Origin: Acidobacteriota bacterium
GTDB lineage: Bacteria > Acidobacteriota > UBA890 > WLXD01
NCBI GenBank assembly: GCA_012103255.1
Contig: WLXD01000003.1
Location: 453,984 to 517,983 of the forward strand
Length of the DNA stretch: 64,000 bases
Direction of reading: 5' to 3'
Each line of letters starts with the position of its first letter. Within the stretch, counting starts at the first letter, position 1. The position numbers and the translations under genes were made by a program. A model generated the notes under the pieces. That model saw nothing but the letters and a program-made list of their open reading frames with translations, was not told the DNA's origin and made no database searches. Below, piece after piece: positions 1-64,000 of this stretch.

Positions 1-1
1 C

Positions 2-1123
2 CGCTTCGTGAAGATTCGCAGCGATGTGCTGTCAGAATTCTGGGGCCGCGACATGTACATCGGCGCCAACGTTCTTGTGCCCGCTGGGTACGACGAGAGC
101 ACCGAGAGCTATCCAACGCTGTACCTACAGGGTCACTTCCCTGGCCGCGGGGCCCCCTTGGGCTACGGCGGAGAAAATCCTCGACCGCGTGCGCGTGAAC
201 TCACGGACTTCTGGCACTCGGACGAAGCGCCTCGGATGTTCGCGGTGACAATCCGCGATGCCAATCCCTACTACGACACCGCGTATTCGGTGGATTCAGC
301 GAACGTCGGCCCCTATGGCACCGCCATCACCGAGGAGTTGATTCCCCATCTCGAACGCGAATTCCGGATGATCGCGGAGCCATGGGCACGCATCACCGCC
401 GGAGGCTCTACCGGCGGCTGGGAAGCACTCGCGATGCAGATCTTCTACCCGAAGCTCTTCGGCGGCGCGTGGGGCTGGTGTCCCGATCCGGTGGACTTCA
501 ACTACTACCAGATCGTCGGCATCTATGAGGATGACAACGCCTACTACACGGGCAGCGAGTGGCACCGCATCGAGCGCCCCAACGCACGACGTCCAGACGG
601 CAACATCGTCTCGACCGTCCGCCAGGAAAACCACATGGAGCTCGCCCGTGGCCCGGGCAGTCGATCGGGCGGCCAGTGGGCGATCTGGGAGGCGGTGTTC
701 GGCCCGGTTGGTGAAGACGGGCTGCCCGACCCCATCTGGGATCCCGTCACCGGCGAGATCAACCGCGACACCGCCGAATACTGGCGCGAGAACTTCGACC
801 TGCATCGCTACTTGCGCCGCAACTGGGCCACGGTTGGCGATGACCTGCGAGGTAAAATCCATGTCGCCACTGGCGACATGGACACGTACTACCTGGAGCA
901 GGCAGTAATCCTGCTGCAGGAGTATCTCGATGGCGTCGACAACCCGCCCGCGGAAGCTTCGTTCGAGTACGGCTGGAAGAAGCCGCATTGCTGGATCGGC
1001 GCCAGCCCGACAGGGTCCGGGGAAGACATCACGTATGCTGAGTTCCTTGATGTCGTGGCCGAACATGTTTCGAGCCGCGCCCCGGCCGCTGCGAATCTGG
1101 ACTGGCTCCCCGCACAGGACTGA
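2..1123 (+). CDS. putative esterase (alpha/beta hydrolase), 5' partial
   Basis: The frame is open to the left edge (R-F-V codons precede the GTG at 8), so the N-terminus is probably outside the window; 371 residues are visible from that GTG. The nucleophile elbow reads G-G-S-T-G with Ser134 (numbered from the GTG). A candidate acid lies in the A-T-G-D-M-D stretch near residue 288 and a candidate base is the His of K-P-H-C-W near residue 328, the order expected of an alpha/beta hydrolase. It resembles putative esterases of the enterochelin-esterase/esterase D type, so ester hydrolysis is likely but the substrate is unknown. No signal peptide can be judged because the start is cut off. It ends 7 bp before the histidine kinase gene. 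Confidence 0.7.
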   Translation, partial: RFVKIRSDVLSEFWGRDMYIGANVLVPAGYDESTESYPTLYLQGHFPGRGAPLGYGGENPRPRARELTDFWHSDEAPRMFAVTIRDANPYYDTAYSVDSANVGPYGTAITEELIPHLEREFRMIAEPWARITAGGSTGGWEALAMQIFYPKLFGGAWGWCPDPVDFNYYQIVGIYEDDNAYYTGSEWHRIERPNARRPDGNIVSTVRQENHMELARGPGSRSGGQWAIWEAVFGPVGEDGLPDPIWDPVTGEINRDTAEYWRENFDLHRYLRRNWATVGDDLRGKIHVATGDMDTYYLEQAVILLQEYLDGVDNPPAEASFEYGWKKPHCWIGASPTGSGEDITYAEFLDVVAEHVSSRAPAAANLDWLPAQD

Positions 1124-1130
1124 TACACGG

Positions 1131-2213
1131 ATGAGCGACGCAGATCGCGATGGCGCCGATCAACTCGGCCGCATGTTCGAGCTTTCGCTCGACTTGCTCT
1201 GCATCGCCAATACGGACGGCTACTTCGTCCGCGTGAATCCATCGTTCAACCGGCTGCTCGGCTGGGAAGACGATGAACTCATGAGCAAACAGTTCATCGA
1301 GTTCGTGCACCCGGACGATCAGGAACCCACGCGGCAACGGCTAACGAGTCTCGCCAAGGGCCAGTCCGTGGTCGACTTCAAGAACCGCTACCGTGCCAAG
1401 GATGGGTCCTGGCACTGGCTCGCATGGCGTTCCGCACCCGCCGACGACGGACTTATCTACGCAGCGGCGCGCGACATCACCGACGCCATGCAGCAGCAGC
1501 GCCTCATCGAGCAACAGGCGCAGGATCTCGCGCGATCCAACGCCGACCTGGAAGAGTTTGCCTACGCGGCGTCTCACGATCTGAGCGCCCCGCTCCGGGC
1601 ACTCGGTCACCTCGTGCGATGGATCGACGACGACATGCCCGAGGGCATAGAAGGGCCCGTACGGCGACACGTAGAGGAGCTCGGCATCAAGGTTGAGCGC
1701 ATGCAGGAGCTCATCGATGATTTGCTGGCCTACTCACGTGTGGGACGCACCGCCCACGACGTTGTCGACGTCGACACGGACCGGATGGTGGACGAGATCA
1801 TCGATCTCCTTTCTCCACCGAAGTCCTTCCAGATCTCGCACAACGCTTTGCCCGTCATCCGCTGCGAAGCCGCGCCGCTCCATCAAGTGCTCCGTAATCT
1901 GATCGCCAACGCGGTTGCCCATCACCACCGCGACGACGGCTCCGTGCAGATCACCGCGCATGACGCCGATGATCGCTGGCGCTTCGACGTGCGCGACGAT
2001 GGTCCCGGAATCCCGGAACACGATATCGACCGCGTATTCGTCCGTTTCGTACGGCTCGACGCGCAGAGCGAGGGCACCGGCATGGGGCTCCCGCTCGTGA
2101 AGAAAATCGTGGAGCGCGGAGGCGGTAAGGTTGGGGTGGTTTCTGAGCCCGGAAAGGGCACCACGTTCTCATTCACCTGGCCGAAGTCCCCGGGTAGCCC
2201 GGAGTCCACATGA
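1131..2213 (+). CDS. PAS-domain sensor histidine kinase, soluble
   Basis: 360 residues from the ATG at 1131. A PAS domain (about residues 20-130, with W-H-W-L-A-W in the PAC part) is followed by a short coil, then a HisKA domain whose H-box S-H-D-L-S-A-P carries the phospho-acceptor His149. A HATPase domain follows with N box (N-L-I-A-N-A), D-D-G-P-G-I and G-T-G-M-G-L. There is no membrane segment, so it should sense a cytoplasmic signal through PAS. The C-terminal part resembles bacteriophytochrome-type kinases. The stop overlaps the start of the next gene (ATGA), so kinase and response regulator are translationally coupled and very likely a cognate pair. Confidence 0.9.
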   Translation: MSDADRDGADQLGRMFELSLDLLCIANTDGYFVRVNPSFNRLLGWEDDELMSKQFIEFVHPDDQEPTRQRLTSLAKGQSVVDFKNRYRAKDGSWHWLAWRSAPADDGLIYAAARDITDAMQQQRLIEQQAQDLARSNADLEEFAYAASHDLSAPLRALGHLVRWIDDDMPEGIEGPVRRHVEELGIKVERMQELIDDLLAYSRVGRTAHDVVDVDTDRMVDEIIDLLSPPKSFQISHNALPVIRCEAAPLHQVLRNLIANAVAHHHRDDGSVQITAHDADDRWRFDVRDDGPGIPEHDIDRVFVRFVRLDAQSEGTGMGLPLVKKIVERGGGKVGVVSEPGKGTTFSFTWPKSPGSPEST

Positions 2214-3106
2214 CGCGAATCCTGGTAGTCGACGACGAGTACGTCGATCGCGAAGTTGCCCGCCGCGTACTCGCGGAATACCACGAGAAACTCGAACTCG
2301 AATTTGCCAATGACGGGCAGCAGGCGCTCGACCTTGTGAACGAGAAGGGCGCCGACCTGGTACTCACCGATCTGCGCATGCCGGAGATGGACGGGCTCGA
2401 ACTCGTGGAGCACATCAGCGAAGACCATCCGCTCGTGCCCGTGGTGCTCATGACCGCGAAGGGCAGCGAGCAGATTGCAGTGAAGGCTCTCGCGGCTGGC
2501 GCGGCCAGCTACGTGCCCAAGGACGAGATCGAAGGTGAACTGCTCGACACCGTGGCCCAGGTTCTCGACGTGGCCGAATCGCGGCGCTCGCGCAGCAAGC
2601 TGCTGGCGTTCCTGCACCGTGAGACACACTTCGAGATCGTCAACGACATTCACCTGATCCAGCCCCTGGTGTCCTACTTCCAGGCGAGCCTCGAGCGCCT
2701 CGAATTCGGCGACGAGGCCGTGCGAACTCGCATCGGCATGGCGCTGTCCGAGGGCGTGGCGAACGCTATCGTCCGAGGCAACCTCGAGATCGGCTCAGAG
2801 CTGCGTGCCACCGATCGTGACGCCTACGACGCGCTGATCGCGAGTCGTCAGGGCGAGGCGCCGTACTCGGACCGACGCGTCTACATCACCGCCACGGAGT
2901 CCGTGGACGAGGTGATCTACACGATCCGTGATGAGGGCAACGGCTTCGACCCCGAAGACGTTCCTGACCCCACCGCAGCCGAGAACCTACTCGCTGTGAG
3001 CGGACGCGGAATCATGCTCATGCGGACCTTCATGGATGAGGTCAAGTACAACGAGAAGGGCAGCTGCGTGACGCTGATCAAGCGCGCGGAGTCTGTCGAA
3101 GACTGA
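2210..3106 (+). CDS. response regulator with C-terminal RsbW-like ATPase domain
   Basis: 298 residues. Residues 1-120 form a receiver domain with acidic pocket D-D-E near residue 8, phospho-acceptor Asp54 in L-T-D-L-R-M-P and Lys in M-T-A-K-G. A linker leads to an unusual output: a small HATPase of the anti-sigma/serine-kinase type (RsbW/HATPase_c_2), recognisable from E-G-V-A-N-A-I near residue 180, R-D-E-G-N-G-F-D and G-R-G-I-M-L-M near the end. Such ATPases act as anti-sigma factors or protein kinases in partner-switching. The likely role is a phosphorylation-gated switch controlled by the upstream kinase. No STAS antagonist or sigma factor lies beside it, so its target is unknown. Confidence 0.85.
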   Translation: MTRILVVDDEYVDREVARRVLAEYHEKLELEFANDGQQALDLVNEKGADLVLTDLRMPEMDGLELVEHISEDHPLVPVVLMTAKGSEQIAVKALAAGAASYVPKDEIEGELLDTVAQVLDVAESRRSRSKLLAFLHRETHFEIVNDIHLIQPLVSYFQASLERLEFGDEAVRTRIGMALSEGVANAIVRGNLEIGSELRATDRDAYDALIASRQGEAPYSDRRVYITATESVDEVIYTIRDEGNGFDPEDVPDPTAAENLLAVSGRGIMLMRTFMDEVKYNEKGSCVTLIKRAESVED

Positions 3107-3156
3107 AGTTGCACGTGAAGGCGAACGCGCAACGCCGCCACAACCGGAGGACCACC

Positions 3157-5778
3157 GTGACCCCCCTATTCCGACACCGCGCGTCCGTGATTGCGCTGAC
3201 GCTCGTCGCACTCGTGTTCGCCCTACCGGCCACAGCCCAGCAGGGCGGCCGCGGCGCAGCCTCCGGGCCGCTGCCGAGCATCGAAGAAAAAACCGAGGGC
3301 ATGGAGAAGCTTGAAGGCTTCTATCCGCTCTATTGGGACGCCGATGCCGGCCAGCTGTGGATGGAAATCCCACGGCTCAACGAGCAGGTTCTCTACATCA
3401 CCAGTCTTTCCGCCGGTGTCGGCTCCAACGACATCGGGCTCGACCGTGGTCAGCTGGGCGGCACCCACCTCGTGTCGTTCAAGCGCGTCGGCCGCAAGGT
3501 CTTGATGGAGGAGCCCAACACGCGCTTCCGCGCGATCAGCGACAACCCCGACGAGGTTCGTGCCGTCGAGGAAGCCTTCGCCAAGTCGATTCTCTGGGGC
3601 TTCACCGCCGAGGCCGAGACCGATGGCCGGGTGCTGGTTGACACGACCGACTTCCTGATGCGCGACGTCCACGGCGTATCGACCCGACTGGCGCCGGCGC
3701 AGTATCGACTTGACCGATCCCGCAGCGCCATGTTCATGGACCGTACGAAGTCCTTCCCGAAGAACACAGAGATGGACGTCACTCTCACTTTCACGTCGTC
3801 GGGTGGCGGCGGACGTGGGTTCGGCGGATTCGGGCGTGGCCCGGGAGGCGGTTACGGACGTGGCTCGCTCTTCGCGGTAACACCGAGCGCTTCGGCCCTC
3901 ACGGTGCGTCAACACCACTCCATCGTGGAACTGCCTGAGCCGGGCTACGAGCCCCGCGAGTACGACCCGCGCGCGGGCGCGTTTGGCCTCACCTACTCCG
4001 ACTATGCCGTTCCGCTCGGCGAGTCGATGACGAAGCGGTTCATCAACCGCCACCGTCTCGAGAAAGTCGACCCGAGCGCCGAGGTGAGTGACGCCGTTGA
4101 ACCGATCGTCTACTACCTGGATCGCGGCACCCCGGAGCCGGTCGCGTCGGCACTGATCGACGGGGCGCGCTGGTGGGCGCAGGCCTTTGAGGACGCCGGC
4201 TATCGCGATGCCTACCGCGTCGAGATGATGCCGGAAGGCGCGGACAACCTCGACATCCGCTACAACGTCATTCAGTGGGTGCACCGCTCGACCCGCGGTT
4301 GGTCCTACGGCGGCGGCGTGAACGACCCGCGCACCGGCGAGATCATCAAGGGCCACGTGACGCTTGGTTCGCTGCGTGTGCGCCAGGACTACATGATCGC
4401 GGAAGGCCTGCTCTCGCCATACGAGAACGGCACTGAAACGCCTCCGGAGCTCGCCGAATGGGCGCTCGCGCGTCTACGGCAGCTTTCCGCACACGAGGTC
4501 GGCCACACGATCGGCTTCGGTCACAACTACTACGCGAGCAACCTCGGCCGCATCTCGGTGATGGACTACCCGCATCCGCTGGTGACCATCGGCGATGACG
4601 GAGAACTCGACTACTCGGTCGTGTACGACGACAAGATCGGTGAGTGGGACAAGGTGGCCGTGAACTACGCCTACCAGGACTTCCCGGCCGGCGCCGATGA
4701 GTCGGAGGAACTCCGCGAGATCATCGACCAGGCGTGGGCCCGCGACGTGATCTACCTCAGCAACCAGGACCAGTCGGCTCACCCACGGGTGCACCAGTGG
4801 GCTAACGGCGACGACCCGGCTGTCGAGCTCAACCGGATGATGGCAGTGCGCCGTCACGGTCTGGACCGCTTCGACGAGACGACGATCAAGCTCGGCCAGC
4901 CGCTGGCAGAACTCGAAGAGGTTCTCGTTCCGCTGTATCTGTCGCACCGGTATCAGGTCACCGCCACCGCCTCAGCGCTCGGCGGCATGAACTACCACTA
5001 CTCGCTACGCGGCGACGGTCATGGCTCCGCCACGAACCCGACTCCGGCGGCGGATCAGATGGCAGCGCTCAACGCGCTGCTCGCCACGATCTCGCCGAGC
5101 GAACTGGCTATCCCGCGGAGCGTGTTGTCGCTGCTGCCGCCGCGGCCAAGCGGCTACGGCCGCCATCGGGAGCTGTTCCCGCGCTACACCGGCGTGACCT
5201 TCGATGCCATCACGCCCGCCGTGGTGGCCACGCAGCATGTCGCGTCGGAGATCTTCAACCCGGGCCGGGCTGCTCGTCTCGTGCAGCAGAACGCGCTCGA
5301 TGCATCGTTGCCGGGCCTCGGCGACGTGATCGGTGAAACACTCAACGCCGTCTTCACGCACGGCCAGGACTCCGACGGCTACGAGGCCGAGGTCGCCCGG
5401 GCGATCCAGCGCGTCGTCGTGGAGCAGGTCATGCGACTCTCCATGAGCGCTCAGATGCCGCAGGTGCGAGCAATCGCCTCAGCGAGCCTGCGCGACATGG
5501 CTGCACACTTGAGAGGCTTCCTGGACGACGCCTCCGCGACAGACCCGGCGCAGGCACACATGGCGATGCTGACCATGGACATCGGACGCATGATGCGCGC
5601 GCCCGCTGAGCCGTATGAGATGGCGTCAACGCCGAGCGCACCTCCGGGCGCGCCGATTGGCTCGGCGCCGCAATACTGGGTCGACCCCGCGGCATCGCTC
5701 GATGCCGAGCTGCCGCCCTTTGACTCGCTCCTCGACCTGATGCTGCCTTCTGCACATCAGTGCGGCTGGGAGCACTAG
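3157..5778 (+). CDS. secreted zinc-dependent metalloprotease, DUF5117/DUF4953 type
   Basis: Start set at GTG 3157 because a GGAGG lies 6 bp upstream and a signal peptide begins there (hydrophobic core A-L-T-L-V-A-L-V-F-A, cleavage after A-T-A). An upstream TTG at 3109 would add 16 polar residues. 873 residues. The order matches the DUF5118-DUF5117-DUF4953 family of bacterial exported metzincin-like proteases, with zinc site H-E-V-G-H at residues 446-450 extended as H-E-V-G-H-T-I-G-F-G-H. A glycine-rich loop (G-G-G-G-R-G-F-G-G-F) sits near residue 215-235. Probable role: extracytoplasmic protein degradation. A strong hairpin follows the stop. Confidence 0.9.
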   Translation: MTPLFRHRASVIALTLVALVFALPATAQQGGRGAASGPLPSIEEKTEGMEKLEGFYPLYWDADAGQLWMEIPRLNEQVLYITSLSAGVGSNDIGLDRGQLGGTHLVSFKRVGRKVLMEEPNTRFRAISDNPDEVRAVEEAFAKSILWGFTAEAETDGRVLVDTTDFLMRDVHGVSTRLAPAQYRLDRSRSAMFMDRTKSFPKNTEMDVTLTFTSSGGGGRGFGGFGRGPGGGYGRGSLFAVTPSASALTVRQHHSIVELPEPGYEPREYDPRAGAFGLTYSDYAVPLGESMTKRFINRHRLEKVDPSAEVSDAVEPIVYYLDRGTPEPVASALIDGARWWAQAFEDAGYRDAYRVEMMPEGADNLDIRYNVIQWVHRSTRGWSYGGGVNDPRTGEIIKGHVTLGSLRVRQDYMIAEGLLSPYENGTETPPELAEWALARLRQLSAHEVGHTIGFGHNYYASNLGRISVMDYPHPLVTIGDDGELDYSVVYDDKIGEWDKVAVNYAYQDFPAGADESEELREIIDQAWARDVIYLSNQDQSAHPRVHQWANGDDPAVELNRMMAVRRHGLDRFDETTIKLGQPLAELEEVLVPLYLSHRYQVTATASALGGMNYHYSLRGDGHGSATNPTPAADQMAALNALLATISPSELAIPRSVLSLLPPRPSGYGRHRELFPRYTGVTFDAITPAVVATQHVASEIFNPGRAARLVQQNALDASLPGLGDVIGETLNAVFTHGQDSDGYEAEVARAIQRVVVEQVMRLSMSAQMPQVRAIASASLRDMAAHLRGFLDDASATDPAQAHMAMLTMDIGRMMRAPAEPYEMASTPSAPPGAPIGSAPQYWVDPAASLDAELPPFDSLLDLMLPSAHQCGWEH

Positions 5779-5790
5779 GCACTACGTTAT

Positions 5791-5824
5791 CGAGAAGGGC
5801 CCGTCCGCTGGGCGGGCCCTCTCG
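5791..5824 (+). terminator. hairpin terminator after metalloprotease gene
   Basis: Arms GGGCCCG (5797-5803) and CGGGCCC (5813-5819) pair perfectly, extended by CGAGA/TCTCG with one bulged A. The loop is 9 nt. There is no T tract, so it may be a Rho-assisted or bidirectional element. It begins 12 bp after the stop of the metalloprotease gene and precedes the rhomboid gene. Confidence 0.6.
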
Positions 5825-5854
5825 AGAACACTCTCCCCGACCGGATTGAACTGA

Positions 5855-6706
5855 ATGTTCCAGCGCCAAACCTCCGGATCCGTCGTCTGCCCGAGCTGCG
5901 GGCGACTCGTGGGCGTGCAGGAACCCAGTTGCTACAACTGCGGTCAGTTCCGTCCGGGCTTATGGGGCTACGCGCCGCTGATCAACCAGTTCGGACGCAA
6001 TCTCGGCTTCACAGAGATCGTGTTGTTCGGGTGCGCCGGGATGTACGTGATCACGCTGCTCGGCGATCCGTCCGCCATCGGCGGCGGCGGACTTTTCGGG
6101 CTGCTGTCGCCCGGGCAACGACCGCTATTCTTGATGGGCGCAAGCGGCGCGTTTCCCGTCTTCGGCGCTGGGCGCTGGTGGACGGTTCTGAGCGCAGCTT
6201 GGCTGCACGGAGGACTGCTCCACATCGCGATGAACATGATGTGGTTACGGCAGCTCATGCCTGCCGTCAGCCAGCTCTACGGCGTTGGCCGGCTCGTGAT
6301 CATCTACACGGTTGCCTCCATCGTCGGCTTCGGCATGACATCGTTCATGGGCATTCTCTCGCTGCCCTGGCCGCTGCAGGGTGCCGGGTTCACGGTAGGA
6401 GCCTCCGCTCCGCTGTTTGGCCTGTTCGGCGCCCTCATCGCCTACAGCCGTCGCGTGGGCACGACAGATATCGGTCAGCAGGTCTGGCGCTGGGTGATCA
6501 TGTTCGTCGTGATCGGCCTGTTGCTTCCGATGGTCGATAACTGGGCCCACGTTGGTGGGTTCGCGGGTGGCTATCTCGCGGCGCGGTGGCTCGACCCGCT
6601 CAAAGAAGAGACCGCACGCCACTACCTCGGCGCGTTCGTGTGCCTTGTGTTGACGTTCGCCTCAATCGTCGCGTCTTTCTTCCACGGCGCGCCGTTCTTC
6701 CAGTAG
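5855..6706 (+). CDS. rhomboid family intramembrane serine protease with N-terminal zinc ribbon
   Basis: 283 residues. Residues 10-30 contain C-P-S-C-G and C-Y-N-C-G, a rubredoxin-like zinc ribbon, ahead of about six to seven membrane segments. The catalytic Ser184 lies in G-A-S-A-P-L-F-G and the catalytic His232 in W-A-H-V-G-G-F-A-G-G, and the L1-loop-like stretch before H-I-A-M-N-M is present, so the protease should be active. Rhomboids cleave transmembrane helices of membrane proteins in the lipid bilayer. The ribbon may bind substrate or partner on the cytoplasmic side. Its 3' end is close to the MATE gene, possibly in one transcript. Confidence 0.93.
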   Translation: MFQRQTSGSVVCPSCGRLVGVQEPSCYNCGQFRPGLWGYAPLINQFGRNLGFTEIVLFGCAGMYVITLLGDPSAIGGGGLFGLLSPGQRPLFLMGASGAFPVFGAGRWWTVLSAAWLHGGLLHIAMNMMWLRQLMPAVSQLYGVGRLVIIYTVASIVGFGMTSFMGILSLPWPLQGAGFTVGASAPLFGLFGALIAYSRRVGTTDIGQQVWRWVIMFVVIGLLLPMVDNWAHVGGFAGGYLAARWLDPLKEETARHYLGAFVCLVLTFASIVASFFHGAPFFQ

Positions 6707-6750
6707 CTCGGAGCCCCTCCCGCCGCTGGTACGAAGCAGAGGAACCGCCG

Positions 6751-8112
6751 TTGCAAGATCTGACCGAGGGCCCGATTGCGGGTCATCTGGGAAAACTGGC
6801 TGCGCCGATCGCGATCGGCATGCTGTTCCAGACGCTCTACTACCTGGTCGATCTGTACTTCGTCGCGCAGCTCGGAGAGGCGGCCATAGCGGGCGTGAGT
6901 TCAGCCGGCAACGTGCAGTTTCTTGTGATGGCGCTGACCCAGGCGCTCGCGGCCGGCACCATGGCACTGATCGCACACGCGAGCGGCCGCAAGGACCCTG
7001 AAGACTCCAGCCTGATCTTCAACCAGAGCATCGGCCTGGCCGGACTCTGCGCAGTGATTACTCTCATCGGCGGCTACGTTCTGGCCGGGCCGTACATGCG
7101 AGTCCTCGGTGCCGATGCCGCGACGGCCGAGGCCGGGACGACGTATCTGCACTGGTTCCTGCCGGGTCTCGGGTTGCAGTTCGCCCTTGCCTCCATGGGC
7201 GCGGCGCTCCGCGGAACCGGAGTGGTCCAACCGACGATGATCGTCCAGATGGCCACCGTGACGCTGAACGCTGTCCTGGCCCCCATCATGATCGCCGGAT
7301 GGTTCACCGGGAGGCCGCTGGGCGTCCTCGGAGCAGGCCTATCGAGCTCGATCGCCGTCGGCGCGGGCGTGGTGATGCTGGGCTACTACTTCGCCAAACA
7401 GAGCCGCTACATCGAGTTCAACCTGGCCAGAATGCGACCGGATTTCAGCGCCTGGAAACGCATTCTGTCGATCGGCCTCCCGCCCGGAGGCGAGTTCGCC
7501 CTGATGTTCGTCTATATGGCGGTGGTCTACTGGACGATCCGTGACTTCGGCGCGCAAGCGCAGGCTGCCTACGGAGTGGGCTCTCGCGTGATGCAGGCGA
7601 TCTTCCTGCCGGCAATGGCCATCGCCTTCGCCGTGGGTCCCCTCGCGGGGCAGAACGTGGGCGCGGGACGCCACGATAGGGCCAGGAAGTCATTCACAAC
7701 CGCCGCGCTCATAGGCAGCAGCATCATGCTGGTGCTGACGTTGCTATGCCAGCTCCGCCCGGAAGTGCTGATCCGAGGATTCACGGACGACACCCAGGTG
7801 ATCGCCCTCGGCGGCGAATTCCTGCGCATCATCTCCTGGAACTTCGTAGCCGTGGGCATCGTCTTCACCTGCTCGGGCATGTTCCAGGCCCTCGGCAACA
7901 CGCTGCCAGGGCTCGGCGCGGCGTCCTCTCGTCTGATTACGTTCGCTGTGCCCGCGGTATGGCTATCGAGCCAGCCATGGTTCGAGCTCCCGCACCTGTG
8001 GTATCTCTCGGTCGCCTCCGTCACGCTCCAGGCGGTGCTCGCCTGGTTGCTCGTGCGGCTCCAGCTGCGCGCGAGACTCCCCGGGCCGAGCGCCGATCCG
8101 GCAACGACCTGA
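6751..8112 (+). CDS. MATE family multidrug/Na+ antiporter
   Basis: TTG 6751 is chosen as start: it follows an AGAGGAA box and begins M-Q-D-L-T-E-G-P-I just before the first membrane helix, giving 453 residues, the family norm. A longer in-frame start inside the rhomboid gene would add an arginine-rich tail with no homology. Twelve membrane segments in two six-helix halves are visible, with the MATE-typical Q-T-L-Y-Y-L-V-D-L-Y-F in helix 1 and F-Q-A-L-G-N in the second half. It should export cationic drugs or toxic metabolites using an ion gradient. A second, different MATE gene is at 33.6-35.1 kb. Confidence 0.9.
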   Translation: MQDLTEGPIAGHLGKLAAPIAIGMLFQTLYYLVDLYFVAQLGEAAIAGVSSAGNVQFLVMALTQALAAGTMALIAHASGRKDPEDSSLIFNQSIGLAGLCAVITLIGGYVLAGPYMRVLGADAATAEAGTTYLHWFLPGLGLQFALASMGAALRGTGVVQPTMIVQMATVTLNAVLAPIMIAGWFTGRPLGVLGAGLSSSIAVGAGVVMLGYYFAKQSRYIEFNLARMRPDFSAWKRILSIGLPPGGEFALMFVYMAVVYWTIRDFGAQAQAAYGVGSRVMQAIFLPAMAIAFAVGPLAGQNVGAGRHDRARKSFTTAALIGSSIMLVLTLLCQLRPEVLIRGFTDDTQVIALGGEFLRIISWNFVAVGIVFTCSGMFQALGNTLPGLGAASSRLITFAVPAVWLSSQPWFELPHLWYLSVASVTLQAVLAWLLVRLQLRARLPGPSADPATT

Positions 8113-8126
8113 GTCGGCGCTAGGAG

Positions 8127-10835
8127 CTACTCGTCGCGCAGCGCCACGATCGGGTCGACGCGCGTCGCCCGCCATGCTGGCACGAGACACGCCGCCGTGG
8201 CGACGGCTAGCACGAGCGCAACACCGCCGCCAAGCGCCAGCGGGTCTGCTGCGCTCACGTCGATGAGTAGCTGCGACAGCATGCGCCCGAGCCCGAACGC
8301 GAGGAGCGCACCTATGGCGGCGCCGAAGCCGCTGAGCAGCAGCCCCTGACGCAGGACCATCTGCAGCACACTCCGAGGTGCGGCCCCCAGGGCGACCCGG
8401 ACGCCGAACTCACGGATGCGCGCCGAGACCGAATACGAGATCACCCCATAGAGGCCCACAGTAGCGAGCGCGACACCAAGGAGGCCAAACGCAGCCACCA
8501 GACCGCTGGCCAGTCGCACGAGCATCAGCGCCCGACCGTCGCGCAGGTGGGCCTCGGCCGTGATCACACCGAACACGGGAACGCTCGGCGCGAGCTCAGC
8601 GAGAATGGCGCGAACCGGAGCGGCCTGGTCGAGCGGGTCACCTGCGCTGTGAAGGACCAACGTGCTCGAGCCCGGATACAGTTGCAGCATGGGCATGAAG
8701 AAGGCCGGGCGGGGCTCTTCCCAGATAATCGTGTACTTGCCCTGCTCGACCACGCCAACGACCTCCACGGTACGTCCGGCACCGTCCACGAACCGGCCAC
8801 CTACGGCCTCGCTGTCCGGCCAGAGCGTCGAAGCCATCGCTTCGTTCACGAGCGCCACCAGTGGACTGTCTCGGTTGTCGGTAGGCTGCACATTGCGGCC
8901 TCGGACCAACCGGGTTCCGGCCGCGGCCAGGTAGTCCGGCGAGACGAAGAAGCGTGCCGCCAGCGTGCCGCGCTCTGTCCCGAGAGCCGCGGTCTCCTCG
9001 TCAAAGATCTCGGACATTCCATTGCGCGGGCTGAACGGCGGCGAATCGATGATGCCCGCGGCCGTCACGCCGGGTAGCGCGCCGGCACGTTGCGTCAGCG
9101 CCAGTTGCAGCTCGATGCCGGCTTCTCGACTCATCCCCACAACCTGTGGGTCGAACGAGACGTAGAGACGCCCGTCCGTCTCGAAGCCGAGCTGCGAGTT
9201 CCGCGCGTTGTTCAAGCTGCGTAGAAACAGCCCCGCGGCGACGATCAAGACAACCGAAACGGCAACCTGCGCGACGACCAAGCTGCTGCGCATCAGGAGG
9301 CGTCCGCGGCCTGCGGACGCGCCACGCGCGCCCTCGTTGAGGCCGAGTGTGAGATCGCCACTCGACGTACGTAGTGCGGGAATCACGCCGGCGAGGAGCC
9401 CGGCCACGACAGCCACGCCCAGCCCGAAGACCACCGACCGAATATCGAACTCGAGCGGCAATCGAACCGGCATCTCGATTTGCCAGCTGGCCACCACCGA
9501 GCGAAGCGTCGCCACAGCCCAGAACGCGACCAGCAGACCCACAGCGCCACCGGCCAAGCCCAGCAGCGCGCTTTCCGCAGCCAGCTGCCGCACAACCCGG
9601 AGGCGACCCGCGCCGAGGGCGGACCGCACCGCGATCTCACGTCCGCGGCCGCTCCCACGCGCGAGCATGAGGTTGGCAACATTCGCACACGCGATCGTCA
9701 GCACGAGGGCAACCAGTGCCAGGAAGATCGCAGCAACACCGGCGAACTGGCCGCCGGCAGATGGATCGGGGCGCGCGCTCTGCTCCATCACCAGCGCCAG
9801 CGTTTGATCGTCCGTCGCCTGCGGATACAGCTCGTGGAGGCGCGCATCTGCTGCTGCCAGACTCGCGCTCGCCTGCTCGGTTGTCACGTCGTCTGACAAT
9901 CGGCCAACAACCCGGAACGCGTTGGAGCCCGGCGCCTGCAGCCAGGTGGTGTTCGCGGTACTCAGGGCAACCAGCCCGCCAATCGGAAAGTACACCTGTG
10001 TACTCAGCATCGACTCGAGTCCCAGATACTCCTCGGGAGCGACCCCCACGATCGTGAACGGCACGCCGTTGATCTCTACCGAGGAGCCCACCACCGCCGG
10101 GTCTGCGTTGAATCGGTCGGCCCAATAGCCGTGGTCGAGCACCAGCACGGCCGCAGGCGAATCGACCAGCCCTTCGTCTGCCGCGAAACCGCGGCCATGG
10201 GCCATCGGCGCCCCGAGCACGTCGAAGTAGTTGGCGCTGACCGCGTGACCAAAAGTGCGGTCGGCGGATCCACCGCCTGTCCCGAGACTGACAACCTGGT
10301 ACGAGTACGCGAGCAGGTCGTCGAACCCCTCCAGGTCCTCTCTCAGATTCTCGAAGACCGGGTACGACAGTCCCAGGAAGAACCCCGTGTCCGGCACCTC
10401 CGCCATGACGAATCCCAGCTCCGCACCATCCTCAACCCCTGCGAGCGGCCGCAGAACGAGCAGATCAACAACACCGAAGATCGCGGTGTTCACTCCAGCC
10501 CCGAGCGCCAACGTAGCGACTACGACGAGCACGAAGCCCGGCGCAGCGCGGAGCGACCGGTAGGCATAGCGAAAATCCTGCAGTACGGATTGCCTGGGTC
10601 TGGACCTTGATGAGTTGGGGACGGAATACGTGGCGGTACGCGGCGAAGGTCGAACCGCCGCGCGGAGTCCCACCCACCAGCACTGAAGCCAGAGGGCGAT
10701 GAGTCGGAGCCAGGACGGCGCGCGTTGCACTGCGGCAGCGCGCTCCTCGATCTCCACGAAGCTCGGATCGAAGAGCCACTCGCGCCACGGCTGGGGCAGG
10801 GCGCGCCGCAGTGTTCGTGACAGGACGCTGGACAT
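8127..10835 (-). CDS. ADOP-type duplicated ABC transporter permease (MacB/FtsX-like)
   Basis: 902 residues from ATG 10835, which has a GGAAG box inside the end of the PadR gene. The N-terminal ~85 residues are a short domain typical of these proteins, then two MacB-type periplasmic core domains alternate with two FtsX domains (about eight membrane helices). The hallmark stretch D-F-R-Y-A-Y-R-S-L is followed by a helix ending in N-T-A-I-F, and the C-terminus reads A-C-L-V-P-A-W-R-A-T-R-V-D-P. This is the 'acidobacterial duplicated orphan permease' arrangement, known for lacking an adjacent ATPase; none is seen here. Its export substrate is unknown. Expression is likely set by the PadR gene 2 bp upstream. 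Confidence 0.9.
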   Translation of the reverse strand: MSSVLSRTLRRALPQPWREWLFDPSFVEIEERAAAVQRAPSWLRLIALWLQCWWVGLRAAVRPSPRTATYSVPNSSRSRPRQSVLQDFRYAYRSLRAAPGFVLVVVATLALGAGVNTAIFGVVDLLVLRPLAGVEDGAELGFVMAEVPDTGFFLGLSYPVFENLREDLEGFDDLLAYSYQVVSLGTGGGSADRTFGHAVSANYFDVLGAPMAHGRGFAADEGLVDSPAAVLVLDHGYWADRFNADPAVVGSSVEINGVPFTIVGVAPEEYLGLESMLSTQVYFPIGGLVALSTANTTWLQAPGSNAFRVVGRLSDDVTTEQASASLAAADARLHELYPQATDDQTLALVMEQSARPDPSAGGQFAGVAAIFLALVALVLTIACANVANLMLARGSGRGREIAVRSALGAGRLRVVRQLAAESALLGLAGGAVGLLVAFWAVATLRSVVASWQIEMPVRLPLEFDIRSVVFGLGVAVVAGLLAGVIPALRTSSGDLTLGLNEGARGASAGRGRLLMRSSLVVAQVAVSVVLIVAAGLFLRSLNNARNSQLGFETDGRLYVSFDPQVVGMSREAGIELQLALTQRAGALPGVTAAGIIDSPPFSPRNGMSEIFDEETAALGTERGTLAARFFVSPDYLAAAGTRLVRGRNVQPTDNRDSPLVALVNEAMASTLWPDSEAVGGRFVDGAGRTVEVVGVVEQGKYTIIWEEPRPAFFMPMLQLYPGSSTLVLHSAGDPLDQAAPVRAILAELAPSVPVFGVITAEAHLRDGRALMLVRLASGLVAAFGLLGVALATVGLYGVISYSVSARIREFGVRVALGAAPRSVLQMVLRQGLLLSGFGAAIGALLAFGLGRMLSQLLIDVSAADPLALGGGVALVLAVATAACLVPAWRATRVDPIVALRDE

Positions 10836-10837
10836 CG

Positions 10838-11152
10838 TCAGGCTTCCTGCAGCCGGCCGGCCATCGCGTCGCGATAGAACGCGCATGTCGCGGTGTGGGC
10901 TTCGAGGCCCGCTTCGGTGACCCGGTAGCGGCGCTCGCGCACCTGCTGGCCATTGACGGTCTTGGCCGCATAGCTGCCTTCGACGAGGTCCGCCTTCTCG
11001 AGACGGGCCATCAGCTCATAGAACGCTGGCAGTGTGCGTTTGGCGCCGTGTTTCGCGAGCGCGTCCCGTACGTCCTGCCCCGCACGTTCGTCGGCAGCCA
11101 GCGAATCGAGAATCAAGAACTGCAGGTGCGTGATCGGGGGCAGATTGTTCAC
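10838..11152 (-). CDS. PadR family transcriptional regulator
   Basis: 104 residues from GTG 11152, preceded by GGAG at suitable spacing; a TTG at 11176 is the alternative start. The fold is a winged helix (T-H-L-Q-F-L-I-L-D-S-L ... Y-E-L-M-A-R-L-E-K-A-D-L-V ... R-R-Y-R-V-T-E-A-G) with a short C-terminal dimerisation helix, the PadR-s1 form that normally precedes duplicated permeases. It probably represses its own operon through the palindrome at 11208-11230. The ligand is unknown. Confidence 0.88.
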   Translation of the reverse strand: MNNLPPITHLQFLILDSLAADERAGQDVRDALAKHGAKRTLPAFYELMARLEKADLVEGSYAAKTVNGQQVRERRYRVTEAGLEAHTATCAFYRDAMAGRLQEA

Positions 11153-11207
11153 GGGAACTCCGGCGCTGAGGTCCAAGCCGGGCTCGACCAGCCTGTCTCG
11201 GACCTAC

Positions 11208-11230
11208 CAATATAGGGTCACCCTATATTG
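11208..11230 (-). promoter_or_regulatory. perfect palindrome, likely PadR operator over the -10 region
   Basis: Arms CAATATAGGGT and ACCCTATATTG are exact inverted repeats of 11 bases around a single central base. It lies 56-78 bp upstream of the padR GTG, contains TATATT/TAGGGT sequences that could serve as the -10 box, and is the only AT-rich patch there. Self-regulation of PadR-permease operons is common in this family; binding itself is inferred. Confidence 0.7.
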
Positions 11231-11294
11231 ACGCACCTAGCGCGCCGGAGTTTCAAGAAAAGTCCGATTCCCCAGCCGCCGCCCGAGCGAATAG

Positions 11295-12743
11295 CTAGTT
11301 AGAGCCAGTCCCGAACGCATAGAGGTGACCGCTGGTACGCACGAAGATGCGCCCGTCGACCAGGGCCGGCGTAGCGAACATCGGCTCACCGAGATCGTTC
11401 GTTGCCAGAACCTCCCAGTCCGCCCCCAGGCTGAGCACATAGAGCTCGCCGCCTGCGGTGGCCAGATACATCTTCCCGTCTCCCACGACCGGCGATGCGC
11501 TCAGGTTCATGCCGGCACGCGACACTCGATCGCGCCGCACCATCTCGCCGTTCGCGAGGTCGACGACCGTCATGATGCCGTTGTCGGCGATGAAGTAGCC
11601 GTGTCCGTCGAGCGCCAGAGGTGTTGCGTGATAGGGCGCTGCGCGCACGTCTCGCCAGGTGATCTCCGGTTCCGCGTCGCTGCCTTCCCCTGGAAGCTTC
11701 ACGACAATCGATCCGAACTGGTCCGTCGTGGAGGCGACGAACACTTCTGCGTATTCATCGGCGTTCCAGCTATCATCGCCGTCCACGTCGCCGAATGAGA
11801 AGTGCGCCTCGAGTCCCGCGTAGCGCTCCAGACCGATCATTTCCGCTCTGCTCATCAGGCCGTCGCCGTCGGCATCACCCTGCGCCAGAATCGCCTCGAA
11901 GGTCTCGGGCTCTGGTCCCGCTTGATCGGGACCTGCAGCCAGAAGGTATCCGTCGGCAACAGCCGGCGACGAGATCGGCCAGTACCCGAAGCCGTCGATT
12001 GCCCAGAATGGCTCACCGGTCTCGACCGAGTAGGAGTCCAGCCAGGTGCTGCCAACGACCATGACCTGTTCCGCGTCACCACCGGGTGGATAGAGCACGG
12101 GCGTCGTATAGCTCTCCACCCGGCCAACGCGCTCACGTCGCCAGGTCTCTGCACCCGTCAGGCGGTCGAGGCCCACCAGATACGAGCCCTGGCGCTGGTC
12201 GAAAAGGAGTATCAGGGTGTCGCCGGCCAACAGCGGCGAGGCCGATTGGCCGTAGAAATTGTCGATGGGTTCGATCGGCAAACGCCACATCTCTTCCCCC
12301 TCGCCATCGAGAGCAATCACGCCAAACGTGCTGAAGAGCACGAACACGTTCTCGCCGTCCGTGACCGGCGTCGTGCTGGCGGCGTTGTTGTCGGGAAACA
12401 TCTCGACTTCGAAGCTCGGGGTGTAGGACGTACGCCAGGCCAGCTCACCCGTGTCGCGATCGAACGCGAGCACGACGAGCTCTCCCTCGTCCTCCGCCGT
12501 GATGAACACATGACGGTCGCCAACCACCGGGGATGACTTGCTGTCGGGCACCGATTGGCTCCAGACAACGCCGGATTCCGGACCAAATTCGGCGGGGAGA
12601 TCACTGGCGTTGGAGACGCCGGAGCCGTTGGGCCCGCGGAACCGCGCCCAACTCGACTCCTGCGCGTCGACGGCCGCTACCGGAGTAAGCGTCGTTACGG
12701 CGACGAGCAGCGCGAAACCGGAGCGAAGAGAGTTCTGGCGCAA
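11295..12743 (-). CDS. secreted PQQ-like beta-propeller protein with EF-hand pair
   Basis: Start set at TTG 12743, which has AGGAG 6 bp upstream and opens a signal peptide (F-A-L-L-V-A-V-T-T-L, cleavage near V-D-A-Q). 482 residues. Repeated blades carry the PQQ-enzyme style A-F-D-R-D-T-G-E-L-A-W and G-L-D-R-L-T-G-A-E-T-W, and the N-terminal W-A-R-F-R-G-P-N-G-S-G is typical of 'outer membrane assembly BamB-like/PQQ repeat' proteins. Two calcium-binding EF-hand loops (D-A-D-G-D-G-L and D-V-D-G-D-D-S) are inserted between blades. Probably a calcium-stabilised extracytoplasmic binding or scaffold protein; no enzyme activity can be assigned. Confidence 0.8.
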   Translation of the reverse strand: MRQNSLRSGFALLVAVTTLTPVAAVDAQESSWARFRGPNGSGVSNASDLPAEFGPESGVVWSQSVPDSKSSPVVGDRHVFITAEDEGELVVLAFDRDTGELAWRTSYTPSFEVEMFPDNNAASTTPVTDGENVFVLFSTFGVIALDGEGEEMWRLPIEPIDNFYGQSASPLLAGDTLILLFDQRQGSYLVGLDRLTGAETWRRERVGRVESYTTPVLYPPGGDAEQVMVVGSTWLDSYSVETGEPFWAIDGFGYWPISSPAVADGYLLAAGPDQAGPEPETFEAILAQGDADGDGLMSRAEMIGLERYAGLEAHFSFGDVDGDDSWNADEYAEVFVASTTDQFGSIVVKLPGEGSDAEPEITWRDVRAAPYHATPLALDGHGYFIADNGIMTVVDLANGEMVRRDRVSRAGMNLSASPVVGDGKMYLATAGGELYVLSLGADWEVLATNDLGEPMFATPALVDGRIFVRTSGHLYAFGTGSN

Positions 12744-12858
12744 GGGGGTCTCCTGACGCGGGGGACGGGGCGAATTTCTGCAGAACATTACATCCCAGCC
12801 CGCCGCCGGTTCTATCGCGGTGGTAGCAGGGCTCTAGCAGGTCGGTTTGCACGGGTAT

Positions 12859-12906
12859 AACTTTCTAAAGTTCTTACTTGAATTTTATATAGTAGTTGCT
12901 CATACT
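12859..12906 (+). promoter_or_regulatory. AT-rich promoter with palindromic operator, upstream of membrane protein/HxlR pair
   Basis: Palindrome AACTTT-CT-AAAGTT (12859-12872) sits directly before a candidate promoter: TTGAAT (12878-12883), 17 bp spacer, CATACT (12901-12906). The patch is strikingly AT-rich against its surroundings. It lies about 40 bp upstream of the ATG at 12945. Autoregulation by the HxlR-type protein encoded second in the operon is a reasonable inference. Confidence 0.6.
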
Positions 12907-12944
12907 CAACTCCGTTGTTCTTCCCTTCTCCTGGAGTCAGGCCC

Positions 12945-13346
12945 ATGCGGCTACACACTGCCCCTCTCCTCCGACGCGCGCTGTTCGGAAACGCGACCTT
13001 CTCGACCGCGTGCGCCATCACCATGCTCACCGCGAGCGACCAGCTGGCACAGGCCACCGGGATCTCGGCCGCGGCGCTCGTTTCCACCGGAATCGCGCTC
13101 CTGATCTTCGCTCTCGACCTCGTGCTTGTTGGTCGCGGCCCCAGGACGAACCGATTCTTCGTATGGGCCTTCATCGGCGCCGACGGTCTCTGGGTGCTCG
13201 GCAGCGTGATCGCGCTGGGCGCGGCGACTATGCTCACGCCGATCGGCCAGCTCGCGGTTGCCGCCATTGCGGCGGTTGTCGGGCTGTTCGGCTGGCTGCA
13301 ATACCGCGGCCTACGCGCTTCCGTTCCCGTATCCGCCTCACCGTGA
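12945..13346 (+). CDS. small four-helix integral membrane protein
   Basis: 133 residues from ATG 12945 with GGAG 9 bp upstream. About four hydrophobic helices alternate with short basic loops (S-T-G-I-A-L-L-I-F-A-L-D-L-V-L-V and V-A-A-I-A-A-V-V-G-L-F-G). No catalytic motif is seen; I do not recognise the family with certainty, though small proteins of this shape occur as uncharacterised inner-membrane proteins beside HxlR regulators. The stop overlaps the next gene's GTG (GTGA), so the two are co-translated and the regulator probably controls this gene. Confidence 0.8.
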   Translation: MRLHTAPLLRRALFGNATFSTACAITMLTASDQLAQATGISAAALVSTGIALLIFALDLVLVGRGPRTNRFFVWAFIGADGLWVLGSVIALGAATMLTPIGQLAVAAIAAVVGLFGWLQYRGLRASVPVSASP

Positions 13347-14002
13347 CGACTCGCACCTACAACCAGTACTGCGCCGCGGCCCGCGCGCTCGACCTCGTGG
13401 GCGATCGGTGGACTCTGCTCCTGATCCGCGAACTACTCCTCGGGCCGCGGCGGTACTCCGACCTGCAGCACGGACTCCCGGGCATCGGCACCAACCTGCT
13501 CGCAGCCCGACTCAAGATGCTCGAGGAAGCGGAGATCGTTCGGAAGCGCACGCTGCCCCGACCTGCTGCATCGACGGTCTACGAACTCACTGAGCGCGGC
13601 CAGGCCCTCGAACCCATCGTGGTCGGGCTAGCCCGGTGGGGTCTCGAACTCCTCGGCGCCCCGGATAGCGATCAGGAATGGCGACCAGAGTGGTCCGTGG
13701 TCGCGATGCGCGCCACCTTCCGGCCCGAGGCCTCGGCGGGTATCAACGAGTCCTACCAGTTCTGGGTCGACGACGAGCCCTTCTGGGCGACCGTCCGCGA
13801 CGGAGTCGCGACGACTGGCCGCGGCGAAGTTGAGGACCCAGCCATGGTCGCCCGAGCCGACGCTGATACCTTTCTCTCGGTCGCCAGTGGCGAGCAGAGT
13901 ATCGAAGCTGCCATCGAGAGCGGTCGCTATCCTGTCAGCGGCGACGAAGTCGTCTTTGCCCGATGCGCGGCGATGTTCGCACTACCGGGACGATCCGACT
14001 GA
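13343..14002 (+). CDS. HxlR family transcriptional regulator with SCP2-like C-terminal domain
   Basis: 219 residues from GTG 13343. Residues 1-100 are an HxlR winged helix: Y-N-Q-Y-C-A-A-A-R-A-L-D-L-V-G-D-R-W-T is the family signature, followed by L-G-P-R-R-Y-S-D-L and N-L-L-A-A-R-L. The C-terminal ~100 residues resemble the sterol-carrier-like (SCP2/alkyl sulfatase C-terminal) domain found on a subset of HxlR proteins, perhaps for a hydrophobic ligand. HxlR regulators often respond to electrophiles or aldehydes through the N-terminal Cys, which is present (C10). Likely acts on the promoter at 12859-12906. Confidence 0.88.
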   Translation: MTTRTYNQYCAAARALDLVGDRWTLLLIRELLLGPRRYSDLQHGLPGIGTNLLAARLKMLEEAEIVRKRTLPRPAASTVYELTERGQALEPIVVGLARWGLELLGAPDSDQEWRPEWSVVAMRATFRPEASAGINESYQFWVDDEPFWATVRDGVATTGRGEVEDPAMVARADADTFLSVASGEQSIEAAIESGRYPVSGDEVVFARCAAMFALPGRSD

Positions 14003-14046
14003 CTCGCACCGATGCTTCCAGATCCCGAACACTGCCAAGACAAGCC

Positions 14047-14658
14047 ATGACACGCACGCGAATCTACTCGGGCTGGTCGAACCTCGTGATCGCCGCAGCC
14101 GCGATGGTTGCGACGCTCCCCGGCCGCACACAGGGGCTCGGCCTGATTACCGAGCCACTCCTTGCCGACCTGGGTATCAGTCGCGTTGACTACGCCCAGA
14201 TCAATCTCTGGGCAACGTTGATTGGAGCAACGTTCTGCCTCGTGTGCGGCAGGCTGCTCGACCGTCTGGGCGCTCGCGTCGTCCTCACGACGATTCTGAT
14301 TCTCCTCGGCGGATCGGTAGTCGGCATGAGTATGGCTTCGGGAAGCGCCAGCCTGCTCATAACGGCGTCCCTGACCCGAGGGTTCGGCCAAAGTGCGCTT
14401 TCGGTGGCCAGCCTCGCATTGGTGGGCATGTGGTTCGCCAAACGCCTCAACTTCGCCATGGGCGTCTATTCCGTGCTCGTGGGAATCGGGTTCATCATCG
14501 CCTTCCCCACCGTCGGCCAGGCTGTACTGGCCACCGGATGGCGCTCCACATGGCTGATGGTCGGCCTCGCGCAGTTGTTGGTCCTGGCCCCGATCGTCTG
14601 GTGGACGGTACGCAATCGGCCCGAGGATGAAGGGCGCCGTCCTGGACGGCACCGATGA
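14047..14658 (+). CDS. MFS transporter, N-terminal half (frameshifted)
   Basis: 203 residues ending in a tail (G-R-R-P-G-R-H-R) that is out of frame. Residues 1-190 give six membrane helices of a major facilitator, including the inter-helix motif G-R-L-L-D-R-L-G-A-R between helices 2 and 3 and the central-loop start V-R-N-R-P-E-D-E-G. The C-terminal six helices continue in the +1 frame from about 14640. Skipping one base near 14638-14643 would rejoin them as R-R-P-D-G-T-D-D. So this is one transporter gene (14047-15286, about 412 residues) broken by one extra base, either by assembly error or real decay. Substrate is unknown; the linked sulfatase suggests an organic acid or sulfate-related solute. 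Confidence 0.8.
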   Translation: MTRTRIYSGWSNLVIAAAAMVATLPGRTQGLGLITEPLLADLGISRVDYAQINLWATLIGATFCLVCGRLLDRLGARVVLTTILILLGGSVVGMSMASGSASLLITASLTRGFGQSALSVASLALVGMWFAKRLNFAMGVYSVLVGIGFIIAFPTVGQAVLATGWRSTWLMVGLAQLLVLAPIVWWTVRNRPEDEGRRPGRHR

Positions 14659-15286
14659 CGCGGAGCACGCGGCACTCGAAGACATCTCGTTCCCGAACGC
14701 AATGCGCAGCGCGGCCTTCTGGGTGTTTGCGGTCGCAAGTTCTCTCTTCGGCCTGGTGTACTCAGGGATCGCCCTGTTCAACCAGTCGATCCTCGAAGAA
14801 CGCGGCTTCGACGCCGAGACCTACTATCAGGTGCTGGTCATCTCGACGATGGTCGGCCTCGCCGCGAACTTCGGCGGAGGCCTTCTCGCCACGCGGGTCC
14901 CGATCCAGCGCGTGATGGGTATCGGGATGGCGATCCTGGCTGCCGCACTGCTGCTGTTGCCGGGCGTCGAAACGATGCGCGGCGTCATGGCCTACGCAGT
15001 GACGATGGGCGCGGCGGGCGGTGTCGTCACCGTCGTGTTCTTCTCGGTCTGGGGTCAGGTGTTCGGCCGTGGCCACCTCGGCCGCATCCAGGGCGCCGCC
15101 CAGATGATGACCGTCTTCGCGTCCGCCGTTGGCCCCCTGCTGCTTGCGTCTGCGATCGAACAGACCGGCTCGTACAACAGCATGTTCTACGCGCTTGCGG
15201 GAGCTGTAGTTGTGCTCGGCGTCGCGTGCTGGGTGGTCACCCTTCCGGCCAGGCAGCCGTGGCGCGAAGCCGCTGCGCGACCGTGA
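14627..15286 (+). CDS. MFS transporter, C-terminal half (frameshifted)
   Basis: Second half of the gene starting at 14047, in the +1 frame. The first residues from the ATG at 14627 are probably not native; authentic sequence starts about D-G-T-D-D-A-E-H. Six membrane helices follow, with F-W-V-F-A-V-A-S-S-L-F-G-L-V-Y-S at helix 7 and G-R-G-H-L-G-R-I-Q-G-A-A-Q in the loop before helix 11, typical of the oxalate/formate-antiporter-like MFS branch. The stop overlaps the GTG start of the sulfatase gene, so translation is coupled. Confidence 0.78.
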   Translation: MKGAVLDGTDDAEHAALEDISFPNAMRSAAFWVFAVASSLFGLVYSGIALFNQSILEERGFDAETYYQVLVISTMVGLAANFGGGLLATRVPIQRVMGIGMAILAAALLLLPGVETMRGVMAYAVTMGAAGGVVTVVFFSVWGQVFGRGHLGRIQGAAQMMTVFASAVGPLLLASAIEQTGSYNSMFYALAGAVVVLGVACWVVTLPARQPWREAAARP

Positions 15287-16698
15287 CCAGAACCGGGCTA
15301 CTCGCTCTGATCCTGCTATCGGCCGGCCCTCATGCGCAGCTGGCGTCAGAGTCTCCGCCGCTACCCGGCGCCGAGCGGCCCAATCTTCTCTTCATCACCA
15401 CAGACGATCAGCGTTTCGACATGCTCGGCTCGCTGCACCCGGTGCTAGAGACGCCAACGATGGACCGCTTGGCAGCGGAGGGGCTCCGCTTCGAGAACGC
15501 CTTCGTGACCAGCCCGATCTGCACCGCCAGCCGCGCCAGTCTGCTCACTGGCGTCGTTGAGCGCACGCATCAATTCACCTTCGGCACCCCTCCTCTTGCC
15601 AGCCGCTTCACCGACCAGAGCTACCCCGCCTTGTTGGGTGAGGCCGGATACCAGACGGGATTCGTCGGGAAGTTCGGTGTTTCCACCGAACCCGGTGCGA
15701 TCGAGTCCATGTTCGACACTCATATCCCCTTCGTGGCTGCTCCCTACTTCAGGGAGCAGGAAGACGGCTCGCTGCGACACCTCACAGACATCACCGCCGA
15801 CCACGCCCTCGACTACCTCCGATCGGTCGACTCGCGGCGCCCGTTCGCGCTCACGCTCAGCTTCAACGCACCGCACGCCGACGACGGTGAAGAACTCCAG
15901 TACTTCTGGCCCGAGGCACTCGACGCGATGTATGTCGACGACGTCCTCCCCGAGACCCCGCTGTCGGAGCCTGAGTTCTTCGACGCACTGCCGGGATTCC
16001 TGAGAGAGGCATCCCTGAACCGGATGCGATGGTTCTGGCGGTTCGACCAACCGGACAAGGCCGAGCGGATGGTCAAGGGCTATCTACGCATGATCACCGG
16101 CGTCGATGCCGCGATCGGTCGGGTGCTCGCAGAACTCGATGCTCTCGATCTCGCCCCGAACACGGTGGTCATCCTCATGGGAGACAACGGCTATTTCCTC
16201 GGCGAACGAGGCTATGCCGGCAAGTGGCTGCCCTACGAGACGTCGATCCGTGTACCCCTTCTCATCTTCGACCCGCGCTCGACGGCTGAGACACGGGGCC
16301 TGATCCCTGCCTGGCCTGTCCTCAACATCGACATCGCTCCCACCCTGCTCGACCTAGCTGGAGTCACGATTCCATCAACGATGCAGGGCACGAGTCTGGC
16401 CGCAATCATTCGCGGAGACTCGCCGGAATACTGGCGCAGCGACTTCTTCGTCGAACACCTCATGGAGCACGAGTCGATCCCCAAGCACGAGGGCGTCCGC
16501 GGCGAGCGCTACAAGTACGCACGCTACTTCGAGCAGGACCCCGTGTACGAGGAGATCTACGATCTGCACGCAGATCCGCTGGAAACGACGAACCTGGCGA
16601 CGGATCCCGGATATCGCGGACTCCTCGACGAACTCCGCGCGCGCACTGCCGAACTCGCTGCGATCTACACCGTCGGACCTGCGTCCGCACCGCGCTGA
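15283..16698 (+). CDS. secreted sulfatase
   Basis: 471 residues from GTG 15283 (GTGA overlap with the MFS gene); the first ~20 residues are a signal peptide. Metal ligands D-D are in I-T-T-D-D-Q-R-F-D and D-N in M-G-D-N-G-Y. The formylglycine site reads C-T-A-S-R-A-S-L-L-T-G: a Cys-type site but with Ala in place of the usual Pro (C-x-A-x-R). Family members hydrolyse sulfate esters of glycans or aryl compounds in the periplasm after Cys is oxidised to formylglycine. No maturation enzyme is in the window. Length and the C-terminal Y-E-E-I-Y-D-L-H-A-D-P-L-E-T are standard for the heparan/N-sulfoglucosamine-like branch. Confidence 0.92.
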   Translation: MTRTGLLALILLSAGPHAQLASESPPLPGAERPNLLFITTDDQRFDMLGSLHPVLETPTMDRLAAEGLRFENAFVTSPICTASRASLLTGVVERTHQFTFGTPPLASRFTDQSYPALLGEAGYQTGFVGKFGVSTEPGAIESMFDTHIPFVAAPYFREQEDGSLRHLTDITADHALDYLRSVDSRRPFALTLSFNAPHADDGEELQYFWPEALDAMYVDDVLPETPLSEPEFFDALPGFLREASLNRMRWFWRFDQPDKAERMVKGYLRMITGVDAAIGRVLAELDALDLAPNTVVILMGDNGYFLGERGYAGKWLPYETSIRVPLLIFDPRSTAETRGLIPAWPVLNIDIAPTLLDLAGVTIPSTMQGTSLAAIIRGDSPEYWRSDFFVEHLMEHESIPKHEGVRGERYKYARYFEQDPVYEEIYDLHADPLETTNLATDPGYRGLLDELRARTAELAAIYTVGPASAPR

Positions 16699-16706
16699 GA
16701 CGTCAG

Positions 16707-16741
16707 CGAGCGTCCGCTACCGCTCCAAAGCGCCTTTCCCC
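16707..16741 (-). repeat. 35-bp repeat, relic of the 3' end of a DUF1801/OmdA gene (copy 1)
   Basis: Matches 17255-17289 at 30 of 35 positions. On the minus strand it still reads G-K-G-A-L-E-R-stop (16740 to 16717), exactly the C-terminus of the intact gene at 17265-17885. Nothing upstream of these seven codons matches, so this is a decayed or truncated copy left between the sulfatase stop and a small minus-strand gene. Confidence 0.6.
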
Positions 16742-16742
16742 G

Positions 16743-16949
16743 TTAGCTCGGGCCAATTCCGGGCCCGTTACTCTGCGTGCCGACGCGTGCCTCCGTGAGG
16801 ATGGTCACTTTGGTGTTGTCCATTGCGGTACCCTGCACTTCCGTATTGGTGAAACTCGTTCCTGGGCCAAAACCCTTCGTGCCCGGCTCTGCGCCAATCA
16901 AGAAGACTCTGGGCGACGACCACTTCTTCCGTGCGGCGGGGTTTTTCAT
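16743..16949 (-). CDS. small hypothetical protein, possible precursor-like peptide
   Basis: 68 residues from ATG 16949 with GAGG 6-7 bp upstream. The sequence starts M-K-N-P-A-A-R-K-K-W-S-S-P-R-V-F-L-I-G, then is rich in Gly, Thr, Asn and Ser, with no hydrophobic core. The W-x-x-P-x-V-x-x-x-G spacing resembles the Y-x-x-P-x-L-x-x-x-G leader motif of RiPP precursors such as lasso peptides, but no maturation enzyme, protease or exporter of that class is nearby. Being the only gene in a repeat-bearing islet, it may have arrived by transfer. Function unknown; the good ribosome site is the main support that it is a gene. Confidence 0.4.
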   Translation of the reverse strand: MKNPAARKKWSSPRVFLIGAEPGTKGFGPGTSFTNTEVQGTAMDNTKVTILTEARVGTQSNGPGIGPS

Positions 16950-17042
16950 AGATCCTCGTTTGGAGGCTAGATCCTAGTCGGTCGGACAACCGTATAGCCA
17001 AGTAGGCTCCAAGTCACGGGTGTGTCTCAACTCCTCACACCC

Positions 17043-17057
17043 CGAGGCTTAGCCTCG
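17043..17057. repeat. 15-bp perfect palindrome
   Basis: Arms CGAGGCT and AGCCTCG around one T. It lies downstream of the minus-strand gene at 17265-17885 and could act as a weak terminator or processing hairpin, but no T tract follows in either direction. Confidence 0.4.
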
Positions 17058-17106
17058 TTCCAACGTCAGCGTTGCCGACCTGTGCCGGCTGTGCGATCAC
17101 CGTGTG

Positions 17107-17166
17107 TGGATCAACTTCGGGCGGTGACGGTTGCGTCACACCACCATGCCGGCTCCGCCGCCCTCC
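17107..17166. repeat. 60-bp direct repeat, copy 1
   Basis: 54 of 60 positions match 18080-18139 in the same orientation; shared core includes CGGTTGCGT and CTCCGCCG. The two copies bracket the gene at 17265-17885, 973 bp apart, suggesting either an insertion unit or an old duplication. Confidence 0.75.
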
Positions 17167-17254
17167 GAGTCACGTCGACTCGAGCGCACTACACCCATCG
17201 GCGCGTTCTTCCTGGGACAAGTGGACCGCGTGTTTCGAAAGACTGAGTTGTACC

Positions 17255-17289
17255 CGAGCGTCTGCTATCGCTCCAACGCACCTTTCCCG
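17255..17289 (-). repeat. 35-bp repeat, copy 2 (inside gene 3' end)
   Basis: Spans the last seven codons, the stop and 10 bases beyond of the gene at 17265-17885. Pairs with the relic copy at 16707-16741 (30 of 35 identical). The match runs past the stop codon, so copies share non-coding sequence as well. Confidence 0.6.
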
Positions 17290-17885
17290 GCAATGATCTT
17301 GTCCCGGAACTTCGCGATGCGGGAGATTCGGGTAGTCGACTTCTTCGCGGAACTGAGGTTGATCGCGTAGCTCCGCTGCCGTCCCGGCGTCAGCGCGTGG
17401 AAGGCCTCGGCCAGTTCGCGATCGGAGTCCAGGGCTTCCACCAATTCACTGGGAAGCTCGACCTCGCCCCGCGTCTTCGGCGGCTTCACGCCAGCCTTCA
17501 CGTACCCCACGCACTCCTCCAGATAGGCGCGAATCGTTGGTTCCATCTCCGCGACCTCTACGTCGGCCGCGAAGCGAAGCAGGCAGGGATACTGGGTGTT
17601 GGGCCCCGGCTTCTCCAGGACTCCCGCAGGGTCCTTCATCAACGCCGCGTCGAAGAAGCTGAGCTGAAAATCTTCTCGGTGAGCGCCTATGATCGCCACG
17701 TTCCGCCCATCGTGCGTGTAGCACGGGTGCCCCCACTTCGCGGTCTCAGTCAGCCCCATATCGAGACAGATCGAACGAAGTCTCTGGAGGCCCGCCTCCC
17801 ACCGACGAGTGGAACAGTCAGCAGTCGCGAATCGCTCACAACGCCCGCACCCCTTGCTGAAGTACTCCGCGACATCCGTGATCAT
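17265..17885 (-). CDS. DUF1801/YdeI-OmdA family protein
   Basis: 206 residues. The N-terminal part (about 20-110) matches the DUF1801 fold: L-R-S-I-C-L-D-M-G-L-T-E-T-A-K-W-G-H-P-C-Y and R-E-D-F-Q-L-S-F-F-D-A-A-L are family hallmarks. The C-terminal ~60 residues are an OmdA ('bacteriocin-protection') segment: L-T-P-G-R-Q-R-S-Y-A-I-N-L-S-S-A-K-K-S-T-T-R-I-S-R split over the last helices. The family is widespread in soil and marine bacteria, often solitary or on mobile cassettes, with no settled biochemical role. It stands alone between two copies of a direct repeat. Confidence 0.85.
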   Translation of the reverse strand: MITDVAEYFSKGCGRCERFATADCSTRRWEAGLQRLRSICLDMGLTETAKWGHPCYTHDGRNVAIIGAHREDFQLSFFDAALMKDPAGVLEKPGPNTQYPCLLRFAADVEVAEMEPTIRAYLEECVGYVKAGVKPPKTRGEVELPSELVEALDSDRELAEAFHALTPGRQRSYAINLSSAKKSTTRISRIAKFRDKIIAGKGALER

Positions 17886-17997
17886 GGCGCTGTCCCCGTT
17901 TGGTCCGGTCCACGGGACGTTGCCACGCAGGCAAGTCCAGCGCCAAGTGTCGCGCGCTGAAATCGCGACGTTCGGGCGGAGGACTGAGGCGTGTCGC

Positions 17998-18131
17998 GCG
18001 GAGCGGGCATGGCGGTGTAGAGCAACCCCGCTGGCAGTGAGAAGACGTGACTTCGGCCAAGACGCGCGAGCAAGAACGATGGTTCAACTTCGGGCGATGA
18101 CGGTTGCGTAACACCGCCATGCCCGCTCCGC
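17998..18131. repeat. inverted repeat pair, 30-bp arms
   Basis: The arm 17998-18027 pairs with 18102-18131 at 27 of 30 positions, spacer 74 bases. The right arm is part of the second 60-bp repeat. The block lies upstream of the DUF1801/OmdA gene. It could be a miniature inverted-repeat element or the fold-back part of a cassette recombination site. No open frame is inside. Confidence 0.6.
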
Positions 18132-18139
18132 CGCTCTCC
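18080..18139. repeat. 60-bp direct repeat, copy 2
   Basis: Second copy of the repeat at 17107-17166 (54/60). Overlaps the right arm of the inverted repeat. Lies 25 bp beyond the stop of the terC-like gene. Confidence 0.75.
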
Positions 18140-18164
18140 TAGGCCACGACGACGACCGCGTGCC

Positions 18165-18962
18165 CTACTTCTCCCGATGCCGCAACCGCACCGGCCTCGT
18201 CTCCTGCTTGCTATCCCACCAGTTCTGGTAGAGATCGACGGCGAACATCAGCATCAGGATGAAGATCACGATCCACTGCGGGATGTACGGAAAGTCCGTG
18301 CCGTTGACCACGAGGTGAGCCGTGTGGCCGCCTTCGAGGAAGAGGACGAAGCCGATGAGCAGCAACACGAAGAGGCCCAGGATTTCGAAGTCCGGGTTCT
18401 CGGAGATGAAGCGGGCGATTGGCTTGGCAAACCAGAGCATCGCGGCTACGGAGATCGTCACCGAGCCGACCATCACGGCATAGACGTCTGTCATGCCGAC
18501 GACGGTGAGAATGGAGTCGACGCTGAACAGCAAGTTCATCGCCACGATCACGCCGACGACCTTGGTGAAGTCGTTGGTCTGCTTCATCTCGTGCTCGACG
18601 CCCTTGGCCTTTACTCGCAGCTCCTTGATGCCTTTCCAGATAAGCACCAGGCCGCCCAAGATCAACACGAGCGCCTTGCCCGAGAAATCACCCGTGATGC
18701 GGCCACCGAACGGCATCGGCGCGTCCACGTGCCAGAACGGCTCGGTGGCGAGCGCCAGGATGTAGCTCACTCCGGCGAGCAAGATCAGCCGGAACAGCAT
18801 CGCAAGGATGAGCCCGACTCGAACCGCCTTGTCGCGCTGGTCGGCAGGAAGCTTGCCTGCCAGGATCGTGATGATGATCAGGTTGTCGGCGCCCAAGGCC
18901 ACCTGGATCATCGTCACGGAGAACAGTGCGGCCCAGAAGGCGGGGTCGGTAAACAGACTCAA
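18165..18962 (-). CDS. TerC family integral membrane protein
   Basis: 265 residues with seven membrane helices. The family motif G-A-D-N-L-I-I-I-T-I-L in helix 1 and S-V-D-S-I-L-T in helix 5 carry the conserved acidic residues thought to bind metal. TerC/Alx/YgdQ-type proteins export Mn2+ or support metallation of secreted proteins. The first base is 3 bp from the decarboxylase stop, so it is the last gene of an operon with decarboxylase and S9 peptidase. Confidence 0.92.
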   Translation of the reverse strand: MSLFTDPAFWAALFSVTMIQVALGADNLIIITILAGKLPADQRDKAVRVGLILAMLFRLILLAGVSYILALATEPFWHVDAPMPFGGRITGDFSGKALVLILGGLVLIWKGIKELRVKAKGVEHEMKQTNDFTKVVGVIVAMNLLFSVDSILTVVGMTDVYAVMVGSVTISVAAMLWFAKPIARFISENPDFEILGLFVLLLIGFVLFLEGGHTAHLVVNGTDFPYIPQWIVIFILMLMFAVDLYQNWWDSKQETRPVRLRHREK

Positions 18963-18965
18963 GGG

Positions 18966-20465
18966 CTACTCCGATACGGCTGAGGTCTCGAGCATCGCGC
19001 GCGCGGTGGCGGCGACGATCTCGGGGATCTCGTCTACGTCCTTGGCTTCGGTGCGGAAGTTCACCACACACGCGCGCAGGAGGAAATCCCCGTCGACGAT
19101 TGCGTTCGATGGGTAGAACTTCCCTTCCTCCTGCAGTCGCTCGAGCAATGCCTGATTGAAGCGGTTGAGATCTTCCTGGGCCTCCATTCCCGCCGGCATG
19201 TAGCGGAACGTCGAGATACTCAGCGAGAGGGTGCGGGCCTCGAAGTCGGGATGTTCGTCGATGCGACCGTGGAGGCGCTCAGTGAGCGCAATGTCGTCCT
19301 CGATCATCTTGGCGGCGCCTGCTCGTCCTGCGACCCGGAGACCCAGCCAGACCTTGAGCGCACGGAACCCGCGCGAGTTCTGCAGGCCGAGTTCGTAATA
19401 GTTGATCGGCCGGTCCTCGCCCTCGCCAAAGAAGTAGTACTCGGGCGTGAAGCTAAACGCGTCCACCAGGTGGCGGGGATCCTTCAGCAGAGCGCAGCCG
19501 GCTTCGAGAGGCGTGTAGAGCCACTTGTGAGGGTCGACCGCCACGGAGTCGGCCAGCGCGAGGGCGTGCAGGTCCGCCGGCACATCGTCGACGGCCGCTG
19601 CCAGGGCACCGTAGGCACCATCCACGTGGAACCAGATGTCCTCGCGCTGGCACAGCGCGCCGATCTCGCGGAGTGGGTCGACCGCGCCCACGCCGACGGT
19701 ACCCGCGGTTCCCACTACAAGCAGTGGCGTGAAGCCGGCCTCGCGATCGGCCTGGATCGTGGCTTCGAGCTGCGCCATGTCCATCCGGTGGTCGGCGTCG
19801 GCTGGGATCCACCGCACCGCCTCGGTGCCCAGGCCAAACAGGTCGGCCGCCTTCTGGATCCACGTATGCGTGCCAGACGAGCAGTAGACGGTGAGTCGCT
19901 GTCCGTTCTGAATCAGGCCCTTCTCGCGGATGTCCGCCCCGGTCTTTGCTCGACGCGCTGCCAGGAACCCGATGAAATTCGCCACGTTGCCGCCGCTCAC
20001 GAGCAATCCACCGCTGCCGGACGGATAGCGCAGAAGTTCCGCGATCCACTGCACCGTCTGCGTTTCGATCTCGCTGGCTACGGCGGATAGCGTCCAGCCA
20101 CCCAGATTCGGATTCATCACGGCGGCGATCAGGTCGCCCAGGGCACCCACCGGCGCGGCTGACGAGGTGATGTACGCCATGAACTTCGGGTGGCTGTTGA
20201 ACAACGAGTTGTCGGCGAGCAGTTCCACCGTGGTGGGCAGCACGGCAGCCAGATCTTCGCCGTGCTCCGGGAGCGGCCTCGTGCCAAGCAGATCGCGCAC
20301 GGCTGGCTGGTCGAGGTCACGGGTGACCGGACGTTCGGGGAGCGAGGTCAGAAAGTCGGCAAGTTGATCGACCAGCGCGTGGCCGGCGGCGCGGAACTCG
20401 TCCGAGTCGGTGGCTAGTGCGGCATCACGCGGCTGAGGGTCGCCCTCGGTATGCACCTTTCCCAT
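18966..20465 (-). CDS. PLP-dependent group II decarboxylase (aromatic amino acid/glutamate type)
   Basis: 499 residues from ATG 20465 with AAGGAAGAG upstream; a longer frame to 20744 is only an antisense extension into the S9 gene. The PLP lysine is Lys314 in V-D-P-H-K-W-L-Y; Asp and His of W-F-H-V-D-G-A-Y-G hold the cofactor. T-S-S-A-A-P and S-G-G-N-V-A-N resemble the aromatic-L-amino-acid decarboxylase branch rather than the GadB branch. It removes the alpha-carboxyl of an amino acid; Tyr, Trp, Phe or Glu/Asp are possible and the sequence alone does not decide. Located 34 bp after an S9 peptidase gene, which could supply amino acids. Confidence 0.9.
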   Translation of the reverse strand: MGKVHTEGDPQPRDAALATDSDEFRAAGHALVDQLADFLTSLPERPVTRDLDQPAVRDLLGTRPLPEHGEDLAAVLPTTVELLADNSLFNSHPKFMAYITSSAAPVGALGDLIAAVMNPNLGGWTLSAVASEIETQTVQWIAELLRYPSGSGGLLVSGGNVANFIGFLAARRAKTGADIREKGLIQNGQRLTVYCSSGTHTWIQKAADLFGLGTEAVRWIPADADHRMDMAQLEATIQADREAGFTPLLVVGTAGTVGVGAVDPLREIGALCQREDIWFHVDGAYGALAAAVDDVPADLHALALADSVAVDPHKWLYTPLEAGCALLKDPRHLVDAFSFTPEYYFFGEGEDRPINYYELGLQNSRGFRALKVWLGLRVAGRAGAAKMIEDDIALTERLHGRIDEHPDFEARTLSLSISTFRYMPAGMEAQEDLNRFNQALLERLQEEGKFYPSNAIVDGDFLLRACVVNFRTEAKDVDEIPEIVAATARAMLETSAVSE

Positions 20466-20499
20466 GATCGTCTCTTCCTTACTGAGCCGCGGAACTGCT

Positions 20500-22623
20500 C
20501 TAGCGTTCCACGACTCGGAAGATCCCGTCACCCGATTCTTGCGCCGACATACCTTCGGCGTCGGAGTCGGACTCGGCGTCCATATCCATCGGCGCTGCGG
20601 GCACCCCCTCGACGCACTCCTCGGTGGAGGCATCCATGCCCACCGCATCGGTGAACGCACAGACGTAGCGGCGCAGACGGTCCAGCTGGAGTCGCGGTTC
20701 GCCGATGCCATGGCCCTGGCGCGGGTACGACACGTAGGTGACATCTTTGCCGAGGTCGCGGAGAGCCTGATAGAACTCGACCGCCTGCTCGGGCGGCACC
20801 CGGGCGTCGTTGGCGCCGTGCATGATCAGGATCTTCGCCGTCACGTCCTTCACGTGGCGAATCGGCGACAGGCGCCGATAGATGTCCTCGTTGTCCCAGG
20901 GCGTGCCGAAGAACCAGCCAAGGTAACCGGGAATGTCGGTGGTGCTGTACATCGAGTACAGGTTCGTAAGGCCCGCGCCCGGCGAGATCAGCTTGAACCG
21001 ATCCGTCTGGGTGGACATCCAGAACGTCATGTAGCCGCCGTAGCTCCAGCCGTAGGCGACCATGCGATCGGGGTCGGCCACACCATCCGCGACCAGCTGA
21101 TCCACGCCCGTCATGATGTCGTCGTAGTCGCGGATGCCCCAGTAGTCGCGGTTGGCGTTGAGGAACTCCTGGCCGTAGTTGGAGCTACCGCGGAAATTGG
21201 GCTGCAGCACCACGAAGCCGTTGGCTGCCAGCATCTGATTGGCGGTGTTGAAGCTCTCGGTCACCGCTCCACTCGGGCCACCGTGAGGGTGAACAACGAG
21301 CGGATGGGGCGTGCCGTCGAAGTTCGGCGGGTAGTGCACGACGCCTTCGATCGCCATGCCTTCCGAGTTGTTCCAGGTGATGGTCTCGACGCGTGCCGGT
21401 GCGATACCGTCCGCTGCCATCCATGCGTTGTGATCGGTCAGCTTCGTCGGCGAGGACAGATCATCGGACGGCGCCGTGAACAGCTCCGACGGATGCGAAG
21501 GGTTGGCGTGCACCCACACCCAGCGCCCGCCGTCAGGCGACAGCGTGAACTGGAAGTTCACGCCACTCGGCGCGGCGTGGTCGAGCACCTCGTCGGTGGA
21601 CAGCTGCACGGAGAAGAGGTTTGTCTTGGTCCCCTGCCCCGTCGACCAGTAGATGTCCGCCCCGTTCGGTGCCCAGATCGGGGCGCCAGCGTTGAGGTCG
21701 AAGTTCTCGAGCAGGATCTCGGGATCCGCGCTGCCGTCCGCCGGCATCAGGTAGAGCTTGTTGTACCAGACCGATGTGCCGGTCTCCGGCTGGGCCGTGA
21801 ACGCGATCGTCTTGCCATCGGGCGACCAGCGCGGCGACGAGTCAGGGCCCGGGTTCGAGTAGAGCATCTTCGAATCGCCGCTCACCACGTCAACAACATG
21901 GATGTCGCTGTTCCAGCTGTCGTTGATCTTCGTGTTGGGACGCGTGACGTAGGCGATGCGATCGGAGGTCGGTGCCCACCGCGGGTCGGAAACGGTGAAG
22001 TCGCCTTCGCTTAGACGCTTCGTCTCGCCGGCCTCCAGGGCGTGCACCCACAGATGCGTCCAGCTGAACTCGGCGTCGATCACCACCGCATCGTCGCGCT
22101 GACGCTTGCGACGCTTCTGCTCGTCGGTCTCGGGGTCACGAGATGTGAAGAGCACCTTTTCGCCGTCGGGCGAGATGTTGTACGCGCCCACACCCTCTTC
22201 GTGCTCGGTGACCTGCCAGGCCTCGCCACCGTCGGTGTACATCGCCCACACCTGCGACTTCCCGTCGATCGTGCGCGTGAAAGCGAACTTGTCGCCCGAA
22301 GGGAACCAGCGTGGTGAACCTGAAGATCCTTCGCCGTGGGTCAGCTGCCGCTGCCCGGTGCCATCGACACCGATGCGCCAAAGCTGCGTCGCGCGCGCCA
22401 GGTCTTCATCTTCGAGGTCACGGACCGCCACCGTGTAGAGAATCCACTCGCCGTCCGGTGAGATGCGCGGGCCACCGACGTTGTTGATGCGCAGCGTGTC
22501 ATGCGCTGAGAACTCGCCCGAATGAGCGTCTTCCTGGGCGCGAGCGGCGGCACCAGGCGCCGCGCCTCCGACTAGCAGGAACGCGGCGAGGGCCAGGGCG
22601 AGCAGGCGTGGTGAACGCAGCAT
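20500..22623 (-). CDS. secreted S9 family prolyl oligopeptidase-like peptidase
   Basis: 707 residues. A signal peptide (L-L-A-L-A-L-A-A-F-L-L-V) precedes a WD40/TolB-like seven-bladed propeller with blades such as I-S-P-D-G-E-W-I and W-S-P-D-G-K-T-I. The catalytic domain has Ser527 in G-W-S-Y-G-G, Asp in H-G-A-N-D-A-R-V-P and His in R-Q-G-H-G-I-G-E-P. The tail after residue ~675 is acidic and Asp/Ser rich. It cleaves oligopeptides, acylaminoacyl-peptidase or dipeptidyl-peptidase style, outside the cytoplasm. First gene of a group with the decarboxylase and TerC genes. Confidence 0.93.
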   Translation of the reverse strand: MLRSPRLLALALAAFLLVGGAAPGAAARAQEDAHSGEFSAHDTLRINNVGGPRISPDGEWILYTVAVRDLEDEDLARATQLWRIGVDGTGQRQLTHGEGSSGSPRWFPSGDKFAFTRTIDGKSQVWAMYTDGGEAWQVTEHEEGVGAYNISPDGEKVLFTSRDPETDEQKRRKRQRDDAVVIDAEFSWTHLWVHALEAGETKRLSEGDFTVSDPRWAPTSDRIAYVTRPNTKINDSWNSDIHVVDVVSGDSKMLYSNPGPDSSPRWSPDGKTIAFTAQPETGTSVWYNKLYLMPADGSADPEILLENFDLNAGAPIWAPNGADIYWSTGQGTKTNLFSVQLSTDEVLDHAAPSGVNFQFTLSPDGGRWVWVHANPSHPSELFTAPSDDLSSPTKLTDHNAWMAADGIAPARVETITWNNSEGMAIEGVVHYPPNFDGTPHPLVVHPHGGPSGAVTESFNTANQMLAANGFVVLQPNFRGSSNYGQEFLNANRDYWGIRDYDDIMTGVDQLVADGVADPDRMVAYGWSYGGYMTFWMSTQTDRFKLISPGAGLTNLYSMYSTTDIPGYLGWFFGTPWDNEDIYRRLSPIRHVKDVTAKILIMHGANDARVPPEQAVEFYQALRDLGKDVTYVSYPRQGHGIGEPRLQLDRLRRYVCAFTDAVGMDASTEECVEGVPAAPMDMDAESDSDAEGMSAQESGDGIFRVVER

Positions 22624-22710
22624 GAGGTATCTCCGAGCGCAAGAAGCGGATATTCGCCGCCCAAACGTATGAGATTCTGCCGCTCGCTGCCAGGTAACCC
22701 TCGGGCCCGG

Positions 22711-24210
22711 CTAGAGTCCGTAGAGTTGGCCGAACTTGGTGCGCGCGTAGTTCAACCACGGACCTGCTTCGAGTCCGCCGCCTGTGATCCGTTGCAGCAG
22801 TTCCGTGGCGCTGAACTTTGAGCCGTGCCGGTGCACATGCTCGCGCAACCAGTCGCGCAGCGGGCCGAACTCTCCGCGTTCGACCTGCGCCTCGATTCCA
22901 CCGAGATCAGAGTCGGCTCGGTCGTACAGCTGGGCGGAGATCAGGTTGCCCAGCGAATAGGTCGGGAAGTACCCGATCAGCCCGAACGACCAGTGGATGT
23001 CCTGGAGCACGCCGTTGGCGTCGCTGTCGGGCCGGAGGCCGAGAGCCTGTTCGTACTTCGAGTTCCAGGCATCGGGGAGATCGGCGGGAGCGAGGCGGCC
23101 CTCCACAAGATCGAGTTCCAACTCGAACCGGATCATCACGTGCAGGTTGTAGGTCACCTCGTCGGCCTCGACGCGGATCAGGGACGGTTCCACGCGATTG
23201 ATCGCGCGGTGGAAGTCGTCGAGTGAGACCCCGGCCAACTGGGTGGAGAAGTCGGTCTGCAGCTTCGAGTAGTAGTGCCGCCAGAACGCGTGCGAACGAC
23301 CGACCATGTTTTCCCACAAGCGCGACTGTGACTCGTGCACACCGAGCGACGTGCCGGACGCCAGGCCGGTGCGATCGAGCGCCGGGTCCACGCCCTGTTC
23401 ATACATGGCGTGTCCCGCCTCATGCAGAGTCCCGAAGAGTGCGGGAGGCAGGAAGTCGTGGTCCACACGGGTGGTGATGCGGACGTCGGTGGTCGAGAAA
23501 TTGGTCGAGAACGGGTGCGCGGATCGATCCTGCCGGCCGCGATCGAAGTCGAACCCGAAGTCGGCGATCACCGCTTCGCCGAAACGCCACTGGGCGTTTT
23601 CGTCGAAGCCCGCGCGCAAGCAGGCGTCGTCCGGTTTTGGGCAGTCGGCAATCGCCTCGACGAGCGGCACCAGTTCATCGCGCAGCTCGGCGAACACGGT
23701 CCTGACCTCCGACGCACGCATGTCCGGCTCGTACTCGTCGAGCAGCGCGTCGTAGGGCGTGTCCTCGTAGCCGAGGGCCTCTGCCTTCTCGATTGTCAGC
23801 GCCATCACCGTCTCGAGATGCGGCAGGAACGCCGGAAAGTCATTCGCCTGGCGTGCCTGCGCCCAGGCCTGCTGCGCGAGCGCAGTCTCCCGAGCTAGAT
23901 CGGCGACGAGGCGCGAAGGCAGCTTCACCGCTTTGTCTCGATCGCGGACTAGGACTTTCACGATCCGCGCCTCATCCGAGTCGGCATCGTGACCTGCCAC
24001 TTCGGCGGCAGCGCGATCGAGCAAGCCGGCGAGCTCGTCGTCCGTGAACATCTCGTGAGCGAGCTGTTGCAGGGTCGCGAGCTGGTGAGCTCTCGCCTCC
24101 CCGGCGCCCGACGGCATGTACGTCTCCTGATCCCAGGAAAGCACCGCCGCCGCCGCGCGCACGTCGCTCAGGCGAGCTACGCGCTCGCGAAGTTCGTTGA
24201 AGCTCTCCAT
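22711..24210 (-). CDS. M32 family metallocarboxypeptidase
   Basis: 499 residues, the normal length of carboxypeptidase Taq. The zinc site is H-E-A-G-H at residues 263-267 within L-H-E-A-G-H-A-M-Y-E-Q-G; the downstream H-E-S-Q-S-R-L-W-E-N supplies the third ligand and is family-diagnostic, as is I-R-V-E-A-D-E-V-T-Y-N-L-H. No signal peptide, so it is cytoplasmic and trims C-terminal residues from imported peptides. It begins 4 bp after the stop of the small membrane gene upstream. Confidence 0.95.
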   Translation of the reverse strand: MESFNELRERVARLSDVRAAAAVLSWDQETYMPSGAGEARAHQLATLQQLAHEMFTDDELAGLLDRAAAEVAGHDADSDEARIVKVLVRDRDKAVKLPSRLVADLARETALAQQAWAQARQANDFPAFLPHLETVMALTIEKAEALGYEDTPYDALLDEYEPDMRASEVRTVFAELRDELVPLVEAIADCPKPDDACLRAGFDENAQWRFGEAVIADFGFDFDRGRQDRSAHPFSTNFSTTDVRITTRVDHDFLPPALFGTLHEAGHAMYEQGVDPALDRTGLASGTSLGVHESQSRLWENMVGRSHAFWRHYYSKLQTDFSTQLAGVSLDDFHRAINRVEPSLIRVEADEVTYNLHVMIRFELELDLVEGRLAPADLPDAWNSKYEQALGLRPDSDANGVLQDIHWSFGLIGYFPTYSLGNLISAQLYDRADSDLGGIEAQVERGEFGPLRDWLREHVHRHGSKFSATELLQRITGGGLEAGPWLNYARTKFGQLYGL

Positions 24211-24214
24211 CGAG

Positions 24215-24589
24215 CTACATCGAGCTCCCGAGAATCGGGCGGCCGATGGCCATGATGCCGAGCACGATCAGCGCGAGGGTCACGAGAATCCCGATCACAC
24301 GGGTTCGACCGCCGTCTTCCTTCTTCTTGGCGGCTACCGAGAATCCATGCGCGGCAAAGACCGCTGCAAACATCATCGCGATGTGACCCATCAGCGCCCC
24401 GTAGAACGGGATCTGCATCATCAGCAGCAAGCCGAGCAACACCTGTATGTCGACCATACCGACGAACGCGCCCATGGCCTTCTTGGCATTGCCGTCCTGC
24501 CCCTTCATGAGCGACATCGCCAGCGCAATGAGGGCGGCCGCGAGAACCAGATAGCGGACGCCTGAGTGCGCCATGAACAGCATTCCCAT
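24215..24589 (-). CDS. small four-helix membrane protein
   Basis: 124 residues, strongly hydrophobic, with four helices: L-V-L-A-A-A-L-I-A-L-A, a Met-rich second helix (V-L-L-G-L-L-L-M-M-Q), G-H-I-A-M-M-F-A-A-V-F-A and L-V-T-L-A-L-I-V-L-G. H-S-G-V-R-Y near the start and H-I-A-M-M hold two conserved-looking histidines, and K-K-K-E-D-G-G-R forms a basic loop. Not confidently assigned to a family; it looks like the SirB/CopD-like small haem or proton-handling membrane proteins, but that is only resemblance. Placed between kinase and M32 peptidase genes. Confidence 0.75.
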   Translation of the reverse strand: MGMLFMAHSGVRYLVLAAALIALAMSLMKGQDGNAKKAMGAFVGMVDIQVLLGLLLMMQIPFYGALMGHIAMMFAAVFAAHGFSVAAKKKEDGGRTRVIGILVTLALIVLGIMAIGRPILGSSM

Positions 24590-24624
24590 CGAGACTCTCC
24601 GTTCGTTAGCTTTCTAAGACTGAT

Positions 24625-26295
24625 TCACGCCGCGCCGCCGAGCACATCCGGCTCGTGCAGGCGCCACCATTCCAGGGCTTCGGCGTCGGTCCACCGCGCC
24701 AAGTCGCTGTTGGCCAGCATAGTCGCAAACTCGCGCATTGTTTGCGACCGTTCATCCGGATTCTTGCTGAGGCCCGCCATGATCGCGGCCTCGAGCGCGG
24801 GTGGCACCGGCAATTCCGTGCGCTGCGAAACCGGTAACGGCGTCTCCTGCACATGCTGCAGGACCATCTCGAGAGCAGTGTTGCCGGCGAACACGAGCTC
24901 TCCGGTCAACATCCAGTAGCCAACCGCGGCGAGGGCGTAGATATCGCTGCGCGCATCGGCCGCGGCGGCGCCTCGCGCCATCTCCGGGGGAAAGTAGGCC
25001 GGCGTGCCGGTGGTCACGCCTTCCATCGTCAGCGCCGTCTGGCCTTCCACCTCATCAGAGGCCTTCACCAGACCGAAGTCGAGGACCTTCACCCAGTCGG
25101 CGCGGCCCGCATAGAACCCTACGTGAAGGTTCCCGGGCTTGATATCGCGATGCGTCAGGCCGCGGTTGTGTGCCTCCTGCAGGGAGTCGGCCGCCTGTGT
25201 GAGCAAGTGCACCACTCGCGCGGGCCGCATCGGGCCGAAATTCTTCACCATGTCTTCGAGATCCATTCCGTCCAGCATCTCCATCACGTAGAAGAAGATG
25301 CCGTCCTGGGTGGAACCGAAGTCGTAGAGATCAACCGTGTTGGGCGACTGCAACTTCGCGGTAGCACGAGCCTCGCGAGTGAAACGCCTGGTCGCAGTGT
25401 CCTCGGCGGAGGACACGCCGAGCAACTCAGGACGAATGATCTTGATGGCGGCAGGTCGCGCCAGCATCCGATGCTCCGCTCGCCACACTTCTCCCATGCC
25501 ACCCTCGCCGAGCTTCCCGAGCAGCCGATACATCCCGGCGTCGTCGGTTTCGGCCGCGGCTCGTCGATAGCCGTGAATCGTATGACTACCGATCACCGCG
25601 AACAGGGCTCCGATGAGCAACATCATGAGAGTGAAGCTGACCTGCTCCACGCGATCGATCGAGGCCCCGGCTGCTTGGAAAGCGCCCCGATAGCTCCACA
25701 TGAGTCCCAGACTGGGCACGATGCCGCCAACCACGATCAGGGCGCAGGCCACGAGCGCCTGCTTCCAGGGCGCCGGGATGAAGATCGCGTAGGCGAGCAT
25801 CAACAGCAGGTAGATGCCCGGCAGCCGATTTGCTTGCGCGTGATAGAAGCCGTAATCGGCTGCTTGCAGCGCCTCCCCGAGAATCAGGAAGGTATTGATC
25901 CCGATGCCGACAAGGCCGGCGAGAAAAACGGCCAAGGTCGTGGCACGCAGCTGCGGCGTCGTCCGCGTAGCCGGTCGCAGATAGAGCGCGGCAACTACCG
26001 AGGCCCCGATAAGGAACCCGGTGCCAGCCATTCCGGCCACCTGGCCGAGCAGCAGGAAGCGGCCGAAGGACGCCGCTGACGTCGCCAACAGCAGCCAGAC
26101 CAGCGTCCGGAGCCTGCTATGGAGCAACTTGGTGGTGTCCTTGCGGAGTCGCTGGGTCGCCCCGGGATTCACGCCGCGTCGAGGGCAGAACAGCACCCCG
26201 TCGGCGGCCGTCATCGGGCCGGTCTCGGTTAGCTCACGCTGTGGCGTTTCGGGACTTCCAACCGTAACGGCAGAACCAAATGACTCTTCGGGCAC
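24625..26295 (-). CDS. Ser/Thr protein kinase with N-terminal membrane domain
   Basis: 556 residues. The order is reversed from usual PknB: about 55 cytoplasmic residues, six membrane helices (about 60-245), then the kinase domain to the C-terminus. The kinase has the glycine loop G-K-L-G-E-G-G-M-G-E-V-W, Lys in A-A-I-K-I-I, catalytic Asp384 in H-R-D-I-K-P-G-N, D-F-G, and A-Y-F-P-P-E-M-A-R in the activation segment, so it should be active. The membrane part may sense a lipid, ion or envelope state. Directly downstream (6 bp) of the NAGPA-domain lipoprotein gene, so the two may be functionally linked. Confidence 0.9.
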   Translation of the reverse strand: MPEESFGSAVTVGSPETPQRELTETGPMTAADGVLFCPRRGVNPGATQRLRKDTTKLLHSRLRTLVWLLLATSAASFGRFLLLGQVAGMAGTGFLIGASVVAALYLRPATRTTPQLRATTLAVFLAGLVGIGINTFLILGEALQAADYGFYHAQANRLPGIYLLLMLAYAIFIPAPWKQALVACALIVVGGIVPSLGLMWSYRGAFQAAGASIDRVEQVSFTLMMLLIGALFAVIGSHTIHGYRRAAAETDDAGMYRLLGKLGEGGMGEVWRAEHRMLARPAAIKIIRPELLGVSSAEDTATRRFTREARATAKLQSPNTVDLYDFGSTQDGIFFYVMEMLDGMDLEDMVKNFGPMRPARVVHLLTQAADSLQEAHNRGLTHRDIKPGNLHVGFYAGRADWVKVLDFGLVKASDEVEGQTALTMEGVTTGTPAYFPPEMARGAAAADARSDIYALAAVGYWMLTGELVFAGNTALEMVLQHVQETPLPVSQRTELPVPPALEAAIMAGLSKNPDERSQTMREFATMLANSDLARWTDAEALEWWRLHEPDVLGGAA

Positions 26296-26301
26296 TGCTC
26301 C

Positions 26302-27231
26302 CTACTTCTCGACGACGAGGAGCGCAGACATGACCTCGCGCTCGATCTGGGCGCCAAGCGGCCGGTTCACGAGCACGCCATCCACGACGAGCGTACTCGA
26401 ACCGCCACCGTCCAGGTTCACCGCCTCATCCACGCCGAGCTCAAGCATGATGTTCGCCAGCTCCAGGAGATCCACGCCCCGGCTCTCGCGCTGCCGGCCA
26501 TCGATCACCACGAGAACCAGGTCGCCCTCTGGAGTCACGCCGGCCGCCGTTCGCGGGTTGAGTTCCGGAATGGCAGTTCCGAAGAAGACCTCCGCGTCCG
26601 TGGCCACGTGGATCTGACCGTCCATCACGAGCACGGGGCCCGCCGCCAAAGCATCGTGGGCCGGCCATACCTTGAGTTCATCAAAATCGAGCCCTGTAAC
26701 CGGAAGCTCCGCGGCGTTGGGCGGCGGCGACACCCACTCGTAGAGCACGCCATCGCGACTCGACACCCAGGCGACGTCGGCCTGTCCGCCCGGCAGGAAA
26801 CCCAGGGCGCCGCGGGCGAGGAAGTACCGCTCGCCGTCACGGAGCACCGAGTCCATCGCGGGCTCGATGATCTCGCCGTCGACCATCAGCAGGCCAACAT
26901 GCCTCATCGGCGACTCGCCCATGCGGAAGTAGCCCCCGTTGAGGACGACGCGGGCGTCGCTCTGTTCGGCAAACTCCGAACCGATCTCCACACCATCCGT
27001 GTCGGTCGACGCCGCGACTCTGACGCCGAGCTCCGGCGATGCTTCGATCCTCACTGACCACGCTCGCAGCGGCGCTTCAGGGTCTGTGCCGGAGTACACG
27101 CGGATGGTCTCGGGCAATGACGCATTGAGAGCCTCCACTGGCTCCCACTGCACCATGAGTGGCGCGGGCGCAGTCTCGGCGCAGGCTATGATTATGAGCA
27201 GCAGCGCCACGACACCGACTCCGCGCTTCAC
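26302..27231 (-). CDS. phosphodiester glycosidase (NAGPA-domain) lipoprotein
   Basis: 309 residues from a GTG that overlaps the Nudix stop (GTGA). A lipobox (I-I-I-A-C, Cys17) makes it a lipoprotein. The domain is PF09992-like: N-G-G-Y-F-R-M near residue 97, G-P-V-L-V-M-D-G, and the diagnostic E-A-V-N-L-D-G-G-G-S-S-T-L-V near residue 275. Relatives cleave N-acetylglucosamine-1-phosphodiesters or related glycan phosphodiesters in the envelope. The link to peptidoglycan or capsule is an inference. Confidence 0.88.
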   Translation of the reverse strand: MKRGVGVVALLLIIIACAETAPAPLMVQWEPVEALNASLPETIRVYSGTDPEAPLRAWSVRIEASPELGVRVAASTDTDGVEIGSEFAEQSDARVVLNGGYFRMGESPMRHVGLLMVDGEIIEPAMDSVLRDGERYFLARGALGFLPGGQADVAWVSSRDGVLYEWVSPPPNAAELPVTGLDFDELKVWPAHDALAAGPVLVMDGQIHVATDAEVFFGTAIPELNPRTAAGVTPEGDLVLVVIDGRQRESRGVDLLELANIMLELGVDEAVNLDGGGSSTLVVDGVLVNRPLGAQIEREVMSALLVVEK

Positions 27232-27809
27232 GCTCGACTCTCGGCTTCGCGCAGCAAGGCGAGGTAGTGGAATGCGGCGACGACCAGGGCGTGGTCAATC
27301 GTTCCGGCCCGGATCATTGCGCTGATATCTGCCAACGGCACCAGCCGGACGGCGATTTCCTCATGCTCTTCGAGGGCGGTAGGCCCGGTGATAGCGGCGC
27401 CGCGAACCAACACGGTGTGGCACCGATTGTTCAGCAACGCTGGGTTAGGCGCGACACTACCGATCGACAAGAAATCGTCCGATCCATAGCCCGTCTCTTC
27501 CAGCAATTCGCGCACGCCGGCGGCCACGGGATCCTCGCCGGGATCGACCATTCCGCCTGGAATCTCCAGGGTCACTGCGTTGGTGCCATGCCGAAACTGC
27601 TCGATGAGCACGACCTCGTCGGCTTCGGTCAACGCGATCACGTTCACCCAGTCGGCCGAGTCGAGATAGACGAACTCACCAGGGTTCTCGGGATGTGCAG
27701 GAGAGGCCGCTCGCCGGCGACGGAGCGTGAAGATGCGCGTCTCGGCGACCACCTGGTCGCCCAGCTCGCGCCATGCCGGCACCATCGAACCGAGTGGCGC
27801 GTCACTCAA
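27228..27809 (-). CDS. NUDIX hydrolase, ADP-ribose pyrophosphatase type
   Basis: 193 residues from a TTG that overlaps the end of the AhpD-like gene by 8 bases. The Nudix box is complete: G-G-M-V-D-P-G-E-D-P then R-E-L-L-E-E-T-G-Y (G-x5-E-x7-R-E-x2-E-E-x-G). The upstream V-L-I-E-Q-F-R-H-G and downstream H-T-V-L-V match ADP-ribose/GDP-mannose pyrophosphatases (NudF/YffH). It hydrolyses nucleoside-diphosphate-linked compounds to a monophosphate and a phosphate ester with Mg2+. Substrate is not decidable from sequence. Confidence 0.9.
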   Translation of the reverse strand: MSDAPLGSMVPAWRELGDQVVAETRIFTLRRRRAASPAHPENPGEFVYLDSADWVNVIALTEADEVVLIEQFRHGTNAVTLEIPGGMVDPGEDPVAAGVRELLEETGYGSDDFLSIGSVAPNPALLNNRCHTVLVRGAAITGPTALEEHEEIAVRLVPLADISAMIRAGTIDHALVVAAFHYLALLREAESRA

Positions 27810-28344
27810 GAGTCACTCCGAGTCCATCGGCAATTCGGTTGACGTACGCGTAGTAGGCGGCAACCTCGGCGATCGCGAGAATGTCCGCGTCCTCGAAACC
27901 CGTGTCGCGAAGGCCTCCAACATCGTCCGAGGTCATGTCCGCCGGCGTCAACGTGAGCTTCTCGGCGTACTCCAACATCGCCAGCCGACGAGGATCGAGC
28001 CCGGCAGTGCGGTAGTCCTCGACAATGCGATCCACAAGCGCGTCGTCGCGAAGTTTCCGGCGCAGACCGCGCCGGTGATGGGTCATTCAGTAGTGACATG
28101 CGTTCAGCTGTGAAACGACCACAGCGATCATCTCGCGCTCGGCGCCCCGCAGCGTGGGGGTACCTCGCATTACCGCCGAATAAAGGTCCTGATGTGCTCG
28201 GAGGCCCGCGGGGTGGAGCGAATGAACCTGCAGCACATGGTCGAGCTTGCCGGACACCGGGTCGCGGACTTCCTCGTACAGCTCCGCCAGCGCCGGATCG
28301 GCATCCTCTTCTGCGACTGTGCGGATCCAGGCGGGTTTCGACAT
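27802..28344 (-). CDS. AhpD-like (carboxymuconolactone decarboxylase family) peroxidase, predicted selenoprotein with in-frame TGA
   Basis: One continuous frame of 180 residues interrupted only by TGA at 28087-28089. Reading TGA as selenocysteine gives N-A-C83-H-Y-U86-M-T-H-H90, matching the AhpD relay motif E-x11-C-x2-C-x3-H (Glu71, Cys83, U86, His90). Sequence on both sides belongs to the 'uncharacterised peroxidase-related enzyme' branch: S-Q-L-N-A-C-H-Y before, H-H-R-R-G-L-R-R-K-L-R-D-D-A-L-V after. A perfect hairpin follows the TGA at SECIS spacing. Such proteins are thiol-dependent (hydro)peroxidase partners; CxxU would be more nucleophilic. Read conventionally, two useless fragments result (85 and 94 residues), the second starting at the ATG right after TGA. 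Alternatives: a base error for TGC/TGT or a nonsense mutation. First gene of a run with Nudix and NAGPA genes; GGAAGA precedes the ATG. Confidence 0.75.
28057..28075 (-). promoter_or_regulatory. candidate bacterial SECIS hairpin
   Basis: In the mRNA, CCGGCGC and GCGCCGG form a perfect 7-bp stem closing a 5-nt loop GGUCU. Counting U of UGA as 1, the stem starts at 15 and the loop occupies 22-26, with G23 and U24 in the loop. From memory, the E. coli fdhF SECIS has GGUCUG at the same positions and SelB contacts G23 and U24. The bulged U17 of fdhF is absent here. The hairpin is within the coding region, as in other bacteria. No selA, selB or selC gene is in the window. Confidence 0.6.
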
Positions 28345-28415
28345 CGATCTTCCCGTGAGTCGGAGCCCGAAGCGGGCACCGCTAGAATCAGGGCACTCCT
28401 TGTACCGCGAAGAGC

Positions 28416-28625
28416 GTGATGATGCCCCAATTGATCGAGCGAGGCCTGTGCCTCACCTGCGTTCACGCCCGTCGGGTCGCAACCCGCCGCGGCTCGGTGT
28501 TTCTGATGTGCCAGGCGGCCGAAGACGATCAACGGCTGCGCCAGTATCCACAACTTCCGGTGCGGGAGTGCCATGCGTTCCGCGAAGAGCGCCCCACCGA
28601 GACGCCGGCGGCGGACCCGCGCTAG
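28416..28625 (+). CDS. small four-cysteine protein, probable zinc-binding
   Basis: 69 residues from GTG 28416 (ATGs at 28419 and 28422 are equal candidates). Cysteines are arranged C-L-T-C ... M-C-Q ... E-C-H-A-F, with the stretch C-V-H-A-R-R-V-x-T-R-R-G-S-V-F-L-M-C and Y-P-Q-L-P-V-R-E-C typical of a widespread small uncharacterised family in GC-rich bacteria. Four cysteines suggest one bound zinc. Diverges from the AhpD-like gene, sharing the 71-bp gap as promoter region. Function unknown. Confidence 0.75.
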   Translation: MMMPQLIERGLCLTCVHARRVATRRGSVFLMCQAAEDDQRLRQYPQLPVRECHAFREERPTETPAADPR

Positions 28626-28707
28626 TCCACGCGTTCACCCCCGCGTTGGGGTACGGTTTCTAACCGTCCGGCCGGGCCGTTGCCCGGCCACTACGCTGGA
28701 AGCGCCG

Positions 28708-30384
28708 ATGCACTACTGGACCCGCCGAATCGCAACTCTCGTTCTCTTCGTGGCCATGGTGATCCCCGCGCTCGCACCCGCGCAGGAAGAGGGTGAGCAA
28801 GCCGCACCCCTGGCCTGGGACAGCACGTACGAATTGCCGGGCGAGGACATCCAGGAGATGTTCCGGCGCGACAAGAACTTTGCGGTTCTCGATACGCCGT
28901 CGGGCAACGGCGAGTTTTTCCTTGTGCCGCGCTACAGCGAGCTGTCGACCGTCGCGCGCATGGGCGAGTCGACGCAGCGCCTGGCAGGTCTCGAGCTCCG
29001 CGGCCAGCGCAACCGCACCTGGCGTCTCGATACCTACGGCATTGTTGGCGCGAGCGTTTATCACCTTGAGAACGCTGCAACGACTGAGCTTCAACTGGCC
29101 GACGAGAGCCACTATTCGGACTTCGCGTTCTCTCCCGACGGCGTCCACATGGCGGTGCTCCGCCACCCGTACAACGGTCCGACCGAGCTCTGGATGGTGG
29201 ACCTCCCCAGCGGCCTGGCAGGACGGCTCAGTGTCGTTGAGCCGCTCGCAACACTGGCGAGTCGCGTCGAGGGCTCCAGCGCACGCCAGTCGTCGACGGT
29301 CCAGGTGACGCCCGACGGTGAAGTGATCACGCTGGGAGTACCCGCGGGCCGAGGCCCCGCGCCCGAACGCGGTGTTCCGGCCGGCCCCGTCGTCCGACGG
29401 ACTCGCGACAAGGCCCTCGCCAACCCCACCTATCCGTTCCTGCTCGAAGACGCCCACGAAGAACAACTCTTTCGCTACCACACGACCTCGCAACTGGTCC
29501 GCGTTGAGCGCGACGGTTCGGTGGTGGCGATGGGCGACCCGGGCATGTTCACCAGCATCCAGCTAAGTCCGGATGGTGAGCACGTGCTCACCGAACGCAT
29601 CGTCGATCCGCTGTCACCGCTGGTGAGCGCCTTCGCCTTCGGCCGGATCCTCGAGGTTCGCGACATGAGCGGAGCCGTTCTCGAAGTCATTCGGGAGACG
29701 CCCCTTCGCGAGGGACGCGGCGGCAACAACGACCGTGACCAGCCGCGCGAGGTGATGTGGCTGCCGGACGGCTCGACTCTCGCCTGGCTGCAGCGAGAAA
29801 GTCAGGGCGACGAAGATACGGACGACGCGGCCGGCGAGGATGAAGACGCAGAAGCCCCGCTGGACCAGATCTTCCTGCTCGACGCCCCCTTCGCGATCGC
29901 TTCGATGCGTGTCGTGGCTAGCAGCGACGATTCGCTGAGCGGCCTCGGCTTCAACAAGCCGGGCTCGCTGGCGTTCGCCGAGGTCAGTGTGGACGGCGGC
30001 AAGCGCGTGCTGCGGCAGTTCACGGTCTCAAACGGCGAGGCCGCCGACCTCACAGATCCCTGGGACGCTCGTGACCCGCTCGCCCTGCCGGGGCAGTTGC
30101 TGGAATGGCACGACGCGATGGGCAACCCGCATGTCATCACCGAGACAGGCCAGGCAGCGGTTTTCCTGCAAGGCGCAGGATTCCAGGAAGACTACCGACC
30201 ACGGCCGTTCGTCGATCGCGTGGCGACAGTGAACGCGTCTTCGAGGGCGCGACCGACACGTACGAGCGCCCGCTGGTCCCGCTGGATCGCGACGTCACTG
30301 GACTGCTGGTGCAGCGCGAGTCTGCGACGACATTCCCCGACACCTGGCGCTGGACTCGCGATGGCGGCTTCGGCGACCGGCTGA
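28708..30384 (+). CDS. S9 family peptidase, N-terminal propeller part (frameshifted)
   Basis: Starts at ATG 28708 with a signal peptide (A-T-L-V-L-F-V-A-M-V-I-P-A-L-A). Propeller blades (F-S-P-D-G-V-H-M, L-S-P-D-G-E-H-V, W-L-P-D-G-S-T-L) extend to about 30228 (V-D-R-V-A-T), after which the frame turns into an Arg/Ser-rich tail that is not native. The true continuation is in the other frame from 30231 (E-R-V-F-E-G-A-T-D). Adding one G between ACA and GTG near 30228 restores V-A-T-G-E-R-V-F-E-G. The whole gene, 28708-31238, would encode about 843 residues, a normal S9 size. Confidence 0.82.
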   Translation: MHYWTRRIATLVLFVAMVIPALAPAQEEGEQAAPLAWDSTYELPGEDIQEMFRRDKNFAVLDTPSGNGEFFLVPRYSELSTVARMGESTQRLAGLELRGQRNRTWRLDTYGIVGASVYHLENAATTELQLADESHYSDFAFSPDGVHMAVLRHPYNGPTELWMVDLPSGLAGRLSVVEPLATLASRVEGSSARQSSTVQVTPDGEVITLGVPAGRGPAPERGVPAGPVVRRTRDKALANPTYPFLLEDAHEEQLFRYHTTSQLVRVERDGSVVAMGDPGMFTSIQLSPDGEHVLTERIVDPLSPLVSAFAFGRILEVRDMSGAVLEVIRETPLREGRGGNNDRDQPREVMWLPDGSTLAWLQRESQGDEDTDDAAGEDEDAEAPLDQIFLLDAPFAIASMRVVASSDDSLSGLGFNKPGSLAFAEVSVDGGKRVLRQFTVSNGEAADLTDPWDARDPLALPGQLLEWHDAMGNPHVITETGQAAVFLQGAGFQEDYRPRPFVDRVATVNASSRARPTRTSARWSRWIATSLDCWCSASLRRHSPTPGAGLAMAASATG

Positions 30385-31238
30385 CCGCAAACACCGACTC
30401 CTTCCCCGAAGTCACCGAGGCGACGCGCAAGGACTTTGAGTACACGCGCCGTGACGGACTCGCGGTGCAGGGGCGCATCTGGATGCCAGTCGGCTGGCAA
30501 GAGGGCGATGACGCCGTCCCCGCTATGATCTGGACGTACCCGAGCGAATACGAGACGCCGCGCGACTACGAGCGCGACGCCGTACGCGACTGGAACGCCA
30601 ACGAGTTCGACCACATGAGCTACCTGCGCTGGTCGCTGCTGTGGACCACCCAGGGCTACGCGCTCGTGCATCCCGACGTCCCGATCGTCGGCGAGGACTA
30701 CAACGACAACTTCATCCAGCACCTCAGCGACTCGCTCTACGCCGCGATTCGCCACCTCGACAACCTCGGCCTGGTCGACCCGGACCGCATCGGCCATGGC
30801 GGACACAGCTACGGTGCCTTCGCCACCGGCAACCTGCTCACGCGTACCCCGTACTTCAAAGCGGGTATCGCCGGCGATGGCGCGTACAACCGTACGCTCA
30901 CCCCAATGGGGTTCCAGCGCGAGTCGCGCTACATCTGGCAGGCGCTGGGCACGTACCTGAACATGTCGCCGTTCTTCCACGCCGACCATCTCGACACGCC
31001 GCTGCTGATGTACCACGGCGGCGACGACAACAACACGGGCACGTTCCCGATCCAGTCGCGCCGCTTCATGCAGGCGCTGCAGGGTCTCGACAAGAACGCG
31101 GTGCTCTACGAGTACCCGTTCGAGTCGCACGGGCCGCGAGCGATCGAGTCATACCTCGACCTGTGGAAGCGCTTCATCGACTTCTTCGACATGTACGTGA
31201 AGAATCCGGCAGCGCCGGTCGAGGCCGACGAGGAATGA
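30231..31238 (+). CDS. S9 family peptidase, C-terminal catalytic part (frameshifted)
   Basis: Continuation of the gene at 28708 in the -1 frame. It contains the end of the propeller (F-P-E-V-T-E-A-T-R-K-D-F-E-Y) and a complete alpha/beta hydrolase domain: nucleophile G-H-S-Y-G in H-G-G-H-S-Y-G-A-F, acid in Y-H-G-G-D-D-N-N-T-G, base His in F-E-S-H-G-P-R. F-P-I-Q-S-R-R-F and Y-E-Y-P-F-E-S-H are typical of the S9 'glutamyl/prolyl' exported group. ATGA overlap with the uridine kinase gene. If the frameshift is real, no active protease would be made. Confidence 0.82.
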   Translation, partial: ERVFEGATDTYERPLVPLDRDVTGLLVQRESATTFPDTWRWTRDGGFGDRLTANTDSFPEVTEATRKDFEYTRRDGLAVQGRIWMPVGWQEGDDAVPAMIWTYPSEYETPRDYERDAVRDWNANEFDHMSYLRWSLLWTTQGYALVHPDVPIVGEDYNDNFIQHLSDSLYAAIRHLDNLGLVDPDRIGHGGHSYGAFATGNLLTRTPYFKAGIAGDGAYNRTLTPMGFQRESRYIWQALGTYLNMSPFFHADHLDTPLLMYHGGDDNNTGTFPIQSRRFMQALQGLDKNAVLYEYPFESHGPRAIESYLDLWKRFIDFFDMYVKNPAAPVEADEE

Positions 31239-31870
31239 ACCAGGAACGCGGCGACCGCCCGCTGATCATCGGCATCGCGGGCGGCTCGGGCTCCGGCAAG
31301 ACCACGATTGCCGAGGCGCTAGCCGAGAAGATCGGCCCCGACAACTGCGCCCACATCCTGCACGACGCCTACTACCACCGGCTGTCGCACCTGCCGATGG
31401 AGGACCGGGAGAGGGTCAACTACGACCATCCCGATTCCCTCGAGACCGAACTGCTCGTCGAGCACCTGCACGCCCTCCTGCACGGCGCGGCGGTGGATGT
31501 GCCGCGCTACGACTTCGCTGCCCACGACCGAGCCGAAGACACCACACCAACCAAGCCCAAGCCGGTGATCCTTCTCGAAGGCGTGCTCGCGCTGGCCGAG
31601 CCCACGCTGCGCGATCTCATGGATCTCAAGATCTACGTCGACACCGCCGCAGACCTACGCTTCATGCGCCGCCTCGAGCGCGACATCGCAGACCGCGGCC
31701 GCACCCGCGAGTCGGTGTACGAGCAATACCTCGCCACCGTCCGCCCGATGCACATCGAATTCGTGGAACCGTCCAAGTCGCACGCCGACCTGGTCATCCC
31801 CGAGGGCTACAACATCGGCGCCGTCAGCACCGTCCTCGGCATGGTCCGCGAGTTTCTGCGAGACGACTAA
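31235..31870 (+). CDS. udk: uridine kinase
   Basis: 211 residues, the size of bacterial uridine/cytidine kinases. Walker A is G-G-S-G-S-G-K-T-T (about 14-22), then D-A-Y-Y-H with the catalytic Asp, N-Y-D-H-P-D-S-L, V-P-R-Y-D-F, I-L-L-E-G-V-L-A-L and R-R-L-E-R-D-I-A-D-R-G-R lid motifs. It phosphorylates uridine or cytidine to UMP/CMP in pyrimidine salvage. The start overlaps the peptidase stop (ATGA). Confidence 0.95.
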   Translation: MNQERGDRPLIIGIAGGSGSGKTTIAEALAEKIGPDNCAHILHDAYYHRLSHLPMEDRERVNYDHPDSLETELLVEHLHALLHGAAVDVPRYDFAAHDRAEDTTPTKPKPVILLEGVLALAEPTLRDLMDLKIYVDTAADLRFMRRLERDIADRGRTRESVYEQYLATVRPMHIEFVEPSKSHADLVIPEGYNIGAVSTVLGMVREFLRDD

Positions 31871-31877
31871 TCGCCGG

Positions 31878-33581
31878 CTACGCCGGAAGCTGGGCCAGTT
31901 CCTCGCCTACCCGGGTCATCAGTGGCGTGATCGTGTCCGCGTCGAAGGCCAGCTTGGCGCCCGCGGCCTCGAACAGCTGCGGCAGCGGCTTCGAACCACC
32001 CAGGGCCAGGGCGCTGCGGTAGTTGTTGAGCGCGAGCTTGGGATTCTGCTTGTAGGTGTCCCAGATCTGCAGCGCGCCGAGCTGGGCGATGCCGTACTCG
32101 ATGTAATAGAACGGGTAGCAGAAGATGTGCAGCTGGCGCTGCCATGAGGACTCGCGTTGCGCCTCGAACCCGGTCCAGTCGGTGGGGGTTTCGAAGCGTT
32201 TGCCGAGGTCGAGCCAAGCCGTCGTCCGCTCGTCGCGCGAGTGGGCTGGATGGGTGTAGATCCAGTGCTGGAACGCATCGACGCGGGCGATCCATGGCAG
32301 GAGGCCGATTACGCCTTCGAGGTGCTTGCGCTTGGCGCGTGCCGCGTCTGCCTCGGAGTAGAACTCGTCGAGATAGTCGTCGCCGAATAGCTCCATCGTC
32401 ATCGACGCGACTTCGGCGAACTCGATCGGTGCGTGGCGGTATTCGACCAGCGGATCGTGGCGGGAAGCGATTGAGTGGAACGCGTGGCCGGCCTCGTGGA
32501 GAAGGGTCTCCACGTCGCGATGCAGGCCCGCCGCGTTCATGAAGATGAACGGCCGGCGCTGTTCGTCGAGTGAAGACTGGTACCCGCCAGGCGCCTTGCC
32601 CTTGCGGGAATCGAGATCGAGTTCGCCGCCATCGAGCATTGCGCCAAACTGGCGTTCGAGCTCTGGGTCCAACCGGGCGAAAATCCGCAGGCAGCCGGCG
32701 CCGAGTTCGTCGGCCGACTCGAACGGGCGCAACGGCTCCCGTCCCAGCGCGTCAACCCCATAGTCCCAGGGCCGTAGAACGTCCAGACCAAGCGCGGAGC
32801 GCCGCTCTTCGGCCATCGCGTTCGCCAACGGCATCACGTGCTTCTCAACCGCCGTGTGAAACGCCTCGCAGTCGGCGGGGGTGTAGTCGAAGCGCCGGTA
32901 CGACTTGAAGATGTACTCGCGGTAGTCGGCACAGTCGGCGTTCGCCGCCATCTTCGACCGCAGCCCGGACAGTTCATCGAAGATCTCTTCGAACTCCTCG
33001 CGATCCTGCAGGCGACGTTCGCCCGAAGCCGTCCACGCCTCCTGGCGCGTTTCTCTGTCGATCACCTCGAGATGCTTCGCCAGCTGCGGCATCGTGAGTT
33101 CCTCGCCTCGGAACTGAACCGTCATCGCGCCACTGATCTTCTGGTACTTCTGGCTGAGCACGCTCGCCTGGGTCTGCAGCTCGATGTTGTTCTCGCGATA
33201 CAACTCCATCTCCACCTCGACGTCGCGATCGAGCACGCCGTAGCGATCCGCGTCGAGATCCTCACGAGCCTCGGTGCCGAGGTAGAAGGTGTTGAGTCGG
33301 TGGAACCACGGCTTCGCCGCCGGCATGAACTTCTCCACCATGTGGAGATACTCCTGCTCGGCTTCTTCATCCTCGGTGTCGCAGGTCATCGCGATGTAGC
33401 GCTTCGAGCGCTCCTCTGAGATCGCGGACTGCAGCTCCGAGGAATCGAGGAGCCACCGTTCGAGATCCTCCGCCGTCTCCACATCTCGCGAAAGCAGCGC
33501 CTCGACGAAGGGCTGCACGGCATCCCAGTCGCCAAGGTCGAGGACGTCAGGCAAGAAACTGCGAGGAAACTCGACGTTCAC
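31878..33581 (-). CDS. M3 family oligoendopeptidase
   Basis: 567 residues with zinc site H-E-A-G-H in L-L-H-E-A-G-H-A-F-H-S-I, preceded by P-F-I-F-M-N-A, and family motifs F-D-Y-T-P-A-D-C and E-F-A-E-V-A-S-M-T-M-E-L. It falls in the PepF-like M3 branch. No signal peptide: cytoplasmic hydrolysis of oligopeptides. Convergent with udk (7 bp between stops). Confidence 0.93.
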   Translation of the reverse strand: MNVEFPRSFLPDVLDLGDWDAVQPFVEALLSRDVETAEDLERWLLDSSELQSAISEERSKRYIAMTCDTEDEEAEQEYLHMVEKFMPAAKPWFHRLNTFYLGTEAREDLDADRYGVLDRDVEVEMELYRENNIELQTQASVLSQKYQKISGAMTVQFRGEELTMPQLAKHLEVIDRETRQEAWTASGERRLQDREEFEEIFDELSGLRSKMAANADCADYREYIFKSYRRFDYTPADCEAFHTAVEKHVMPLANAMAEERRSALGLDVLRPWDYGVDALGREPLRPFESADELGAGCLRIFARLDPELERQFGAMLDGGELDLDSRKGKAPGGYQSSLDEQRRPFIFMNAAGLHRDVETLLHEAGHAFHSIASRHDPLVEYRHAPIEFAEVASMTMELFGDDYLDEFYSEADAARAKRKHLEGVIGLLPWIARVDAFQHWIYTHPAHSRDERTTAWLDLGKRFETPTDWTGFEAQRESSWQRQLHIFCYPFYYIEYGIAQLGALQIWDTYKQNPKLALNNYRSALALGGSKPLPQLFEAAGAKLAFDADTITPLMTRVGEELAQLPA

Positions 33582-33628
33582 TTCGGGTACTCCGGGGCGG
33601 GGCCGTCGCAGCCAGGCGACGGGATGTC

Positions 33629-35065
33629 TTATTCAGGGGGCTCGGGATGCAAGGTCGGATCCGGCGCAAGCTCGGACGTTGAACCTTCGAGCGGGACATC
33701 GGTGTCCGCGGCACTGTGCTCGCGAACCACTTCGCGCAGCGTTCGCTGCAACCAGACGACAAACCCTGCCGAGGACAGCGCTCCCACGGCGAGTAGGCCG
33801 AGCATCATTCCGTAGAGACCGGGATAGCCCATGGCAACCGCGAGTTCCTGTCCACCCCATGCGAGGGGCACGGTGAGGATCAACGATCGTACTGCCGCCA
33901 TGATGAGCCCTGGGCGGCCCTGCCCGAGGGCCTCGAATACCGGCCGCGCCAGGAAGAACGGCGTCGACACGATGCAGCTCAAGGGCACCAGATACAGGGA
34001 GAACCGGGCAAAGGAGACTGTCTCTGGTGATTCGGCCAGGGCGCTGGCCAGCCAGGGGCCCAGCAGAACCATGATCGGCGTCACGAGCACGATCGAATAC
34101 CCGAACGTAATGCCCAGCGCCTGCCGGATTGAGGCTCTCAAGCCTTCCCAGTCCTTCTTGCCCACGAGCCTTCCCGCGAAGGGCAACATCGCCACCGAGA
34201 TGGCGATCAGCGGGTTCATCGCAAACAGCGCGACTCGGTGGTAAATCGAATAGGCGGCGATCGCTGCGGTCGCGTTGGTCAACCCTGCGAGCATCGTGTT
34301 CACGATGGCCATCTCGACGGACGACAGGCCGAACGTCAGGCCCGCCGGAACGGCCAGCGACAACTGAGTGCGATACGGATGCGGGTCGAGCCCGGGCACG
34401 TCGTGCTCGCCTCCAGCGCGCCGGGCGTTCTCATGACGGCGCGCCGCCACGATCGCGTAGACCAGACCGCCGATACGACCGAGAACGGTCGACAGCGCGA
34501 TGCCGAAAACACCCCAGTTGAAGACGAACAGGAAGAGAGTGTTCAGGGTGATGTTGATGACGTTCGACCAGATCCCAGCCCACATGGTGGACCGCGTATC
34601 CTGGTGCGCCTTCACGATCGAGTCCGGAATCACCGACCAGAAAGACGTGAACGCCGATCCAGCGATGAGGACCGAGGCGTAAACACGGAAGTCCTGGAAT
34701 ACGATGTCGCTCAGACCGCCCTGCGGCGCCAGGAACCAGATGATCGCGCCTACGGCCAGGAAGATCGGCGACACGAACCAGACGAGTTTCCAGGCAACGC
34801 CGAGGTGCTGCTCGATCTTCTCGCCCTCGCCAGCCGACATCGTGCGAGACAACGCCGCGGTGAGACCGGTGGACAGGCCGACCCAGATGGCGATCATCAG
34901 GAACTCGAACGGAACCGTCAGACCGATCGCGGCGACCGCGGCGTCACCGATCGTCGCCGCGTAGGCGGTATCGACGAAAGTAAACGCCGCGCGCATGACG
35001 AATGAGATCACGAGCGGCGCCGACATCTGCAGCAGCGTGGGCTCGCGACGTACGGCGGTGGTCAA
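33629..35065 (-). CDS. MATE family efflux transporter
   Basis: TTG 35065 gives 478 residues beginning L-T-T-A-V-R-R-E-P-T-L-L-Q, just before helix 1; an upstream start would prepend an unusual Cys/Trp-rich leader. Twelve helices, with F-T-F-V-D-T-A-Y-A in helix 1 and K-A-H-Q-D-T-R-S-T-M-W-A-G in the middle. It belongs to the NorM/DinF-like branch and is not closely similar to the MATE gene at 6751. The tail after residue ~450 is acidic and proline-rich. Substrate unknown. Confidence 0.85.
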   Translation of the reverse strand: MTTAVRREPTLLQMSAPLVISFVMRAAFTFVDTAYAATIGDAAVAAIGLTVPFEFLMIAIWVGLSTGLTAALSRTMSAGEGEKIEQHLGVAWKLVWFVSPIFLAVGAIIWFLAPQGGLSDIVFQDFRVYASVLIAGSAFTSFWSVIPDSIVKAHQDTRSTMWAGIWSNVINITLNTLFLFVFNWGVFGIALSTVLGRIGGLVYAIVAARRHENARRAGGEHDVPGLDPHPYRTQLSLAVPAGLTFGLSSVEMAIVNTMLAGLTNATAAIAAYSIYHRVALFAMNPLIAISVAMLPFAGRLVGKKDWEGLRASIRQALGITFGYSIVLVTPIMVLLGPWLASALAESPETVSFARFSLYLVPLSCIVSTPFFLARPVFEALGQGRPGLIMAAVRSLILTVPLAWGGQELAVAMGYPGLYGMMLGLLAVGALSSAGFVVWLQRTLREVVREHSAADTDVPLEGSTSELAPDPTLHPEPPE

Positions 35066-35294
35066 ACGGCAGTCCCAGGGATCTCGTGAACAGACGTACC
35101 AGTGTAGCCGACCTGACAATAGGCATGCGCGGCCAACTGTGGGCCGGGTGTGGGGGTCGCCCGTGCCACACTCGATCTGACTGGCGGTTGCCCTGCGGAC
35201 CGAGTCGGTCGTAATCTCCTGACAACGTACTTGCCACCCGGTGCGCCGATCTTGTGGCTACCGGTCACTCCCCGACAGCTAACTGGAAACTGCC

Positions 35295-36056
35295 GTGACG
35301 CCTACGCGCACTCGATTCTTCGCAGCTCTGATTGTTGCCACCGCTTGCCTCGTCTCGTCCCCGGCCCTGGCTCAAGCCGATGCCGACGCGCGCGAAATCG
35401 CCGAGTCCGTCATGGACGCTATGGGCGGTCAGGACGCCTGGGACAACACACGGCATCTTTCGTGGAACTTCATGGGTCGCGGCCGCCTCCACCACTGGGA
35501 CAAGTGGACCGGCAATGTGCGCATCGAGACCGCTGCAGGCCAAAACCGGCAGGGCGAGCCCACGCCGACGACGTTGACTCTCATGAATATCAATACGCGC
35601 GAAGGGCGCGCGTGGGTGGATGGCGAGGAAGTCTTCGGTGAGCAACTCGACGAGCGGCTCGATGGAGGCTGGCGTGCATGGGTGAACGACGCTTACTGGA
35701 TGTTCATGCCCTACAAGCTTCTCGATCCCGGCGTGAACCTCACCTATGTGGGCGAAGACATCATGGAAGACGATCGCGAGGCCGATGTCCTGCAGCTCAC
35801 CTTCGAGTCAGTGGGCGTCACTCCCGACAACCGCTATCTCGTCTATGTGGCCCGCGACAGCGGTCTCGTCGAGCAGTGGAGCTGGTTCGCCAGTCGCGAC
35901 CAGGCGGAGCCCGGCTTCACTCGCCCCTGGGCCGACTGGGAGCGCTTCGGCGACATCATGATCGCAACCGATCATGGTTTCGGCGCCGAATGGGACATTG
36001 CGGTTCACGACAGCCTGCCTGAGGCGGTCTACACCGACCCGAACTGGCAGCGCTAG
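35295..36056 (+). CDS. secreted protein of unknown function, LolA-like fold suspected
   Basis: 253 residues from GTG 35295. A signal peptide (F-F-A-A-L-I-V-A-T-A-C-L-V, cleavage after A-L-A) is followed by A-R-E-I-A-E-S-V-M-D-A-M-G-G-Q-D-A-W and a beta-rich body with aromatic strands (W-N-F-M-G-R-G, W-V-N-D-A-Y-W-M-F-M-P-Y-K-L-L-D-P). That opening helix plus half-barrel pattern is seen in LolA/LppX-like lipoprotein-carrier and DUF6503-type proteins. The exact role is not known. Its stop overlaps that of neuC by 3-4 bases (convergent). Confidence 0.72.
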   Translation: MTPTRTRFFAALIVATACLVSSPALAQADADAREIAESVMDAMGGQDAWDNTRHLSWNFMGRGRLHHWDKWTGNVRIETAAGQNRQGEPTPTTLTLMNINTREGRAWVDGEEVFGEQLDERLDGGWRAWVNDAYWMFMPYKLLDPGVNLTYVGEDIMEDDREADVLQLTFESVGVTPDNRYLVYVARDSGLVEQWSWFASRDQAEPGFTRPWADWERFGDIMIATDHGFGAEWDIAVHDSLPEAVYTDPNWQR

Positions 36057-37231
36057 GACTGAGCCGGGGCCGCGGGCGTCATCTCGACCGGCATCGCGCG
36101 CTTCACGAAGAGTTCTTCTCCCAGGGGAACGCCTTCGAGGATGCGTGTGATCCGGGCGCCGGAGTCGCCGTCGCCGTAGGGGTTGGACACGTCGCTCAGC
36201 CCCGCGCGGAATTCGTCCGACAGGGCCTCGTCCAGACGCGTGAGAATCGCGGCACGAGTCGGCTCCACGTCGATGATGTTCGCCGCACGCTCACGACCTT
36301 GCTGCCGCATGCCGACGTTCACCACGGGCAAGCCCAAAGACGGCGCCTCCATGATGCCGCTGGAGGAATTCCCCAGCATCGCTCCGGCGTTCTGTAGCAG
36401 CCCCCAGTAGATCACCGGGTCGAGATTCACGAAGAGACGCGCACGGTCCCGACCTTCGCAGTATCGAGTCGCCAGTTGCATGAGTTCGTGGCTGCCCGCA
36501 TCGCTGTTGGGGAAGCAGAAGATCACAGGCCGATCGACCTCCTCGAGCGCACCGAACAACGCCGCTGCCTCGCGGGTCGTGTCCCGCGCGATCGTCACCG
36601 GATGCGTCGCAACAACGATGGGCGCCGGATCGAGGGGCATGCCGAGTTCGCGTTCCAGCGTTTCTCGATCCGGCAGTGCGCTCCGTCGCAGGTGGTCGAG
36701 TGATGGTGCCCCGACTTGATGGATCCGCCACGGTTCCTCCCCCATCGAGGCAAGGCGCGCAGCCGCCCCCGCGGTTGGCGCCAGATGTACATGGGCCATC
36801 GACGTGAGCGCGTTGCGCACGGCGTGGTCGATCGCACCCTCACTCACTTCCCCGCCCTCGATGTGCGCGACGGGAATCCTGAGCGCGAGCGCCACGGCGG
36901 CTGGCGCGAGCATCTCGTAGCGGTCCGCGATCAGCAGCAGCAGGTCCGGCCGCGTCGCGCCGAGAGTGTCAGCGAGGCTGAGGGTCGCAGCGCCGATCGT
37001 CTTGGCCATGCCAACGTCAGTGTCGGAGCTCAGCAAGCACTCGATACGGGCGTCGATGCTGAAACCGTCGGCCTCGATCTGACGCGCCGTCAGGCCAAAC
37101 GCCGGCGACAGATGCGCGCCGGCGACGATCAGCCGAAGTTCGATTGACTCGCTGGCATCGAGCTCGCGCAGCACCCAGTACAGGTGGCTGTAGTCGGCTC
37201 GGGAGGTCGTGACAACGGCGATCGTTCGCAT
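36053..37231 (-). CDS. neuC: UDP-N-acetylglucosamine 2-epimerase, hydrolysing (NeuC type)
   Basis: 392 residues. G-S-R-A-D-Y of the family appears as T-S-R-A-D-Y near residue 10; A-D-R-Y-E-M, H-I-E-G-G-E-V-S-E-G-A-I-D-H, N-S-D-A-G and G-N-S-S-S-G-I-M-E-A-P are the epimerase motifs of the NeuC/SiaA branch. It would convert UDP-GlcNAc to ManNAc plus UDP for sialic or related nonulosonic acid synthesis. The partner genes (neuB, neuA) are not adjacent, so it is an orphan here; a role in surface glycan synthesis is inferred. Confidence 0.85.
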   Translation of the reverse strand: MRTIAVVTTSRADYSHLYWVLRELDASESIELRLIVAGAHLSPAFGLTARQIEADGFSIDARIECLLSSDTDVGMAKTIGAATLSLADTLGATRPDLLLLIADRYEMLAPAAVALALRIPVAHIEGGEVSEGAIDHAVRNALTSMAHVHLAPTAGAAARLASMGEEPWRIHQVGAPSLDHLRRSALPDRETLERELGMPLDPAPIVVATHPVTIARDTTREAAALFGALEEVDRPVIFCFPNSDAGSHELMQLATRYCEGRDRARLFVNLDPVIYWGLLQNAGAMLGNSSSGIMEAPSLGLPVVNVGMRQQGRERAANIIDVEPTRAAILTRLDEALSDEFRAGLSDVSNPYGDGDSGARITRILEGVPLGEELFVKRAMPVEMTPAAPAQS

Positions 37232-37281
37232 GCATCCGATGGTACATGCCGGGCCACGATCGCCGCTGGCCGATCCGATCT

Positions 37282-38109
37282 CTAGCGGCGCGGCAGCCCT
37301 GCAGCGAGCCCCTGAGCTCCCTGCACCATCTTGCCTCTACCGATCACATCCAACGAGCACGTCCGGTCGTCGCGCAACTTGTAGATGAAGGTGTCATCGA
37401 ACAGGTCGTACCCGTCCACGATGAAGACCTGTCGCGAGCTGTTGATGTCGACGCCGTTGATCCGTCTGAAATCGCTGCCGCCGCAGATCGCGTACGCGCG
37501 CGTCTTCTCGAGCAGGAGCAAGACGTCACCATTGCCAACTAGCTGTGTGCCGTCCGGCTGAACCGCATACGAAGTGACATTGAGCCCGGATCGGGCGTAC
37601 AGCTCTTTCGGCTTGGTGTAGTTCGGTGCGCCAACCTTGTAGATCGCGTCGAAGTGCCACTGCCCGTTGGTGCCCGGCATGCGCGGGCCGGCCGCCTTGT
37701 CTACAACGTAGATCGTGCCCCATTCGTCCATGTCGAGAAATGCGGGGTTCACCCAGTTGCGCTGCGTCGCGATGCGCTTCAGGTCACCCTCGGGGGTCAA
37801 GAGCCAAAGCTTGCCGTCTTTCGGCCAGCGACCGCTCGCGTCGCCACCCATATCGGCGATGATCAGGTTGCACAGCATATCGTACTCGACATCGGCAATC
37901 AGACCGAACTGCGGGTGCTCAACAACCTCGACCGTGTGGTTCCAGGTGTCGTAGACCACGACGTTGATGCTGTTGGCCACCGCCACACGCTCACAGTACG
38001 AGTTGTGGGTCACGCCCTTGGGCTTCATGCGTGTGCCCATCGGGATCTTGGTGAGCTTGTACTTGTAGTCGGACTTGCCGCGCTTGCGCAGACGGATGAG
38101 CGAATCGTA
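37282..38109 (-). CDS. secreted propeller-like protein, C-terminal part (frameshifted)
   Basis: About 275 residues from Y-D-S-L-I-R onward, in a different frame from the signal peptide encoded at 38302. Repeating units such as I-N-V-V-V-Y-D-T-W-N-H, L-W-L-L-T-P-E-G-D-L and I-Y-V-V-D-K-A-A suggest an NHL/SMP-30-like propeller. Four to five Cys residues are scattered. No catalytic motif is recognised. Upstream codons of this frame (to 38253) are Arg/Pro-rich and not native. Confidence 0.7.
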   Translation of the reverse strand, partial: YDSLIRLRKRGKSDYKYKLTKIPMGTRMKPKGVTHNSYCERVAVANSINVVVYDTWNHTVEVVEHPQFGLIADVEYDMLCNLIIADMGGDASGRWPKDGKLWLLTPEGDLKRIATQRNWVNPAFLDMDEWGTIYVVDKAAGPRMPGTNGQWHFDAIYKVGAPNYTKPKELYARSGLNVTSYAVQPDGTQLVGNGDVLLLLEKTRAYAICGGSDFRRINGVDINSSRQVFIVDGYDLFDDTFIYKLRDDRTCSLDVIGRGKMVQGAQGLAAGLPRR

Positions 38110-38302
38110 GCGACCGGAAGCGGTCGCCAGGGCGGATCGTGAGCTCGCCCTCGACAGCGGCCAGGCTCTCCATCTCGAGGTCCATCTGCTGGGACGTGCC
38201 CTGGGCCGGGGTCGCGGACTGAGCGGGGGCGGTCGCCGGAGCCACGAGCACAATAGCCAGGGCCGCGGCGGTCGCCAGAATCGTGCGCCGGAAGTGCCTC
38301 AT
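37991..38302 (-). CDS. secreted propeller-like protein, N-terminal part (frameshifted)
   Basis: ATG 38302 opens a good signal peptide (A-T-A-A-A-L-A-I-V-L-V-A, cleavage near A-P-A-Q) and continues to about P-G-D-R-F-R-S (38110). From there the frame is out of register and runs to a stop at 37991. Dropping one base near 38110 joins it to Y-D-S-L-I-R-L of the fragment at 37282-38109, giving one protein of about 340 residues. Confidence 0.65.
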   Translation of the reverse strand: MRHFRRTILATAAALAIVLVAPATAPAQSATPAQGTSQQMDLEMESLAAVEGELTIRPGDRFRSLRFAHPSAQARQVRLQVQAHQDPDGHTHEAQGRDPQLVL

Positions 38303-38569
38303 TATTTCGTTGCCTCGTTGGCCCCAGGCTCAACAATCGCAACGGACGCGCCGCCAGGCGCTTCCTCGTGGTTTCGGCAGTCTAGGAAGCGGCCCGCAAC
38401 ACTACAACGTCGGGGAACGAAGGCGCCGGACAGGAGCGGACAGGAGCGGCACCCACCTAGTGGACGCAACCGGACAGGCGCGGCCGATGTGCCGCAGAAC
38501 GGGCCGCCATGACGGAAACGCCGACATTCCTGTCTTGACAGTCAAGGGCGGGGGCCGCAGCGTCGAAGG

Positions 38570-39769
38570 ATGCAAGAACTGACCGGACAATCCAATGACT
38601 TTCTGCGCATCGTGCTGCCTGCGTGCGCCGCCGGACGGCTCAAGGCGGTACGCAGTTACGCGGACGATCCGCGCCGCTTTGTGGAATGGACGGGCGCCCA
38701 TGGTCGAACGATGGTCTGGGAAGCGGCTCGCAAAGGCCAGCGTGCGGTTGTGGAGTTCCTCCACCGGGCCCAGAACGCTGACCTTCATGCGCTTGGTTGC
38801 TACTACCGCGAGACCCGCCTGGAAGTCTCGCCGTGGTGCGTCGCAACCCTCAACGGCCACGCTGCAACCGCGAAGTACCTCACCGGTCACGGTGCCGGTC
38901 TCGACTTCCTCTCGGCTTGCTTGCTCGGCGACGAGCAGTTCGTGGCTGCGCAGCTGGAGACGGACCCTGCTGCTGCCAATACGCCGTATTTCAGGGAGCA
39001 TCGCTTCAACCCGTACCGCGCCTGGCCCCTGCAGTACGCCATCGTTGGCGGCCACATGCCGATCGTTGAACTTCTTCTGAGCGCCGACGCCGACGCGAAC
39101 GCGGCCCCCGCCATTCTGTTCGATGCAATCGACACCGATCGGGCTGACATCGCCGAACGTCTCGTGGCAGCGGGCGCCGATCCGATCGCAACAGGCCATC
39201 GCGGATGGCTCACAACCGGCAAGTTCAAACGCATTGCGCAAGCTCACGGTCACGATGTTCGCGAAGACGACTTCGCGCCAGAGAAATGGCCGTCGCTGGT
39301 AGACGCATGTCGCGGCAACCACAACGCCAAGGACGACGTCAGTCGGGTTCTTCCACTGCTTGCTGGATCTGACCCGGACATCCGCGATTACCAGGGCAGA
39401 ACCGCGCTGCATCGCGCCTCGCAAGCAGGGTTCCGCCAGATCACGCTGCTGCTTCTGGACCACGGAGCGGACCCGGAGGCCCTGTCCGACAATCAGCAGA
39501 CGCCGCTGTTCGACGCGGCGTTCCACGGTCGGACGCCGCTGGTATCCCTGCTACTCGACCAGGGCGCGAACCTCGAAGCCCGGGATTCGCGCGGCGAAAC
39601 GCCTCTGTTCGCCGCAATCAGAGGCGGACAGGCAGGACCTACCCGCGAACTCCTCGAGCGCGGTGCGGATCTTACGACCAGCAACAGCCGCGGAGAGTCT
39701 CCGGCCGACATCGCGCGGCGTTCGCGAAAGAAGGGCATCGCCCAGGTCCGAGCGCTGCTACCGAAATAA
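38570..39769 (+). CDS. ankyrin repeat protein
   Basis: 399 residues, no signal peptide. The first ~230 residues hold degenerate ankyrin repeats (W-E-A-A-R-K-G-Q-R-A-V-V-E-F-L, Y-A-I-V-G-G-H-M-P-I-V-E-L-L-L). Four clear repeats follow at 275-390 (G-R-T-A-L-H-R-A-S-Q-A-G, Q-T-P-L-F-D-A-A-F-H-G, G-E-T-P-L-F-A-A-I-R-G-G, G-E-S-P-A-D-I-A). A protein-binding scaffold is likely; the partner is unknown. It is divergent from the frameshifted secreted gene. The 267-bp gap upstream holds two tandem copies of a 10-bp unit (38428-38447) and no other signal I can support. Confidence 0.85.
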   Translation: MQELTGQSNDFLRIVLPACAAGRLKAVRSYADDPRRFVEWTGAHGRTMVWEAARKGQRAVVEFLHRAQNADLHALGCYYRETRLEVSPWCVATLNGHAATAKYLTGHGAGLDFLSACLLGDEQFVAAQLETDPAAANTPYFREHRFNPYRAWPLQYAIVGGHMPIVELLLSADADANAAPAILFDAIDTDRADIAERLVAAGADPIATGHRGWLTTGKFKRIAQAHGHDVREDDFAPEKWPSLVDACRGNHNAKDDVSRVLPLLAGSDPDIRDYQGRTALHRASQAGFRQITLLLLDHGADPEALSDNQQTPLFDAAFHGRTPLVSLLLDQGANLEARDSRGETPLFAAIRGGQAGPTRELLERGADLTTSNSRGESPADIARRSRKKGIAQVRALLPK

Positions 39770-39790
39770 GGTCGTGGTGCGACCCTGGGC

Positions 39791-41014
39791 TCACTCGCCC
39801 GTGACGAGTCTCTCGACGGTCGCCGGGCTCACGGCAGCGTGCAACGTGGCGTCGTCCCATCGCGATGAGAGGCGGCTCCACAGCGCGGTCGCAACGTCGC
39901 TTGCCCCGGCGGCCTCGGTCGACGCGTTCGCCGGGAATGGGAGTTCCACCTGGAGTTCGCAGGCGACGCTTACCCAGTTGCCAGCGGAGTCCGGTACTTC
40001 GAGGCCCGGCCAGCGGATACCCGTGCCGCGCTCGCCCCGCGTTGCACTCAGGCCAATGCGGAGATCCGGCCCGTGAATCCCCACGCGCGCCTTGCCCAGG
40101 CGCGCCAGGTAGTCGATCTGGATCTCGGCGCCGGCGGGCAGCAGAAAATTACGGTCGGTCCGGCGGCGCAGGAGTCGACTCATGACGCCGCCCGGCGTAC
40201 CGCCACCCAGAAGACCACGGAGACCGCCAGGCAGCTCGGCGAACACGCTACCGCCGCCCGGCACCGGCAGGTCCTCGAGTTTCTGTTCCGCCGTCGACAG
40301 TCCAAGTTCACCGTCAACCAGGAGATCCGCCAGCTCTTCGAGAAAGACCCAGCTTGTGAGCTCGATCGCGGCCTGTTGCAACATCTCCGGGTCGGCGTAG
40401 AGGCGTTCGGAGTGCTCGGTGTCGAGCGCCGCGAGCATGGCCTCGATTGAGTCCGTCACGCGGGGCTGGATCACGTCGGTGCGCAACCCACCACGATCGC
40501 TCGCGGCGTGCAGTGTGAACTCGATCGGGCGCGTGCCGGCCATGTCCTGCGCCGCGAACAGCCACCGCAGCTGCGCATCGCTGACCGGAACTGTTCGATC
40601 CCGATGCCGGACGCAATACAGACGAGCTCCGACGCTGCCCTTCGCGTTGGTACGTGCGAACGCATGCGGTGCGCCGCTGCGCCGTGGCACCGCAACCACC
40701 AGGAGTTCGCCGTCTTCGCCAACCAGGTGCTCGAGCTGAGCGTTCACTCGCGGCGCAGTGCACTCATCGAGCATGGTGTCGAGGGCCGTGTGCGCAGCGG
40801 CATCGTCGAGGGCCAGGGACTCCTCATACCGACCCGCGGCGTCCACGCCCAGAACCAATCGCCCGCCATCCCGGTTCGCGAGGCCAACAACGTCGCGGGC
40901 GAGCTGATCGCGACCCTCCTCGCTCGCGAGCAACTGTGAAGACGCGAATACGAGTCGCTGCGCGTCGGCTGGATAGAGCGTTAGCGCCTGCTTGATCTCG
41001 GCAGCGGTTGTCAT
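39791..41014 (-). CDS. AlbA_2 (Schlafen-like) DNA-binding domain protein
   Basis: 407 residues from ATG 41014. The N-terminal ~150 residues match the AlbA_2/divergent AAA-4 domain: D-V-V-G-L-A-N-R-D-G-G-R-L-V-L-G-V-D, followed by L-L-V-V-A-V-P-R-R-S-G-A-P-H-A-F. The remaining ~250 residues are not recognised (G-G-G-S-V-F-A-E-L-P-G-G-L-R-G-L-L-G-G-G is a glycine-rich linker). The domain can bind DNA or nucleotide in regulators and defence proteins. It is third in a row with adhC-like and MBL genes (22-bp gap), an unusual partner for a formaldehyde pathway. Confidence 0.75.
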   Translation of the reverse strand: MTTAAEIKQALTLYPADAQRLVFASSQLLASEEGRDQLARDVVGLANRDGGRLVLGVDAAGRYEESLALDDAAAHTALDTMLDECTAPRVNAQLEHLVGEDGELLVVAVPRRSGAPHAFARTNAKGSVGARLYCVRHRDRTVPVSDAQLRWLFAAQDMAGTRPIEFTLHAASDRGGLRTDVIQPRVTDSIEAMLAALDTEHSERLYADPEMLQQAAIELTSWVFLEELADLLVDGELGLSTAEQKLEDLPVPGGGSVFAELPGGLRGLLGGGTPGGVMSRLLRRRTDRNFLLPAGAEIQIDYLARLGKARVGIHGPDLRIGLSATRGERGTGIRWPGLEVPDSAGNWVSVACELQVELPFPANASTEAAGASDVATALWSRLSSRWDDATLHAAVSPATVERLVTGE

Positions 41015-41036
41015 GGCGTAGTGGTTTCGGGGAGAG

Positions 41037-41780
41037 CTAGTCGCCGGTGACCTGGGAGCCTGGAGCAACCTCGTCCGTGCCATCGTCCGTGAATCGGACC
41101 CAGCACTTCGTGCCGCCGTCGTAGTCGAGAGCCCTCACTACCAGCGTGGCGTCGCGCCCGAACGCCTTGCACGGTGTCGTGCCCTCGGGATCCAAACCGC
41201 GCCAGATGCGGATGAAAGCGTTGTTCTCCCATTCCGCCTCGATCGTCGTTGAATCGGTGTGTCCCGGATACACGACGGTCTCGGATGGCAGTTGCATCAG
41301 AACGTCCATGATCGAACGTCGAAGATCCGCGTAGGTGGCGTGCCCAGGGGCCAAGGTGCCGCCTACCGTGCCCTGAAAGAGAGTGTCCCCCGTGAAAACG
41401 ATCTCGTCGTTGACCACGAGAGCGAGCATGCCGACCGAGTGACCGGGGGTGTGGAGTGCGCGAATCGTCAGATCACCGGACACAACCTCGTCGCCGTCGT
41501 TGAGGTCGTGCTGAATGTCATCGCAGTACGGGCGCTCCGCGGGATGTCCCCAAATCTCACAGCCGAACCGCTCGACGTAGTCAGCGTTGTGGATCACGTG
41601 ATCAACGTGGTGATGCGTGAGCAGAAGGTGCGTGATCGTGATGTCGTTGGTCTCGATCGCTTCCAGGATCGGCTCGAGCGGGCCGCCGGAGTCAATCAGG
41701 ACGCCGTGTCCACCCGGCCGGTCGGCGACCACGTAGGAGTTCGACAGGTATCCGTCGCTCATGCTGCGCTGAATGATCAT
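41037..41780 (-). CDS. MBL-fold metallohydrolase (glyoxalase II-like)
   Basis: 247 residues. The metal motif is L-L-T-H-H-H-V-D-H-V (about 55-63), with later ligands in H-T-P-G-H-S-V-G, F-T-G-D-T-L-F and Y-P-G-H-T-D-S-T. Start region S-N-S-Y-V-V-A and D-S-G-G match hydroxyacylglutathione-hydrolase relatives. A C-terminal ~45-residue extension is not typical. Sitting 17 bp behind a class III alcohol dehydrogenase, it probably hydrolyses the thioester (S-formyl-thiol) that enzyme makes; a similar dehydrogenase/MBL pair is known from mycothiol users. Confidence 0.85.
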   Translation of the reverse strand: MIIQRSMSDGYLSNSYVVADRPGGHGVLIDSGGPLEPILEAIETNDITITHLLLTHHHVDHVIHNADYVERFGCEIWGHPAERPYCDDIQHDLNDGDEVVSGDLTIRALHTPGHSVGMLALVVNDEIVFTGDTLFQGTVGGTLAPGHATYADLRRSIMDVLMQLPSETVVYPGHTDSTTIEAEWENNAFIRIWRGLDPEGTTPCKAFGRDATLVVRALDYDGGTKCWVRFTDDGTDEVAPGSQVTGD

Positions 41781-41797
41781 CCTGCAGTTTCCCTTGC

Positions 41798-42901
41798 TCA
41801 GAACGTGATGACCGAACGGATGCCGTCCTGCGCTTCCATCAAGTCAAAGCCCTTCATCACTTCGTCGAGGCTCAGATGGTGCGAAACGAACCCGTCGAGA
41901 TCGAGTTTCCCGTCCATATACATATCCACGAATTGCGGAACGTGTGTGCGCCCCTTCGCCCCACCGAAGCTTCCGCCCTGCACGGTGCGACCCGTGATGA
42001 GGAGTCGCGGAACGATGTCGAGGGTCTCGCCCTTGCCCGCTACGCCAAGCACCGTGCACACGCCCCAGCCGAAACGGGCAGCTTCGACGGCCTGTTGCAT
42101 CACCGCCGTGATACCCGTTGCTTCGAAGGTGTAGTCCACGCCATTGCCGCCTGTCATCTCGAGGATCCTTTCGACAGCGTCCGACCCACCCGGGAACAGA
42201 TGTGTGGCGCCATAGCTCTCCGCGATCGCGAGGCGCTCGGGCGAGTTGTCGACGGCAATAATGGTTTCGGCTCCTGCGATCTGGCTCCCCGCCACGGCCC
42301 CGAGCCCCACGAGGCCGCATCCGAAGACGGCGACGCTCGAACCCGGCTCGACCGAGGCTCTGTGAATGGCGGCGGCCAGGCCCGTGGTGGCCCCGCAGGC
42401 GAGTGTGCAGATCTTGTCGAGCGGAGCAGTCGAGTCGACCTTCGCGAGGGCAATCTCGGGCATTACCGTGTACTCGGCGAACGTACTCGTACCCATGAAG
42501 TGGCGCACGGGTTCACCGTCTATCGAGAGTCGCGGGGTTCCGTCCGGGAGAAACCCCTGCCCCTGCTGCTCACGAATCGCGGTGCAAATGTTGGTCTTGC
42601 CACTGGAGCAATGATCGCAAGCACCGCACTCGGGAGAGAACAGCGTGATCACATGATCGCCGGGGCGCAGCGAAGTGACGCCCTCGCCGACTTCTTCAAC
42701 CACGCCCGCGCCCTCGTGGCCGAGCACGGTCGGTGCGTAGCCGCTCGGGTCGACGCCGCTCCAGGTGTAGAGATCGGTGTGGCAAACGCCGCAGGCGTGA
42801 ATCTTGACAAGCACCTCGCCCGGCTTCGGCGGGGCCAGATCCAGCTCGCGGATAGCCATGGGCTTGCCGAACTCTTCCAACAAAGCGGCTCGAATCTTCA
42901 T
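41798..42901 (-). CDS. class III alcohol dehydrogenase / S-(hydroxymethyl)thiol dehydrogenase
   Basis: 367 residues from ATG 42901 with GAGGAG upstream. Catalytic zinc ligands lie in A-C-G-V-C-H-T-D and G-H-E-G-A-G-V-V, structural zinc cysteines in S-P-E-C-G-A-C-D-H-C-S-S-G-K-T-N-I-C, NAD loop G-C-G-L-V-G-L-G. F-M-G-T-S-T-F-A-E-Y-T-V and T-N-I-C-T-A-I-R are signatures of glutathione-dependent formaldehyde dehydrogenase (FrmA/AdhC). It oxidises the formaldehyde-thiol adduct and can reduce S-nitrosothiols. Whether the thiol is glutathione or another is not shown. Confidence 0.92.
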   Translation of the reverse strand: MKIRAALLEEFGKPMAIRELDLAPPKPGEVLVKIHACGVCHTDLYTWSGVDPSGYAPTVLGHEGAGVVEEVGEGVTSLRPGDHVITLFSPECGACDHCSSGKTNICTAIREQQGQGFLPDGTPRLSIDGEPVRHFMGTSTFAEYTVMPEIALAKVDSTAPLDKICTLACGATTGLAAAIHRASVEPGSSVAVFGCGLVGLGAVAGSQIAGAETIIAVDNSPERLAIAESYGATHLFPGGSDAVERILEMTGGNGVDYTFEATGITAVMQQAVEAARFGWGVCTVLGVAGKGETLDIVPRLLITGRTVQGGSFGGAKGRTHVPQFVDMYMDGKLDLDGFVSHHLSLDEVMKGFDLMEAQDGIRSVITF

Positions 42902-43010
42902 CGGTCTCCTCGATTCGCGGCGAAGGATGTTGCCGGCACTTCGCTCCGGTACCGGCGCAGCGGCCGGACGGTACCATACGTCGTCTCCGGCCCCCAGAGC
43001 GAGGAATCGC

Positions 43011-44021
43011 ATGCCAGCCAGCACTGAGTCCACTCCGTTGCCAGGCCGTCGAATCTACACATTCGCAGATTCCGGTGCCGGCCTGCGCGCCGTCCTGATC
43101 ATCGATGGCATGAGCGATCGAATCGCAGCGGGCGGCACACGCACCCGGACCTACCCGAGCCTGGAGGCGGCCGTAACCGATGCCGGAGAACTGGCTCGCG
43201 CGATGTCGCTCAAGGCAGCGATCGCCGGCGTCGGAACCGCAGGCGCGAAGATGGTGGTGATGGACCATGACGGACTCGATCGCGAGGCTGCATTCCGCGC
43301 GCTCGGCCGACACGTACAGTCGATGGCCGGCACCTTCTACACTGCCGGCGACCTGGGCACGACGGTGGACGATCTGCTCGCGATGGCCGAGACGACAGAG
43401 TTCGTGACCACCAGGGAGCCCGAACTCGGGGACGCGGTAGGCCGTGGCGTTCGCGCCTGCGCTGCAGCATGCGCCCGGGCTCGCGGACACGAAGGGCTCG
43501 CCGGACTTCGAGTCGCCATCCAGGGCTGCGGTGCCATGGGCGTCGGTGTTGCACGGGCGATGGCAGAGGCAGGAACCGAACTCCTGGTGGCAAACGTGAA
43601 CGCGGAAGCCGCCAGTGCAGTGGCCGCGGAGACCGGCGCGCAGGTGGTGGCGCCTGAAGACATCCTCGCTGCCGACGCCGACATCGTGGCCCCATGCGCC
43701 ATTGGCGGCGCGCTGACGGACGAAGCCATCGACGCAATGCGCGCCTGGGCTGTCTGTGGCGCGGCCAACAACGTACTGGCGGATCAGACTGGAGCGGCGC
43801 GACTCCGGTCGCGAGACATCATGTTCGTTCCCGATTTCCTGGCCTCCGCTGGCGCTCTGATTGCCGGGATCTGCGAAATCCGCGGGAGCGCCCAGGCCGA
43901 GAACCTGATCGAGGCGCTCGGGACGACCACCACTGAAGTCCTCGCACGTTCGGTCGAGCGCGATATCACGACGACCGCGGCCGCCACGGCCATCGCGGCC
44001 GAGAAGAGTCCCAGTAGCTAG
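43011..44021 (+). CDS. Glu/Leu/Phe/Val dehydrogenase family protein
   Basis: 336 residues from ATG 43011 with GAGG upstream, divergent from the adhC-like gene. Substrate and catalytic lysines appear as M-S-L-K-A-A-I-A-G and A-G-A-K-M-V-V; D-L-G-T-T-V-D-D-L matches the leucine dehydrogenase T-x-x-D-x-G-T-T-x-D-D-M motif. The NAD fold has G-C-G-A-M-G-V-G and later C-G-A-A-N-N-V-L (catalytic loop). It should reversibly deaminate a branched-chain or aromatic amino acid with NAD. Slightly shorter than the usual 360 residues, mainly at the N-terminus. Confidence 0.88.
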   Translation: MPASTESTPLPGRRIYTFADSGAGLRAVLIIDGMSDRIAAGGTRTRTYPSLEAAVTDAGELARAMSLKAAIAGVGTAGAKMVVMDHDGLDREAAFRALGRHVQSMAGTFYTAGDLGTTVDDLLAMAETTEFVTTREPELGDAVGRGVRACAAACARARGHEGLAGLRVAIQGCGAMGVGVARAMAEAGTELLVANVNAEAASAVAAETGAQVVAPEDILAADADIVAPCAIGGALTDEAIDAMRAWAVCGAANNVLADQTGAARLRSRDIMFVPDFLASAGALIAGICEIRGSAQAENLIEALGTTTTEVLARSVERDITTTAAATAIAAEKSPSS

Positions 44022-44869
44022 CGCTCCAGGCTCGGGTGAAGTCCCTCGGCGACCTGCCACAGAAGCCGCACCACCCGCGGAGACGGGCGCAGCGACCAGC
44101 TCGCGTCCAGAACAACTACCCGAACCTCTGAGAAACCCGGCAGCGCCCGCCACTCTGCCGTTACGGCGTCCGGATTGGCGTCCGGCGACGTGGCCTCAAT
44201 CACAACCTGAGGGCGGCGGGCGAGCACAGCCTCGAGTCCGCTCTTGAACGACTGCTGGCCGATCTCGCTGAAGACATTCTCGCCGCCCGAGATGTCCACG
44301 ACGTCGTGCAGGAACCCAACTCCTCCGCTCACCCACAATTCTGCAAAAGCACCCGGCCGTCGTCCGAACACCGCCAAGGCCGTGACTGTCGGCTGGCCCG
44401 CAACTGCGGCGCGCACCTCGTTGACGACTTGCTCGACCTCCGCCGCCACAGCCTCGGCACCCGGAACGCCGAGCACGTTGCCGAGCGTGCGCACATCGTG
44501 CAGGAGTTCGCCAATCGAGCCCGTCTTGAACGAATAGGTGCTGATACCGGCAGCATCCAGCTGAGTTGCCAGAGTGCGCTGCGAGGGGTCGATGATCACC
44601 AGGTCGGGGCGCAGAGCGAGAATCGCTTCGAGATTCGGATCGATCAGACCGCCAATGCGGGGCAACTCGTGCACCGCTTCCGGGAAGTCGTCGTAGTCGC
44701 CTACGCCGACCACAAGATCGCCGGCTCCGATCGCGAACAGCGCCTCGGTCGCCGCCGGCACCAATGAGGCCACGCGGCGCGAGTTGGATTCCTGCGCTCG
44801 CAACGGCGCCCATGCAACGGCGAATACGACCAGCACGAGTCCGAGTGGCCGCATCAGAGTTCTACCCAC
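44018..44869 (-). CDS. btuF: vitamin B12 ABC transporter substrate-binding protein
   Basis: 283 residues with a signal peptide (L-G-L-V-L-V-V-F-A-V-A-W-A). Domain PF01497: R-V-A-S-L-V-P-A-A-T-E-A-L-F-A-I-G, V-V-G-V-G-D-Y-D-D-F-P and G-G-x-I-D-P-N-L-E-A-I-L. Helical-backbone class III binding protein that hands cobalamin to the permease. Last gene of the riboswitch-controlled btuDCF operon (8-bp overlap with btuC). Convergent stop overlap with the preceding dehydrogenase gene. Confidence 0.88.
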   Translation of the reverse strand: MGRTLMRPLGLVLVVFAVAWAPLRAQESNSRRVASLVPAATEALFAIGAGDLVVGVGDYDDFPEAVHELPRIGGLIDPNLEAILALRPDLVIIDPSQRTLATQLDAAGISTYSFKTGSIGELLHDVRTLGNVLGVPGAEAVAAEVEQVVNEVRAAVAGQPTVTALAVFGRRPGAFAELWVSGGVGFLHDVVDISGGENVFSEIGQQSFKSGLEAVLARRPQVVIEATSPDANPDAVTAEWRALPGFSEVRVVVLDASWSLRPSPRVVRLLWQVAEGLHPSLER

Positions 44870-45881
44870 GTCCCACCTCGCGCCTGAGCAAGAGAATCAA
44901 GAAGAACGGCCCACCCAGACAAGCCGTGAGAATGCCAACCGGTAGCTCGACCGGTCGCAGCAACCAGCGCGACAGGAGATCGCAAAGGACGAGAAAACCC
45001 GCGCCGCCGACCAACGCCCCGGGCAAGACGACACGGTAGTCAACGCCGCCGAGCAGCCGCACCGCGTGAGGCACCAGGATCCCCACGAAGCCCACAGGAC
45101 CAGCGACGGCCACCGCAACACCGGTCAGCCACGATGCCCATAGCAGTCCGGTTCGTGTCTCGCGAGCAGCATCAACGCCATGTGCCTGGGCCTCGTCGAG
45201 TCCGAGGCTCATGAGATTGAACATCCGTCCGCGACGCAGCAGTACCATCCACGCTGGCGCACTGGCGACAAGTTGGATCGCGAGTAATCGATACGTGGCG
45301 CCTTCGAGGTCGCCCATCATCCAGCGCACCATGCGGGCCGTCGCGGTGTAGTCGGCGAAGTACTGCACCAGCAGCACCGCAGCCCCGATCGTGAAGTTGA
45401 GCGTTACGCCCGCGAGAAGCAGCACGGCCGGCGGCGTTCCGCCTCTGCGTGTCGCCAGAGCCATCACCAGCAGCGTCGTCAGAAGCGCCCCGACGAGCGC
45501 CGCCGCCGGCACCGTGAACTCAGCGAGCCCACCGGCGGGTACGAAACGGATCACCAGGAAGGTCATGAGACTCGCGCCCGCGGTGATCCCGAGTGTGTAG
45601 GGACTGGCCAGCGGGTTACGCAACAGCGACTGATAGGTGGCGCCAGCGAGCGCCAACGATGCTCCGACGATGGCGGCGAGCAACACCCGCGGCAACCGCG
45701 CCATGAAGAAGATCGCCGCGGCCGGGTTTTCGTCCCACGCGAATGGCGCGGCCCAGACGGCGGCGAGATCGAGATCCGTGGCGCCGATCGTGGGACCCAG
45801 CACGAAGCCCACACCGAGCAATGCACCAGCGGCTGCGAGAACCCGGGCGCGGCGCTGTCGTGCGGTCGCCAGCGCGTTCAT
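44862..45881 (-). CDS. btuC: vitamin B12 ABC transporter permease (FecCD family)
   Basis: 339 residues with nine to ten membrane helices. R-L-P-R-V-L-L-A-A-I-V-G-A-S-L-A-L-A-G is the FecCD opening motif; F-V-G-I-L-V-P-H-A-V-R and A-H-G-V-D-A lie at the ATPase-contact loops. Its ATG overlaps btuD by 4 bases. The iron-siderophore specificity of some relatives is ruled out here mainly by the cobalamin riboswitch upstream. Confidence 0.9.
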   Translation of the reverse strand: MNALATARQRRARVLAAAGALLGVGFVLGPTIGATDLDLAAVWAAPFAWDENPAAAIFFMARLPRVLLAAIVGASLALAGATYQSLLRNPLASPYTLGITAGASLMTFLVIRFVPAGGLAEFTVPAAALVGALLTTLLVMALATRRGGTPPAVLLLAGVTLNFTIGAAVLLVQYFADYTATARMVRWMMGDLEGATYRLLAIQLVASAPAWMVLLRRGRMFNLMSLGLDEAQAHGVDAARETRTGLLWASWLTGVAVAVAGPVGFVGILVPHAVRLLGGVDYRVVLPGALVGGAGFLVLCDLLSRWLLRPVELPVGILTACLGGPFFLILLLRREVGRG

Positions 45882-46642
45882 CGGGCGGACTCCCGCGTCG
45901 GCGCCGCGGCGCCGAATCGTTCGGTGCCGTACGCAGCGTTCAGGAGTTCGTCGTCGAGAATCTGGCCGGGGTCGCCCTGGGCGATGAATTCGCCCCGCCG
46001 CAACACGACCACAGAGTCCGCAAGCGCCCGCACGAACGACAGTCGATGACTGCTGATGACCAGCGAGACGCCCTGGTCGCGGAGTTCCCCGAGAGTCGCG
46101 GTGAAATCGAGTACGAAGCCCGGATCAAGCGCGGCCAAGGGTTCATCGAGCAACAAGAGGGAGGGATCGCCAACCAGCGCCCGCGCCAACAGCACTCGAC
46201 GTTGCTCGCCACCCGACAGCTCGGCGAACGAACGTCTGAGCAGGTGTAGCGAGTCGATGCGCCGTAGAGCTCTCGCCACGGCAAGCCATTCGCTGCGCCC
46301 TTCCCAATGACGCGCGGGCAGGAGCGAATACAGCCCCATCAAGACGATCTCGTGCACCGCGAAGCCGGTCGCGCGTGGAATCCGCTGCGGCAAGTAGCCG
46401 ATCAACCGAGCCCTATCTCCGGCAGCGAGGTCGGCGACATTCTGATCGCCATAGCGAACCGTTCCCGAATCGGGCGACAACAAACCCGCGAGGAGCTTCA
46501 GCAGGGTGGTCTTGCCGGCGCCGTTGGCACCGAGGAGCCCCACACATGATCCGGGTGAGACGTTGAGAGCAACCTGGCGCACCACAGGCTCAACGTAGGC
46601 GAACGACGCATCGCTGACGTTCAGCGACGACTCAGCCCGCAT
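45878..46642 (-). CDS. btuD: vitamin B12 ABC transporter ATP-binding protein
   Basis: 254 residues. Walker A G-A-N-G-A-G-K-T-T, Q-loop L-P-Q-R, signature L-S-G-G-E-Q-R-R, Walker B L-L-L-L-D-E-P and H-loop S-S-H-R-L-S are all intact. First gene after the cobalamin riboswitch, so the operon order is D-C-F, unlike the common F/C/D arrangements. Couples ATP hydrolysis to cobalamin import across the inner membrane. Confidence 0.92.
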   Translation of the reverse strand: MRAESSLNVSDASFAYVEPVVRQVALNVSPGSCVGLLGANGAGKTTLLKLLAGLLSPDSGTVRYGDQNVADLAAGDRARLIGYLPQRIPRATGFAVHEIVLMGLYSLLPARHWEGRSEWLAVARALRRIDSLHLLRRSFAELSGGEQRRVLLARALVGDPSLLLLDEPLAALDPGFVLDFTATLGELRDQGVSLVISSHRLSFVRALADSVVVLRRGEFIAQGDPGQILDDELLNAAYGTERFGAAAPTRESAR

Positions 46643-46691
46643 CGGAGACCCGACGGCCGCAGCGCAACACCATGTCCCTAACCCTCGAGGG

Positions 46692-46870
46692 CCGACCCCG
46701 AAGGGCCGGTGACGGTCTCCTGGCTTACGGATCGTCCTACTAGCCGTCGCCTTCCCAGGTCACCCCCGGTGGCGTTCCGGGCCTCGCGGCCCTCGGACGG
46801 TGTTCGTCCCCGTTCACAGTTGCGGGGCAGCGCGGGATTCACACCCGCTTCCCGTTTTGAAACGTGGCCC
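46692..46870 (-). ncRNA. cobalamin riboswitch controlling btuDCF
   Basis: On the minus strand the conserved core reads GGGTGTGAATCCCGC, then CTGCCCCGCAACTGTGA, and ends in the B12 box GCCAGGAGACC (46714-46724). Directly after it, CCGGCCC and GGGTCGG (46692-46709) form a 7-bp hairpin with a UUCG loop. GGTCTCC next to the btuD ATG (46644-46650) is an exact complement of GGAGACC in the B12 box, perhaps part of the switching. No T tract, so control is probably at translation. When B12 is abundant the switch should reduce btuDCF expression. Confidence 0.92.
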
Positions 46871-46891
46871 GCTTATACCATGGTCTGCGCG

Positions 46892-48541
46892 ATGCCAACA
46901 ACGAAGACTCTTCAGATCCGCAACGCGCGCCTCTACGACGGCGACGGCGTTCAACCTGTGTCCGCAGACCTCGTTGTCTCCGGCAGCAGGGTTGCCGCCG
47001 TGCTCCCGGCAGGGTCGCCCGTGGCGACGGACGCGACGCTCGACGCCGACGGCCTGTGCGCGGCCCCAGGCTTCGTGGACATCCATTCGCACTCCGACGG
47101 CGCGCTGGCCCATCCGGCCGCGGCAGAGCTGCTCGAACCGTTTCTCCTGCAAGGCATCACTACCCAGATCATCGGTAATTGCGGACTCGGCGTCGCGCCG
47201 GCGCCACGCCACCGTCGCGCCGACCTCGCGGCGTTCATGGCGCTCATCATTCCGCCGGGTATGGACTTCATCTGGGAGACATTCGATGAGTACATGGAGA
47301 CGCTCGAGCGGAACCCGCTGCCTCTGAATGTGGCCGCGCTGGCCCCGCACGGGAGTCTCCGCTGCGCAGTATCCGGCACCGAACCTGGTCCCGCGAAAGA
47401 GGCGAACCTCGACGCGATGGCGCAGGAGTTGCGCGCTGCGCTCGCGGCCGGAGCGTTTGGACTGTCGGCGGGCCTCATCTACCCACCCGGGATGTGGGCC
47501 GACACCGATGAGCTGGTTGTACTGTGCGACGAGGTTGCGGCTGTCGACGGCGTGTTCGGCTGTCACGTCCGCGGCTCAAGCGAACTTGCTCTCGATGCCG
47601 AACGCGAGCTGCTGGAGATCGGAACTCGCACGGGCGTGCGCCTGCAACATTCTCACCACGAGGCATTCGGCCCCGGGTACTGGCACCTGGCGCACGAAAC
47701 CCTCCGGATGGAAGACGAGGCCCGGGCGCAGGGCATCGACATTGCCTCAGACGTGGTGCCGTACCACGCGGTCAACACCACGCTTCTGGCCGTATTCCCG
47801 CCATGGAGTCTGGCGGGAGGTGTTGGCGAGTTGTGCAACCGACTCGCGGACCCGGCCCAGCTCGCCCGCATCGACGACGAGATCCACAACCGCGTCCCCA
47901 CGTGGCCACCCTGGCATGACGGCTGGGCCCACAACCTGGTGCGCGCCGGCGGCTGGGACAACATCGTGCCACTGCATGCCCGCAGCGAGAGCCATGGCGG
48001 CTGGCTGGGGCGGAGTCTTACCGACACCGCCGCGGCCGAGAGCAAGTCGCCACTGGCGTGCGCCGTCGAACTGATCGCCGCCTCCGAGGGCGACGTCATG
48101 GCCCGGTACCACGGAATCAGCGGAGCCCCTGGCGACGAGGGGACGTTGCGCGAGCTACTGGTGCACGAGCATCACAGCATCGGAGTGGACGTGATCCTCA
48201 AGGGTGAGGGCGTCGCGCACCCCGGTGGCTTCGGCGCCATGCCGAGAGTTCTGGGCCACTACGCGCGTGAAGCCGGATGGCTCGACCTCGGAAAGGCTAT
48301 TCGCAAGATCACGTCGATGCCGGCGGCCCGGATCGGTGTGCCACGCGGGCGCCTCGGGGCGGGCACCGCCGCCGACATCGTGTTGTTCGACCCCGACACC
48401 GTTGACGAACGCGGCACATATTCACGACCGGACCGGCGTCCTGGCGGCATCGAGCACGTCTTCATCAATGGCACGCACGTCGTCGACCGCGGTCAGCTAC
48501 TTCGTCGGGATGCCGGCCAGCTCCTGCGGAGAGGCGCCTAG
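46892..48541 (+). CDS. N-acyl-D-amino-acid deacylase (D-aminoacylase)
   Basis: 549 residues from ATG 46892; an ATG at 46880 is possible and there is no clear ribosome site. TATACC at 46874-46879 could be a -10 box and would make the message nearly leaderless. Metal motif G-F-V-D-I-H-S-H-S-D-G (~60), G-N-C-G-L-G-V, H-V-R-G-S-S, H-S-H-H-E and S-A-G-L-I-Y-P-P-G-M are the D-aminoacylase/AmdA signatures. It removes acyl groups from N-acyl-D-amino acids, freeing D-amino acids from wall or protein waste. The C-terminus contains a short duplicated tail (Q-L-L-R-R-D-A, Q-L-L-R-R-G-A). Convergent 4-bp overlap with the permease gene. Confidence 0.9.
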   Translation: MPTTKTLQIRNARLYDGDGVQPVSADLVVSGSRVAAVLPAGSPVATDATLDADGLCAAPGFVDIHSHSDGALAHPAAAELLEPFLLQGITTQIIGNCGLGVAPAPRHRRADLAAFMALIIPPGMDFIWETFDEYMETLERNPLPLNVAALAPHGSLRCAVSGTEPGPAKEANLDAMAQELRAALAAGAFGLSAGLIYPPGMWADTDELVVLCDEVAAVDGVFGCHVRGSSELALDAERELLEIGTRTGVRLQHSHHEAFGPGYWHLAHETLRMEDEARAQGIDIASDVVPYHAVNTTLLAVFPPWSLAGGVGELCNRLADPAQLARIDDEIHNRVPTWPPWHDGWAHNLVRAGGWDNIVPLHARSESHGGWLGRSLTDTAAAESKSPLACAVELIAASEGDVMARYHGISGAPGDEGTLRELLVHEHHSIGVDVILKGEGVAHPGGFGAMPRVLGHYAREAGWLDLGKAIRKITSMPAARIGVPRGRLGAGTAADIVLFDPDTVDERGTYSRPDRRPGGIEHVFINGTHVVDRGQLLRRDAGQLLRRGA

Positions 48542-49827
48542 CTCTCTGCACGCCCCGTCATCGCGTACAGAACGCCGCCCACGACCAGCGCGATCGCTCC
48601 GGCAGCTAGCGACACGGCGTCCGCCCCGAGAATGATCGCGCCGCCCACGAGAACCGCGAGCACCGGCACCAGCAGGCCACCCGGCGTCTGGAAGCCCTCC
48701 ATCTCGGACGGCCGCTTGCGCAACACCGGCACAGCCGCACATGTGGCCAGATAGAAGATGAGCCGGGCCACGGCGCTCACCTTGGCCATTTGCTCGAACG
48801 ATCCTGAGACGGCCAACGCGAGCGCGATCGCAGCGTAGATCAGGATCGACACATCGGGCGTGCGGAAGCGCTCGCTCACGTGTGCAAACCAGCGCGGCGC
48901 CTGGCCGCCCACAGCGAGCGCATAGGTCACCCGCGGCCCCGCCAGCATCGTCCCGGAACACGCCCCGGCGATCGAAATCAGCCCGCCGAGCGCAACTAGG
49001 GTGCCGCCGAGCGGGCCGAGGAAGACACCGGCGGCGTCGGCCACTGGCGTTTCCGACCCAGCCACCCCGGGGAGGGTGCCTGCCGTGACGTACTGCACGG
49101 CGACGAACACCAGACACACGATTCCGATGGTCGACAGAAGCGCGATCGGCACGTCACGACGTGGCGAGCGCGCCTCCCCCGCAGGCAGCGTAACGAGCTC
49201 GAAACCGCCGAAAGCGAACATCAGCAGGAGCACGGCCTCTCCCGCGGCAGCATCAATTACAGGACGCGACCCTGTGAAAACCGTCGGATCGACAGCGAAG
49301 AGCCCGAGCAGAACGAACGCCAACAGGGGTACGAGCTTGGCCACCGTGAAGAAGTTGATGGTCCACGAGCCGTAGCGCACGCCGAGCAGGTTGATCGTCG
49401 CGAGCACCCCGATCACGGCCGTGACGATGACCACGCGGCCCGGCCCGGCGCCCGCGCCAGGCAGGAAGAATCCCAGATATCGAGCCAGGGCGTTGGCGAG
49501 TGCCGCCAGCGACGCCAATCTCGTGAGCCACAGCATCCAGGCGACCTCGAACCCCACGAACGGGCCGAAGGCTTCGCGGGCGTACACGTAGGGGCCACCT
49601 GCACGACGGAACCTCGTGGCCACCTCGGCGAAGCACAGCACGATCAGTGCGTTGGCAATTCCCGCGTACACCACTGGCCAAAGGCTGTTGACGACCCCGA
49701 CCAGCGTCGCTACGGCTGCCGGGAGCACGAAAATTCCGCTCCCGATAACCTGATTCACGCCCACCGCAGTGAGGTCCCAGCGGCCAAGAACTCGCGCCAG
49801 GCCGCCGTCGTTGCTGTCTGCACTCAT
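48538..49827 (-). CDS. APC superfamily amino acid permease
   Basis: 429 residues with twelve helices. V-I-G-S-G-I-F-V-L-P opens helix 1, as in APC family transporters; F-A-F-G-G-F-E-L-V-T-L-P-A-G-E near helix 6 and G-T-M-L-A-G-P-R in the middle are typical. Probably imports an amino acid by H+ symport. Convergent with D-aminoacylase, which suggests related substrates. Confidence 0.9.
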   Translation of the reverse strand: MSADSNDGGLARVLGRWDLTAVGVNQVIGSGIFVLPAAVATLVGVVNSLWPVVYAGIANALIVLCFAEVATRFRRAGGPYVYAREAFGPFVGFEVAWMLWLTRLASLAALANALARYLGFFLPGAGAGPGRVVIVTAVIGVLATINLLGVRYGSWTINFFTVAKLVPLLAFVLLGLFAVDPTVFTGSRPVIDAAAGEAVLLLMFAFGGFELVTLPAGEARSPRRDVPIALLSTIGIVCLVFVAVQYVTAGTLPGVAGSETPVADAAGVFLGPLGGTLVALGGLISIAGACSGTMLAGPRVTYALAVGGQAPRWFAHVSERFRTPDVSILIYAAIALALAVSGSFEQMAKVSAVARLIFYLATCAAVPVLRKRPSEMEGFQTPGGLLVPVLAVLVGGAIILGADAVSLAAGAIALVVGGVLYAMTGRAES

Positions 49828-50000
49828 GATGCGTCCCCTGGTAACGAGCCAATCCGCCGCCTAAGGTGGCGTGGACGGGGCGCCCAGCCTAGCAAGAAAG
49901 GTGGGCAGAAAGTGCAACCGAGCACCTGAACCCGGCGTCGAACGAAGCAGAACGGGCTCAACAGGCCCATCGCTAAACCGTTCCAACTCGAGAGATCGCA

Positions 50001-50432
50001 ATGAACTGGGTATCCGACGCTGTCATTTTCCTGATTCCGGTGGTCGGCACCGTGTCGTTGTTCAGTTTTCTGGCAGTGGCCACCTGGGCCGACGCGCGCC
50101 GCAAAGAACGCGAGTCCTACTACCGCTACGAGTTCCGCAAGCAGCTCGTTGACGCCGGCAAGATGGACGCCAACGACGTGCGCGACCTGATGCAGTACGA
50201 GCAGGAAGCCAACCTGTATCGATCACGACAGGGGTCGGTCGTGGGCGGCTTCGTGCTCATGGGCACTGGGATCGGCATGCTCTTCGGACTTCGGTGGATC
50301 GAGGAAGGAATCGCTTCGGTTGGACTCATCCCGTTGTCTATCGGCGTTGCCTTGACGGTCTACGCCATAGCCATCGCGCCTCGCAGCGTGCCGACTCCGC
50401 CGGCCTCTTTCGGCCCGCCCCGCGACCAATAG
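50001..50432 (+). CDS. small membrane protein, DUF6249-like
   Basis: 143 residues: an N-terminal membrane helix (V-I-F-L-I-P-V-V-G-T-V-S-L-F), a charged middle with A-R-R-K-E-R-E-S-Y-Y-R-Y-E-F-R-K, and two C-terminal helices. The middle-loop R-K-E-R-E-x-Y-Y-R-x-E pattern is seen in uncharacterised proteins that often precede ECF sigma operons. Ends 33 bp before the sigma factor gene, and is likely co-transcribed with it. Confidence 0.8.
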   Translation: MNWVSDAVIFLIPVVGTVSLFSFLAVATWADARRKERESYYRYEFRKQLVDAGKMDANDVRDLMQYEQEANLYRSRQGSVVGGFVLMGTGIGMLFGLRWIEEGIASVGLIPLSIGVALTVYAIAIAPRSVPTPPASFGPPRDQ

Positions 50433-50465
50433 TCACGACCGCGAACCACCGTCGGAGCTACGACG

Positions 50466-51080
50466 ATGACCGCCGCAACCGCCACCAGGAGCGAACTGGC
50501 TGTGACCGCCAAGGATCGCTACGAAGACGACGCCGTCGCCGTAAACCGCGTACTCGCGGGCGACGCCGAAGCCTTCGACGGCATCGTGGCCCGCTGGCAG
50601 GGCCCGCTGGTGAACCTGGCGTACCGCTACTGCCGCAACCGCGGCGAAGCGGAGGAGATGGCCCAGGAGGCCTTCCTCAAGATCTATCGCGGCCTCGCCA
50701 AATGGCGCCAGGACTCTCGCTTTTCCACCTGGTTGTACGCCGTAGCGTCGAATCACTACCGCAGCGCCATGCGACGGAAGCGACCGGTGTGGGCAGACTT
50801 CGAGAAAGTCGAACAGCTCATGCCGACCGGCGATCTTTCCGTAGAAGCGGACGAAGCCTCGCGCGACGAAGCAGTTCGGCGCGCGGTCACCAGTCTGCCC
50901 CCCAAGTATCGCGACATCATGGTGCTGTACTACTTCCAAGACAAAGATCTGAGTGAGACAAGCCGTATCGCCAAGCTGGCGCAGGGTACGGTTAAGGCGC
51001 GCTTGCACCGGGCGCGGAAAATACTCGAGACCAAGCTCGCCGGACTATTGGGCAACGACGCCCTGGAGGCATCTCGATGA
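50466..51080 (+). CDS. ECF RNA polymerase sigma factor
   Basis: 204 residues. Sigma region 2 (F-D-G-I-V-A-R-W-Q-G-P-L-V-N-L-A-Y-R-Y-C-R-N, then E-E-M-A-Q-E-A-F-L-K-I-Y-R-G and F-S-T-W-L-Y) and region 4 (L-P-P-K-Y-R-D-I-M-V-L-Y-Y-F ... G-T-V-K-A-R-L-H-R-A-R) are complete. The first ~20 residues are extra. Followed with ATGA overlap by a membrane protein that should be its anti-sigma factor. Confidence 0.94.
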   Translation: MTAATATRSELAVTAKDRYEDDAVAVNRVLAGDAEAFDGIVARWQGPLVNLAYRYCRNRGEAEEMAQEAFLKIYRGLAKWRQDSRFSTWLYAVASNHYRSAMRRKRPVWADFEKVEQLMPTGDLSVEADEASRDEAVRRAVTSLPPKYRDIMVLYYFQDKDLSETSRIAKLAQGTVKARLHRARKILETKLAGLLGNDALEASR

Positions 51081-51442
51081 AAGACCTGGAGCGCATCCTC
51101 GTGAGCGACCCCGTCATCGAACCGTCACCGGACTTCGCCAAGAACGTGATGGCACAGGTGCGTACTGAAGCAGCCGCGCCAGCGCCGATTGATTTCCCGT
51201 GGCGACGCTTCCTCCCCGGGGTCATCACCGCTGCGGCAGCCATCCTGATCTTCGTCGTGATGGTGATTGCCAATTTCGACCCCGCAAGCCTTCCCGCCGA
51301 AACGCAACCGGCAGCGCCCGTATTTGATTCGGCCCTGTTGCAGGAGACGCCGGTAATCGCTGCGGCAGCGGTTCTCGGCAGCCTGGTGCTGGCCTGGCTG
51401 ACCGTACGCTTCACGGCGCTTCCGCGCAGCGAGTCCTTCTAG
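51077..51442 (+). CDS. probable membrane anti-sigma factor
   Basis: 121 residues: a cytoplasmic N-terminal ~45 residues (M-K-D-L-E-R-I-L-V-S-D-P-V-I-E-P-S-P-D-F) and two membrane helices (V-I-T-A-A-A-A-I-L-I-F-V-V-M-V-I and V-I-A-A-A-A-V-L-G-S-L-V-L). No Cys zinc motif of ZAS type. Role inferred from its position after, and overlap with, the ECF sigma gene. A longer periplasmic sensor domain is absent. Confidence 0.75.
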   Translation: MKDLERILVSDPVIEPSPDFAKNVMAQVRTEAAAPAPIDFPWRRFLPGVITAAAAILIFVVMVIANFDPASLPAETQPAAPVFDSALLQETPVIAAAAVLGSLVLAWLTVRFTALPRSESF

Positions 51443-51578
51443 CCCTCCTCACGCGACATCTCGCGGCGCTGGAGTTGACGGCTCTCGCGCGCTGGGTTTG
51501 AGTTGCGGCCTCCCCGCTGCCATCTCAATTTCCTCGGCCGTGCCAGGGCGAACGCGCCGGCCGACAGGAGCGCACTAC

Positions 51579-53267
51579 ATGCCAGGTCTACTCTGGCGCG
51601 GCGCGGCCGCTCGCCATCGAGCTGCCCTCGTCACGCTCATCGCGCTGCTCTTCGTTGGGCTTACTGCCCCAGCGCAGGCGCAACGCCCTCGGGTTTACGC
51701 AATCACCGGGGCGACCGTCATCGTCGGCCCCGGCAACAGCCTTTCCAACACCACCGTGGTCATCCGTGACGGGCTGATCGAGGCCGTCGGGGCCGACGCG
51801 GCCGTACCGGCAGACGCCGAGGTTATCGACGGCAGTGGCATGACGGTCTGGCCGGCATTCATCGATGCCTACTCGCACCACGGCATGGCGCCCGCGGAAG
51901 GCGGCGGCGGCGGCGGTTTCAGCATCGCCGCGTTGTTCAGTGGCGGCGGCGGCCAGGAAGACCCCGGCATTGGGCACCCGATCGAGCTGGTGCATCCGCA
52001 GCATCGAGTCACCGCCGAACTCACGGCTGGCGACTTCGAGAACCAGCGTGAGATTGGCTTCGGTGCCGCTCTCACCGCACCGCGCAACGGCATCTTCCGC
52101 GGCTCCAGCGCGCTCATCGCAATGCGCGACTCACATCCACGCGACTACGTCATCCAGGGCAACGTCACCACCCACGTCGGCTTCGACCAGGGCCAGTTCT
52201 TCGGTGGATATCCCGCGGATATCCTGGGCACGGTCACCACGATGCGACAGGTGATGTACGACGTGCAACGCTACGCCGAATGGAAGGCCCGCTGGGAGGC
52301 CAATCCGAGCATGCCGCGCCCGGTTGTGAGCGACGCTCACGACGCACTGGTCGCGGCACATGCTGATCCGATCCGCCCGGTCTTTCACGCCAACTCGCTG
52401 CGCCAGATCGAGACTTCGATCCGGGTGACCGACGAGTTCGGCGCTAAGCCGATCGTTGTGGGCACGGGCACCGAGCACGAGATGCTCGATCGCCTCGCCG
52501 GCACCGACGTCGAGTTGATCGTCCCCGTCAACTATCCGGATGAGCCCGACGTCGACAGCGATGAGCGCCTCCCGAGTGTGAGCCTCGATTCCTTGCGCCG
52601 CTGGGAAGCAGCCGCTGGCAACGCCGCCAGGCTGGAAGCGGCCGGTATCCGTTTCGCGCTCACCGCGTACGGGCTCGGCAACGCCTCGAAATTCCCTGAG
52701 AACGTCCGCAAGGCCATCGAGGCAGGTCTCTCCGAAGACACCGCGCTCGCAGCTGTGACGACGATCCCCGCCGAGATGTACGGCGTGGCTGACCTTCTCG
52801 GCACAGTTGAGGCCGGCAAGATCGCCAACGTCGTGGTCGCAACCGGCGCACCGTTCGGTGAAGAAACGGAGATTCGACACATCTTCGTTGACGGTGACCA
52901 TCACGAGATGGAAGCCGAGGAAGCTGTAGGCGACCCGGACGCCGTGGTCGACCCTCGCGGCGAATGGGCAGTGGCCGCCACGGTCATGGGCAACGCGCAG
53001 AACTCCACCTGGACCATCGAGGGTTCGACGGACAACTACAGCGGTAGCTCGAGCAGCGACCAGGGCGACACAGACTTCGAAAGCGTCACTCTCGAAGGCA
53101 ACGCCATGACCGTAGTGCTGCAGGGCCCGATGGGCGCCCTCGAGGCCACGGTTGTGATCGAAGGCGACGAATTCGAGGGCAGCGCCTCGATCGACGCGGC
53201 CGGTCAGACGTTCTCGATCAGCTTCAAGGGCGAGCGAACGTCCGGCCCCGAAGGAGGTGCACGATGA
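51579..53267 (+). CDS. secreted amidohydrolase-family protein, degenerate metal site
   Basis: 562 residues from ATG 51579 (AGGAG 10 bp upstream), signal peptide to about A-Q-A. The amidohydrolase body is recognisable ([34 protein letters not shown], and C-terminal [15 protein letters not shown]). But the metal motif expected as D-x-H-x-H reads D-A-Y-S-H, so the first His is Tyr. A Gly-rich loop follows. A C-terminal ~110-residue domain rich in Ser/Asp is extra. Overlaps the next gene (ATGA), which has AAGGAGGTG. Possibly a non-catalytic partner. Confidence 0.82.
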
Positions 53268-55945
53268 AGCGGCAACTCACCCTTCTTCTCGCATTTGCTC
53301 TGGTTGCTCCGCTCGCGTTCGCGCAAGAGGACTCGCAACTTCAGATCACCTACGAGAACGCAGCGGCAACAACAGTTCTGATCCGCAACGCCACCATCTG
53401 GACACAGGATGACGCCGGCATTCTCGAGGGCGCCGACCTTCTGATCCAGGACGGCAGGATCGCCGCCATTGGCACCGGACTCGATGCGCCCTCCGGTGCG
53501 GTCGTGATCGACGCCAGTGGGCGCCACGTGACTCCGGGCATCATCGACGCCCACAGCCACTCGGGCTCCTTCGGTACCAACGAAGCCAGTGAGAACGTCA
53601 CAGCTCAGGTACGGACCGAGGATGTGCTGAACCCCGAGGACCGGAACATCTACCAGCAGTTGGCGGGTGGAACGACCGCGGCGCAAATCCTGCACGGCTC
53701 GGCCAACGCCATTGGCGGCCAGTCGGGCATCGTGAAATGGCGCTACCGCGTCTCGGACTCCCGCGACATGTTGATCGACGGCGCCATGCCGACCATCAAG
53801 TTCGCGCTGGGCGAGAACCCGAAGCGGTCGGCGTTCTCGCTGCCCCTCCCCGGGCTGCCGCGGCGCTACCCAGGTACCCGGATGGGCGTTGCCAACTCGA
53901 TTCGCCGCGCGTTCCTGCGCGCCCGCGACTACGAGGCGGAGTGGCAGGCCTACGAGGGCATGACCGATGCCGAGCGCGCCACAGCAGTGCCGCCCCGGCG
54001 CGACCTGCAGCTCGACGCCCTGGTGGAGATCCTCAACAGCGAGCGCATGGTGCACTCCCACTCATACCGGCAGGACGAGATCATCATGTTGATCCGTGTA
54101 GCCGAGGAGATGGGCTTCACCGTCCGCACGTTCCAGCACGTACTGGAGGGCTACAAGGCGTCGCTCGAGATCGCCGAACACGGCGCAACCGCGTCGACAT
54201 TCTCGGACTGGTACGACTACAAGGCCGAGGTCTGGGAAGCGACTCCGTACAACGGCGCGATCATGCATGACGATGGCGTGGTGGTGTCGTTCAACTCGGA
54301 TTCAGGGGAACTCGCCCGCCACATGAACCACGAAGCCGCCAAGGCGGTGAAGTGGGGCGGCCTCGACGAGCAGTCCGCGCTCGCCTTCGTCACGTCCAAC
54401 CCCGCCAGGCAGCTCATGCTGTTTGATCGCATGGGTTCGCTGAGCGAGGGCAAGGATGCCGACGTGGTGATCTGGAACGCTCACCCGCTGTCGGTCTATG
54501 CGAGCGTCGACACGACGTTCGTTGATGGCCGTCGGGTATTCGACCGTGAAGCCGACGCCGCCATGCGCGAGGCTCGCGCTGCGGAGAAGGCGCGGCTTGT
54601 AAAGGCGATTCGCGGTGACGAGGAGGAAGCAGCCGACGCCGCTTCCGAACCACACCGGTTCGCGGATGCCTCGTCGCGTGTCTACGACGCCTCGCCCCAC
54701 GCCCAGCAGGGCGTGACGGCCATCGTCGGCGCCATGATCCATACGGTGAGCGGCGCCACGATAGACAACGGTGTGGTGGTGTTCGAGAACGGTGTGATCA
54801 CCGCGGTCGGCGGACCCGACACGGCGATCCCGGCCGGCGCGAACCGGATTGACGCTACGGGGCAGCATCTGTTCCCCGGCATGATCTCGATGGACAGCAC
54901 AGTGGGTCTCACGGAGGTCGATTCGGTACCGGGTACCGTCGACACTGCCGAGATCGACGACGTCAACTCGGACATCAAGGCTGAAGTGGCAGTCAACCAG
55001 TCCAGCGCACACATCGGGATCAACCGTGCAAACGGCATCACCCACACGCTCACCGCGCCGCAGGGTGGAACGATCACGGGAGCGAGCTCGCTCATGCGAC
55101 TCGACGGCTGGTCCTGGGAAGAGATGACGGCGCTCTCCGGCGCCGCCATGCACATGAACTTCCCGAGCGGCCCGACCGGCTTCGCGGCATTCTTCGGCCC
55201 ACAGCCGAGCGATGACGAGCTGACCCGGCAGCGTAACGAGGCTCTGGGACGTGTCGACGATCTGATCGCCGACACCAAGGCCTACGCCCGCGCGAAATCG
55301 TCACAGGCAGGCGGCGGCGAACTCCACGACACCGACGTGAAGCTCGAAGGGATGATCCCCGTGGTGGAGGGCGAGATGCCCATCTACATCCATACGAGCG
55401 GCGCACGCGACATCCGCGCGGCGATCGAGTGGGCCTCGGGGCACGAAATGCAGATCGTGATCGTGGACGGCGGCGACACCTGGCGAGCAGCTGACGCGCT
55501 CGTCGAGGCCAACGTGCCAGTGATCGTCTCTGACGTTCTCACCATTCCGCGCAACGCGGATGATCCGTACGATGCGATGTACGCCAACGCCGGCAAGCTG
55601 GCTGCGGCCGGCGTTCGGTTTGCCATCGCAGATGGCTCCGGCACGAACGGCGGCGACGACCGTCGTCTCCCCTATCAGGCCGGCACCGCCGCGGCGTTCG
55701 GTCTGGACAAGGAGGAGGCGCTCCGTTCGGTGACTCTCTACCCGGCGCAGATCCTCGGCCTCGGCGACAGTCTCGGCTCGATCGATGTGGGCAAGAGCGC
55801 CACGTTTGTGCTCGCCGACGGCGACATGCTCGAGATCCGTACGAACGTCCTGGACGTCTGGATCGATGGCAACAGCACCGGCGTGGAGTCCAAGCACACG
55901 CGCCTGTGGAACCAGTGGAAGGATCGCCCGGCGGCAATGCGCTAG
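53264..55945 (+). CDS. secreted tandem amidohydrolase (two domains fused)
   Basis: 893 residues, signal peptide ([11 protein letters not shown]). Domain 1 (about 35-430) has an intact metal motif ([11 protein letters not shown]), and N-A-H-P-L-S-V-Y near its end. An Ala/Glu linker (about 430-480) leads to domain 2 (480-890), which has the same lead-in ([15 protein letters not shown]) but reads P-G-M-I-S-M-D-S-T where D-x-H-x-H is expected, so it lacks the metal ligands. Imidazolonepropionase/dipeptidase-like exported hydrolases of this shape are common in this type of bacterium. The preceding gene's product is a likely partner. Substrate unknown. Confidence 0.88.
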
Positions 55946-56005
55946 GCACAACCACGATCGAACTTCGACGCCTCGCGGCTCGGCCTCACGCCGGGTCGTG
56001 GGGCG

Positions 56006-57199
56006 TCAGTCGTTGTTGGCGGAGTCCGAGGCGAGCCCCACGGAGTTGGCCGCAACGAATCCGACGCTCCCGTCCGGGAGACTGACCCGATACGAATCCC
56101 CCGCCGCCGCCCATACCCGCAGCGGCGTTCCGCGCATCAGATCAGCGAGGTTCGGCGCGCTACGCCCCAGTCCCGCGCGCAGCGTGGTGCTGGCGTCCGT
56201 AGCGGCGAACTCGCCCAGCATCGTGAGATCTGCGCGGGGTGCGCGCGGCGTGCCGCGCGTCGGGCGCAAGAATACGTCCGGATTGATCGGGCCGTTGGAG
56301 TAGATCGCAAAGTGCAGGTGGGGCGGCGTGGTCCGGGCATTCCCGGTATTTCCCACCCGGCCAACGATGTCGCCGGCGTTGACCCACTGTCCGGGCTCGA
56401 CGAGCTGCTCATCCAAGTGCGCGTAGTACAGATGCAAGTTGCGCTTGCGATCGTGCAGCCAAACGGTCAAGCCGCCGAGGTTCTGTTCGCGCACGCGCCG
56501 CACGTAGGCGCGCGTGACGGCGACTGCCGCCGTGCCGCGTGCCGCGAAGATGTCGACCCCGTGATGCGAACGCCGGCCACCGTCGCGCGGTGCCCCGAAT
56601 TCGCTCCAAACGTCAGGCATCCCGTGGTCGGCCACGGGGAACGTCAGCGCGGCGTCTACCTGCACCGTCAGTTCAAAGTCTCCGCCACGCAGTAACTCGG
56701 GCTGGAGTCGCAACAGGTAGTCGGCGTCGGCCCGTGGCTCGAAGATCAGCTGACGTGAGGCGGCGTCGGCACTCGCGATGTGCAGAGGCGCTTCCTCTTC
56801 GCGCTCGCGGTACACGTCCAGGAACACCTCGGGCACAGGACCGTCGAGTCGCAACTCGATCTGCACTCGCTGACCGCGCGCGACGGGGAACCGGTAGCCG
56901 AAGGCATGGGCCTCGCGGGAATCAAAGGTGCCGCGCTCGACGTAGGGCAAGTCGATGTCGACTGGCACGGCGATCGCCGCATCGGCTACCCGGCGCCAGT
57001 CACCACCAAGCGCGGTGCCCGCCAATCCGGCATCTTGCAGGCTACGGCGATACTCATCCCAGGCGCTGCTGGGAAGGTAGGTCTCGGGAACAATTTCCTC
57101 GCGCGCACAGCCGGCCAGTGGCGCGGCGAGCACGAGCGCGACAGCAATAATTCTTCGCACGGCTCTGACGGAACGGGGATCTCGTCGGGACGGTGCCAT
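56006..57199 (-). CDS. M23 family metallopeptidase lipoprotein
   Basis: 397 residues from ATG 57199. A lipobox (L-A-G-C) makes it a lipoprotein. A pre-peptidase-like beta domain (about 50-210) precedes the LytM/M23 core: H-H-G-V-D-I-F carries H-x3-D and P-P-H-L-H-F gives H-x-H, so zinc ligands are intact. A C-terminal SH3-like segment ends in G-F-V-A-A-N-S-V-G-L. It probably cleaves peptidoglycan cross-links in the periplasm. Divergent from the proline dehydrogenase gene. Confidence 0.88.
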   Translation of the reverse strand: MAPSRRDPRSVRAVRRIIAVALVLAAPLAGCAREEIVPETYLPSSAWDEYRRSLQDAGLAGTALGGDWRRVADAAIAVPVDIDLPYVERGTFDSREAHAFGYRFPVARGQRVQIELRLDGPVPEVFLDVYREREEEAPLHIASADAASRQLIFEPRADADYLLRLQPELLRGGDFELTVQVDAALTFPVADHGMPDVWSEFGAPRDGGRRSHHGVDIFAARGTAAVAVTRAYVRRVREQNLGGLTVWLHDRKRNLHLYYAHLDEQLVEPGQWVNAGDIVGRVGNTGNARTTPPHLHFAIYSNGPINPDVFLRPTRGTPRAPRADLTMLGEFAATDASTTLRAGLGRSAPNLADLMRGTPLRVWAAAGDSYRVSLPDGSVGFVAANSVGLASDSANND

Positions 57200-57248
57200 C
57201 CTAACAAGTCCAGGCCTGTCTCTGCACGGGAATGTAAGATCGCCGGCA

Positions 57249-58172
57249 ATGAATCCGATCCGCGCCGCACTCCTGGCCATGGCTGGCTCGCCCACCTGGA
57301 AGAAGCTCCTCACCGGATGGGGCGCCACCCACCGTGTTGTCGCCCGCTTCGTTCCGGGTGAAACGCTCGACGAGGCGCTCGAAGCCGTGCGGGCTCTCAA
57401 CGCGCGCGGCCTGAAGGCCACTTTGAATCCGCTAGGCGAGAACGTCTCGACCGAGGCCGAGGCCGAGACTGCGACGGAGGCCTACTGCGAGATTCTCGAG
57501 CGCATCGAAGCCGACCACCTTGACTGCAACATCTCGGTGAAGCTCACCGTAATGGGGCTCGATCTCGGCGAGGACGTCGCCGCCCGCAACCTCAGCCACG
57601 TCCTCCAGACCGCCGCGATGTACAACAACTTCGTACGCATCGACATGGAGGCGTCCGAGTACGTCGGCCGCACCATCGATCTCTGGCGTCAGGCCCGGCG
57701 TGAGTATCCAGCGGTTGGCACTGTGATCCAGAGCTACCTCCGCCGCAGCGCTGCCGACGTCGACACGCTCGCGGCAGAAGGGGCGCCCTTGCGAATCGTG
57801 AAGGGCGCCTACGCGGAACCCGAAGACGTCGCCTTCCCCGACAAGAACGACGTCGACGCCGAATACGTCCGTCTTCTGGAGCGCCTCGCCGAATCGGACG
57901 CTCTCGCCGCGGGCTCTGCCGTCGCGGTCGCCACGCACGATCCCGCAATGGTCGCGGCCGGCCGGAGACTCATCGACGACAACGACCTTGTGAGCTGGGA
58001 GTTCCAGATGCTCTACGGCATCGGCGCAAACCTGCAGCAGGAACTTGCCCGCGACGGCTACCGTGTCCGCGTCTACGTGAGCTACGGCCCGAGCTGGTAT
58101 CCGTGGTTCATGCGCCGCCTCGCCGAGCGCCCGGCCAACATCGGATTCTTCCTGCGCCACCTCTTCGGCTAG
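57249..58172 (+). CDS. proline dehydrogenase
   Basis: 307 residues, the monofunctional bacterial size. FAD/proline barrel motifs: V-S-V-K-L-T-like I-S-V-K-L-T, R-I-D-M-E-A-S, R-I-V-K-G-A-Y, A-T-H-D, F-Q-M-L-Y-G-I and the C-terminal Y-P-W-F-M-R-R-L-A-E-R-P-A-N that binds substrate. Oxidises proline to pyrroline-5-carboxylate, feeding electrons to quinone. The partner P5C dehydrogenase is not in the window. Confidence 0.94.
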   Translation: MNPIRAALLAMAGSPTWKKLLTGWGATHRVVARFVPGETLDEALEAVRALNARGLKATLNPLGENVSTEAEAETATEAYCEILERIEADHLDCNISVKLTVMGLDLGEDVAARNLSHVLQTAAMYNNFVRIDMEASEYVGRTIDLWRQARREYPAVGTVIQSYLRRSAADVDTLAAEGAPLRIVKGAYAEPEDVAFPDKNDVDAEYVRLLERLAESDALAAGSAVAVATHDPAMVAAGRRLIDDNDLVSWEFQMLYGIGANLQQELARDGYRVRVYVSYGPSWYPWFMRRLAERPANIGFFLRHLFG

Positions 58173-58960
58173 CGGGCAGTGCGCCAAACCTGGAGCTGCG
58201 GGAACGGTTCGCGCTGTACGGAAACGGCCAGCGTGCCCCGTTGTGCGATGACCGCTGGCAACCCCTCATCGATGTAGTAGGCGGCCGGCGCAGCGACGTC
58301 GACCACGTACGTCAACGTGCCCTGGCTCTCTAACCCAAATTCACTTCGCACCTTGTGCACGAAGTGAAGGAGGAGCCAGCCTTCAGGCACCATGGTTGAG
58401 CTCTCAAGCACGTGGTACTCGGCATCGGGAACGCGATGAGTGGTGCGGCCTTCGGAAACCTGCTGTACCTCCATGGGCATGATGTCCACATAGCGCACGA
58501 TCGCGCGGCGGTGCCCTTCAGCAGCAAACAGATGGGTCTCGCCAAGCCCGGTTTCCAGCGTATAGGCGATCGTCGCGGCCCGAGGCGCACAACGCAGCTC
58601 GCCGAACGTCATTGCGAGATTAATGCCCGTCACGTCGGCCGCGTATACAGCTCCGAAAGAGGACGTCTCCGCACCATCAAGAGTCACGAAATGCAGCGCA
58701 TGCGGCGGGAACCGACCAGGGTTCATTGCCGCTTCTCGTGTTGCGAACCGAATCGCCTGCGCCACGTATTGCCCTTCGCCGACCCGGCACAGATCTTCCG
58801 GAGACATGCCGATCGGTATGCGCGCCATGTAGTCGAATCGCGGCTCGTCGGAGTCGGCCGACCACCTGAATTCCTGCAAATGACGACTCATGTCGGCGAC
58901 GACAAGTCGGCCGCGTGCCGCATCCCAGAAGAGCCCCCGAGGCCGGTTGAATTCGCCTGG
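58169..58960 (-). CDS. six-bladed beta-propeller protein, C-terminal part (frameshifted)
   Basis: About 264 residues read from P-G-E-F-N-R-P-R-G onward, in the frame that stops at 58169 (convergent overlap with proline dehydrogenase). D-M-S-R-H-L-Q-E-F, F-A-T-R-E-A-A-M-N and V-Y-A-A-D-V-T-G follow propeller-blade pattern, and the last ~100 residues look less regular. Same gene as the fragment starting at 59388. Confidence 0.7.
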   Translation of the reverse strand, partial: PGEFNRPRGLFWDAARGRLVVADMSRHLQEFRWSADSDEPRFDYMARIPIGMSPEDLCRVGEGQYVAQAIRFATREAAMNPGRFPPHALHFVTLDGAETSSFGAVYAADVTGINLAMTFGELRCAPRAATIAYTLETGLGETHLFAAEGHRRAIVRYVDIMPMEVQQVSEGRTTHRVPDAEYHVLESSTMVPEGWLLLHFVHKVRSEFGLESQGTLTYVVDVAAPAAYYIDEGLPAVIAQRGTLAVSVQREPFPQLQVWRTAR

Positions 58961-59388
58961 CCCTCGCCTGCGCGGCCCACCTCCGCCAGCAGGCTGCCAT
59001 CTGTGCGGAACACGCGGACGTTGCTCGACGTCCGATCCACAACGTAGATGCGCTCGTCTTCGTCCACCGCCACATCATCAATCCTGCCGAAGATCTGCCA
59101 ATCGGACCCCTCTTCCACGCCGATCGTCGCGATGAGGCTCGCGTCACGAAGCTCGTCAACGATCGCCTGCGCCGTTGCCGGAAGCTCGGTCGGTCGCGCA
59201 GCCACCTCGATCACAGGCACGCCGGCAGGCCGTACGCGGTAGTCATCGTGGGGATGCATCACGGCGGATTGACCGGCTGACGATGGAGTCGGCAGAACGC
59301 TCAGAATCGCCGATGCGCCGAGAACGAGCATGCGACGCGACGAGCGCGCTGAGCGCTGATGGAGCCTCCCTGGAATTGTCTTCGTCAT
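58888..59388 (-). CDS. six-bladed beta-propeller protein, N-terminal part (frameshifted)
   Basis: ATG 59388 with a Tat-like or long signal region (R-R-M-L-V-L-G-A-S-A-I-L-S-V-L). It continues through I-D-D-V-A-V-D-E-D-E-R-I-Y-V-V-D and V-R-V-F-R-T-D-G-S-L-L-A-E-V-G-R-A-G-E-G, then breaks. One missing C at 58958-58960 would give G-E-G-P-G-E-F, the hallmark blade motif of this family, and join it to the downstream fragment. In the given frame it stops at 58888 after a non-native tail. Confidence 0.7.
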   Translation of the reverse strand: MTKTIPGRLHQRSARSSRRMLVLGASAILSVLPTPSSAGQSAVMHPHDDYRVRPAGVPVIEVAARPTELPATAQAIVDELRDASLIATIGVEEGSDWQIFGRIDDVAVDEDERIYVVDRTSSNVRVFRTDGSLLAEVGRAGEGQANSTGLGGSSGMRHAADLSSPT

Positions 59389-59617
59389 GCCATCTCCTCT
59401 CCGTTCACCGACAAGCCTATGTGCTTTAGAAGACCCAACCCCGAGGCTCGGGGGTTTGCGAGATGCCCGAGATCAGAATGCGAGCGTCGGGTCGACAGGT
59501 TGGGGAGCGGGTTCCGGAGCAACCGAGCCGCGTGAAATCGGCTCCTGTGCGCGTTAGGCTTGGCCTTTCCCGCGCGCCGCTGGCGCGGCTGATTTCCCGC
59601 GATCGAGGAGAGTTACG

Positions 59618-60178
59618 TTGGGCGTCCCCGCTACGCAGATTCGTAAGGGCATGATCCTCGAGGTGGACGGTGGCCTGTTCCAGGTTCACGACTTCACCCA
59701 TGTCACGCCGGGCAAGGGCCAGGCCGTCATGCAGACGCGCCTTCGCAATCTCCACACGGGCGTCCTTGCAGAGCGTCGCTTCCGTTCGTCGGAGTCCGTG
59801 GAGGTGGCGCATCGCGATAGCCGCGACATGCAGTACCTCTACAAAGATGGCGACATGTACACCTTCATGGACATGGAAACCTACGACCAGATCGGCCTGC
59901 CCGCGGAGAAGCTCGAAGGTTCGCTGCAGTACCTCATGGAGAGCATGGAGGTCACTGTGGTCTACGTGAACGAGCAGGCGCTCAGCGTGGAACTGCCCGG
60001 CGTCGTCGAGATGGAAGTACTCGAGGCCGAGCCTGCGGTGAAGGGCGCGACGGCCGCCGCGCAGACGAAACCGGCCAAGCTGGAGACCGGCCTGGTCATT
60101 CAGGTTCCGCCGTTCGTCAATCCCGGCGACCGGGTTCGTGTGGATACGTCGAGCGGCGAGTACCTGACCCGCGCCTGA
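59618..60178 (+). CDS. efp: translation elongation factor P
   Basis: 186 residues from TTG 59618 with GAGGAG 7 bp upstream. KOW-like domain I has the conserved tip loop P-G-K-G-Q-A with Lys at the position modified in other bacteria; OB domains II and III follow, with Y-L-Y-K-D-G-D-M-Y-T-F-M-D and the C-terminal G-D-R-V-R-V-D-T-S-S-G-E-Y. It relieves ribosome stalling at polyproline. No epmA/epmB or earP is nearby. About 20 bp upstream of the signalling operon. Confidence 0.96.
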   Translation: MGVPATQIRKGMILEVDGGLFQVHDFTHVTPGKGQAVMQTRLRNLHTGVLAERRFRSSESVEVAHRDSRDMQYLYKDGDMYTFMDMETYDQIGLPAEKLEGSLQYLMESMEVTVVYVNEQALSVELPGVVEMEVLEAEPAVKGATAAAQTKPAKLETGLVIQVPPFVNPGDRVRVDTSSGEYLTRA

Positions 60179-60200
60179 GCGCGCCCTGTCGGGAGACCGA

Positions 60201-61361
60201 ATGAGCAGTGAGCTCGAGGACCACGAGGTCGGCGCCGACGTACGCGTGCGCCTGATCGAGGATCTCGCAGCTTTCGTGCTCGGCTCGGTGCTCGCCTTCA
60301 TTCTGCTGTGGTACATCCACGGCAACTGGCAGCCCAACTGGGCCCTGGTGTGCGGACTCGTGGGCGGCGTGATCACGCGCCGGTGGGTGCGCCCCAGCTA
60401 CGCGACGTTCCCGCAATACATCCGTCGCCCCGTGAGCATCGGCGTGATCACTTTGGGCACGGTGTTTGCCACCTGGGCCACGCTGGCGCGCGAGCCGGCT
60501 TCCGTGTGGCTGTTCCGCTGGCGCGAGGCTGTCACGCTACCAATCGTCGGCGGCATTCTTGGACTCGGTCTCGCCTCCGTGATTTACACCCACAGGCGTC
60601 TGGAGCGCGAAATCGAGGCGAAACAGCGCCTTGAAGACGACCTCAAGGTCGCCAGTCGGATTCAACAGAGCCTCCTACAAACCCGGGTGCCCGAACGCCG
60701 CTGGGTGGAGACCCACGCCGTGAACCTGGCCTCTCGAGAGGTCGGCGGCGACTACTACGAGATCATCGATTCCGGCGAGACCGGCATCTGTTTCGCAGTG
60801 GGCGACGTCTCGGGCAAGGGCGTCCCAGCGGCCCTGCTCATGTCGTCACTGCAGTCGGCGTTCCTGGCAGCCTACGCGATCGACCCGCGACTCGACCGCG
60901 TGTGCACCGTGGTCAACCAATTCCTTTTCGAGAAGACTACGCCAGAGCGCTACGCGACCTTCTTCGTGGGTCAACTCTCCCCCGACGGGCACCTCACCTA
61001 TGTGAACTGCGGACACAATCCGCCGATGCTGCTCGACGGCCGGGCCCCGGAAACGCTGTTCGGCGGCGGGCGGCCTCTCGGGCTATTCGGCGACAGCGAG
61101 TACACCGTGCAGGAGCTCGAACTGAACCCGGAACACCTGCTCATCGTCTACACGGATGGCGTAACGGAAGCGGTGAACCTGGCCGATGAGGAGTTCGGCG
61201 AGGACCGGCTAGAGAAACTGGTCTCGTCGCACTCTGGCGGCACAGCGACCGACATCGCTGCCGCGGTCCTCGAAGGTATCCGCAGCCATAGCGGCGGCGT
61301 TCAAGATCAGCACGACGACATCACCTTGCTCGTGCTCAGGCCCCGCACGGTGCCGGCGTGA
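60201..61361 (+). CDS. membrane-anchored PP2C-type (SpoIIE) phosphatase
   Basis: 386 residues. The N-terminal ~140 residues form a four-helix membrane domain that is closely similar to that of the next gene's product (shared W-A-T-L-A-R-E-P-x-S-V-W-L-x-R-W-R-E-A). A short coil (E-R-E-I-E-A-K-Q-R-L-E-D-D) joins the SpoIIE domain: G-G-D-Y-Y-E, G-D-V-S-G-K-G-V-P-A-A-L-L-M and V-Y-T-D-G-V-T-E-A, metal ligands intact. Such phosphatases act on anti-sigma-factor antagonists in partner-switching. The next gene starts inside its stop (GTGA). Confidence 0.92.
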   Translation: MSSELEDHEVGADVRVRLIEDLAAFVLGSVLAFILLWYIHGNWQPNWALVCGLVGGVITRRWVRPSYATFPQYIRRPVSIGVITLGTVFATWATLAREPASVWLFRWREAVTLPIVGGILGLGLASVIYTHRRLEREIEAKQRLEDDLKVASRIQQSLLQTRVPERRWVETHAVNLASREVGGDYYEIIDSGETGICFAVGDVSGKGVPAALLMSSLQSAFLAAYAIDPRLDRVCTVVNQFLFEKTTPERYATFFVGQLSPDGHLTYVNCGHNPPMLLDGRAPETLFGGGRPLGLFGDSEYTVQELELNPEHLLIVYTDGVTEAVNLADEEFGEDRLEKLVSSHSGGTATDIAAAVLEGIRSHSGGVQDQHDDITLLVLRPRTVPA

Positions 61362-62482
61362 GCGAACTCACGATCACCACGGATGTCGCGGCCGAGACCG
61401 AAGACGAGCCGGTGGTGCGAGCAAGCCCACGCATGCGTTTGGTCTTCGACCTGATCGCGGTGGTCGGTGGCACCCTCGCTGCGCTCCTGCTCCTCTGGTA
61501 TCTCCATGGGGCCTGGCAGCCCCTCCGCGCGGTGGGATGCGGTCTCATTAGCGGTGTGATTCTGCGGCGTATGGCGCGGCCCACATACTGGAGCTTCCCG
61601 ACCTATCTGCGACGCCCGATCGATACCGGGGTCGTGCTCTTCGGCGCCATCACGACCTCCTGGGCCACGCTCGCCCGCGAACCCACCTCCGTCTGGTTGT
61701 TGCGCTGGCGCGAAGCGGTGACGCTGCCTGTCCTGGCTGCTGTGCTCGGCCTCGGCCTCGTCGGCGTCGTCTACTCGCACGCCCGCATGCGCCGCGAAAT
61801 CGAAGAGGCCCGCGCCCGAGAGGCAGCGCTGCGCGAGTCCGCCCTGCGCGCTCGTCTTCGAGCACTCCAGGCGCAGATCAATCCGCACTTCCTGTTCAAC
61901 GCGTTTAACGCTCTGGCCGAACTCACCCACGCCGAACCGGAAGTCGCCGAACAGATGGTTGGCGATCTGGCGCACATCCTGCGATACACCCTGCGCTCAT
62001 CGGCCGAAGGCATCGTTCCGGTGTCGAAGGAGCTCGAAGTGATCCGGCGCTACCTGCGGGTGGAGCAGGCACGGCTGGGCGATCGACTGAAGATCGTCGA
62101 AGACATCGATCCTGACGCGATCAATCGCCAGCTCCCTGGTCTCGTAATCCAGCCCCTCGTGGAGAACGCCGTGCTGCACGGCGTCGCGCCACGGAGTGGC
62201 GGCGGCACAGTGAGCATCTCGGTAGCGGCCTTCGACGACCATCTCCGCCTGCGCGTGGAAGACGACGGTCCCGGCCTGCCCGACCAGACAAAGGCTGCGC
62301 TCGCCGTGGGCTACGAAGAAGCCATCGAGGGCGATAGCAAGAGTCGAGGTGGCACCGGCGGCGCCGGAGGCGGCCTGGTAAACGTTCGCCAGAGACTGAT
62401 GCTCCGCTACCGAGGCGCAGCAACCCTCGAAACGACAGAACTCGATCCCGGTACCCGTATCGAAGTGAGGATTCCGCAATGA
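61358..62482 (+). CDS. LytS-like membrane histidine kinase
   Basis: 374 residues. The same kind of N-terminal membrane domain as its neighbour, followed by a His_kinase domain with Q-I-N-P-H-F-L-F-N-A-F-N-A-L (phospho-acceptor His) and a HATPase with Q-P-L-V-E-N-A-V-L-H-G and D-D-G-P-G-L-P; a Gly-rich stretch (G-G-T-G-G-A-G-G-G-L) near the end. Overlaps the response regulator (ATGA), so LytS/LytR-type pair. The signal is unknown. Confidence 0.93.
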   Translation: MSELTITTDVAAETEDEPVVRASPRMRLVFDLIAVVGGTLAALLLLWYLHGAWQPLRAVGCGLISGVILRRMARPTYWSFPTYLRRPIDTGVVLFGAITTSWATLAREPTSVWLLRWREAVTLPVLAAVLGLGLVGVVYSHARMRREIEEARAREAALRESALRARLRALQAQINPHFLFNAFNALAELTHAEPEVAEQMVGDLAHILRYTLRSSAEGIVPVSKELEVIRRYLRVEQARLGDRLKIVEDIDPDAINRQLPGLVIQPLVENAVLHGVAPRSGGGTVSISVAAFDDHLRLRVEDDGPGLPDQTKAALAVGYEEAIEGDSKSRGGTGGAGGGLVNVRQRLMLRYRGAATLETTELDPGTRIEVRIPQ

Positions 62483-63267
62483 CGATCCGTGCTCTGGTGG
62501 TCGACGACGAACATCTGGCTCGCCGCCGACTGAAGCGCCTGCTCGGCGCTCACCCCGACGTCGAGGTTGTGGGTGAAGCGGGCGACGGCGACGAGGCGGT
62601 GAAGACCGTGCTCGAGATCCGGCCTGATCTGGTGTTCCTCGATGTGCGCATGCCCAACGCCACCGGCATCGAGGCGCTAGAGCAGTTGCACGAGCACCTG
62701 CCCGATTCGATCCGGCCGCTCGTCGTGTTCACTACCGCCTACGAAGAACACGCCGTGGAGGCCTTCGCGCTCGAAGGCACCGACTACCTCATCAAGCCGA
62801 TCGACAAGGACCAGCTCACGCGAGCGCTGCGGCGTGCCCGCGAAGCGCTGTGGAACCGCGGCGAGCGCGAACGCAGCGCCGATGAATCTGATGCCGGCGA
62901 GGCGTCATCGCCGCAGCCACCAGCCAAGAAGGCCACGCAGCATCTCGCTGGGCACCGGGCAGGAAAGATCGTGAATCTCGCCCTCGAGGACGTGGGCTGC
63001 ATCGCGGTTGAAGACACCATCACCTGGGCCCACACGCCGCAGGGCAAGTACCGACTCAAGTCGGCCCTGCACGAGATCGAGGAGCGACTGTCGTCACCAC
63101 CGTTCGTACGAGTATCGCGGTCGACGATCGTGAATCTCGAGTGGATCGATCACCTCTCCCCGATGTTCTCGGGCACCTACACAGCCTCGCTGCGTGGGGC
63201 CATCGGCATCGAAGTTCACGTGTCGCGGCGCCGAGCGCGTCGGCTGCGTGAACTATTGGGCTGGTAA
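62479..63267 (+). CDS. LytTR-family response regulator
   Basis: 262 residues. Receiver domain with D-D-E near residue 10, phospho-acceptor Asp in V-F-L-D-V-R-M-P (about 55) and K-P-I-D-K. A linker (Ser/Glu-rich, about 130-160) leads to a LytTR DNA-binding domain (D-T-I-T-W-A-H-T, F-V-R-V-S-R-S-T-I-V-N-L-E-W-I). Output of the kinase encoded just upstream. Targets unknown. Confidence 0.94.
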   Translation: MTIRALVVDDEHLARRRLKRLLGAHPDVEVVGEAGDGDEAVKTVLEIRPDLVFLDVRMPNATGIEALEQLHEHLPDSIRPLVVFTTAYEEHAVEAFALEGTDYLIKPIDKDQLTRALRRAREALWNRGERERSADESDAGEASSPQPPAKKATQHLAGHRAGKIVNLALEDVGCIAVEDTITWAHTPQGKYRLKSALHEIEERLSSPPFVRVSRSTIVNLEWIDHLSPMFSGTYTASLRGAIGIEVHVSRRRARRLRELLGW

Positions 63268-63410
63268 GCGCATGCCACTCACCGGCACCTATCGACCAGT
63301 GACACCAGTGAACGGCCGGTCCCGCCGGAACCGGTCGAATCGCCCCATAAGCGTTGACATACTTCCTTTCTTACCGGGATCCAAAGACCCCATCTATTGA
63401 GACCGGATTC

Positions 63411-64000
63411 ATGAAGACGTCGTGTTTGATATTGCGAGGGCTCACCGCCGTGGCAGCCTTCACCTTCTTGCTGCCCGCCCTCGGGCAACAGGAAGAAGCT
63501 CCGTCTATCGAGGAGCAACCAGAGTCGGCGGCGGAGACGGCCAGCAGCTCGGCCATCACGACCGCCCAGCAGAACGCTGAGCCCGAACTTCCGCCGGTCG
63601 CGGATCTACCGCGCTTCGTCAGCGAGATCGTCGGCAACGTCGATGACGTGAATGGCGACCTCTTCTGGTGGGGTCAGTCCGTGAATCTGGCCGGCAGCAT
63701 GCTCAGCGACGTGTTCGCCGGCGGTAGCTCGGTGTCCCTCGACGGCTACGTCGGCAACAACGCCTTCGTGGGCGGCAGCACCGTGAACGTCACCGGCGAG
63801 GTCCAGGGGAACCTCTACATCGCCACTGCCCAGGCGTTTATCCAGGAAGGCGCGCTGATCCACGGCCACGTGCTGTGCTTCTGCGGCTCGCTGACGATCA
63901 ACGGCACCGTGCGGGGCACCGTTCAGGGCAGCGGCGGGCAGACGATCTTGAGTGGCGAGGTCGGCGCCCTGAAACTCGAAGTTGGCACGATCACGCTGAT
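63411..64000 (+). CDS. exported bactofilin-like protein, 3' partial
   Basis: Open from ATG 63411 to the window edge (196 codons visible). A signal peptide (L-T-A-V-A-A-F-T-F-L-L-P-A-L) and a Glu/Ser-rich linker are followed by short regular repeats of a beta-helix (V-N-L-A-G-S-M-L, V-S-L-D-G-Y-V-G, V-N-V-T-G-E-V-Q-G-N-L, L-T-I-N-G-T-V-R-G), as in the bactofilin/polymer-forming family but with an export signal. TTGACA at 63354-63359 could be a -35 box; no good -10 was found. Confidence 0.8.
   Translation, partial: MKTSCLILRGLTAVAAFTFLLPALGQQEEAPSIEEQPESAAETASSSAITTAQQNAEPELPPVADLPRFVSEIVGNVDDVNGDLFWWGQSVNLAGSMLSDVFAGGSSVSLDGYVGNNAFVGGSTVNVTGEVQGNLYIATAQAFIQEGALIHGHVLCFCGSLTINGTVRGTVQGSGGQTILSGEVGALKLEVGTITL

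Follow-up and report, generated by a model that had tools for sequence, protein, structure and literature searches.

The window, the whole 64,000-nucleotide stretch analyzed here, encodes on its reverse strand what is, with a probability of about 0.96, a 180-residue selenoprotein of the AhpD-fold, "peroxidase-related" type; as read from the sequence, it would have a Cys83-His-Tyr-Sec86 active site, with selenocysteine (Sec) delivered via SelB and a hairpin at UGA-86. The original prediction that this gene encodes a selenoprotein is strongly supported by conservation of the TGA among homologs, by the Sec machinery of the genome, and by a bacterial SECIS (bSECIS) hairpin. The gene looks broken by a stop and is new to annotation; routine annotation would split or truncate it, and the enzyme would thus be missed. 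It is a well-supported addition to an already known type of selenoprotein and will not surprise a specialist; the finding is useful for annotation and leaves the picture of selenoprotein biology unchanged.

An AhpD-Like Gene with an In-Frame TGA

The reverse-strand frame, read from 28344 to 27802, begins with an ATG preceded by GGAAGA and ends with a TGA, and the only other stop among its 180 codons is the TGA of codon 86, exactly where it had been predicted (Table 1). As had also been claimed, this TGA occupies the place of the required Cys in the motif E-x11-C-x2-C-x3-H (Glu71, Cys83, residue 86, and His90), both flanks are good family sequence, and the gene is cleanly embedded, its 3' end overlapping the TTG start of a Nudix hydrolase gene.

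Table 1. Positions in the window of the predicted selenoprotein gene, its recoding elements, and the genes that follow it
Feature	Position	Strand	Basis
Predicted AhpD-like (TIGR01926) selenoprotein gene, 180 residues with Sec86	27802..28344	-	Open frame with a single TGA; profile matches; PDB relative 3c1l
Predicted Sec-encoding TGA, codon 86, second position of CxxU	28087..28089	-	TGA at the same codon in homologs
Predicted bSECIS hairpin, stem CCGGCGC / GCGCCGG, apical loop GGUCU	28057..28075	-	Fold; covariation; likeness to fdhF; published constraints
Nudix hydrolase gene, TTG start, 8-nt overlap with the end of the AhpD-like gene	27228..27809	-	NUDIX, 56.6 bits
Phosphodiester glycosidase (NAGPA-domain) gene, next after Nudix	26302..27231	-	Same order in a near relative (L018)

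The read-through protein is a member of TIGR01926 (peroxidase-related, AhpD fold), scoring 143.5 bits against a cut-off of 81.8; the match covers residues 5 through 177 (model positions 1 through 173 of 178) and so lies on either side of the TGA. It also matches Pfam CMD (46.1 bits). Two related models were rejected: the protein scores 17.4 bits against AhpD sensu stricto (TIGR00777; curated cut-off, 191.95) and 47.1 bits against NF041238, AhpD_rel_CFYUT (curated cut-off, 175). The latter AhpD-related (seleno)protein has CxxU and a related domain, as does the window protein, but is longer, and only its C-terminal part matches.

The active-site pattern E-x11-C-x2-[C/U]-x3-H is present, and in an alignment of 27 homologous sequences Glu71, Cys83, position 86, and His90 are invariant and Tyr85 is nearly so. 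The matching family sequence on both sides of the TGA, the retention of the TGA in homologs, and these invariant residues together show that the frame is not open by chance.

The closest solved relatives are 3c1l (Mlr4105; E = 1.1e-29), 2pfx, and 6k40. The structure predicted for the read-through protein (pLDDT 96) has the same fold as these TIGR01926-type structures (TM ∼0.9) and the same site spacing, with 31 to 34% identity over the structural alignment; they are of the Cys type, having Cys-x-x-Cys where the window protein would have Sec. The structure search also returned AhpD of Streptococcus pneumoniae (TM 0.84), the debrominase Bmp8 (TM 0.79), and sestrins. AhpD of Mycobacterium tuberculosis, which works via Glu118, Cys130, His132, Cys133, and His137 (PMC3141380), is a weak structural match (TM 0.5 to 0.6; E ∼0.1) but shares the E-x11-C-x2-C-x3-H proton-relay site (Glu71, Cys83, Tyr85, and residue 86 as predicted Sec, with His90, in the window protein). 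The window protein has Tyr85 for His132; in PA0269, too, Tyr replaces His132 (PMC3141380).

AhpD-like selenoproteins have been described since 2006 to 2008 (PMC1794560, PMC2398784), and the statement in the original prediction that CxxU members had been predicted from marine metagenomes is borne out by "AhpD-like 1" in one such survey (PMC2398784). In a 2026 review, TIGR01926 appears among the CxxU selenoprotein families, in a row with MCB9421940.1 (PMC13188914). By the curated cut-off the window protein falls in this same family (TIGR01926 / COG2128), with CxxU and Sec predicted for the second Cys; it differs from the known members in its organism, in a gene order of its own with Nudix, and in a GGUCU-loop hairpin common to its sub-group. 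In the literature searched, which takes in few subscription papers, no report names the gene in this organism.

The TGA Is Conserved among Homologs

Whether homologs carry Cys or TGA at this site had been proposed as a check. Among 34 homologous loci in our genome collection, 24 have TGA at the equivalent of codon 86, 8 have Cys, 1 has Ser, and 1 has lost the motif. By their record titles, the TGA carriers comprise Acidobacteriota, Planctomycetota, Acidimicrobiia, KSB1, Halanaerobiaceae, Natroniella, Deltaproteobacteria, Nitrospinota, Gemmatimonadota, Dehalococcoidia/Chloroflexi, and Myxococcales. The in-frame UGA is thus aligned both with the Cys of homologs and with the UGA of other species, the alignment that marks a selenoprotein.

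Closer to the window, the same codon is TGA in two independent genomes of the same genus and in one of the same family. The gene occurs in eight of the nine genomes of the class, both other same-genus genomes included, and each copy has one TGA. A survey of 396 genomes of the phylum found matches in 88, with 105 copies, of which 95 have one in-frame TGA and 10 have no stop (in-frame stops were counted, the exact codon being read only in fetched loci). In the phylum, the Sec form far exceeds the Cys form (∼95 versus 10 copies).

Multiple copies were seen at two loci. A Dehalococcoidia metagenome-assembled genome (L040, 696 through 3285) has four CxxU AhpD-like motifs within ∼2.6 kb on one strand, as though a selenoprotein gene had been amplified in tandem, and another locus (L041) has two copies of the motif.

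A Covarying Hairpin Follows the TGA

A hairpin with a 7-bp stem starts 11 nt downstream of the UGA, and its GGUCU loop lies at 18 nt (−15.1 kcal/mol). The bacterial SECIS model asks for a loop of 3 to 9 nt with G in its first two positions, a stem of 4 to 16 bp, a spacing of 16 to 37 nt, and a minimum free energy of at most −7.5 kcal/mol (PMC13188914). A bSECIS search after the TGA had been suggested, and the hairpin satisfies all of these published constraints, with covarying synonymous positions in addition. Both its GGUCU loop and its 18-nt spacing are those of the fdhF element of Escherichia coli, which was located in 5388 genomes; given the identical loop, E. coli SelB may accept the window hairpin. 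Of the 1578 TGA triplets in the window, codon 86 of the AhpD-like gene is the only one with GGTCT at +18. Among homologs, a qualifying hairpin (≤ −7.5 kcal/mol) follows 46 of 47 TGA copies versus 3 of 8 Cys copies.

The same hairpin is found in 11 distinct homologs of the HRR type. With stem columns numbered from 0 at the first base after the UGA, columns 14 and 26, both third positions of Arg codons, pair in 11 of these 11 sequences, as G-C, C-G, G-U, or A-U (permutation P = 0.006, relatedness ignored). In 34 homologs of the HG/HA type, a G or C in the Gly/Ala codon (column 13) covaries with C or G at a synonymous Leu position (column 23; counts 20/0/4/8, P = 5e-5, relatedness ignored). The Cys copies mostly lack the covarying stem pairs. 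With this covariation at synonymous sites, the hairpin offers programs that predict selenoproteins a clear case on which to be tested.

The folding energy says less. A shuffle test of the minimum energy gave z of about −1.5, 5 of 120 synonymous shuffles of the window hairpin fold as stably, and the mean z under synonymous-codon shuffling is −1.06 for the 47 TGA copies versus −0.62 for the 8 Cys copies. A hairpin only moderately more stable than its shuffles is expected in GC-rich coding DNA, where stability by itself is weak evidence of a SECIS element. As the shuffle tests are not decisive, we set stability aside in favor of covariation and loop position.

Selenocysteine Machinery in the Genome

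The genome containing the window (4.81 Mb in 9 contigs, 95% complete) has all four of selA, selB, selC, and selD, for which a search had been recommended: tRNA-Sec (65.9 bits; anticodon UCA), SelB with its C-terminal part (346 bits), SelA (534 bits), and SelD (330 bits). SelD has an in-frame TGA of its own, in a GGU-A motif (L053; G000:C2:892635-893561), and the formate dehydrogenase alpha subunit, FdhA, is a full-length match with one in-frame TGA (L087; G000:C2:686254-688293). Both are known selenoprotein families; counted with them, the AhpD-like gene brings the selenoprotein candidates in this genome to at least three.

Across genomes, gene and tRNA go together. In the class, the AhpD-like gene and tRNA-Sec occur together in eight of the nine genomes, the ninth having neither. 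In the phylum, tRNA-Sec was found in 237 of the 396 genomes: in 72 of the 81 with a TGA copy versus 165 of the 315 others (Fisher P = 3e-10, uncorrected for kinship; the search filters were strict, and some tRNAs may be missed). It was not found by these filters in nine genomes with a TGA copy, some of them incomplete.

Proposed Mechanism and Alternative Readings

From the machinery and the hairpin, we infer that SelB carrying Sec-tRNA(Sec), with its UCA anticodon, would bind the hairpin after the UGA, so that Sec would be inserted at UGA-86 in place of termination. Sec86 would then sit at the place of Cys133 of AhpD, beside the proton-relay set Glu71, Tyr85, and His90. By analogy with the family, Sec86 would most likely be the attacking selenolate in hydroperoxide or disulfide reduction, with Cys83 resolving, and the biochemical role would be that of a selenol/thiol peroxidase or disulfide reductase.

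The original prediction had named as its main alternative a sequencing error or a real nonsense mutation, and had pointed to four indels elsewhere. On this reading a Cys codon became TGA, through a recent mutation or a fault in the reads or the assembly, and left a broken Cys-type AhpD homolog. Of the four indels, the one that was checked, a frame change in the adjacent, divergently oriented S9 peptidase gene (+ strand, ∼30222 through 30225), was confirmed against an intact 641-residue relative in L018. Whether it is a real frameshift or an indel introduced in assembly, it shows that the assembly or the genome is not free of lesions. Caution on this score was fair, but the S9 frameshift leaves the TGA site untouched. 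A lesion at codon 86 would have to have arisen at the same codon in two same-genus genomes, one same-family genome, and 24 homologs of many phyla, in a gene strongly conserved on both flanks, followed immediately by a covarying hairpin, and in a genome with complete Sec machinery. Conservation of the TGA thus led us to reject the ideas that the stop arose by chance, that it is a read error, and that the gene is a pseudogene, and the probability of this alternative is negligible. Near-cognate readthrough is known in bacteria, and the UGA might accordingly be read as Trp, or as Cys by near-cognate decoding, or might end a functional truncated protein, with no selenium involved. UGA is, however, also the true stop of this same gene, a protein ending there would lack the second active-site residue and His90 along with half the fold, and a hairpin of the SECIS model follows the UGA in a genome that decodes Sec; this reading is very improbable.

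A reading that keeps the selenoprotein but gives it a reaction other than peroxide reduction, such as a Bmp8-like reductive step or disulfide reduction for a partner, deserves more weight, though we think it unlikely. It draws on the matches to Bmp8, an AhpD-fold debrominase, and to sestrins alongside folds named as peroxidases, on the low score against the AhpD subfamily model, and on the closest solved relatives, which carry only the names "putative antioxidant" or "peroxidase-related". Against it, the full AhpD proton-relay set (Glu, Cys, Tyr, predicted Sec, and His) is present, and M. tuberculosis AhpD, with such a site, has peroxidase activity, albeit with His132 where Tyr85 stands (PMC3141380).

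Neighboring Genes

The predicted selenoprotein gene is the first of a run in which the Nudix hydrolase gene starts within its last codons. Nudix is in the same position in three relatives (G007, G008, and G006); the TTGAGTGAC overlap is kept in the two of the same genus, and in the same-family relative the Nudix position is conserved. This arrangement raises the rather improbable idea that the selenoprotein and Nudix genes are translationally coupled, such that selenium supply, through termination versus Sec insertion at UGA-86, might set the level of Nudix and possibly that of the next gene; if so, the coupled pair would be a selenium-gated operon. Elsewhere in the window, a cobalamin riboswitch lies at 46700 through 46888 on the reverse strand (77 bits).

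Follow-up and report, generated by a model that had tools for sequence, protein, structure and literature searches.

The hairpin that follows an in-frame UGA codon in an AhpD-like gene of an Acidobacteriota bacterium is, with a probability that we put at about 95%, a bacterial SECIS element, and the UGA is accordingly predicted to be decoded as selenocysteine (Sec). This prediction draws on the conservation of the TGA codon among homologs, the association of the hairpin with TGA rather than with Cys codons, synonymous covariation within the stem, and the presence of the complete Sec machinery in the same genome. The window analyzed here is a 64,000-nt stretch of contig WLXD01000003.1 (assembly GCA_012103255.1, positions 453,984 to 517,983, forward strand); the features discussed below are listed in Table 1.

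Table 1. Coordinates, within the window, of the predicted selenoprotein gene, its putative recoding signal, and the adjoining gene
Feature	Position	Strand	Remarks
Predicted bacterial SECIS stem-loop	28057..28075	-	stem of 7 bp joining positions 15-21 and 27-33 (U of UGA = 1)
Apical loop GGUCU, positions 22-26	28064..28068	-	G23 = 28067, U24 = 28066
Predicted AhpD-like/peroxidase-related selenoprotein gene	27802..28344	-	180 aa, Sec at codon 86; ATG 28344-28342, stop TGA 27804-27802
In-frame UGA, predicted Sec codon 86, motif CHYU = CxxU	28087..28089	-	TGA in 101/128 distinct homologous stretches
Cys83 codon, partner of Sec86 in CxxU	28096..28098	-	translation with TGA = U
NUDIX hydrolase gene	27228..27809	-	PF00293, 56.6 bits; TTG start overlaps the 3′ end of the selenoprotein gene (TTGAGTGA)

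The reading frame of the AhpD-like gene is interrupted solely by this TGA (28089-28087), and the 94 codons on its 3′ side are open and conserved. In profile searches, the protein translated with TGA as U scores 46.1 bits against PF02627 (the CMD/AhpD fold; cut-off, 23) and 143.5 bits against TIGR01926 (peroxidase-related; curated cut-off, 81.8), which places it in the AhpD-like family. AhpD-fold enzymes carry out peroxide or thiol reduction at a CxxC motif. In an alignment with the relatives of known structure, 3c1l and 2pfx, Sec86 takes the place of the second CxxC cysteine, so that the CxxU motif corresponds to the CxxC of the Cys-containing members. The NUDIX hydrolase gene is a neighbor of the selenoprotein gene in all four genomes of the family, with the TTGAGTGA junction in three of the four, and the two genes probably share one transcript. 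On the plus strand, a prolyl-oligopeptidase-like gene (28573-31238) is seemingly split into two overlapping frames, 28573-30384 and 30105-31238, of which only the latter scores as Peptidase_S9; a frameshift or an assembly error near 30105-30384 is possible.

When the U of UGA (28089) is taken as position 1, C15 to C21 (28075-28069) form seven Watson-Crick pairs with G27 to G33 (28063-28057), and the perfect stem, the loop at positions 22-26, the coordinates, and the numbering that were given in a preliminary description of this DNA all prove exact. The isolated 19-mer hairpin folds with -14.0 kcal/mol. Folding of a 70-nt segment that surrounds the UGA, a check suggested in that description, has the stem as the main local fold, present in both the minimum free energy (MFE) and the centroid structures; this segment as a whole is not unusually stable (z of -1.45, with 17 of 200 shuffled sequences as stable). 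The bacterial SECIS (bSECIS) model (PMC13188914, section 5) defines such elements by the sizes of stem and loop, a G in the loop, the spacing from the UGA, and the MFE. The hairpin has an upper stem of 7 bp (4 to 16 in the model) and a loop of 5 nt (3 to 9), the loop GGUCU carries a G in its first two positions, where the model has G, usually followed by G or U, the distance from the UGA to the apical loop is 18 nt (positions 4-21; 16 to 37 in the model), and the energy lies below the limit of -7.5 kcal/mol. A search of Rfam returned 5 matches up to an E value of 10, none of them near the gathering score of its family, and these were taken as chance. An intrinsic terminator was also considered and rejected: neither of the two terminator-like sites in 27200-28700 coincides with the hairpin, which has no T-run after it.

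Among the 1,575 TGA trinucleotides on both strands of the window, a perfect 7-bp stem exactly at 15-21/27-33 follows only one, the Sec UGA. A hairpin score was defined as that of the best uninterrupted hairpin whose loop starts at 17-38 and carries a G within its first two positions; by this measure the Sec TGA ranks first, with a score of 22, among the 20 TGA codons of the window that lie between two open GC3-rich stretches, the next one scoring 14. When the codons are redrawn synonymously, an equally good hairpin appears in approximately 1.7% of the draws, and the total MFE of positions +4 to +45 is matched in 4.0%. Taken by itself, the loop heptamer has no diagnostic value, since the genome contains the pattern TGA + 18 bases + GGTCTGC 3 times and a reversed control 10 times.

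An alternative that has to be weighed against these numbers is a genuine stop codon, or an error of sequencing, in a gene that is decaying or misassembled, with the hairpin as a by-product of the GC-rich codons for Arg-Arg-Gly-Leu-Arg-Arg. Arg codons do favor such stems, and some 7-bp hairpin with a G early in the loop is found within the allowed range after 16 of 1,574 TGAs of the window, but the distribution of the codon itself makes this explanation very unlikely. The homologous loci were re-searched with tblastn, which yielded 131 stretches (128 distinct) that span the Sec position. The codon at that position is TGA in 101 of the distinct stretches, Cys in 25, and Ser in 2, and the TGA homologs come from several phyla, as judged by record titles; this conservation in practice refutes a stop or an error, and the open and conserved downstream part of the gene also speaks against them.

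The hairpin, in turn, goes with TGA and not with Cys. A hairpin score of at least 15 is reached by 87 of the 101 TGA stretches and by 3 of the 25 Cys stretches (Mann-Whitney p of 1e-12, a value that ignores relatedness), which is the outcome expected in the preliminary description, where the stem was to be kept with TGA and lost with Cys. At p<=0.05, 53 of 101 TGA stretches and 0 of 25 Cys stretches outscore sequences redrawn synonymously with the local codon usage. The 14 TGA stretches with scores below 15 include some fairly close relatives (L088, L057, L025, and L026); four of the 14 are at 51 to 54% identity and have 5-bp stems. A comparison of whole-segment MFE with synonymous redraws gives a weaker contrast (p<=0.05 in 12 of 70 TGA homologs, with a mean z of -0.95, against 0 of 16 Cys homologs, with a mean z of -0.20), probably because nearby sequence adds noise, and the hairpin-specific score was therefore used. 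Two Cys homologs (L118 and L124) keep Gly-Leu-Arg-Arg and yet have a hairpin score of 0; the peptide thus does not force the hairpin, in agreement with the preliminary description, and this observation also speaks against a mere by-product of Arg codons. A search for closer Cys homologs found none above 46% identity (the nearest being L028), and within the class of the window gene TGA is present in 11 of the 11 matches listed, so that the Sec/Cys contrast spans distant sequences. On a Dehalococcoidia contig (L039), four Sec-type AhpD-like copies are arranged in tandem, each with a TGA and a strong hairpin.

Within the nearest group, the stem has changed in the paired manner that the preliminary description predicted for TGA-containing relatives. 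The hairpin type of the window (register 15-33) is represented by 11 distinct sequences, in which pair 18-30 is G-C in 6, G-U in 2, C-G in 2, and A-U in 1 and is never broken; as its two bases occupy third positions of Arg codons, none of these changes alters the protein. In the outer pair 15-33, C-G occurs in 6 sequences and U-A in 1, and the pairing is lost in 4; the remaining five pairs are invariant. Of 500 shuffles, 1 attains the covariation score of this set, and 94.8% of the cells are paired in the actual structure, compared with 22 to 51% in slid structures. Two cruder measures, based on pairs altered on both sides and on additional pair types, are unremarkable (equaled in 130 and 137 of 500 shuffles, respectively). 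The loop is GGUCU in 9 of the 11 sequences and GGGCU in the other 2 (L055 and L087), which have G in place of U24 and retain both the TGA and the stem.

Across the family, the hairpin occupies several registers, depending on the Sec-containing branch or paralog, which can be described by the pairing axis, i.e., the sum of the paired positions. The axis is 44 in 59 of the 101 TGA stretches, 61 in 17, 48 in 11, 46 in 8, and other values in 6; the register of the window gene (15-33) is thus found in 11 of 101, and most other sequences are centered 2 nt closer to the UGA. In the axis-44 type, pair 17-27 is G-C in 28, C-G in 11, and G-U in 1 sequence and is broken in 0 of 40, an unbroken pairing that arises partly by construction, since this set was grouped by the hairpin itself. 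The axis-61 sequences form one group and mostly encode Asp-Leu-Arg at U+7 to U+9, and four genomes (G001, G003, G046, and G038) carry both kinds of copy. In a Sec-type group of five stretches (L076, L077, L078, L079, and L098), the hairpin loop lies at positions 28-33 instead of 20-26.

Residues that follow the Sec position also differ between the two kinds of homologs. At U+9, Arg is present in 59 of 70 Sec homologs, compared with 5 of 16 Cys homologs. The preliminary description had cautioned that conserved Gly-Leu codons could account for part of the likeness between the window element and that of Escherichia coli fdhF; both genes do encode Gly-Leu in the same frame, but the Gly at U+7 is present in 32 of 70 Sec homologs and in 0 of 16 Cys homologs. 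These differences, in a comparison that ignores ancestry, fit a peptide shaped by the RNA. A tentative interpretation, to which we give somewhat less than even odds, is that the SECIS of this family has shifted its register with SelB recognition kept, and that the peptide after Sec (e.g., Arg-Arg-Gly-Leu-Arg-Arg) is dictated by the RNA signal and not by the enzyme.

The host genome (4.8 Mb, 9 contigs) encodes everything that Sec insertion is expected to need: SelB (319.6 bits; cut-off, 242.25), SelA (534.1 bits), SelD (329.9 bits), and a tRNA-Sec (65.9 bits; gathering score, 47) with the anticodon TCA according to ARAGORN. The host selD gene (L084) is itself predicted to encode a selenoprotein, with an in-frame TGA at 1531 (motif GGUAAK); downstream of this TGA lies a 5-bp stem whose loop, CGGGU, occupies positions 20-24, the register more often seen. 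Among 396 genomes of the phylum, SelB is found in 253, and homologs of the AhpD-like protein at E<=1e-25 are found in 66, of which 60 have a TGA copy. SelB is present in 57 of these 60 genomes, compared with 196 of the 336 others; the TGA-copy genomes with no SelB match are G007 (75% complete), G265 (72%), and G276 (97%). Since the inserted residue is predicted from sequence, decoding of the UGA by another tRNA (e.g., as Trp or Cys), with the hairpin only stimulating read-through, is a further alternative. The co-occurrence of tRNA-Sec, SelA, SelB, and SelD, the prevalence of Cys as the main alternative residue in homologs, and the fit of the loop to the bSECIS model make such decoding exceedingly improbable.

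In the likely course of events, a ribosome would reach the UGA of the AhpD-like mRNA while SelB carrying Sec-tRNA(Sec) would bind the apical loop downstream, presumably through G23 and U24. SelB would then deliver selenocysteine, and the product would be the 180-aa Cys-x-x-Sec protein in place of an 85-aa fragment. This Sec-containing protein probably acts in the reduction of peroxides or thiols, as do other enzymes of the AhpD fold, and would have Sec where they have the second cysteine of CxxC. The codon right after the TGA in the window gene is ATG, and termination at the UGA with a restart at TGAATG, aided by the hairpin, could be imagined to produce two half proteins. However, Met occupies U+1 in just 8 of 70 TGA homologs, with Thr, Val, Ile, Leu, or other residues elsewhere, and the restart was ruled out on these grounds; it would also split the CxxU motif in an organism that possesses the Sec machinery, and we regard it as highly improbable. 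The assignment of Sec to this UGA has several implications. Standard annotation would split or cut this gene at the UGA, an error that is corrected here; the stem is a clean example of synonymous covariation in a SECIS that lies within coding sequence; and the family becomes one where the RNA signal can be traced over many genomes, along with its register and the peptide that it encodes.

The window gene belongs to an already known family of CxxU selenoproteins. An "AhpD-like protein, TIGR01926, CxxU" appears among the known selenoproteins in a portion of PMC13188914, and an AhpD-like CxxU family with predicted SECIS elements was, according to the relevant part of PMC1088965, first reported from the Sargasso Sea metagenome; sections of PMC2398784, PMC9312934, and PMC1794560 also belong to this background. 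The window gene shares with that family the TIGR01926 cut-off, the CxxU motif, and a TGA followed by a bSECIS-like hairpin with a G in the loop, but it comes from a different lineage, its nearest named relative being an Acidobacteriota MAG. NF041238 (AhpD_rel_CFYUT) likewise describes an AhpD-related CxxU (seleno)protein with a CFYUT motif, but the window protein, at 46.9 bits, stays below its cut-off of 175. The likeness to the fdhF element of E. coli, whose geometry the hairpin had been said to match, holds for the position and sequence of the loop: in the actual MG1655 sequence, GGUCUGC at positions 22-28, including G23 and U24, is identical, which bears out the GGUCUG given for fdhF in the preliminary description. 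Recognition of G23 and U24 by SelB, also stated there, is backed by a review (PMC8659212), in which binding by E. coli SelB needs U17 and G23 and the bulged U17 is essential. Here the match ends, because the bulged U17 of fdhF is without a counterpart in the AhpD-like element, whose G17 pairs with C31, so that E. coli SelB might read this element poorly. The element is therefore no copy of that of fdhF, from which it also differs in having an uninterrupted 7-bp upper stem and no extended lower stem. Since it fits the bSECIS model and TIGR01926 is already listed among selenoproteins, the resemblance is best taken as that of two bSECIS elements that share the position and sequence of their loops and serve unrelated proteins.
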